This document shows positions 1 to 26,287 of a stretch of DNA of 26,287 nucleotides, piece by piece. This DNA comes from a virus, in the IMG/VR virus record IMGVR_UViG_3300042922_000129, positions 1-26,287 of that record; one strand, given 5' to 3'. The notes under the pieces were generated by a model, which was not told the DNA's origin, ran no database searches, and worked only from the letters and a program-made list of their open reading frames with translations. A program made the position numbers and the translations under genes. Positions within the stretch are counted from its first letter, which is position 1; each line of letters starts with the position of its first letter.

Positions 1-362
1 CTAAAAAGGTTATGAAATGGATAGTTATTCATAATGACCATGAAAACGGAAGAGATTCAGACTATTCATATACCAGTGCATTAACGGATAAAGATTTTTA
101 TGTATTAATAAAACCTAGCAAGTTTCACTCAGGTCGCGAGTGTTTTAATCCAAGTACAGACATAAAAGCGGCGTGGGATGTTATGAAGAAAATGCGAAAC
201 GAAACATTTTATGTTAGAGAGAAATTTATGGAAAATTTACAAATGGTTGTTAGTAGAAGGACTTGTCCAGAAACAGATTGGCTGATAATGTGGCATGGTG
301 TAATGTGGCATATGGAACCTATTGATATTTGCAAGGCTGGCTTGCTTGCAATGATCGATTAA
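1..362 (+). CDS. Phage ABA-sandwich domain protein, 5'-truncated by window edge
   Basis: The reading frame is open to the left edge. The first codons (from position 3) read KKVMKW, which resembles the N-terminal EKVMGW signature I associate with phage ABA-sandwich (BC1872-type) proteins, so the ATG at 12 is probably internal and the gene begins upstream. That ATG also has no usable ribosome binding site: AAAAAGG ends two bases before it. The rest fits the family: a FNPSTDIKAAWDVMKKM segment near residue 46 and a C-terminal IDICKAGLLAM helix. The function of this phage domain is not established. It is usually found among early or middle phage genes, which fits its position upstream of the packaging region. 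The family assignment is from recalled motif similarity. Confidence 0.6.
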   Translation, partial: KKVMKWIVIHNDHENGRDSDYSYTSALTDKDFYVLIKPSKFHSGRECFNPSTDIKAAWDVMKKMRNETFYVREKFMENLQMVVSRRTCPETDWLIMWHGVMWHMEPIDICKAGLLAMID

Positions 363-385
363 AACTGAATAAGGGGGAATATATT

Positions 386-559
386 TTGGGGCGTGACAAT
401 TATTTAAGATTAGAAAATAGGATTAAGTTTCTTGAAGAGCAAAACAGGCATTTACTAAGTATGCTTGCAAGGTATGAATTAATTCGTCCCATTCAAGTCG
501 TTGTTGATATTAAAGACGCAGAAAAATTGTGTGAAATAAAAAGACAAATGGACAGATGA
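386..559 (+). CDS. Small coiled-coil protein, unknown function
   Basis: A 57-residue protein starting at TTG 386, chosen because AAGGGGG at 371-377 lies eight bases upstream. The longer frame opening at 329 lies inside the preceding gene and has no such site. The sequence is helical and charged: LRLENRIKFLEEQNRHLL (about residues 7-24) has heptad-like leucines, followed by a short beta-like stretch (PIQVVVDI) and a basic tail. It sits between the ABA-sandwich protein and the DUF1492-like protein in the same orientation. I do not recognise a family. A coiled-coil dimer or an adaptor role is only a guess from composition. Confidence 0.6.
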   Translation: MGRDNYLRLENRIKFLEEQNRHLLSMLARYELIRPIQVVVDIKDAEKLCEIKRQMDR

Positions 560-578
560 TTCGCGGGGAGGGGTGTGG

Positions 579-1046
579 GTGATTGATGTACAAAGGCAAA
601 ACAAAGAAGCGTTGAGGCTGATACTTAACTACGGCGAAATGCGAAAGGCTTATATAGACGCTACAGCGGCCTACAGTGAAATAGCGGCTACTGCATATAC
701 CGGAATGCCACACGGAAGCGGTACAAGCAATCCTACGATGAATAAGGCGGTAAAGCTAACTGATATTGATGCGTTAAAGGACAAGCTTATGGTAGTCGAG
801 AGCATGGAGAAGACGTTGAGCGAAAAGAAAAGGGCTTTCCTGGACTTTCGGCGCAGGGCGGAGGTGGTAGAAACAAAAGGAGTCGGCAGGCCGCCGTGGG
901 TTGATTATGTACAGGCTAGATATGGGATGTGGCATGAAGAGCGTTATGGAGTTGCGTTTGTTCCGTCGAGAAGGGCTATGATAACATGGATGAATGATAT
1001 CGTCGATGTTACGGTTAGAATTGGGATAAAAATAGGGGTTTTATAG
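579..1046 (+). CDS. DUF1492/ArpU-like phage protein, candidate late transcription regulator
   Basis: About 155 residues. GTG 579 is preferred over GTG 573 because GGGGAGGGG at 564-572 is correctly spaced only for 579. The middle carries GMPHGSGTSN, the hallmark I associate with DUF1492/ArpU/RinA-like phage proteins. It is followed by a long charged helix (about residues 60-95) in which those proteins place a linker before a sigma-like helix-turn-helix. The C-terminal part, after GRPPWVDYVQARYG, is less typical, so the DNA-binding part is divergent or replaced. In Gram-positive phages this family sits at the end of the early region and activates the morphogenesis operon. The promoter-like element and hairpin immediately downstream agree with that role, but it is inferred. 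Confidence 0.55.
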   Translation: MIDVQRQNKEALRLILNYGEMRKAYIDATAAYSEIAATAYTGMPHGSGTSNPTMNKAVKLTDIDALKDKLMVVESMEKTLSEKKRAFLDFRRRAEVVETKGVGRPPWVDYVQARYGMWHEERYGVAFVPSRRAMITWMNDIVDVTVRIGIKIGVL

Positions 1047-1088
1047 ATAAAAAATAATATAGTGCAGCGCCAAAACCCAGTAAATCCG

Positions 1089-1097
1089 TGATATTAT
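1089..1097 (+). promoter_or_regulatory. Candidate extended -10 promoter for the late operon
   Basis: TG at 1089-1090, one spacer base, then TATTAT at 1092-1097 matches an extended -10 (TGnTATAAT) with one mismatch. No recognisable -35 hexamer lies 16-18 bases upstream, as expected for an extended -10 or an activator-dependent promoter. The predicted start, near 1104, is just before a hairpin. It lies directly after the ArpU-like gene, where a late promoter would be expected. Confidence 0.35.
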
Positions 1098-1106
1098 GAT
1101 AATGTA

Positions 1107-1141
1107 GGAGTTGCGCGAGAGGGCGTAGCTCCTTTCTCTAT
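1107..1141 (+). terminator. Hairpin with weak U-rich tail: terminator or leader structure
   Basis: GGAGTTGCGC (1107-1116) pairs over 10 positions, two of them G-U wobbles, with GCGTAGCTCC (1123-1132) around a six-base loop. TTTCTCTATT follows. It could terminate early transcription after the ArpU-like gene, or form the 5' hairpin of a late transcript starting near 1104. The U tract is interrupted, so termination would be partial. Confidence 0.45.
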
Positions 1142-1158
1142 TAAAGGGAGATGCAAGC

Positions 1159-1461
1159 ATGACAAGCGTACAAATATTAAACGCCAATGAAACGATAACA
1201 GTAGAGTTCCCTGATGATATAAGCCATGAGGAAATACGTCATATAGCCGCAGAAGAGGCCAAGGCGTGGAGATTAGAGCATCCAGGCAAGAAGATAGCAA
1301 GGATAGAGGTTACGCACGATGTAGGCGGTTTTGTGAATGTGAGGACGGTTGAGCGAAGTCCGATAAAGAGATTACGGCGCATAACAGGATATTTGTCAAA
1401 TTTAGACAATTTTAACGATGCTAAGAGAGATGAGCTTTCTGAGAGGAAGGCGCATGTATGA
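1159..1461 (+). CDS. Small protein with NrdD C-terminus-like motif
   Basis: A 100-residue protein with a good ribosome binding site (AAAGGGAGATG) before ATG 1159. The N-terminal two thirds is an alpha/beta segment with no family I recognise. The last ~30 residues (RRITGYLSNLDNFNDAKRDE, then LSERKAHV) resemble the extreme C-terminus of class III anaerobic ribonucleotide reductase (NrdD), which reads roughly R-V-T-G-Y ... F-N-x-x-K ... E-x-K-x-R. The four zinc-ligand cysteines and the glycyl-radical loop of NrdD are absent, so it cannot be a reductase. Small phage proteins carrying only this motif are sometimes annotated as NrdD by similarity. Its stop overlaps the start of the next gene (ATGA). 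Confidence 0.55.
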   Translation: MTSVQILNANETITVEFPDDISHEEIRHIAAEEAKAWRLEHPGKKIARIEVTHDVGGFVNVRTVERSPIKRLRRITGYLSNLDNFNDAKRDELSERKAHV

Positions 1462-1619
1462 CAACATTTGCTTATGTGTTTGTTCAACCGCATCATCCTA
1501 CTTTTATTAAAAGCACTTCCGATCCAATTGCAGTGCCGGGAATCGTGTTTTTTGGGATAACTATTATTGCTATTTGCATTGTGTGTTTTTTAATTTATAA
1601 AGCGGTGATCAACAGGTGA
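1458..1619 (+). CDS. Small single-TM membrane protein
   Basis: A 53-residue protein whose ATG (1458) overlaps the TGA of the previous gene as ATGA, indicating translational coupling. The N-terminal half is polar with several His and Pro residues (VQPHHPTF). The C-terminal half is one strong membrane segment of about 22 residues (GIVFFGITIIAICIVCFLIY) ending in a short basic tail. The topology predicted from the positive-inside rule is an outside N-terminus and an inside C-terminus. Its own stop overlaps the GTG start of the next gene. No family is recognised. Late phage operons often carry such tiny membrane proteins of unknown role. Confidence 0.6.
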   Translation: MTTFAYVFVQPHHPTFIKSTSDPIAVPGIVFFGITIIAICIVCFLIYKAVINR

Positions 1620-1756
1620 ATGTATGCAGTTATCATGTAAAGAATAACGACAAAGAAAAACTCATCAATTGCGGCACATGTACGCATTATGATATGCGCA
1701 AGTCAAAGTGCAATATAGAGCAGACAATCAAAGGGGAGGTGAAGAAATGGAATTAA
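1616..1756 (+). CDS. Small Cys-rich zinc-finger-like protein
   Basis: A 46-residue protein starting at GTG 1616, which overlaps the previous stop codon. It contains Cys4, an INCGTCTHYD knuckle (two Cys two residues apart) and a further Cys in RKSKC. This layout resembles short phage proteins with an N-C-x-x-C-x-H-Y-D ... C pattern that probably bind one zinc. Its 3' end overlaps the next gene's start by 10 bases, and the next gene's ribosome binding site lies within it, so these four genes (1159-2115) form one coupled block. Function unknown. Confidence 0.55.
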   Translation: MNVCSYHVKNNDKEKLINCGTCTHYDMRKSKCNIEQTIKGEVKKWN

Positions 1757-2115
1757 ATGATTTGCTAAGCGGAAAAGGGTTTCAGATTCCTGTTAGTCTG
1801 GTACCGAACAAAGATGACATTGCAAAGATTGCAAAGGCTACTAGTGAGCACCAGTTGGCATTAGCTCAGATTGAATTGGATAGGCCAAACAAAACGCCGT
1901 CAGAGTACCATATGGCTATTTCAGAGCAGTATGACGCTTATTATGCCAAGATTACAGCAAAGCCACCACTGCCGGTTATGCCGGTTGATTGTGAAGGATG
2001 TGGACACGCAATGAACATCGTCAGTAATGATGGAATCGCGGTAGGTAAGCAGTGTAGCAATCAGGCGTGTTTGAAGACGTACACGTACAATGTGGCTGAT
2101 TTTAGGAAGGAATAG
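1747..2115 (+). CDS. Zinc-ribbon-containing phage protein, unknown function
   Basis: A 122-residue protein. ATG 1747 is chosen because GGGGAGGTG lies at a proper distance just upstream; the longer frame from 1708 lacks a site and lies inside the previous gene. The N-terminal two thirds is helical, with a conserved-looking PSEYHMAISEQYDAYY stretch (about residues 51-66). The C-terminal third is a zinc ribbon: DCEGCGHAM, then QCSNQAC and an aromatic strand (TYTYN). The ribbon suggests nucleic-acid or protein binding, but no catalytic residues are visible. Confidence 0.6.
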   Translation: MELNDLLSGKGFQIPVSLVPNKDDIAKIAKATSEHQLALAQIELDRPNKTPSEYHMAISEQYDAYYAKITAKPPLPVMPVDCEGCGHAMNIVSNDGIAVGKQCSNQACLKTYTYNVADFRKE

Positions 2116-2310
2116 GAGGTGGTCGGCGTGGGTAACTGCGCTGATTAAACGGTGGTGATATAAAAGCATGATGCCGACTTATGACGGACATCAATTCGGT
2201 TAAATATAGCTGCTTGCTGCGTGACACTATATACTCAACTGACGGGCGAGCGGCTGCCCCCATACCCACTCTATAGGGCGCTGGTTTAGGCTGGCGCTCT
2301 ACTCCCCAAA
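2116..2310. other. Structured non-coding stretch
   Basis: About 195 bases with no convincing gene; the two best-placed frames encode only 6 and 11 residues. It is locally GC-rich and has two short dyads: GGGC/GCCC around 2244-2259, and a seven-pair AGGGCGC/GCGCTCT dyad with a 12-base loop near 2275-2300. It separates the + strand small-gene block from the convergent minus-strand micro-operon. It could be a packaging-related or regulatory element. No cloverleaf or known riboswitch core was found. Confidence 0.3.
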
Positions 2311-2336
2311 AAGAAAAACCGCCCTACTGGACGGTT
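2311..2336 (-). terminator. Rho-independent terminator of the minus-strand micro-operon
   Basis: Read on the minus strand, AACCGTCC pairs with GGGCGGTT (one wobble) around a four-base loop, AGTA, followed by TTTCTTTTT. The stop codon of the last minus-strand gene (2324-2326) lies in the loop and arm, so gene and terminator overlap. Confidence 0.75.
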
Positions 2337-2509
2337 GTGATGATTCGTTGATTGAACCATTCTTTTTCAGTTAGTGTTTCTTCTTGCAGTGTGTGGTTAT
2401 ACAAAATAACTTCATGGCTTGATCCGTTTTCTGGGTTTGTTCCAATATATTCATATAAAAATGTTCTTCCTAATTTGTCAGTGGCGTTAAACATTTGATT
2501 TGCTTTCAT
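2324..2509 (-). CDS. Small protein, unknown function (last gene of minus-strand micro-operon)
   Basis: A 61-residue protein. ATG at 2509 is chosen because AAGGAG lies at normal spacing upstream; the GTG three codons earlier overlaps that site. The sequence (NATDKLGRTFLYEYIGTNPE) suggests a small beta-rich fold with no Cys clusters or membrane segment. Its start lies 22 bases inside the preceding gene in another frame, so translation is probably coupled. No family recognised. Confidence 0.6.
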   Translation of the reverse strand: MKANQMFNATDKLGRTFLYEYIGTNPENGSSHEVILYNHTLQEETLTEKEWFNQRIITTVQ

Positions 2510-2636
2510 TCTTATCACTCCTTATTTTAACTATGAATTGCTTGACTTGTTCGTGCTCTTCGTCAGTGAGGAAATATTTACGCTGTTTGCGGCCTGTTGG
2601 TGGTCTGCCTGCGCCTTCTCTTTTGCCGCCTCTCAT
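2487..2636 (-). CDS. Small basic protein with RGGKREGAGRPP motif
   Basis: A 49-residue protein whose ATG overlaps the TGA of the 35-aa gene upstream (ATGA) and whose end overlaps the next gene. The N-terminus is a Gly/Arg-rich RGGKREGAGRPPTGRK tract, like an AT-hook or a disordered nucleic-acid-binding arm. It is followed by an amphipathic helix, LTDEEHEQVKQFIVKIR (about residues 23-39). I recall many short phage proteins with the RxGAGRPP start followed by a LTxEEHxxVK helix; they are usually hypothetical and sometimes described as putative DNA-binding. DNA binding is plausible from composition only. Confidence 0.6.
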   Translation of the reverse strand: MRGGKREGAGRPPTGRKQRKYFLTDEEHEQVKQFIVKIRSDKNESKSNV

Positions 2637-2740
2637 TGCCAATATCTCTTTGATCTTTTGAATATGTCGAAAGGATAGTTTAACAATTTAAACGCTTTGC
2701 TAAACTGCTTTTTTCTACGCGTATTGCGACAAAAAATCAT
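2633..2740 (-). CDS. Very small basic protein (35 aa) in minus-strand micro-operon
   Basis: A 35-residue frame whose ATG overlaps the stop of the 63-aa gene (ATGA) and whose TGA overlaps the ATG of the 49-aa gene (ATGA). Four-base overlaps at both ends exactly fill the gap between neighbours, which argues for a real coupled cistron. The product is very basic and aromatic (CRNTRRKKQFSKAFKLLNYP) with no membrane segment. It could be a nucleic-acid-binding peptide or merely a translational bridge. Confidence 0.4.
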   Translation of the reverse strand: MIFCRNTRRKKQFSKAFKLLNYPFDIFKRSKRYWQ

Positions 2741-2928
2741 TGGCAAATTTCTCCTTGTGCATGGTTGTTTATTTTATCAATAAACCATTCTACAGACATA
2801 CCGTTTCTTGACGTTCTCATCTGTGAAAAGCATTTTATGGCGAGTTCGTTTGCTTCGCTCCATTCATATCCTTTGTTCGCTATCATTTTTGTTGCTTTAA
2901 TCATGTTGTTGTATGTTATCCGCTTCAT
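2737..2928 (-). CDS. Small helical protein (first gene of minus-strand micro-operon)
   Basis: A 63-residue protein with a GGAGTG ribosome binding site just upstream of ATG 2928. The pattern is two or three helices: MIKATKMIANKGYEWSEA, then ELAIKCFSQM, then a GMSVEWFIDKI helix. This resembles small phage proteins with an A-x-x-(L/I)-I-x-x-K-G ... G-M-(S/P)-x-E-x-(F/Y)-I-D-x-I pattern that I have seen only as hypothetical. It is the promoter-proximal gene of the minus-strand cluster and opposes the surrounding late genes. It may be expressed at a different stage from them, for example as a moron or immunity-type gene; that is inferred from orientation and the promoter. Confidence 0.6.
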   Translation of the reverse strand: MKRITYNNMIKATKMIANKGYEWSEANELAIKCFSQMRTSRNGMSVEWFIDKINNHAQGEICQ

Positions 2929-2961
2929 TTTGCAATCACTCCGTTTCGTTTATTTGATCTA

Positions 2962-2990
2962 ATAGTATCACTAGTTTGTTTGAATTGCAA
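2962..2990 (-). promoter_or_regulatory. Sigma-A-like promoter of the minus-strand micro-operon
   Basis: On the minus strand, TTGCAA (2990-2985) and TACTAT (2967-2962) are separated by exactly 17 bases. A TG one base before the -10 adds an extended -10 feature. Each hexamer matches the consensus at four of six positions. The first gene starts about 30 bases downstream with a good ribosome binding site. Confidence 0.55.
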
Positions 2991-3004
2991 TACCTATATT
3001 CAAA
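2979..3004. promoter_or_regulatory. Inverted repeat overlapping the -35: candidate operator
   Basis: TTTGAAT (2979-2985) and ATTCAAA (2998-3004) form a perfect seven-base dyad with a 12-base spacer. It covers the -35 box of the minus-strand promoter, the position expected for a repressor or activator operator. The regulator is not identifiable in this window. Confidence 0.4.
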
Positions 3005-3120
3005 TTATTTTTAACATTGTAAAACAGGCAATTACTCGTTGGTCGCAACAACGTTACGGCTTTACCACCTTGGCTGTATTTGGTAATTGTTTGTTTTATG
3101 TGGTTAAAGGATGTGAGAAG

Positions 3121-3312
3121 ATGCGATTTTTGGATGCTGGCAAGTTGAAGTGGATAATGGGGATAACGCCTGATAATTGTGTGTCGAGAGATCTTATTGA
3201 TTGGGCTGTTATGGAAAAAGATGATATAAAAGTGCAGCGAATATTAGATGTTGCGCAGAAAATTGAGCAGAGATATAGATTGGCGCATGGATTGCCAAAT
3301 ATGGGCGTGTAG
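3121..3312 (+). CDS. Small hypothetical phage protein
   Basis: A 63-residue protein. ATG 3121 is preferred because AAAGGATG lies upstream; the frame is open back to 2980, but that part overlaps the minus-strand promoter and has unlikely composition. The protein is helical, with CVSRDLIDWAVMEKDDIKVQ in the middle and no Cys pair or membrane segment. It is the first + strand gene after the minus-strand cluster. It is followed two bases later by a double zinc-ribbon gene and then the small terminase, so it probably belongs to the packaging-region transcript. Family unknown. Confidence 0.5.
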   Translation: MRFLDAGKLKWIMGITPDNCVSRDLIDWAVMEKDDIKVQRILDVAQKIEQRYRLAHGLPNMGV

Positions 3313-3314
3313 AT

Positions 3315-3584
3315 ATGGTTGTTGATATTGAGTCGAGAAGAAAAGAACGAACATTGACCGGAAACGCAATGTGTTTAGGATGTAAGCATAAATGGGAAGC
3401 TGTTGCTCCTGTTGGAACAGTGACGCTTAAATGCCCAGAATGTGACACAAATAGAGGCGTGTTTATTAATTTGGTTGATGAAGGTGAAATGCACAGGTGG
3501 AATTGCAATTGTGGCAATGATTTGTTTTATATAAGCCCTGAGCGGATATATTGCCCTGTGTGCGGATTACAGCAAAGTTTTTGA
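3315..3584 (+). CDS. Double zinc-ribbon protein
   Basis: An 89-residue protein with two Cys-x-x-Cys pairs per half. CLGCKHKW and CPECDTNRG (about residues 20-45) form a first ribbon. CNCGND and CPVCGLQQ (about 64-86) form a second. The first half resembles a common small phage protein with a C-x-x-C-x-H-x-W ... C-P-x-C pattern. The start codon has no strong ribosome binding site but lies two bases after the previous stop, so coupling is likely. Being directly upstream of the small terminase suggests a nucleic-acid-related role, but nothing in the sequence proves it. Confidence 0.65.
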   Translation: MVVDIESRRKERTLTGNAMCLGCKHKWEAVAPVGTVTLKCPECDTNRGVFINLVDEGEMHRWNCNCGNDLFYISPERIYCPVCGLQQSF

Positions 3585-3598
3585 TGGAAGGTGATAGT

Positions 3599-4078
3599 AT
3601 GGCTAGACCTAATAAGTGGGATGAATTGGATATGCCTAGTAAGCTTGATAGCGTCAAAGGATGGGCTATGAATGGTTCCACAGACCAAGATATCTCTGAT
3701 ATGCTAGGAATTTCTACCACTTTATTATATGAGTGGAAAAAGGATAAACCGGAGTTTGCTGAGGCTATAAAAAAGGGAAAGATGGTTTCTAATGGAGAGC
3801 TGTTAAATAGTGCATTTACGCAGTCTGTTGGTTTTTTCTATAAAGAGCAGATCCCGGTAAGAGTAAAGGATTATAAGTTAATAGAAGGTCAATTGAAACA
3901 GATTGAGCGTGTTGAAGTGGTCGAAGTAGATAAGTATAATCCTCCTAATCCAACGATGAATATATTCATGTTGAAAAACAGGTTGCCAGAAGAGTATAAG
4001 GATAAACAACAAACAGAGTTGACCGGCAAAGATGGCGGCGATTTGACGATCAATGTGAATATTGTGGATGGTGACTGA
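3599..4078 (+). CDS. terS: Terminase small subunit
   Basis: A 159-residue protein starting at ATG 3599, with GGAAGGTG upstream. The N-terminal half has a helix-turn-helix: WAMNGSTDQDISDMLGISTT followed by LLYEWKKDKPEF (about residues 22-53), as in small terminases that recognise the packaging site. The C-terminus has NIFMLKNRLPEEYKD, then TELTGKDGG, a signature I associate with many Firmicutes phage small terminases. The family forms rings that bind concatemeric phage DNA and deliver it to the large subunit. Unlike many phages, five other genes or gene remnants lie between it and the large subunit. Its stop overlaps the next start. Confidence 0.85.
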   Translation: MARPNKWDELDMPSKLDSVKGWAMNGSTDQDISDMLGISTTLLYEWKKDKPEFAEAIKKGKMVSNGELLNSAFTQSVGFFYKEQIPVRVKDYKLIEGQLKQIERVEVVEVDKYNPPNPTMNIFMLKNRLPEEYKDKQQTELTGKDGGDLTINVNIVDGD

Positions 4079-4296
4079 TGGAGCAGATAGCGTTAGCAAT
4101 ATTTGGCGTAACTGCCATATGGTTAAGCCAAGATAAAGATGAGAAAAGACGCAAATATGCTCCTGTTCTTGGTTTGTGTGGACAGCCGTTTTGGTTTTAT
4201 ACGGCTTATATAAACCAGCAATGGGGTATTTTTGTTTTGTGTATCTTTTATACTTTTAGCTGGTACAAGGGAGTAAAAACGTACTGGTTAAGGTGA
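4078..4296 (+). CDS. Small membrane protein, PnuC-like phage type
   Basis: A 72-residue protein with ATG overlapping the terS stop (TGATG). It has two or three hydrophobic segments: residues 3-17, about 30-45 (VLGLCGQPFWFYTAYI) and about 48-66 (WGIFVLCIFYTFSWYKGV). The W-L-S-Q-D-x-x-E-x-x-R-x-x-A-P-V-x-G-L-x-G-Q-P-F-W-F-Y pattern recurs in small phage proteins distantly resembling nicotinamide riboside transporter PnuC, though far too short to be a complete one. It would sit in the host inner membrane. Function unknown. Confidence 0.6.
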   Translation: MEQIALAIFGVTAIWLSQDKDEKRRKYAPVLGLCGQPFWFYTAYINQQWGIFVLCIFYTFSWYKGVKTYWLR

Positions 4297-4310
4297 TGAT
4301 TTCTAAGGTT

Positions 4311-4329
4311 CGATAATGTAAGATTATCG
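4311..4329 (+). repeat. Perfect short inverted repeat before the frameshifted gene
   Basis: CGATAAT (4311-4317) and ATTATCG (4323-4329) are perfect complements around a five-base loop. It lies in a 51-base intergenic gap just before the ribosome binding site of the next gene. With no U tract it is not a terminator. It may be an operator or an mRNA hairpin. Confidence 0.4.
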
Positions 4330-4347
4330 GAAGTTGAGAGGTAAAAT

Positions 4348-4630
4348 ATGGATATTTTGTGGCAATGTGTTTTAATATCGATTGTAATTTTTGTCTTTGC
4401 TTTTGTTGCAGCGTTGATTGTCAACAAAGAAGAGTATGATGCTAACAAGAGAGAAAAAGAACAACCTGACTGCAAAATTATTGACTTATATTGTCCTTGT
4501 TGCTGTGAAAAGATTGCCGAAAAAGCTGATACGTTTAAAACAAGAATTGGAGCAGACTTTTTTTGCATGTGATCATTGCGGCTTTACAAATGTATTTTTA
4601 GCGTTTAGTAGGATGCCAATTAGCAAGTGA
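4348..4630 (+). pseudogene. Membrane-anchored zinc-ribbon protein, frameshifted at a T7 tract
   Basis: The first frame (4348-4572) encodes a TM segment (about residues 5-26), a charged linker and half a zinc ribbon (DLYCPCCCEKIAEKAD), then stops soon after seven Ts at 4558-4564. The +1 frame continues from the tract with FACDHCGFTNVFLAF and ends at 4630, supplying the missing second Cys pair. Reading the tract as six Ts would give one protein of about 93 residues with N-terminal TM and C-terminal zinc ribbon. Possible explanations are a real mutation, a sequence error, or slippage. The start has GAGAGG upstream. Confidence 0.65.
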
Positions 4631-4696
4631 CTATAACTACTAAATATGCTCAAAAACCAGCGATGTAGTAATTTCAAGTGTTTGCGGGTGATTTTT

Positions 4697-4744
4697 GGGA
4701 CACGAACGTCCCGAAAAAGTTCAAAAACGAGACGTTGATGTCCC
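4697..4744. promoter_or_regulatory. Pair of inverted 16-bp operator-like sites
   Basis: Site 1 (4697-4712, + strand) reads GGGACACGAACGTCCC. Site 2 (4729-4744, minus strand) reads GGGACATCAACGTCTC, identical at 13 of 16 positions. Each is itself a partial palindrome (GGGAC ... GTCCC or GTCTC). They are 32 bp apart, about three helical turns, 20 bases before the winged-helix-like gene. The arrangement suggests cooperative binding by a protein dimer, possibly the adjacent gene product, but could also form a long RNA hairpin. Confidence 0.5.
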
Positions 4745-4763
4745 GCGATTGTGAGGTGATTGA

Positions 4764-5282
4764 ATGTATAAGCGGCTTCAATTAATTAGCAAATATGGCG
4801 AGGTGGTGTCAGACCAAACAACAGCGTTTAATGATGCGTTGACTGACGAGGGATACAGGTTCCCGGCACACAAAGCAGGGGCGAGGATGTTTGATGCAAT
4901 ACAATTCCCGCATGAAATGATTGATTCTGATATTGGTAAAATGACAAGGCTGTCTAAGATGATGATAGGCGATACAAACGCCCTTGGTTATCGAAGTGGC
5001 AAGAAGATTTACCCATACACCGAAAGCGGAATTTGTGAGCTTGTAGGGCTTTCTGGTAAGCGTGGCAGGCAGTTTATACAGCGCATGGAACGATTGCGAA
5101 TGATGAAGAAGAAGCCAATGCAGGATGGTGATGTGTATTACGTCATTAATCCTGCTTATTTTATGGCTGCTGGTAAGCGTTTGACGTGCGCGTTGTTCTT
5201 AGAGTTTCAACAGGAGTTAGCGCCGTTGTTGCCTGGTTATGTGCTTGCGTGGTTTCTGAGACAAGCAAAAGAAATGCAGTGA
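4764..5282 (+). CDS. Putative winged-helix DNA-binding protein (RepL-like)
   Basis: A 172-residue protein with GTGAGGTGA upstream of ATG 4764. The N-terminal ~60 residues contain GEVVSDQTTAFNDAL. The central part (about 60-135) looks like a winged helix: a charged helix, a YTESGICELVGLSGKRGRQF recognition-type unit, then RLRMMKKKP and a beta-hairpin (DVYYVINPAYFM). The YYVINPAYFMAAGKRL segment recalls RepL/plasmid replication-initiator and related regulators, where the hairpin ends in N-P-x-x-F. It could be a transcription regulator or a packaging or replication-associated DNA binder. The twin inverted sites just upstream fit autoregulation. I cannot assign a family firmly. Confidence 0.5.
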   Translation: MYKRLQLISKYGEVVSDQTTAFNDALTDEGYRFPAHKAGARMFDAIQFPHEMIDSDIGKMTRLSKMMIGDTNALGYRSGKKIYPYTESGICELVGLSGKRGRQFIQRMERLRMMKKKPMQDGDVYYVINPAYFMAAGKRLTCALFLEFQQELAPLLPGYVLAWFLRQAKEMQ

Positions 5283-5299
5283 AGCATAGGGGAGATGCA

Positions 5300-5533
5300 A
5301 TGGACAAGTCGTACGACGATTACATAAAAGAATTAAGCGAAGGCATTAGCCAGCGCGGATGGACTTGGTATAAATTTGCTGAGTGGACAGTTGAGGTAAC
5401 GCGTTATTTTATTATGCGCAATAAGATGTTGGAAGAACAGTTGAAGATTGATAATCCGGGAGATTATGAGGCGTTGATAAACCAAATAAACACTTTGGCA
5501 AAACAAAAAGCTATTGCGCCTCGTAAGCTGTAG
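5300..5533 (+). CDS. Small hypothetical protein between winged-helix protein and TerL
   Basis: A 77-residue protein starting at ATG 5300, with AGGGGAGATG just upstream. The frame is open further back, but that part lies inside the previous gene. It is acidic, helical and rich in aromatics: a YDDYIKELSEGISQRGWTWY start, a MRNKMLEEQLKI helix (about residues 39-50) and a basic end. No motif is recognised. It ends 12 bases before the large terminase start, so the two are likely co-translated. A packaging-accessory role is possible only by position. Confidence 0.5.
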   Translation: MDKSYDDYIKELSEGISQRGWTWYKFAEWTVEVTRYFIMRNKMLEEQLKIDNPGDYEALINQINTLAKQKAIAPRKL

Positions 5534-5545
5534 CGGTGTATAGCG

Positions 5546-6811
5546 ATGGCGATTAACCTAAACATAAGCAAAAAAGTGTTTAACCCTGTTTATTATGATT
5601 ATCTTGGCTATGTTGCTCCATTGGAGATATATTATGGCGGTAGTAGCTCTGGCAAGTCCGTATTCCTTTCTGATCGCTGTGTTTTGGACATGCTTAAAGG
5701 AGGTCACAATTACCTCATATTGCGCAAGGTAGCCAATACTGTAAGGCGTAGCGTGTTCAATGAGATAAGCAAGTCAATAAGCAAATTCAAAGTATCGCAG
5801 TTCTTTAACATCAATAAAACAGACATGATTATCACCTGTCAGAATGGCTATCAAATACTGTTTGGCGGAATGGATGACTCAGAGAAGATTAAGTCGATTA
5901 CTCCAGCCAAGGGTGTCATCACGGATTGTTGGTATGAAGAGTCCACAGAGGCTGATTATGAGGACGTACAGCAACTAGACAAGCGCCTGAGAGGCCAGAG
6001 TAAGGTTAAGAAGCGTATTGTATTAAGCTTTAACCCTATCTATCAAACGCATTGGATTTACTCGAATTACTTCGCTGGTAAGTGGTCGGATGATAGCAAG
6101 CATTACAAAGATGCTGAGTTGTCCATATTAAAGACCACGTACAAAGATAATATGTTTCTCACTCCTGACGATGTGCAGCGGTTGGAGAATACCAAGGACA
6201 AGTACTACCGGGACGTTTATCTTGATGGTAAATGGGGTGTGCTTGGAAAGGTTATATTTGCAAACTGGCGCACAGAAGATTTAACGGAGAAGCGTAAAAC
6301 AGTATCGACATTTCATAATGGGCTTGACTTCGGCTATAGCTCAGATCCCGCAGCGCCAACGCACCTGCACTATGACAGGGAGCGTATGACGCTTTATTTA
6401 TTTGATGCCAAGTATTGCTATGAAATGACGAATGATTTACTAGCTGCTGAGATAAAAAACATGATCGGCAGACAGGTTATAACATGCGATTGCGCAGAGC
6501 CTAAATCGATACAGGAGCTACGCCAGCATGGTGTTACAGCTATAGCCTGCAAGAAGGGAAAAGACAGCGTTAATTTCGGCATACAGTGGCTGCAAAAGCT
6601 GCAAATCGTCATTCACCACACGCTGAGAGAAGCGATAAACGAGTTCACTATATACAAATGGCGTGAGGACAAAGATGGCAACGCCTTACCGGAACCGGTA
6701 GACAAAAACAATCACATTATTGACAGCATCCGGTACGCTCTAGAACAAGAAATGGCGTATGTAGAGAAGCAGAAAATCAATCAAAGAATACCAATGGCGG
6801 GGGCGATGTAG
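5546..6811 (+). CDS. terL: Terminase large subunit (ATPase-nuclease packaging motor)
   Basis: A 421-residue protein of usual length for the PBSX/Terminase_3 type. The N-terminal ATPase has Walker A GGSSSGKS at residues 31-38, an arginine-rich segment RKVANTVRR at about 60-68, and Walker B VITDCWYEE at 124-132 with the catalytic Glu pair. The coupling motif region (VLSFNP, about 159-164) follows. The C-terminal RNase-H-like nuclease has Asp261 in LDFGYSSDP, Asp315 in CDCAEPKSI and Asp393 in NNHIIDSIRYA, the expected three metal ligands. The enzyme translocates DNA into the prohead through the portal and cuts the concatemer. All catalytic residues appear intact. Confidence 0.93.
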   Translation: MAINLNISKKVFNPVYYDYLGYVAPLEIYYGGSSSGKSVFLSDRCVLDMLKGGHNYLILRKVANTVRRSVFNEISKSISKFKVSQFFNINKTDMIITCQNGYQILFGGMDDSEKIKSITPAKGVITDCWYEESTEADYEDVQQLDKRLRGQSKVKKRIVLSFNPIYQTHWIYSNYFAGKWSDDSKHYKDAELSILKTTYKDNMFLTPDDVQRLENTKDKYYRDVYLDGKWGVLGKVIFANWRTEDLTEKRKTVSTFHNGLDFGYSSDPAAPTHLHYDRERMTLYLFDAKYCYEMTNDLLAAEIKNMIGRQVITCDCAEPKSIQELRQHGVTAIACKKGKDSVNFGIQWLQKLQIVIHHTLREAINEFTIYKWREDKDGNALPEPVDKNNHIIDSIRYALEQEMAYVEKQKINQRIPMAGAM

Positions 6812-6813
6812 TT

Positions 6814-7212
6814 TTGTTGGGAGTAATAAAAAAAGAATGGGAAGACAAACTTGAAGCCTCTTTAAATGAATTAGTTAATCGCAGAGAAATAGTTGAAAAC
6901 TATATTGCGCTTGTTAACGACATTAGCTTTGCGTTTGTGTCTAAAAACAAGTATGGTCATGACAACATATGGGTGTTTTCGTCTTGCCATGGAGATATAG
7001 AAATAAAGTACACTGACACAATAGACAGCAATGAAATTTTGTTAGTAAAAAAAGAGAGCGACTTGCATCTAATAAGCGATAAAACTAGAAGCATGGCGCT
7101 GACAAGGGTTTCAGAATTAGCGTGTAAGATTTATCAATGTGGAGAATCGTTTGAAACAAGAGACGAATTGCGCCCGTTGTTAAAGCTTCTTGGATTTAAA
7201 ATTGACGATTAA
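6814..7212 (+). CDS. Hypothetical protein between TerL and portal
   Basis: A 132-residue protein starting at TTG 6814 or TTG 6817, with GGCGGGGG inside the end of terL as the likely ribosome binding site. The N-terminal ~30 residues form a charged helix (KKEWEDKLEASLNELVNRRE). The centre has beta-like segments around YGHDNIWVFSSCHGDIEIKY. The C-terminal ~45 residues are again helical (ALTRVSELACKIYQ ... ELRPLLKLLGF). No family is recognised. It fits closely between terL and the portal gene, with 12 bases to the portal start. It could be an inserted accessory gene, since packaging motor and portal genes are normally adjacent. Confidence 0.55.
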   Translation: MLGVIKKEWEDKLEASLNELVNRREIVENYIALVNDISFAFVSKNKYGHDNIWVFSSCHGDIEIKYTDTIDSNEILLVKKESDLHLISDKTRSMALTRVSELACKIYQCGESFETRDELRPLLKLLGFKIDD

Positions 7213-7224
7213 GGAGGTGACAAG

Positions 7225-9327
7225 TTGAAGTTAAGCAAAGCCACATCAGATATGGTTGTTGCCAAGCTGAATCAAGATATTGATGATGCAAACAGCTTTT
7301 ATGAAGAGGGAAGAGAGCCGCACGTAATCGAGCAATACCAAATCTACAATGCAGAAAAAGCTTTCTATGACAAGATGTTTCCTGTTCTGTCAAAGAAGTC
7401 TAGTCTAACTGACTGCTCAGTCGCAGACACAATAGAATGGACAATGCCTGCACTAATGAAGATGTTTACTGCCTCTGAAGATGTAATCACTATAACGGGC
7501 GTAACAGTTGAAGACGATGAACCGGCAGAAAAGATGCAGCAGCTTATCAACTATCAGCTACAGCGCAAAAACAAGTTCTTCGGAATAATGTATCAATGGT
7601 TTAAAGACGCGCTGATAACCAACCTTGGCGTTATAAAGTGCTATTGGGATAGAGATGAGCGCATAGTCAGGCAACAGGTTCAATTAAGCCCAGACGCACT
7701 GATTGAGTTTGAAGCACAACCAAAGGTGAAGATAGTCGATATACAGCCTGATATGGTCACAGGAACGCTTATTGTTGAGTTTGACGGGCCAAAGGTAGTA
7801 AAGAATCAACCTGTTATCGAAAACATCTTACATAGCGAATTCCGGTACTCTTCAGATGCTAACAACCTTGATGATGCAGATTTTGTTGCACATCGTAAGA
7901 TTGTTAGCATTGATTATTTACGCAAGAAAGCAAAAGACGGACTGTATGATAAGCAAGCGGTAAGGGAGGTAGCTGAAAAGGCAAAAGACCCTGACTATAC
8001 AACGCTTGACTACGAGAATAACCCACATCTTGACGAACAGAAGCAACAGACAGATCGCGGAAGAATGAAAACAGAACTATATGAGTGCTATGTTAAAATG
8101 GCGCTTGATGATGACCCGGAAGAAGAGTTAAAAGATTATATCGTAACCATGTGTCAGGATGTTATCTTGCGTATTGAAGAAAATCATTACGGAAGGCATC
8201 CTTTTTTTGTTATCTCTCCTATACTTGATCCGCACAAGGTTTTCCCCGAGCATGGGTTTGTTGACCTTATAGGGCCACTACAGCACCTTAAAACGGCTAT
8301 GATTAAGCAGATTACGCATAACATAGCAATCAGCAATAATCCGCAAATGGCGGTCAACATGGCGATGCTGGTAGACATTAATGATGTTCTCGAAGGCAGG
8401 CAGCTTGTTCGTACTAATGGAGCAATAGCAGAGGCTATACAGCCTATAGCAAGGCCGCAGCTTCAGCCGTGGACGTTTAGTATGCTTGACTATGTAGACC
8501 AACAGAGAGCAAGCAGAACAGGCATTACGCCATATAATCAAGGTGTAGACCAGAATGGCCTAAACAAGACCGCTACAGGCGTAAACCTCATACAACAGGC
8601 TGCAAATCAACGCATAGAGTTAATAGCTCGCATATTCAGCGAGACAGGATTAAATCAGTTGTTCCGATTCCTTATTGAGCTAAACCAGAAGTTCATTGAC
8701 CAGGAGCAAGTGCTGCGGCTTACCAATGAAACGCTGACAATACGTCCTGATGATTTACGAGGCGAGTTTGACTTGGTTGTCAATGCTGGCATGGGTAATG
8801 GAACGAAAGAATCTGCAATGATGCAGGCGCAACAGTTAGGCGCTGTAGTAGAGAAACTTGCAGCAGTTGGACTTGCTGGGCCAGAACAGTTCTACAACGC
8901 CGGGAAAAAGATGCTTGAAACCATCGGCGAGAAAAATGTTGATGCTTATATTATTAGCCCAGAACAACAAGCGCAGCAACAGAAGCCGCCAGAAGGGCCG
9001 CAAGCAAGAGAATCTATCAGTGTTAAGTTTGAGCAATTGCCTATTAACGCAAAGGTTCAAATGCTCACCATGTTAGGGTTGCAGGTAACACCAGAAGACT
9101 TCATGCAACAGATGCAACTAGACGCACAGAATAAGGCCATAGAAGCCGAAATAGATGCTAAGGCTAAACAGTCTACAGAGGCACATAAAACAGCCATAAA
9201 CGCTTTAGGAAGCGTAGCAGAGCACCACATGAAAGGAGGCGCTAATGGACAAGGAACGCAGGTTAATGGAATTGGAGCAGGAAGTCAAGCAGTCGGAAAT
9301 ATGCAAAGAGTTCCGGGCGGTATTTGA
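7225..9327 (+). CDS. Portal protein, P22-like podovirus type
   Basis: A 700-residue protein starting at TTG 7225 behind a near-perfect AAGGAGGTGA. Its length and the motif region SRTGITPYNQGVDQNGLNKT followed by ATGVNLIQQAANQRIELIAR (from about residue 432) are typical of P22-type and related podovirus portals. The N-terminal part has the TSSTV-like ADTIEWTMPALMKMFTASED segment seen in these portals. The C-terminal ~120 residues are rich in Gln and helical, matching the barrel region of P22 portal, and end in a Gly-rich tail. Twelve copies would form the DNA channel at the capsid vertex and bind TerL and the head-to-tail adaptors. Its 3' end overlaps the next gene by 83 bases. Confidence 0.88.
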   Translation: MKLSKATSDMVVAKLNQDIDDANSFYEEGREPHVIEQYQIYNAEKAFYDKMFPVLSKKSSLTDCSVADTIEWTMPALMKMFTASEDVITITGVTVEDDEPAEKMQQLINYQLQRKNKFFGIMYQWFKDALITNLGVIKCYWDRDERIVRQQVQLSPDALIEFEAQPKVKIVDIQPDMVTGTLIVEFDGPKVVKNQPVIENILHSEFRYSSDANNLDDADFVAHRKIVSIDYLRKKAKDGLYDKQAVREVAEKAKDPDYTTLDYENNPHLDEQKQQTDRGRMKTELYECYVKMALDDDPEEELKDYIVTMCQDVILRIEENHYGRHPFFVISPILDPHKVFPEHGFVDLIGPLQHLKTAMIKQITHNIAISNNPQMAVNMAMLVDINDVLEGRQLVRTNGAIAEAIQPIARPQLQPWTFSMLDYVDQQRASRTGITPYNQGVDQNGLNKTATGVNLIQQAANQRIELIARIFSETGLNQLFRFLIELNQKFIDQEQVLRLTNETLTIRPDDLRGEFDLVVNAGMGNGTKESAMMQAQQLGAVVEKLAAVGLAGPEQFYNAGKKMLETIGEKNVDAYIISPEQQAQQQKPPEGPQARESISVKFEQLPINAKVQMLTMLGLQVTPEDFMQQMQLDAQNKAIEAEIDAKAKQSTEAHKTAINALGSVAEHHMKGGANGQGTQVNGIGAGSQAVGNMQRVPGGI

Positions 9328-9511
9328 TAAGTGGGCAACAGAAAAGAAATCAACACTTGTCGATAAGCTGTGCATAACAAAAGATGTTAACGAAATGGCT
9401 GTTATTCGCGGCGAAATCCTTGGAATAGTTAGCTTGCAGCAGTTTTTGGTTGGCGCAATAGAAAACTCCAAGGTTGCAAAGGCTGAATTGAAGGAGATGC
9501 AACAAGGTTGA
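9245..9511 (+). CDS. Small coiled-coil protein overlapping the portal 3' end
   Basis: An 88-residue protein. The ribosome binding site (GAAAGGAGGC) and ATG 9245 lie inside the portal gene in another frame, giving an 83-base overlap. It is helical and charged: MDKERRLMELEQEVKQSE at the start and a C-terminal helix with KVAKAELKEMQQ. A central EMAVIRGEILGIVSLQQFL segment is conserved-looking. Small genes after the portal are common in podovirus-like genomes and are usually hypothetical. A structural or chaperone role is possible, but nothing specific is seen. The next gene starts four bases before its end (TTGA). Confidence 0.65.
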   Translation: MDKERRLMELEQEVKQSEICKEFRAVFDKWATEKKSTLVDKLCITKDVNEMAVIRGEILGIVSLQQFLVGAIENSKVAKAELKEMQQG

Positions 9512-9675
9512 AGACATTCACAGTCGTTCTAAAAGATACAAGGTCATTCGATATAACGGCAACAGATGCGTATGCTGACAACGGCATACTTTTTTTGTGT
9601 GATGAATCATCCGATACAGTGGCTACATTCTCCGTTGATCTTCTTGCTTATGCCACTTCAAAGGAGGTGAATTGA
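9508..9675 (+). CDS. Small beta-rich protein, unknown function
   Basis: A 55-residue protein starting at TTG 9508, overlapping the previous stop as TTGA, with GAAGGAGATG upstream. The sequence KTFTVVLKDTRSFDITATDA, then DNGILFLCDESSD and TVATFSVD, suggests a small beta-sheet fold. It resembles short phage proteins I recall with a xxFTVxxKDxRxFxIxAD opening, always hypothetical. Its last codon overlaps the start of the cold-shock-like gene, and the ribosome binding site for that gene is in its own end. This places it in the coupled chain from portal to cold-shock protein. Confidence 0.55.
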   Translation: MKTFTVVLKDTRSFDITATDAYADNGILFLCDESSDTVATFSVDLLAYATSKEVN

Positions 9676-9896
9676 TGTCGTTAACGGGCATTGTTAAAGA
9701 GTTTGATGTTAATAAGGGATATGGTTATATTGTTGCCCCTGACACGCAAGAAGCAGGGAAAATGAACCGATATTTTGTGCATTTCAGCGCATTTCAAGAC
9801 AACGGTGTTGCCGCGCTTAATCCCGGAACAGAAGTTAGGTTTACACACGGCACAGGGCCGCGAGGATTGCAAGCAAGTATGGTCTATAAGGTTTAA
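9675..9896 (+). CDS. Cold-shock-domain protein
   Basis: A 73-residue protein starting at ATG 9675 (or TTG 9672) behind AAAGGAGGTG. It is a complete cold-shock domain: TGIVKEFDVNKGYGYIVAP contains the RNP1-like motif (KGYGYI, residues 14-19) and YFVHFSAF contains the RNP2 motif (33-38). The usual G-x-E-V-x-F strand (GTEVRF) and a C-terminal strand with A-S-M-V-Y follow. An insert, DTQEAGKMNR, separates the motifs, longer than in canonical CspA. Such domains bind single-stranded nucleic acid through the aromatic face. In this position it could act as an RNA chaperone for late mRNA or bind packaged DNA, which is inference. Confidence 0.85.
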   Translation: MSLTGIVKEFDVNKGYGYIVAPDTQEAGKMNRYFVHFSAFQDNGVAALNPGTEVRFTHGTGPRGLQASMVYKV

Positions 9897-9974
9897 TTAG
9901 CAACACTGTTTTACTTACTGCATAACGGCCTAAAAGCCTTGACATAGATTAGCAAAAATAAAGGATGTGTTTTT

Positions 9975-10973
9975 ATGAACCAAGCTGAAAAGCAGTTCAT
10001 TTCTATTGATTTACAATTATTCGCCGATGAAGGTGCAACCGACACGGACACCACGCAAAACGTTGGCGCAGAGTTTGCAAAAGCAAGTTGGGAAGAAAAA
10101 GCCCAGATGCTACGCAGTGCAATTGACCAGGAAGAACAAGAAGAACAGCAAGATTCTGATAGCGAAGCTGCTGAAACTGAACAACCGGAAACGGACTCAG
10201 AGGAAGAGGCCAAACCAACAGAGCCAACATACAAAATTAAAGTAGGCGGCGAAGAAAAAGATGTGCCGCTATCTGAATTAATCAAAATGGCACAGCAGGG
10301 CGAAGATTATACCCGCAAAACTCAGGCGGTAAGCCAAGAACGTAAAGAACTTGATGAAATGAAAGCCAAGCTTGAAATGCTGGCATCTCAGACTCAGCCA
10401 AAGATTGACCCGTTGGTAGAGGCGAATAGAGAGATTGAGACATTTAGGCAAGAGTTTCTTCGAGTAACAGGTCAAGAGTACAACGAGTGGGATATGGCAC
10501 ATCAAGCGATATTCCTTGACTACAAACAGCAAGGGGCCTATCACAAAGCGCAACAGCAGCAACTGACAACAGTCACTAATAACATCAGGCAAACCGTACA
10601 GGCACAACCTGAGATATTAGCGGACTTTGACAATGCAATGTATGCGCTTTTAAATTCCGGGGAAGCAGGTAGAGCAGAGTTTGATAAGGTCTACCAAGCC
10701 AAGGCAAGGACGCTACACGGCACGCCAACGGTAGATGACATTAATCTTGTCGATTCGTTCTATCAAAAAGTACAAGCATTAAAAGCAGTTCCGGCAAAGC
10801 CGGTTCCTAAGGTAGTACCACAACAAAAACAAACCCCTCCCAAAGTTGAACGAGCAGGGGCCGTTGAGTTAGAAGACAGCAAACCTACGTTTAATAAAAA
10901 AACATGGGCAAGCGCCGATACTGACGGTCAAAAAGCAATGCTCCGCAAACTGCGAGAGAGTGGTCAAATTTAA
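9975..10973 (+). CDS. Capsid scaffolding protein
   Basis: A 332-residue protein directly upstream of the coat gene. It starts at ATG 9975 behind AAAGGATG. The N-terminus carries ISIDLQLFADEG, a motif found at the start of many Firmicutes phage scaffold or coat proteins. An acidic region follows (about residues 14-80, rich in Glu, Gln and Thr), then a long coiled coil with YTRKTQAVSQERKELDEMKA near 114-133, a common scaffold signature. The C-terminus is basic and ends in KKTWASADTDGQKAMLRKLR, consistent with the helix that scaffolds use to bind coat. It would guide procapsid assembly and leave before packaging. Confidence 0.8.
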   Translation: MNQAEKQFISIDLQLFADEGATDTDTTQNVGAEFAKASWEEKAQMLRSAIDQEEQEEQQDSDSEAAETEQPETDSEEEAKPTEPTYKIKVGGEEKDVPLSELIKMAQQGEDYTRKTQAVSQERKELDEMKAKLEMLASQTQPKIDPLVEANREIETFRQEFLRVTGQEYNEWDMAHQAIFLDYKQQGAYHKAQQQQLTTVTNNIRQTVQAQPEILADFDNAMYALLNSGEAGRAEFDKVYQAKARTLHGTPTVDDINLVDSFYQKVQALKAVPAKPVPKVVPQQKQTPPKVERAGAVELEDSKPTFNKKTWASADTDGQKAMLRKLRESGQI

Positions 10974-10987
10974 GGAGTGAATTAACA

Positions 10988-11878
10988 ATGGCACAGAAAA
11001 AGACTTATTCTGAAACAACTAATAGAGAATTTCTTTCCGACATGATCACCAATATTTCCCCTTATGACACACCCATCCATAGCATGATCGGCAAGCAAAG
11101 CGTAGGATCAACAAAACCGGAATGGCCTGAAGATGTTCTTCGTTCTCCTGGCAGCAACAAACACGTTGAAGGCGCTTCTGACGTGGCTGCTCTTGGCACT
11201 CCGACTAATCGTAGCCGCTTGTACAATTACACGCAGATATTCAAAGAAGGCTATGAAGTATCCGAAACTCAGCAGGAAGTTGACAAGGCTGGCGTATCTG
11301 ATGAGCTTGATTACAATATGTTGAAGGCTATGAAGACAATTGCGCAGGACGTTGAATACATGTACATGAATAGCACCGCTGCTGTGGTTGGCGATGCTTC
11401 AACTGCGCGTGAATCTGGCGGTCTTCAAGCTTCTATTACTACTAACGTTTTTGCTAATGGCGGGACAACTCGCTTTATTACCGAGCAATTGTTAAACGAT
11501 GGGTTGCAGGCTGCTTGGGCTGCTGGCGGCGATGCCCTTGATATTATCTGCTCCGGTTCGAACAAACGGCGCTTGTCTGGTTTTACTGCTGGCAATACAA
11601 AGCAGGTTGATGCTAAAGACAAAAAACTCATTGCTACGGTTGCCGTGTATGAATCCGACTTTGGATTAGCTAAGTTTAAAGCTTCTCGTTACATGCCTGA
11701 CACATTAATTTTCGGACTTGACAAAGAGTATTTGAAATGCGGATACCTCCGTAATTTCAAGCGCAAAGTCCTTCCTGATACCAACGATTCTAAGTCTGAA
11801 ATCATCAAAGGTGAACTGTGCTTGATTACCAGAGCAGAAAAAGCTCACTTCATCATCAAAGATTTGAAAGTAGTATAA
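10988..11878 (+). CDS. Major capsid protein, SU10-like (DUF5309 type)
   Basis: A 296-residue protein behind AAGGAGTG. The sequence opens with ETTNREFLSDMITNISPYDT, followed by PIHSMIG, then a TRSxxxN-type region (NRSRLYNYTQIFKEGYEVSE). It ends with a beta-rich C-terminus including FGLAKFKASRYMP and a final IIKDLKVV strand. This is the pattern of the SU10/DUF5309 family of HK97-fold coat proteins, at its usual length of about 300. It would form the icosahedral shell around the scaffold. The gene is followed by a short hairpin and a new strong ribosome binding site, consistent with its need for higher expression. Confidence 0.85.
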   Translation: MAQKKTYSETTNREFLSDMITNISPYDTPIHSMIGKQSVGSTKPEWPEDVLRSPGSNKHVEGASDVAALGTPTNRSRLYNYTQIFKEGYEVSETQQEVDKAGVSDELDYNMLKAMKTIAQDVEYMYMNSTAAVVGDASTARESGGLQASITTNVFANGGTTRFITEQLLNDGLQAAWAAGGDALDIICSGSNKRRLSGFTAGNTKQVDAKDKKLIATVAVYESDFGLAKFKASRYMPDTLIFGLDKEYLKCGYLRNFKRKVLPDTNDSKSEIIKGELCLITRAEKAHFIIKDLKVV

Positions 11879-11885
11879 CAACACT

Positions 11886-11910
11886 GGCGTGGGCTACGGT
11901 TCACGCCTTT
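11886..11910 (+). terminator. Weak terminator/hairpin after the coat gene
   Basis: GGCGTG (11886-11891) pairs with CACGCC (11902-11907) around a ten-base loop, followed by TTTGATTTAT. The short stem and broken U tract suggest partial termination or mRNA stabilisation rather than a full stop, so coat mRNA may exceed downstream mRNA. Confidence 0.4.
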
Positions 11911-11934
11911 GATTTATATTTGGAGGTGTAGAAT

Positions 11935-12369
11935 TTGTATAATCCGGTAACACAACATCACGGAACAGCGTCAACGACAAGCACGCCTGACTTTAGCGTT
12001 GTAGGAACTCCTGCACAAGCGGCAATGGCTGGCGATATGGTCTTTTCTATTTCCCCGGCAACAGTGAATAAAACAGCGTTTTCAACTGCCAGAACGCGAA
12101 CAGTGCGCATTGAAATGAAAACAGCGTCAGGCGTTCTGCATGATTGGTATAACGGTACACTTACTATTGCCATTGCTGATACATCAAGCGCAGGTACTGC
12201 TACTATAGCTAGCACATCGCTTGCAATGGTTAATGGCGTAGCGATTGCGACTGTATCTCTTTCTGCAAATGCATGGATAGCAACGGAAACAAATACGTTA
12301 ACACTCAGCAATAAAACAGTAATGGGGTACACGGTAACAGGTGGAACAAGCGTAGAAACCATCGTTTAA
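11935..12369 (+). CDS. Possible Ig-like head decoration or fibre protein
   Basis: A 144-residue protein starting at TTG 11935 behind TGGAGGTG. It is very rich in Thr, Ser, Ala and Val with almost no charged residues after residue 60, giving alternating beta strands such as RTVRIEMKTASG, GTLTIAIADTSSAGTATI and NTLTLSNKTVMGYTVTG. This resembles an Ig-like or bacterial-Big-type beta-sandwich. It lies directly after the coat gene, where phages often encode decoration or fibre proteins. The sequence has no signature I can name, so the role is inferred from position and composition. Confidence 0.5.
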   Translation: MYNPVTQHHGTASTTSTPDFSVVGTPAQAAMAGDMVFSISPATVNKTAFSTARTRTVRIEMKTASGVLHDWYNGTLTIAIADTSSAGTATIASTSLAMVNGVAIATVSLSANAWIATETNTLTLSNKTVMGYTVTGGTSVETIV

Positions 12370-12372
12370 GCA

Positions 12373-12399
12373 GGGAGGCGTAAAGCCTCCTTTTATTTT
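12373..12399 (+). terminator. Rho-independent terminator-like hairpin
   Basis: GGAGGC (12374-12379) and GCCTCC (12385-12390) form a six-base GC-rich stem with a five-base loop, followed by TTTTATTTT. It lies three bases after the stop of the preceding gene and is followed by AAGGAGGG, the ribosome binding site of the next gene. Termination must be incomplete for the downstream structural genes to be made. Confidence 0.65.
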
Positions 12400-12413
12400 A
12401 AGGAGGGTTATTT

Positions 12414-12770
12414 ATGTCAAATTTAAGGTGGAAAATATCACAGAAAAGCGGAGCAAATGCAGCGTTGGCAAGCACTGGATTACCGGCATTACCCAACCAG
12501 AGATATTGTGTTACTGCTATTCGGTTTTATATACAAGGGGCTAATATTGCGGCAGATAGTGCTGATAGAATCATGACAATAAAAGATGGCGATGATGTTG
12601 TTTGGGAGGCTGTTTTTGCTCCCGGACAATTGCGTGGTGGATCATTAAACTTTGCTCTTACGGCAGAATCACCTATGCAAATGTCTTACAACAAGGCTTT
12701 AACATTTAACTGTACGGCTGGCGGTGCTGGCTGCATTATCGGAATTAACGCAGTGGGGTTTATTGAATGA
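12414..12770 (+). CDS. Small virion-like beta protein, unknown
   Basis: A 118-residue protein behind AAGGAGGG. It opens with SNLRWKISQKSGANAALAST and has a middle stretch (RIMTIKDGDDVVWEAVFAPG) and a Gly-rich end (CTAGGAGCIIGINAVGFIE). The pattern of hydrophobic strands separated by Gly/Asp turns suggests a small all-beta protein such as a decoration or head-fibre subunit. I recall similar short hypothetical proteins next to phage coat genes. Its stop overlaps the start of the next gene (ATGA). No membrane segment or signal peptide is visible, which agrees with a virion role, though that is not proven. Confidence 0.5.
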   Translation: MSNLRWKISQKSGANAALASTGLPALPNQRYCVTAIRFYIQGANIAADSADRIMTIKDGDDVVWEAVFAPGQLRGGSLNFALTAESPMQMSYNKALTFNCTAGGAGCIIGINAVGFIE

Positions 12771-13069
12771 GGGAACAAATTTTACGAAAAATTGGCGATA
12801 ACATTTCGCTACAAACTGTTTTTGATCCATCGTCTATATATCAACAAAACTATCAAGAAAAAATTGCTGGAAATAATGGCTGGACACCAGAAAAAAGCAT
12901 GAAAAAGCTAATAGAGTACCCTGTAGATGACTTAGAAATGCTCATCACGGCAGGAGATTTAGACGCTTTTGCATTAAAACATGCCACAACTAAAGAAGTA
13001 GTGGCAGAATCTCTCAGAAACATAAAAAGAAAATATCCAGATCTATACAGATCATGGGGAGGGAGTTGA
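12767..13069 (+). CDS. Small hypothetical connector-region protein
   Basis: A 100-residue protein whose ATG overlaps the previous stop (ATGA). It has a mixed N-terminus (REQILRKIGDNISLQTVFDP), a Gln/Tyr-rich turn (YQQNYQEKIAGNNGW) and a helical C-terminal half (DDLEMLITAGDLDAFALKHA ... SLRNIKRKYPDLYRSWGG). It ends one base before the adaptor-like gene. The length and site between coat and adaptor genes fit a small head-completion or tail-adaptor-associated protein, but no motif allows a name. Confidence 0.5.
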   Translation: MREQILRKIGDNISLQTVFDPSSIYQQNYQEKIAGNNGWTPEKSMKKLIEYPVDDLEMLITAGDLDAFALKHATTKEVVAESLRNIKRKYPDLYRSWGGS

Positions 13070-13070
13070 A

Positions 13071-13637
13071 ATGCTATTTAGCAAGCTTTTCTTGTCTCTG
13101 CGCTATGTTTTAAAGGACATAGAAGGGACTGTTTTCTCTGATTATCAAATAGAAGAAGCTGTAAATTCGGTGCAAAATGCTATTGCCAATGCTTTGTCAG
13201 TATCAAATAGTGAATTGTTAACTACAACCGAAACAATAGCCCTTACGGCAGGAGTTGGCGATTTACCGTCAGACTTTCAATCAATCGTTACAGTGTTTAA
13301 TGCAGGTAATAAGCCATTGACCTATCAGACAAAGAGCAAGCCTGTTGATGAATGGACGTACAGAATCAGAGACAGCAAGATATACACGACAAACAGCAGC
13401 GTAATTATCGACTATAAGAAGTCGTTAACACCTGCCGATTTAGCTGATTTAGCAGTAACAATGCCGCTTCCTGATTATTTCGCAGAAATGATTAAGCGGT
13501 ATGTTTCGATGATGCTGGCAAACGGAATGAGTTCTCCGGACGCAGCTATGGTTCAAATGATTAGTGATGATGTTTATAGCTTGACAAGTGGTAGAGAGTA
13601 TAGCGGGATAGAGATTACCCCGTCTTTTTCTTTTTAA
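13071..13637 (+). CDS. Head-to-tail adaptor-like protein (P22 gp4-type position)
   Basis: A 188-residue protein behind GGGAGGGAG. The helical N-terminus (FLSLRYVLKDIEGTVFSDYQ, IEEAVNSVQNAI) is followed by a beta section starting ETIALTAGVGDLPSDFQSIV and a helical end with PLPDYFAEMIKRYVSMMLAN. This organisation and the L-P-x-D-F/Y segments are typical of podovirus tail accessory or adaptor proteins that dock under the portal. P22 gp4 (166 residues) holds the same map position. A second protein with a related layout (13947-14423) follows. The exact homology cannot be shown by eye, so the role is inferred from length, layout and position. Confidence 0.5.
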   Translation: MLFSKLFLSLRYVLKDIEGTVFSDYQIEEAVNSVQNAIANALSVSNSELLTTTETIALTAGVGDLPSDFQSIVTVFNAGNKPLTYQTKSKPVDEWTYRIRDSKIYTTNSSVIIDYKKSLTPADLADLAVTMPLPDYFAEMIKRYVSMMLANGMSSPDAAMVQMISDDVYSLTSGREYSGIEITPSFSF

Positions 13638-13663
13638 TTTACTTTTAAGGAGATGCAAATAAC

Positions 13664-13936
13664 TTGGTAAACGACAAAATTATTCACCTAGTAGGAAGCC
13701 TATTATTTACCCTATTATCACCACAACCGGCAGAACAGGCCAGAGACACCTGCATCATCATCGGTGCAACAAAAGAGGTTGTATATGACAAAATGATGGG
13801 GCGCGGCGAAATGGACATACGCGACTTTGCTGCCGATTATATAGGAGCTCAGATTGGCTACCACATGCGCGGCGATAAGCACAAAAAGAAAAAGCCTAAG
13901 ATGGAGATTGTAGGCCTGGACGGTAAGGTCATATAG
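13664..13936 (+). CDS. Small YfiM/DUF2279-like protein
   Basis: A 90-residue protein starting at TTG 13664 behind AAGGAGATG. The opening DKIIHLVGSLLFTLLSP is a short hydrophobic segment with the D-K-x-x-H pattern seen in YfiM/DUF2279-type proteins. It continues with GATKEVVYDKMMGRGEMDIR and FAADYIGAQIGY, matching the conserved K-E-x-x-D ... D-x-x-A-D-x-x-G core. The tail is very basic (DKHKKKKPKM). Some members are predicted outer-membrane-associated lipoproteins, but no lipobox is present here. Its place between two adaptor-like genes suggests a virion or infection-stage role that I cannot define. Confidence 0.55.
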   Translation: MVNDKIIHLVGSLLFTLLSPQPAEQARDTCIIIGATKEVVYDKMMGRGEMDIRDFAADYIGAQIGYHMRGDKHKKKKPKMEIVGLDGKVI

Positions 13937-13946
13937 GAGGTGACAC

Positions 13947-14423
13947 ATGTTAGTATCTGATGTTATCAACTTAGCCGCAAAGCGGATGGACTTGGATGTT
14001 GACGATTACGACAATCAAGTCATGATACTGCACATCAACAGCGGCATTGCAAGAATTAACAACGGAATGATAAAAGTGAATGATCCAGAGGTTATAAAGC
14101 AAATGACGATCACCGGAACAACAACAAAGCCGAGTGATTTTTTTGGTTTTATACCTCAAAAAAGCGCTTATCCTTTGATTGTGCAAGGTAATACAATCTC
14201 ATTGGCATACGGAGCACCTCCAAGCGTGGTGTTTAAATATGCCACATCTAAGCCGCTTTTGACTGCAGTAAATCAAACTATACCGCTGCCTGACTACTGT
14301 ATAGGCGAACTTGTGGATTATGTGTGCATAAGACTGCAGAATGACTTGGAATCAAATGTCACACAAGATATTACCCTTGCTACGTCTGACGAATCACTTC
14401 TCTTTTCCGCGAAGGGGGGCTAA
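13947..14423 (+). CDS. Second adaptor-like protein
   Basis: A 158-residue protein behind ATAGGAGGTG. It opens with a helical section (VSDVINLAAKRMDLDVDDYD), a beta middle (YPLIVQGNTISLAYGAPPSV) and a C-terminal helix region starting TIPLPDYCIGELVDYVCIRL. The layout of helices, strands and a P-L-P-D-Y-start C-terminal helix parallels the 188-residue protein encoded at 13071-13637. The two may be distant paralogues or two ring layers of the neck. It precedes the large hub-like gene by three bases, typical of head-to-tail junction genes. Confidence 0.5.
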   Translation: MLVSDVINLAAKRMDLDVDDYDNQVMILHINSGIARINNGMIKVNDPEVIKQMTITGTTTKPSDFFGFIPQKSAYPLIVQGNTISLAYGAPPSVVFKYATSKPLLTAVNQTIPLPDYCIGELVDYVCIRLQNDLESNVTQDITLATSDESLLFSAKGG

Positions 14424-14426
14424 TAA

Positions 14427-15869
14427 ATGCCCGTACAAAGCACAAAAACACCTGCACAGTTCACTATATCCATGCAGAATATTATGGGCGGTCTGTGTCT
14501 CATAGCGAATCCTGAGAGCATACCAGAGGGAACGCTCAGCCAGTTTGACAACTGGGAATATGGAACACTACTAAATCAGCCGCAGGTTTGTCCTGGTGTG
14601 GTTAGTCAGTACGATATGACGACTGATGCAGAAACACTCTTCTATGATGAAGTACATGACATTTGGTACTGTTCAACAGGCACCAGCTTGTACAGCACAG
14701 ACCTTTCGACTAAAACCTTGCTAGGCACATTAACGGGGGCTTACAGGCCAATCTATGCGCTATACGACGATGTTGTGCTAGTGGCAAGTGGTGGACAAAT
14801 ACAAAAGATAACCAGCGGTACAACACTTGCAACTGTATCCGGTAGTCCTCTGTCGCACTGGGTAGCTCATAACAATGGCAGGGTTGAGGCAATCAATATT
14901 CTATCTGATGTGAAGAATTACAGCGCAATTGGCGATTATGCCGGATGGGTTAATAATCCATCTGACATATCAAGCAGCCAGTATGTAGAAGTAGGCTATA
15001 AGGATGCAAGTCAAATAGCTTGTACGATTAAGCTTGCTACTGACAGCATCGTGATTAAAACTAACGGTTCTGTATATCGAATACTTAACGAAAACAATTT
15101 TAGCAATATAGCTGTTGTACCGGCAGCTCAAAGGTCCGGTGCGCTCAATCACTACTCAGGCCTTGCTCTTATGAACAAGGCTTATTTTATTGGTCCAGAA
15201 GGGTTTAACAGCTTCAGCACAACGGATGCCTATGGTTCGGTTAGGGTGGATGATCCTGCACCTGGCTATATGATCAACGGATGGTATGTCGTTAACAACG
15301 CTAATAATGCACGTGTATGGCACGTAACTCCACGTAAACAGCTTTGGTGCAAGACAAGCAATCAAAACGAGATATTGATTTATCACTACGGCCTTAATGC
15401 GTGGAGCAAGCGGCAATTTCGGTATCCGATTAATGACGTTGTTGTCAAAGGTAGTGACGTTTATATCGCCTACGGAACAAAAATAGCCAAGCTTGTTGAA
15501 GATGTTGATACTGATGATGGGCAACAGTTTTTTGCTATCCTCAGCACAAAGCGGTACATTCCTACAAGCAAAAAGTATGTGATGAAACGGGTTAAATTTG
15601 TTACCTATAACTTCACCAATGGTAATTATGTGCTGAAGGTTGGCAACAAATATTTCCCCATCACCTTCAATTCAGTTGGAGATATAGCAGATACCGACTA
15701 TGACATTGCAGATACAGACACCGACCCTGTAACTCCTTATGAGGAGTTTTCTGTTTTTAGGAAGAGAACACGCAAACGCAGTAGGGATATTCAAGTTGTA
15801 TTAACGGTAAACGAAGGTCGCTTGGCTGTTCGAGATATAGTAGTCCTTGTTGTAGAAACAGGGCAATAA
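14427..15869 (+). CDS. Tail hub / DNA stabilisation protein, P22 gp10-like
   Basis: A 480-residue protein close in length to P22 gp10 (472). The N-terminus (about residues 15-60) has MQNIMGGLCLIANPESIPEG followed by LSQFDNWEYGTLLNQPQVCPG. I associate this region with podovirus hub proteins in which an extended arm precedes a beta-propeller-like body. Repeating blade-like strands are seen, for example DVVLVASGGQIQKI, DSIVIKTNGSVYRILNENN and GSDVYIAYGTKIAKL. The C-terminal ~100 residues form a beta domain (YVMKRVKFVTYNFTNGNY). It probably plugs the portal-adaptor channel and carries the tailspikes. The assignment rests on size, position and fold-like pattern. Confidence 0.55.
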   Translation: MPVQSTKTPAQFTISMQNIMGGLCLIANPESIPEGTLSQFDNWEYGTLLNQPQVCPGVVSQYDMTTDAETLFYDEVHDIWYCSTGTSLYSTDLSTKTLLGTLTGAYRPIYALYDDVVLVASGGQIQKITSGTTLATVSGSPLSHWVAHNNGRVEAINILSDVKNYSAIGDYAGWVNNPSDISSSQYVEVGYKDASQIACTIKLATDSIVIKTNGSVYRILNENNFSNIAVVPAAQRSGALNHYSGLALMNKAYFIGPEGFNSFSTTDAYGSVRVDDPAPGYMINGWYVVNNANNARVWHVTPRKQLWCKTSNQNEILIYHYGLNAWSKRQFRYPINDVVVKGSDVYIAYGTKIAKLVEDVDTDDGQQFFAILSTKRYIPTSKKYVMKRVKFVTYNFTNGNYVLKVGNKYFPITFNSVGDIADTDYDIADTDTDPVTPYEEFSVFRKRTRKRSRDIQVVLTVNEGRLAVRDIVVLVVETGQ

Positions 15870-15881
15870 GGAGGTTAATAA

Positions 15882-17873
15882 ATGAGTTGGAGCCAGGGAT
15901 TTCCAAATTCTTTTAGCCCCACACAACAGACGCAAGAAGTATTGAAAAATACGGACAATGAAACAAAACGAATATACCAAATAATGAGTGAAGTTTTTGC
16001 AGCAGATGGGCATGCGCATACCGGAGATGGTAGCGATGGAGCGCCGATAGATTATACAAATATAACTAACGCCCCAGATTATGGAGACTATACTCTCTCT
16101 CCTAAATTTGCAGATATAATTACAAAATACCCTGTAATTGACGCTAGGGCGTATGGTGTTACGTGCGATGGTGTAACGGATGATACTGTTAAATTGCAAG
16201 AACTTTTAGACTTAGTTGGTGGAACACTTGCAGACTATCAAGCCGGTATATATAAAGGCGGAAAAATTCTTATCCCCGGAATATGCCGCATCACAGCACC
16301 GATATATATCGGACAAAACACTAAAATAGTCGGTCTTGGTTCAGTAAGTTTTAGGTCTTCGTTTTCGAACCCTCAACCAAGCGGATCGATAATTCTTTGC
16401 GATTTTACAAATACAGAACAGTATGCAGTAAACGTAGTTGGTTGGACGGTTGCGACAGGAAATAGAATATCTAGCTATTTTGTTTCAGGATCTGCTTTTG
16501 ATGCCGGAACAGTAACATTTTGTGATAATGTCGAACTGGAAAATATTTCAATTTATACAACGCAGGACATTGCAATAGGGTTGCGAATTATAGGATCTAA
16601 AATAAAATTACAGAATGTTGGTTCTGTTGGATTTAGAAACGGTGTGGTTTTAAGTTCTTGCTATGGGGGTTCTGCCGATAATATTTTTGTCAGGGCTAAG
16701 CATTCTGGTTTTTCGCCGCTTGATTCTTGTAATGGGTTTAAATTAAGCAATAGTTATATAAGCAAAATAGGCAACTTAACAATGGATGCAAGCAACAAAA
16801 TAATTGATCGGTGCGACAGCTTGGATGGCACTTTATATGCAAGAACTGGTATATATTCTTGCTACTCGCAGTCGATAATTTTTGATAATGTTATTACTGA
16901 GTTGTGGGATAGATATTACCGAATAACCCGCAATGATGCTTTAAAGATACAGTGTGCTTATATGGAAGGGACTGCAGCTACTGATTGTTTTGATATAACC
17001 CAGAGCACGTTCAACATTGATTCTTTTTGGGTTTTATGCAATACTTCTACAACTAATGTATTGCGCGACACAGGCGCATCTGTTGGCAAAATTAGCAATA
17101 TAGCAAAGGTCAATACAGGTGGAACCCAATACGCTACCTTTGCTACAACGGCAGGGTTTAGTTCAATAGATGCTACCGCATGCAGCATACCTGAAACACA
17201 AAAACCTGCTACTGGCATAAAAATGTTTACGCATACAGACTTTTATGTCGACTCATCGATTGGACTAGATACCAATAGCGGAACGCAAAATTCCCCGTTT
17301 TTAACAATATCTAAAGCAATTAGCTCTGCTGTAGATGGTAGTACTGTTTATTTAAATTCGGGGCAATCATTTAATGTTGCTTCTATAATTGTTCCTGCTA
17401 ATCGAAGAATAAATATTACAAAATACGGATCAGGAGCAAACCCGATTATAGTTGGAACTTTTCCTGGTAATCAAATGACAGGATTTAGGCTAAACCATAA
17501 TTGCTCATTATATTTTTCTAGCGTAGAAATTCAAATACCTACATTTACCGCATCAGACACATCATATCGCAGTATTATAAAAGCAGAAGGGTCAAACATA
17601 AGTTTGGAATTTAAAAGCTGCTCAATTAAAATTGCTGCAAGTACAGCGTTGGTGCAAACAAACTATTCTGGGTTAGGTTCTGTAGTAATTAACTATCTTA
17701 GCAGCACAATAGACGGGATAAGTTCTAGCTACGGATATTTGGGGTTGCCTGTGTTTAGCTCGACAGGGAGATTAACTGTAAAAGATTTTTCCTATGGTTC
17801 AACAATTAACGCAACAATAAAAACAAACGGTTACGCAGGTGCGTATGTTGAACACTCGGATATTTTAACGTAA
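15882..17873 (+). CDS. Tailspike protein with pectate-lyase-type beta-helix modules
   Basis: A 663-residue protein behind AAGGAGG. Residues 1-75 form a particle-binding-type head (QGFPNSFSPTQQTQEVLKNT, HAHTGDGSDGAPI). From residue 83, YPVIDARAYGVTCDGVTDDT is the classic opening of a pectate-lyase-3-like right-handed beta-helix, which continues to about 440 with repeating short strands and Asn turns. From about 456, VDSSIGLDTNSGTQNSPFLT resembles a second DUF1565-like beta-helix opening, running to the C-terminus. Such spikes bind and often cut surface polysaccharide, so this protein probably sets host range. Catalytic residues cannot be assigned from sequence alone. Confidence 0.8.
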   Translation: MSWSQGFPNSFSPTQQTQEVLKNTDNETKRIYQIMSEVFAADGHAHTGDGSDGAPIDYTNITNAPDYGDYTLSPKFADIITKYPVIDARAYGVTCDGVTDDTVKLQELLDLVGGTLADYQAGIYKGGKILIPGICRITAPIYIGQNTKIVGLGSVSFRSSFSNPQPSGSIILCDFTNTEQYAVNVVGWTVATGNRISSYFVSGSAFDAGTVTFCDNVELENISIYTTQDIAIGLRIIGSKIKLQNVGSVGFRNGVVLSSCYGGSADNIFVRAKHSGFSPLDSCNGFKLSNSYISKIGNLTMDASNKIIDRCDSLDGTLYARTGIYSCYSQSIIFDNVITELWDRYYRITRNDALKIQCAYMEGTAATDCFDITQSTFNIDSFWVLCNTSTTNVLRDTGASVGKISNIAKVNTGGTQYATFATTAGFSSIDATACSIPETQKPATGIKMFTHTDFYVDSSIGLDTNSGTQNSPFLTISKAISSAVDGSTVYLNSGQSFNVASIIVPANRRINITKYGSGANPIIVGTFPGNQMTGFRLNHNCSLYFSSVEIQIPTFTASDTSYRSIIKAEGSNISLEFKSCSIKIAASTALVQTNYSGLGSVVINYLSSTIDGISSSYGYLGLPVFSSTGRLTVKDFSYGSTINATIKTNGYAGAYVEHSDILT

Positions 17874-18217
17874 TGGATAATTTACAACAATGGATAACCA
17901 AATACGAACAAGAAGCCGAGGAGTTTAATTTACTCCCCGGCTTTTCTATTTACTTCGAACCTGAAAAGGGCTTTTTCTGCTGGCACAAATTTAAGCACAT
18001 ATTCGAAATTGACCACACCTGCACTAATGACATTATGTGGGCGCACGACACCTGTATGAACATAGCAAGAGAAAAAGGCTGTACGCTTTTACGCACGGCA
18101 ACTACACGCAATCCTGCAGTCTATATGCGACTTACAAAGGCAAAGCCAAATCTTCCTCTCAGCGGATTAAGGGCTAATGGAGAATTCTACTGGATTTTTG
18201 ACAAGGAGGTAATATGA
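17873..18217 (+). CDS. Small protein between tailspike and ejection proteins
   Basis: A 114-residue protein whose ATG overlaps the tailspike stop (TAATG). It has a mixed sequence with many aromatics: FSIYFEPEKGFFCWHKFKHI, an EIDHTCTNDIMWAHDTCMNI segment, then GCTLLRTATTRNPAVYMRLT and a terminal FYWIFDKEVI. The last part (G-C-x-x-L-R-T-x-T-x-R-N-P-x-x-Y-x-R-L-T) resembles the core of a GNAT-like fold, as seen in small podovirus virion proteins, but I cannot confirm it. Position upstream of the ejection proteins fits a virion-associated or assembly factor. Confidence 0.5.
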   Translation: MDNLQQWITKYEQEAEEFNLLPGFSIYFEPEKGFFCWHKFKHIFEIDHTCTNDIMWAHDTCMNIAREKGCTLLRTATTRNPAVYMRLTKAKPNLPLSGLRANGEFYWIFDKEVI

Positions 18218-19359
18218 TGCAAGGAAAACAAATATGGTCTGATTGTTCCGGATTGCCAGGAATGCGTCATGTACGGTTTAAAGGCGGTGGACAAACACAA
18301 ACCACGACGCGCAATATTCCCGCGCAAACGGCACAAGAGGCCGCATTACAAACCGGATTGTTTAACTATGGCACATCCGGCCTTAACAATGCAACAAACT
18401 ACCAGAATCAAGCAAATGCAACTCTAGGAAACACCATCAACCTTGATTGGAATAAAGCATATGGTGGCTATACAAACACCATGAACGGTGTAAACAGTGG
18501 ATACAACAACCTAATGAGCGGCAATCTCCCTACTGCATACAGCGATGCCAGAAAAGCTACCCTGACAAACGATTTAACCAGTACATTTGGCGATGCTATA
18601 AACAACCTTGGCAATCGCGGAATACTTAATTCTAGCGTAACAAATTCAGCTTTAAATGGCATTAGCCAAAATGCTGCAAATACACTCGCCAATAACTATA
18701 CAACTGATATAAATACATATTCCAACATCCTTGGCAATACAGCCAACAACGCAGCAAATCAACTTAACACGTCTGCACAAGCACAGCAAAACAGCTATTA
18801 TACTCCTAATCAACTATTCAACTATGCAAATAATAGCCTTGGAGCAGGACAAAACCTATTCAATACTCTCTATAACGGGCGTATGGGAACTGGCGGATCA
18901 ACCACAACACAAAGTGGCGGCGGCAATTCTGGAGCCTGGAGCGCACTTGGTAGTATTGGATCAGCAGCGATAATGTGTTTTGTTGCTGGAACTAAAATAG
19001 CCACACCTGACGGATACAAAAACATAGAAGACGTTAAAATAGGCGATAAAGTGTATTCGCTTAATGGCTCTGTAGAGTCCATAATTGAGCTACAAGAGCC
19101 TTTTATATCCCCTAACGACTATATGCTCATAGAGACAAAAACAACGCAAATTAGGCCGACTTCTACACAGCCTTTTATGACCACTGAAGGATATTTGTTG
19201 CCACATCAATTGCAAGGTAAAAAGCTTGTCGGACTAGACAAAACAGAGGAAGTAATTTCTGTAACTGGTGGACAAGGAAAAGAGCTGGTATACGACTTCA
19301 AATGTACCGGCGCTAATGTCTATTTTGCCAATGGTTTTGCTGTAAAGGGGCGTGATTAA
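18214..19359 (+). CDS. Virion/ejection protein with C-terminal Hint domain
   Basis: A 381-residue protein behind AAGGAGGTAAT. Residues 1-250 are Asn/Ala/Thr/Gly-rich and helical, like P22 gp7/T7 gp14-type ejection proteins. From Cys255, CFVAGTKIATPDGYKNIEDV starts a Hint (hedgehog/intein) domain with the usual nucleophile Cys and the G-D-K-V-Y-S segment. The block B equivalent reads TSTQPFMTTEGY with Gln where a His is normal. The end, YFANGFAVKGRD, keeps the Y-F-A-N-G strand but lacks the terminal His-Asn. Protein splicing is therefore unlikely, while N-terminal acyl-shift cleavage at Cys255 may remain. No extein follows. Confidence 0.7.
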   Translation: MMQGKQIWSDCSGLPGMRHVRFKGGGQTQTTTRNIPAQTAQEAALQTGLFNYGTSGLNNATNYQNQANATLGNTINLDWNKAYGGYTNTMNGVNSGYNNLMSGNLPTAYSDARKATLTNDLTSTFGDAINNLGNRGILNSSVTNSALNGISQNAANTLANNYTTDINTYSNILGNTANNAANQLNTSAQAQQNSYYTPNQLFNYANNSLGAGQNLFNTLYNGRMGTGGSTTTQSGGGNSGAWSALGSIGSAAIMCFVAGTKIATPDGYKNIEDVKIGDKVYSLNGSVESIIELQEPFISPNDYMLIETKTTQIRPTSTQPFMTTEGYLLPHQLQGKKLVGLDKTEEVISVTGGQGKELVYDFKCTGANVYFANGFAVKGRD

Positions 19360-20955
19360 ATGCGTTGGTTTAATCAACAACAAGAGAGCGGTCCTTGGGA
19401 TGCTGTTGCTCAAATAACGTCAGCCATCATGCAAAGAAACCAACAGCGAGCGCAAGAGAAAAAAGACTTGCAATCTACGCAGAGCCTGTTTGGATTGCTT
19501 CAACCTTCCGAAGTAGACACCGGAACCGGACCGCGCAGTCAGATTAACTTTGATCAAACGCTGCAAACCGTAAAAGGAGCAACGCCGCAAAGAGGACTGT
19601 TTGACTTCGCTAAAATAGGACAAACACCGCCTATCTACGGTGGACAAGGGTTGTTTAGTGTTGGAAATCCGGCTGGAATGGTTGAACAAGGTAATATTGA
19701 TTTATCCATGCGGCCGACAGTTCGCAATGCTGACGGATCTATTAGCACAGTGCGTTCTATGGGCGCTAATATTGACGGGAAAGAGGTATTGCTCCCAACG
19801 GTTAGTAATGACGGTCGCATAATGACCGATGACGAAGCAGTGAACAATTACCGCCAAACAGGGCAGCATCTTGGCATATTTTCTTCTCCTGAAGCTTCTA
19901 CAAAGTATGCCGAAGGATTGCACAACCAACAGGCAGGCATGTACGGTAGCGGACCAACATTACAGCAACCTACACCGCTAAATGGAACAACGGCACTACA
20001 ACAACCGGCGCAACAAATTCAAGCGCCGACTATCACGCAGAAAAACCGCACGATAAAAGATGTAGAAAAAGACATTCGCCAAAACTATGCAACTCGCATT
20101 CAAGAAGCAATAAAATCCGGCAATATCAATCCAACGATGCTACGCCAATATATGCCGCAGATACAGCAGCAGATTAACAGCGAAATAGAACAGGCTAGGG
20201 GTGACTATACCAAACAGCAGGAACAAACAGCCTGGGCTAATTTTGAAAAAGCGCCTGACTATAAGAGCAAAATGATGACAGGCATTAAAGCCGGACTAAA
20301 CCCGCAGTTATTGAAACTTGCGCTTGATTCTGGGATGGAAGTCAAAACGATCGATCTTGGAGACAGAACGCTTCCTATTGGAATAGGAAAAGATGGTAGC
20401 ATTGTTAATTTGATTACCGGCAAGCCGCCAACAGCAGAAGAAATGGCAGCTGGCGTTAACCCTACGGCAAAATATAACAAACAAACATTAAGCGCAGATA
20501 CAAAATACAGTGTTGATAATCGCCCTGTTCCTTCTGGCGGTGGTAGTGGCGGCAATGGATTAAGCACTGCAAATTTATTTTCGCTGTACAAAGATGCCAC
20601 AGAAACAGTGCAAGAGGCAACAGGAGAATTTGATGCACAAGGAAGGCCGGTAATGACACGGCGCATTAAAAATCCGGAACTTGCCCAAAGATTAAAGCCT
20701 ATTATTGACAGTATGCTTCCGGGTGGTGGCGGTCAAGCACAAGAAAGCTCCCAGCCACAACCAGCACAACAAGATTTATCCGGAAAGGTATCTGCTGCAA
20801 GGGCAAAAGGAATATCGGATAGTCAAATTAGGTCTGCTCTTTTGTCTGATGGTCTAAGTCAACAAGAAATAAACACTTTAATGGGAGTTCAGCAACCGCA
20901 AAGACAACAACCAGAACTTAATTCAGTAGGGCTAGATGCTTCAATGTGGTACTAA
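19360..20955 (+). CDS. Ejection protein-like virion protein with conserved GNIDL domain
   Basis: A 531-residue protein immediately after the Hint protein (TAA then ATG). Residues ~105-200 carry a recurring phage internal-protein domain: GNIDLSMRPTVRNADGSIST, VRSMGANIDGKEVLLPTVSN, DGRIMTDDEAVNNYRQTGQH and a YAEGLHNQQAGMY end. The rest is low-complexity, rich in Gln, Pro and Gly, with helical stretches (VEKDIRQNYATRIQEAIKSG). The position matches P22 gp20 and the second of three ejection proteins. It is likely packed in the capsid and released into the cell envelope during infection. The enzymatic activity, if any, is not evident. Confidence 0.65.
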   Translation: MRWFNQQQESGPWDAVAQITSAIMQRNQQRAQEKKDLQSTQSLFGLLQPSEVDTGTGPRSQINFDQTLQTVKGATPQRGLFDFAKIGQTPPIYGGQGLFSVGNPAGMVEQGNIDLSMRPTVRNADGSISTVRSMGANIDGKEVLLPTVSNDGRIMTDDEAVNNYRQTGQHLGIFSSPEASTKYAEGLHNQQAGMYGSGPTLQQPTPLNGTTALQQPAQQIQAPTITQKNRTIKDVEKDIRQNYATRIQEAIKSGNINPTMLRQYMPQIQQQINSEIEQARGDYTKQQEQTAWANFEKAPDYKSKMMTGIKAGLNPQLLKLALDSGMEVKTIDLGDRTLPIGIGKDGSIVNLITGKPPTAEEMAAGVNPTAKYNKQTLSADTKYSVDNRPVPSGGGSGGNGLSTANLFSLYKDATETVQEATGEFDAQGRPVMTRRIKNPELAQRLKPIIDSMLPGGGGQAQESSQPQPAQQDLSGKVSAARAKGISDSQIRSALLSDGLSQQEINTLMGVQQPQRQQPELNSVGLDASMWY

Positions 20956-20968
20956 GGGGGGCGTTAAA

Positions 20969-23797
20969 ATGGGCGCACTTGATGATTTATTAAAACAGAA
21001 TAACGCCCCAACGATGGCAAGCGGAAGCGCATTGGATAATCTGTTGACACCACAACCAATTCAATCCAATCAATCAAATTTAGATAGCTTAATTTCTACG
21101 GGAAACAAAGAAAACAGCACCATTTACGACACGGCTGCTGATTTATTGACGGCACCTGCAACAGTAGCCCTGGAGGCTTTATCTTACTTAGATAAACCCC
21201 GGGGAGCTATTGCTGGTGCTGTTAAAGCATATCAAGACGATACACCCCTGCTTGAAGGCGCTCAAAAAGGCTGGGATGATAACACAAGCTGGAAAGAGAC
21301 ATTCAATCAAGATTGGGTAAAAGAAAACCCCACAACCGCGGCTATTGCAGGTTTCGCAACAGACGTTGCACTTGATCCTCTTTGGTTTCTTACTCCTGCA
21401 AAAGTTGTTGGCGGTGCCTCCAAAGCAAGCAAGGCTATAGGACTAACCGACAACGTAATAAACCCTGCTGTAAAGGCCGTAAATGCCTCAGAAACAGGGC
21501 AGAAGAGCATTGCCGCACTAGAGGACTTCTTCGGTAAAAATCGCGTTGCAGACGATATTGCAGAGTTTAACGCTGGACGCGCAACCGATCAACTAGCGCA
21601 GAGAGATGTTACGCAGTTCGCAAAAGATGAGTTAGGGCAATACGGCGCAGCAGCAGATAAGCCATTGATTGACTATATCGAGTCAGCCAACAAGCCGCAA
21701 AGCACATTGCAACTCACTCCTAATATGCAAACTGACATACTGGACTTGCATAAAAATAATAAGCTCGCTGCTGAAATAAAGGCCGGTAACGTTCCAAGAG
21801 AAACAGCCGCCGATGCTTTCCGCAATAGTGGCGAAGAAATACCTAACTATCTCTTGGATGTGCGTCAATCCCAAGCACGAGCAGATGGTGTTGCAGATGC
21901 AATGCTCCCTGCCTATCAATACCGTGATGAAATATTAAACCAAATACCCGACAACGGACTGCGCAAGGCCATTCAATCGGTAGGTGACAAGTTTGTCGAG
22001 CTAAACACAAAGCAATCTGACGCGCTGTACAACGCTAGCAGGCTTGCAGATGAATCGGCAATACATTTCCCTGACGGTTCGCATTTGCGGCGCTCCTACG
22101 AGAAATATGACAGCCCTGCTGACTTCCTCGAAGACCTACGCAAGAATGGCACACAGCAAGAATATGCAAAGGCCTATAAAGACCTGGCAGGCGTTAAAAC
22201 CCCTAATGCTGGCGCTCAAGGCTTTGGACAAGAACATCGCGTAGCAATGAAAGATTTCGCTGAACGGCAGAGCATTTCTAGTGCTACGCTTCAAAAGATG
22301 GGCGTTATTAATAATGCTGAATACCGCATGACAGATACTCTCAATCGCGCATCAAAAACACTCCGCGAAGATCAATTTCTGTCAAAGGTAGCTTCTGACT
22401 GGGGAGTCAGCGCAGAAAAAGCGGCAGAGTTATCTCGCACATTACCGGAGCGGCGCAGGTATTTAGAAATACCGGATACAAAGGGATATGGCCCACTTGC
22501 TGGCAAATGGGTTCCTAAAGATGTGTACCAGCAAGTACTAAACGTAACCAACACAAACGCCGCTCCTGACAGCCTTCTCAAAGCTGCACAAACGCTTACT
22601 AGCTGGTGGAAAGTTGGCAAGTTGGCGAATCCTTCATCGATCATGCGAAACTTTTACAGCGGCCTTCCTATGGCGAATGTGTTTGGCGAAGTTCCTATGT
22701 ATGCCTTGCCTAAATACATGGCGCAAATGAAAAATATGTTTACAAAGCAAAAGTGGAATGATCCGCGCATACGTGAGCTCATGCAGACCGGGATAATGGA
22801 CAACATCTTTACTAAGCAGGAACTAAAGAACATCTTGGGCGGCAAGCCAAACGCTGTTAAGAATTTTGCAAATAAGGCTATGAACGCTTTTGGACAACCA
22901 GACCAATACTGGAGAGCAGTTGTATATGCGTACCACCGTGATAAAGGCAAGACAGCAAAAGAGGCTGCAAAAATAGCCGACAGAGCATTGTTTAATTACA
23001 GTCAAGCGCCTGAGTGGATCAATACAGCAGCTAAAAACGGCATAGTGCCATTCGCTAAATTCCCCTACTTCGCTACTAAGGAGACAGCCAGGGCGGTATA
23101 TAATAGACCGGCACAAGTTAGCAAGTATGTTAAGCCGCAAAATCAAACTAACTCACAGGACCAGGAGAGCATTCTCCCTGATTATATGCGGTCTAAAACT
23201 CTTCTCCCTCTTGGAGAAGGTGAACGCACTGTCAACGGTAAAACGCAAAAAGTTCAAAACAACCTTGACCTGTCCTACATCCTACCATTCGCTAATGACG
23301 TATCGTTAGGCAATCCGCTTTCTGACTTGCTACAAGTTGTCCGTACCGGCAGAAACTCTCTTGGAATGGATATTATCAAACCCGGGATGACAAACGAGCA
23401 AAAGACGAATGCACTGTTTAAACTCGCATATAACACGCTAGGGCCTTCTGCTCCTGTACCTGGTACATACGCATGGGATAAGCTGATAAACGGCCTTACA
23501 GGCGGCGTGGATGCAAAGGGGAGACAGTACGATGCAGCAAGTTCCATACTGGATGTATTTGGCGGTATTCGCAATGTTCCGCTTAATACTGATGAACTAT
23601 ATCAGCAAAAAATAGCCGGATATGAGCGAGAAAAAAGAGATACCGCCGCACGAATAGCCGAGGCTCAACGTGACAAGCGGTATACTCCGGAGCAGCGCAA
23701 AGAAGTTATAGGAGATCTACAAAGGCAGCTTAGAAAGATTAGCCAAGACGCGCAAGAGTCGCGCAAATCATATGAGCGCTTAAAGAAGAAAGGCTAA
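20969..23797 (+). CDS. Large internal virion/ejection protein with LPD38-like region
   Basis: A 942-residue protein. ATG 20969 is chosen because AAGGGGGG lies just upstream; the frame opening at 20936 overlaps the preceding gene. The N-terminus has repeated short motifs (LDDLLKQN, LDNLLTPQ, LDSLISTG). The C-terminal half has KLANPSSIMRNFYSGLPMAN, DRALFNYSQAPEWINT and GIVPFAKFPYFATKETARAV, the pattern of LPD38-type large phage/polyvalent proteins. The end is a charged coiled coil (QRKEVIGDLQRQLRKISQDA). It holds the position of P22 gp16 and is probably ejected with DNA to form a channel. Its stop codon overlaps the stop codon of the antisense gene. Confidence 0.65.
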   Translation: MGALDDLLKQNNAPTMASGSALDNLLTPQPIQSNQSNLDSLISTGNKENSTIYDTAADLLTAPATVALEALSYLDKPRGAIAGAVKAYQDDTPLLEGAQKGWDDNTSWKETFNQDWVKENPTTAAIAGFATDVALDPLWFLTPAKVVGGASKASKAIGLTDNVINPAVKAVNASETGQKSIAALEDFFGKNRVADDIAEFNAGRATDQLAQRDVTQFAKDELGQYGAAADKPLIDYIESANKPQSTLQLTPNMQTDILDLHKNNKLAAEIKAGNVPRETAADAFRNSGEEIPNYLLDVRQSQARADGVADAMLPAYQYRDEILNQIPDNGLRKAIQSVGDKFVELNTKQSDALYNASRLADESAIHFPDGSHLRRSYEKYDSPADFLEDLRKNGTQQEYAKAYKDLAGVKTPNAGAQGFGQEHRVAMKDFAERQSISSATLQKMGVINNAEYRMTDTLNRASKTLREDQFLSKVASDWGVSAEKAAELSRTLPERRRYLEIPDTKGYGPLAGKWVPKDVYQQVLNVTNTNAAPDSLLKAAQTLTSWWKVGKLANPSSIMRNFYSGLPMANVFGEVPMYALPKYMAQMKNMFTKQKWNDPRIRELMQTGIMDNIFTKQELKNILGGKPNAVKNFANKAMNAFGQPDQYWRAVVYAYHRDKGKTAKEAAKIADRALFNYSQAPEWINTAAKNGIVPFAKFPYFATKETARAVYNRPAQVSKYVKPQNQTNSQDQESILPDYMRSKTLLPLGEGERTVNGKTQKVQNNLDLSYILPFANDVSLGNPLSDLLQVVRTGRNSLGMDIIKPGMTNEQKTNALFKLAYNTLGPSAPVPGTYAWDKLINGLTGGVDAKGRQYDAASSILDVFGGIRNVPLNTDELYQQKIAGYEREKRDTAARIAEAQRDKRYTPEQRKEVIGDLQRQLRKISQDAQESRKSYERLKKKG

Positions 23798-23940
23798 TCC
23801 ATGTTTCTCAATGAAAAAAATCCGATAATAAAAGACAGGTAAATAATGGCGTTCCCTTTTTCAATATTGTCCATTGCGAATCCGGTAATGCAAAGATATA
23901 ACGCAAAGGCCAACCAACTCCACGACCAAATGTTAGTCAT
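23794..23940 (-). CDS. Antisense 48-aa two-TM membrane protein upstream of lysis cassette
   Basis: A minus-strand gene with a strong ribosome binding site (AAGGTGGTGAG) seven bases before ATG 23940. It encodes 48 residues with two hydrophobic segments: about 4-22 (IWSWSWLAFALYLCITGFAM) and about 27-43 (GNAIIYLSFIIGFFSL). Its TAG (23794-23796) overlaps the stop of the large ejection gene, so the genes are convergent. A perfect TATAAT (23976-23981) lies 35 bases upstream. Small two-TM proteins near holins are sometimes antiholins or lysis modulators, but that is only suggested by location. Confidence 0.6.
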   Translation of the reverse strand: MTNIWSWSWLAFALYLCITGFAMDNIEKGNAIIYLSFIIGFFSLRNMD

Positions 23941-23975
23941 TATCTCACCACCTTGTTTATATGTTAATTATTCCC

Positions 23976-23983
23976 ATTATAAT
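23976..23983. promoter_or_regulatory. Palindromic -10 (ATTATAAT) usable on both strands
   Basis: ATTATAAT is its own reverse complement, so TATAAT is present on the minus strand (23976-23981) and on the + strand (23978-23983). Minus: it would serve the 48-aa gene, without a clear -35. Plus: TTGTTT at 23953-23958 gives a -35 with a long 19-base spacer, and transcripts would begin near 23990, just before the hairpin and the holin gene. Confidence 0.4.
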
Positions 23984-23997
23984 ACAGTGTTTAAAGA

Positions 23998-24029
23998 GGG
24001 GCTAGAGAAATCTAGTCCCTTATTTATTA
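23998..24029 (+). terminator. Terminator-like hairpin before the lysis genes
   Basis: GGGGCTAGA (23998-24006) pairs with TCTAGTCCC (24011-24019) with one wobble and a GAAA tetraloop, followed by TTATTTATT. It could separate the virion operon from the lysis operon or be a stabilising 5' hairpin. AAAAGGAGATG follows directly as the holin ribosome binding site. Confidence 0.55.
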
Positions 24030-24045
24030 AAAGGAGATGTAAAAT

Positions 24046-24651
24046 GTGTTAATTATTATCGAAAGATCATGCGATACCGTGTCTGAATGGTGCAAAGTTT
24101 TCAATAGATTGTTGGAAAACTGGCAAATTAAAACTGTTCTTGGTTTGTTTTTCGGATTTTTCTTCAGTGACATATGGCAACCATCTTTATTTATTGCCGT
24201 TGTTGTGTTATTTGATCTATGGGCGAAATTAAACGCGCTATGCTATCAAGCTAGGCGAGAATATGCGCCAAATAGCAAGTGGCCTTTTGTCGGATTTATA
24301 GCTGCATGGACTCACGATGTTTTTGACGATGAGCCCATGAGAAAGAAATTTTTCCCCAAGGTAGGTTACTACTTTATAATGATGCTGCTTGCAGGTGGAT
24401 TGCTGAAGCTTTTTAAATCTGTTGAGGCTTATATGTTCAATGAAATTGCATATGCGCTGCTTATTTATATTGTAATGACAGAAATGAAGAGCATAGCAAG
24501 GAATTTGAAAGCTTCGCGCAATCCGTTATATAGAGTATTTGCTTTTGTTGTAAATAAATATTACGAGAAAAAGGCGGGGCTCCCGTTAACTGCCCAGGCA
24601 ACACAAAAGGCAGAAGACATAATTCAAGTGGAAGAAGGGAAGCAACCGTGA
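24046..24651 (+). CDS. Holin-like membrane protein
   Basis: A 201-residue protein starting at GTG 24046, nine bases after AAGGAG. The nearby ATG (24044) reads only two codons before a stop. Hydrophobic segments lie at about residues 28-41 (KTVLGLFFGFFFSD), 48-60 (LFIAVVVLFDLWA), 106-124 (VGYYFIMMLLAGGLLKLF) and 130-146 (NEIAYALLIYIVM). The DLWAKLNAL and basic MRKKFFPKVGYY segments resemble the D-x-x-x-G ... K-K pattern of phage holin_4-type proteins. It precedes the endolysin with an overlapping GTGA junction. It would form membrane lesions to release or activate the endolysin. Confidence 0.6.
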   Translation: MLIIIERSCDTVSEWCKVFNRLLENWQIKTVLGLFFGFFFSDIWQPSLFIAVVVLFDLWAKLNALCYQARREYAPNSKWPFVGFIAAWTHDVFDDEPMRKKFFPKVGYYFIMMLLAGGLLKLFKSVEAYMFNEIAYALLIYIVMTEMKSIARNLKASRNPLYRVFAFVVNKYYEKKAGLPLTAQATQKAEDIIQVEEGKQP

Positions 24652-25325
24652 GGCTTTGTATCAATCAAGGACACAGCGGCCCCGGCGTTGATGTTGGAGC
24701 AGTAGGGCCTACCGGGCTTTATGAAAGCGATGTAACTTTTTCCGTTGGTAACTTTTTAGCAACAATAGCCCAGGCAGAAGGACACGAAACTTTACTCACT
24801 CGTACAGAACGCACAGATCCATCAAATGATGATCTAAAAAACATCGTCAATATGAGTAATAACTTCGGCGCAGACGTGTTTGTTAGCATCCACTGTAATT
24901 CATTCAGTACGCCGGCCCCAGAAGGAACAGAGACTTGGTATTTCCCGGGCTCTGCCGCCGGCATGGATCTAGCGCGACATATTCAGCAAGAATTGCTTTT
25001 AGAACTAGGACGTAAAGATCGCGGTATTCGCATGGCTAACTACTTTGTTATTCGCTATACATATGCTCCGGCCGCACTGGTTGAATTGGCGTTCATATCT
25101 AATCCGGAAGAAGAGAAATTACTCGCAGACCATAACTTCCAATATAACGCCGCTGTTGCCATTTGGAAGGGAATTAAATCTTACCTAGGCATTCCTATTA
25201 AAGAACCAGAAAAACATCACACATACGAAATACAAGCGCCACAGGAGCAACCGCCACAACAAGTTGAATCGCGTGAAGATTGGTCTGATGCTGGATTAAG
25301 AAATAGAATGAGCGAGGTTAAATAG
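24648..25325 (+). CDS. N-acetylmuramoyl-L-alanine amidase endolysin (Amidase_3)
   Basis: A 225-residue protein starting at GTG 24648 that overlaps the holin stop. The Amidase_3 zinc site is complete: His9 in INQGHSG, Glu26 in LYESD, His82 in VSIHCNS and the catalytic Glu146 in ALVELAFISNPEEE. The catalytic domain occupies about residues 1-178. It cuts the amide bond between MurNAc and L-Ala in peptidoglycan at the end of infection. A C-terminal extension (about 180-225, Gln/Pro/Glu-rich) has no recognisable wall-binding repeat. No signal peptide is visible, so release should depend on the holin. Confidence 0.92.
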   Translation: MRLCINQGHSGPGVDVGAVGPTGLYESDVTFSVGNFLATIAQAEGHETLLTRTERTDPSNDDLKNIVNMSNNFGADVFVSIHCNSFSTPAPEGTETWYFPGSAAGMDLARHIQQELLLELGRKDRGIRMANYFVIRYTYAPAALVELAFISNPEEEKLLADHNFQYNAAVAIWKGIKSYLGIPIKEPEKHHTYEIQAPQEQPPQQVESREDWSDAGLRNRMSEVK

Positions 25326-25642
25326 TGGAAGCAGGTTTATATTTGTTGTTGGCTCACTACTTAGCAGATTTCCCTTTGCAAGGAGATTTTCTTGCAAATA
25401 TGAAGGGAAAGAATTGGTATTTATTAATGGCGCATGTATTGATATATTCATTAACCATCGGTGCTTTTATGCATGCATTAGGGATATATGCAACATGGAA
25501 ATTGTTCGTTGTGGCAATATCTCATGTTTTTGTTGATTATTGGAAATGCAATTATGCGCCAAAAGAAACAGCATTAACAACGAGTTTGTACATAGATCAA
25601 GCGTTGCACTTAATCGTATTGGCTATCTGTTTAAAATTTTAA
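25325..25642 (+). CDS. DUF3307 family membrane protein in lysis cassette
   Basis: A 105-residue protein starting at GTG 25325, overlapping the endolysin stop (TAGTG). The opening YLLLAHYLADFPLQGDFLAN contains the H-x-x-x-D-x-x-x-Q/L-G-x-x-(L/A) motif of the DUF3307 family. Further hydrophobic segments are about 37-52 (AHVLIYSLTIGAFMHA), 59-73 and 93-105. A second HxxxD pair (SHVFVDYWK) sits near residue 68. The family's function is unknown. In lysis cassettes it could act as an auxiliary or second holin, which is inference from location. Confidence 0.7.
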   Translation: MEAGLYLLLAHYLADFPLQGDFLANMKGKNWYLLMAHVLIYSLTIGAFMHALGIYATWKLFVVAISHVFVDYWKCNYAPKETALTTSLYIDQALHLIVLAICLKF

Positions 25643-25649
25643 AAAGGGG

Positions 25650-26033
25650 ATGGTAACCATTGTTATTCCGAACGCTAAAACGATCATTTATATTGTCTTT
25701 GCTGTTTGTCTGTGTGTCATTTGCTACATGTTCGGCCCAGACTTATTCGGTGGACGAGCAAGAGTTGACCAGGTTAGAGAACATATTCAATCAGCTAGAG
25801 ATCAACAACAACAAGCTGCTCAACGACTTGACACAATCAAAACAGGACTTGACACAAGCGCGGCTGAGTCTGGAAGAGTATCAACAGGACTTGGCAAAGT
25901 TGCAGATACAATTGCTAGCGCTGAGAGACGAATCGACAGCAGCAAAGACCAATCTAACGACAGCGCAAGCCTCATTGCAGAAGGCAAACGAATCGTTGAG
26001 CAAATTAAGCAAAGAAACAAAACTGGAAATTAG
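25650..26033 (+). CDS. Candidate inner-membrane spanin (i-spanin-like), overlapping next frame
   Basis: A 127-residue protein with ATG 25650 eight bases after the DUF3307 stop. It has one N-terminal membrane segment, about residues 11-28 (TIIYIVFAVCLCVICYMFG), followed by a long, charged helical part rich in Gln, Ser and Asp (VREHIQSARDQQQQAAQRLD). This is the topology of an i-spanin: cytoplasmic N-terminus and periplasmic coiled coil. GGGG sits immediately next to the ATG, so its ribosome binding is poor and it may depend on coupling. Of its 384 bases, 374 overlap the second frame at 25660-26097. The spanin role is inferred. Confidence 0.55.
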   Translation: MVTIVIPNAKTIIYIVFAVCLCVICYMFGPDLFGGRARVDQVREHIQSARDQQQQAAQRLDTIKTGLDTSAAESGRVSTGLGKVADTIASAERRIDSSKDQSNDSASLIAEGKRIVEQIKQRNKTGN

Positions 26034-26097
26034 ATGGCTAAAGGTGCAACGTGCTTTTCTTGTTGCAGGCATAGGCTATCTTGCTATGAACAGGTAG
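25660..26097 (+). CDS. Candidate outer-membrane spanin or periplasmic partner, nested frame
   Basis: A 145-residue protein starting at TTG 25660, ten bases after AAAAGGGG, so it has the better-spaced ribosome binding site of the two frames. It has a signal peptide (basic RTLKRS, then FILSLLFVCVSFATC) with a degenerate lipobox-like FATC at about residues 21-24, or signal peptidase I cleavage after CSA. A long coiled coil follows (RLENIFNQLEINNNKLLNDL ... ALRDESTAAKTNLTTAQASL). A short hydrophobic end (AFLVAGIGYLAM) is present. Signal plus coiled coil plus C-terminal hydrophobic end also suits a single-protein (u-) spanin. Function is inferred from topology and position. Confidence 0.6.
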   Translation: MLFRTLKRSFILSLLFVCVSFATCSAQTYSVDEQELTRLENIFNQLEINNNKLLNDLTQSKQDLTQARLSLEEYQQDLAKLQIQLLALRDESTAAKTNLTTAQASLQKANESLSKLSKETKLEIRWLKVQRAFLVAGIGYLAMNR

Positions 26098-26104
26098 AAT
26101 TTAA

Positions 26105-26131
26105 CCCCGGCTTAATTGCCGGGGCTTTTCT
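26105..26131 (+). terminator. Rho-independent terminator of the lysis operon
   Basis: CCCCGGC (26105-26111) and GCCGGGG (26118-26124) form a perfect seven-base GC stem with a six-base loop, followed by CTTTTCTATTT. It starts seven bases after the last lysis gene. The convergent 34-aa gene ends within its U tract, so the terminator may partly serve both strands. Confidence 0.85.
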
Positions 26132-26234
26132 ATTTGTATAGCCAATATGCACTTACTCCAATAATCAACCATAATAAAATGCTAAACATGCAACCATTTA
26201 ATAGTCCTCTCGCCGGTCTTAAATCATCATTCAT
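26130..26234 (-). CDS. Tiny antisense single-TM protein (34 aa) after lysis cassette
   Basis: A minus-strand gene with ATG 26234 and a GGGAG ribosome binding site ten bases upstream. Its 34 residues start with a polar, basic NDDLRPARGLLNG, followed by one membrane segment, about 15-33 (CMFSILLWLIIGVSAYWLY). The positive-inside rule puts the N-terminus in the cytoplasm. I recall short phage proteins with an R-P-A-x-G-(I/L)-L-x-G start plus one TM, unannotated. It converges on the lysis terminator, and its promoter must lie at or beyond the right edge. Whether more minus-strand genes follow is not visible. Confidence 0.55.
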   Translation of the reverse strand: MNDDLRPARGLLNGCMFSILLWLIIGVSAYWLYK

Positions 26235-26287
26235 TTGTTACCATCTCCCTATCAATGTTACCCAAATGTTGGCGGTTTATATTTTTC

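Follow-up and report, generated by a model that had tools for sequence, protein, structure and literature searches.

Two-component spanins have been surveyed as 182 embedded, 228 overlapped and 118 separated gene pairs, and in 507 of 528 known systems one partner or both have a periplasmic cysteine (PMC6139136). The o-spanin start lies, in about 70% of the embedded pairs, 0.4-0.5 of the way along the i-spanin (PMC6139136). This 2018 survey required a lipoprotein signal and left 91 of 677 Gram-negative phages without a spanin; non-canonical lipoboxes, for example AWAC, exist (PMC6139136).

Among the described systems, lambda Rz and Rz1 are encoded in two frames of the same DNA, Rz having i-spanin topology and Rz1 being a short proline-rich lipoprotein nested in it. 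P2-type overlapped spanins associate, within the lysis cassette, an inner-membrane protein made of an N-terminal helix and a periplasmic helical domain with a partner whose gene, in another frame, runs past the 3' end of the first. U-spanins of the T1 gp11 type are single proteins with an export signal, a lipobox, a periplasmic domain and a C-terminal membrane segment.

We report here a gene pair, A and B, carried by a 26,287-base IMG/VR virus record with an SU10-type portal, the whole of which was analyzed and is called the window below. A/B is not a classical two-component spanin; it most likely represents an undescribed, lipoprotein-free variety of spanin-like lysis pair.

The lysis cassette and its relatives

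The relevant features of the window are the following:

24046-24651, + strand: holin-like membrane protein (Pfam Phage_holin_4_1, E=0.022, below cut-off)
24648-25325, + strand: endolysin, N-acetylmuramoyl-L-alanine amidase (Amidase_3; PF01520 E=8e-43, phrog_435 E=1e-46)
25325-25642, + strand: DUF3307 small membrane protein (PF11750, E=4e-19)
25641-25649, + strand: Shine-Dalgarno-like AAAAAGGGG, common to both starts, 9 bases before ATTG
25659-26033, + strand: gene A, i-spanin-like (start ATT 25659 preferred, ATG 25650 alternative)
25659-25662, + strand: ATTG, the overlapping candidate starts ATT (A) and TTG (B), one base apart
25660-26097, + strand: gene B (signal peptide 25660-25737, CSA/Q site, motif, helix, hydrophobic tail)
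26053-26088, + strand: hydrophobic segment of 12 residues at the C-terminal end of B (AFLVAGIGYLAM), flanked by R and NR
26105-26129, + strand: intrinsic terminator CCCCGGC-TTAATT-GCCGGGG-C-TTTT, read from the sequence, closing the lysis cassette

The first-pass annotation, made from the sequence alone, had placed A and B after holin, endolysin and DUF3307 and before a terminator, an arrangement borne out by the order of the open reading frames, the Pfam and PHROG matches and the hairpin followed by a T-run. The slot of the holin-like frame is occupied by clear holin families in two other loci, L017 (Pfam) and L011 (PHROG 199). Among the records searched, the DUF3307 gene is present in that of the window only and was not found in the 10 related ones; it is therefore no constant part of the A/B system.

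The two frames, each used alone as scan query, retrieved one relative, the closest, at 91 and 94% amino acid identity. A 953-residue protein encoded upstream then served as anchor and revealed the pair in two diverged phages (L005 and L008), further loci were obtained with alignments of B, and tblastn identified the pair in a human-gut phage (MT836582.1), whose own B retrieved no additional relatives when used as scan query. Altogether, both frames are found in 13 loci, window included, belonging to several phage types, with identities down to about 20-40%. The contigs G001-G004 represent differing phage types, among them two large phages that encode replication genes themselves, and L011 is a contractile-tailed phage whose IMG number suggests an isolate genome. 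One contig of 73.8 kb (G002, IMGVR_UViG_3300042922_000250) comprises two distinct phages, both of which have A/B, in copies that differ from each other (L012 and L015). The 953-residue protein itself (window 20936-23797), located in the virion region, is kept in related contigs at 39-97% identity and has no significant match in Pfam or PHROG and none in INPHARED. Elsewhere in the window, a putative structural protein (18214-19359) appears by eye to end in a Hint domain of the hedgehog/intein type (CFVAGTKIATPDGYKNIEDVKIGDKVYS...).

The pair normally lies directly 3' of an endolysin gene, often with a holin too, and the endolysin family differs between loci. Amidase_3 enzymes are found beside it in the window, L011, L015, L025 and L026 (that of L015 being assigned by similarity to the enzymes of other loci), Amidase_2 enzymes in L013, L017 and L030, a Peptidase_M15_3 enzyme in L014 and an enzyme with a VgrG3-like C-terminal domain in L012. 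L028 and L016 encode a related, unannotated putative hydrolase that matches no Pfam endolysin family, and in L016 this putative endolysin is located about 2 kb upstream of the pair. Since the enzyme is swapped while the pair is kept, this co-occurrence indicates that A/B has a separate lysis function and moves as a lysis module. The putative lysis enzymes of L008 (9767-10342) and L028 (3347-3919) have the sequence CSTAGDYPxMGxSxWEG in common; neither Pfam nor PHROG gave a match for the latter, and the former has a negligible Pfam match only.

Dual coding and start codons

Two near-coextensive frames overlapping by 374 bases had been proposed from the sequence, and these coordinates were confirmed: frame A spans 25650-26033 (127 residues from ATG, with an alternative start at 25659), frame B spans 25660-26097 (145 residues from TTG), and 374 bases are common to both. 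Over the whole overlap (101-135 codons), frame A is open in 13 of 13 loci; the third frame contains many stops and its longest open run is 24-33 codons in these loci. In a recoding test, one protein was fixed and synonymous codons were drawn at window usage in 20,000 trials per locus. With B fixed, A remained open in 0 to 0.00015 of the trials per locus, and with A fixed, B remained open in 0 to 0.00065 of them. Between the window and its closest relative, 0 of 47 fourfold sites of A and 5 of 42 of B differ, the first few codons of each being left out, the corresponding figure for holin and endolysin together being 43 of 156 (Fisher p=2e-6 for A and 0.02 for B). These open frames, the recoding in both directions and the low change at fourfold sites together establish that A and B are both genes under constraint.

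Codon usage related between close relatives may hold a second frame open, so that only one frame would code and the other would be open by chance or codon bias. The two-way recoding tests and the persistence of both frames down to about 20-40% identity leave this explanation a negligible probability. The dual coding claimed by the first-pass annotation thus stands, and two checks of the kind which it had suggested agree with it: in the comparison of substitutions per frame, change was low at the degenerate sites of both, and in separate homologue searches the relatives kept both frames, every locus returned by frame A alone also having B. The identity of A between loci after recoding was dropped as evidence, because shared ancestry raises identity too.

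The ATTG layout is found in 7 of the 13 loci, with a Shine-Dalgarno-like run at normal distance upstream, and the B tree has members with this layout in each of its two main branches; the other 6 loci have conventional separate starts for A and B. The start of A had formerly been set at 25650, and the frame is as stated, but its start is probably ATT 25659 rather than ATG 25650, since this ATG directly abuts the AAAAAGGGG purine run and ATT is the only possible start of A in L015 and L026, where the next candidates would delete most or all of the membrane helix. Similarly, the triplets equivalent to ATG 25650 at position -9 lie within or against the Shine-Dalgarno sequence in L010, L016, L025 and L011, where parts of an extended Shine-Dalgarno site would be expected to lie. 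Several other genes of the window are preceded by extended AAGGAGGTG-type Shine-Dalgarno sites, and ATG 25650 may be part of such a site rather than a start. A would probably be initiated at the ATT codon, the case being strongest for L015 and L026.

Protein architecture and comparison with known spanins

Protein A has a short basic N-terminus followed by a membrane helix (about 25680-25733) and a predicted periplasmic coiled coil, and its C-terminal end carries a conserved LIxEGxxI...IxxR after a helix of about 90 residues. Mean hydropathy in a 17-residue window is 1.7-2.9 in 13 of 13 loci and AF2 predicts, at moderate confidence (pLDDT 73), helices at residues 9-27 and 37-126, in agreement with the N-terminal transmembrane segment and helix originally read in A; an i-spanin-like topology is thus well supported. 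Members of A weakly match several Rz-like spanin PHROGs (E from 2e-5 to 6e-3), with a possible coiled-coil bias.

Protein B starts with a signal peptide composed of a basic n-region, a hydrophobic core and a signal-peptidase-I-like site, the cleavage sites being read by eye with the -3/-1 rule as CSA/Q, GMA/A and GSA/A across members. It then contains a QELTRLxxIFxQLExNN motif, and residues 34-144 are predicted to form one continuous helix of 111 residues (pLDDT 86), about 16 nm long if it is a single helix. Most relatives end with the pattern R[ND]-hydrophobic(12-14)-K/R, and such a tail of 12-14 residues is short for a transmembrane helix. The distance from IFxQL to ANxSL is 67 residues in 7 loci and 53 in 6, which differ by exactly two heptads, and the corresponding 42-base length difference removes an equal number of residues from A. 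A periodicity of 3.5-3.6 residues was computed for both proteins. Fold searches with B in BFVD and the PDB gave no useful match, as expected of a single helix, and the PDB profile matches were spurious hits to generic coiled coils such as tropomyosin and Lpp.

The lipobox pattern PS51257 fails in 13 of 13 B proteins and B was accordingly rejected as a lipoprotein. The signal peptide, coiled coil and hydrophobic end attributed to B in the first-pass annotation are all present, but the leader, then called lipobox-like, has no lipobox. The signal peptide does have a cysteine close to its end in the window (Cys 24, FATC), L011, L013, L014, L016 and L028, this residue being preceded by T, I, P or M; the B proteins of L012 and L017 have none near the cleavage site. 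Lipobox proteins sought elsewhere in the window amounted to a few pattern matches, none of them convincing, and no classical spanin was found there.

Set against two-component spanins, A/B likewise lies beside holin and endolysin in a lysis cassette and has a second gene in another frame, here in an extreme overlapped form, and, in A, the N-terminal inner-membrane helix and periplasmic helical domain of an i-spanin. None of the 13 B proteins has the lipobox of an outer-membrane lipoprotein of the o-spanin type. A periplasmic cysteine after the membrane helix or signal peptide is absent from 9 of the 13 pairs, window included, and is present in A of L012 and L013 and in the B tail of L016 and L030. 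Of the spanin pair initially proposed, the dual coding, the lysis cassette and the topology of A therefore hold, but not the strict sense of the term, as the lipobox is lacking and the cysteines are mostly absent; as B failed the test for a lipoprotein, the pair is not classed among the classical spanins. It was also too narrow to call Rz1 a short internal frame in the typical case, 228 overlapped pairs being known against 182 embedded ones (PMC6139136).

A/B resembles P2-type overlapped spanins in cassette position, in the design of A and in a partner gene extending in another frame beyond the 3' end of the first. Unlike in these, B starts only 1-10 bases after A, so that both export signals are encoded by the same DNA, and B has no lipobox, consists of one long helix with a hydrophobic tail and belongs to a pair with few periplasmic cysteines. 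Lambda Rz/Rz1 likewise use two frames of the same DNA with an i-spanin-like first product, whereas B is longer than A and is no lipoprotein. With its export signal, predicted periplasmic domain and putative C-terminal membrane segment, B is reminiscent of T1 gp11, but it lacks the N-terminal lipobox of u-spanins and is always paired with A. A/B is among the tighter overprints found in nature: the same bases carry two coiled coils and two export signals, possibly along with two start codons that have two bases in common.

Proposed function, host and rival explanations

We consider it fairly probable that A/B, a genuine overlapping pair, performs the last step of the lysis cassette in the manner of a two-component spanin without lipoprotein. 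The N-terminal helix of A would anchor this protein in the inner membrane, with the coiled coil projecting into the periplasm, while B would be exported and freed of its signal peptide by signal peptidase I. The mature B rod (about 111 residues, about 16 nm) would be long enough to bridge the periplasm, and its basic-flanked hydrophobic tail, taking the place of a lipid anchor, might enter a membrane, which would most likely be the outer membrane. After removal of the wall by holin and endolysin, a coiled-coil complex of A and B would draw the membranes together or disrupt the outer membrane. In many family members, one ribosome-binding site could start both proteins at ATTG. A more specific proposal, that of a lipid-free spanin for hosts without outer-membrane lipoproteins, in which a C-terminal helix serves as anchor and the AUUG dual start sets the ratio of both proteins, is tentative.

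In Negativicutes, LolA and LolB are absent (PMC5007114), neither outer-membrane lipoproteins nor Lol homologues are on record for Veillonella parvula (PMC10665443), and lipid modification went undetected by mass spectrometry, a result that was not conclusive (PMC5491611). A phage of hosts without outer-membrane lipoproteins could hardly use an Rz1-type lipoprotein and would require a non-lipid anchor, and the absence of a lipobox in B would fit such hosts. The affinities of the phage genes are mosaic: the window endolysin is nearest to that of a Moorella phage (47%), the terminase to those of Marinitoga (Thermotogae) viruses (52%) and that of G001 to Paenibacillus and Faecalibacterium phages, the SU10-type portal to phages of Gram-negative hosts and the gut-phage baseplate to Pseudomonas and Aeromonas phages. 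The ribosome-binding sites of the window are strong, Firmicute-like Shine-Dalgarno sequences. A diderm Firmicute is thus a plausible host, which this mosaic fits and does not prove. Scans of 84,980 GTDB genomes with B alignments found no A/B relative, and neither a plasmid search, the host labels of related phage genes nor the contigs G001-G004 indicated a host. As a separate observation, the packaging genes of the window (5546-9327) are themselves mosaic, terminase and portal having different affinities.

The Firmicute-like endolysin, terminase relatives and Shine-Dalgarno sites would also suit a monoderm Firmicute without outer membrane, where the site of action of A and B would be the inner membrane or the wall, with a role such as the regulation of holin or endolysin; the tail of B could insert in the inner membrane. 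We hold this to be unlikely, as the portal and baseplate relatives come from Gram-negative phages, A resembles Rz-like families, and a modeled rod of about 16 nm with membrane elements would rather suit envelope bridging. It is still less credible that the pair is a classical two-component spanin whose B would be a lipoprotein of the outer membrane, with Cys 24 (FATC) in a non-canonical lipobox: the AWAC precedent (PMC6139136) and the cysteines near the signal-peptide end of several B proteins speak for it, whereas the residue ahead of these cysteines, their absence from L012 and L017, the failure of PS51257 throughout and the CSA, GMA and GSA signal-peptidase-I-like sites just after speak against it. 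B might finally act alone as a u-spanin-like protein, A being a later overprinted accessory or regulator, and B indeed has hydrophobic elements at both ends and is better conserved than A (mean column identity of 48 vs. 42%). This appears quite improbable given that B is without lipobox, that A is open in all loci, even the most diverged, and that A has a membrane helix and heptad periodicity of its own.

The lipoprotein-free pair remains the preferred reading. Surveys demand a lipoprotein signal (PMC6139136) and systems like A/B therefore escape them. Outer-membrane opening by phages of diderm Firmicutes without Lol, such as Negativicutes, seems undescribed in the open-access literature searched, in which we found no description of spanins in Negativicutes. 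If true, A/B would provide a concrete answer for such hosts and would lend itself to profile searches and to a simple genetic test.

L006, which is related to the window phage, is without the A/B pair and encodes, 3' of its amidase, a protein whose N-terminus contains a membrane helix and whose C-terminus is aromatic (GGGVSVRF), the loci of interest being 10432-10977 and 11247-11957. The C-terminal stretch of a nearby HNH endonuclease (YAPNKN...GAGIAIRF) is similar, as though it were a copy of that of the membrane-helix protein, which might itself be another outer-membrane lysis device.
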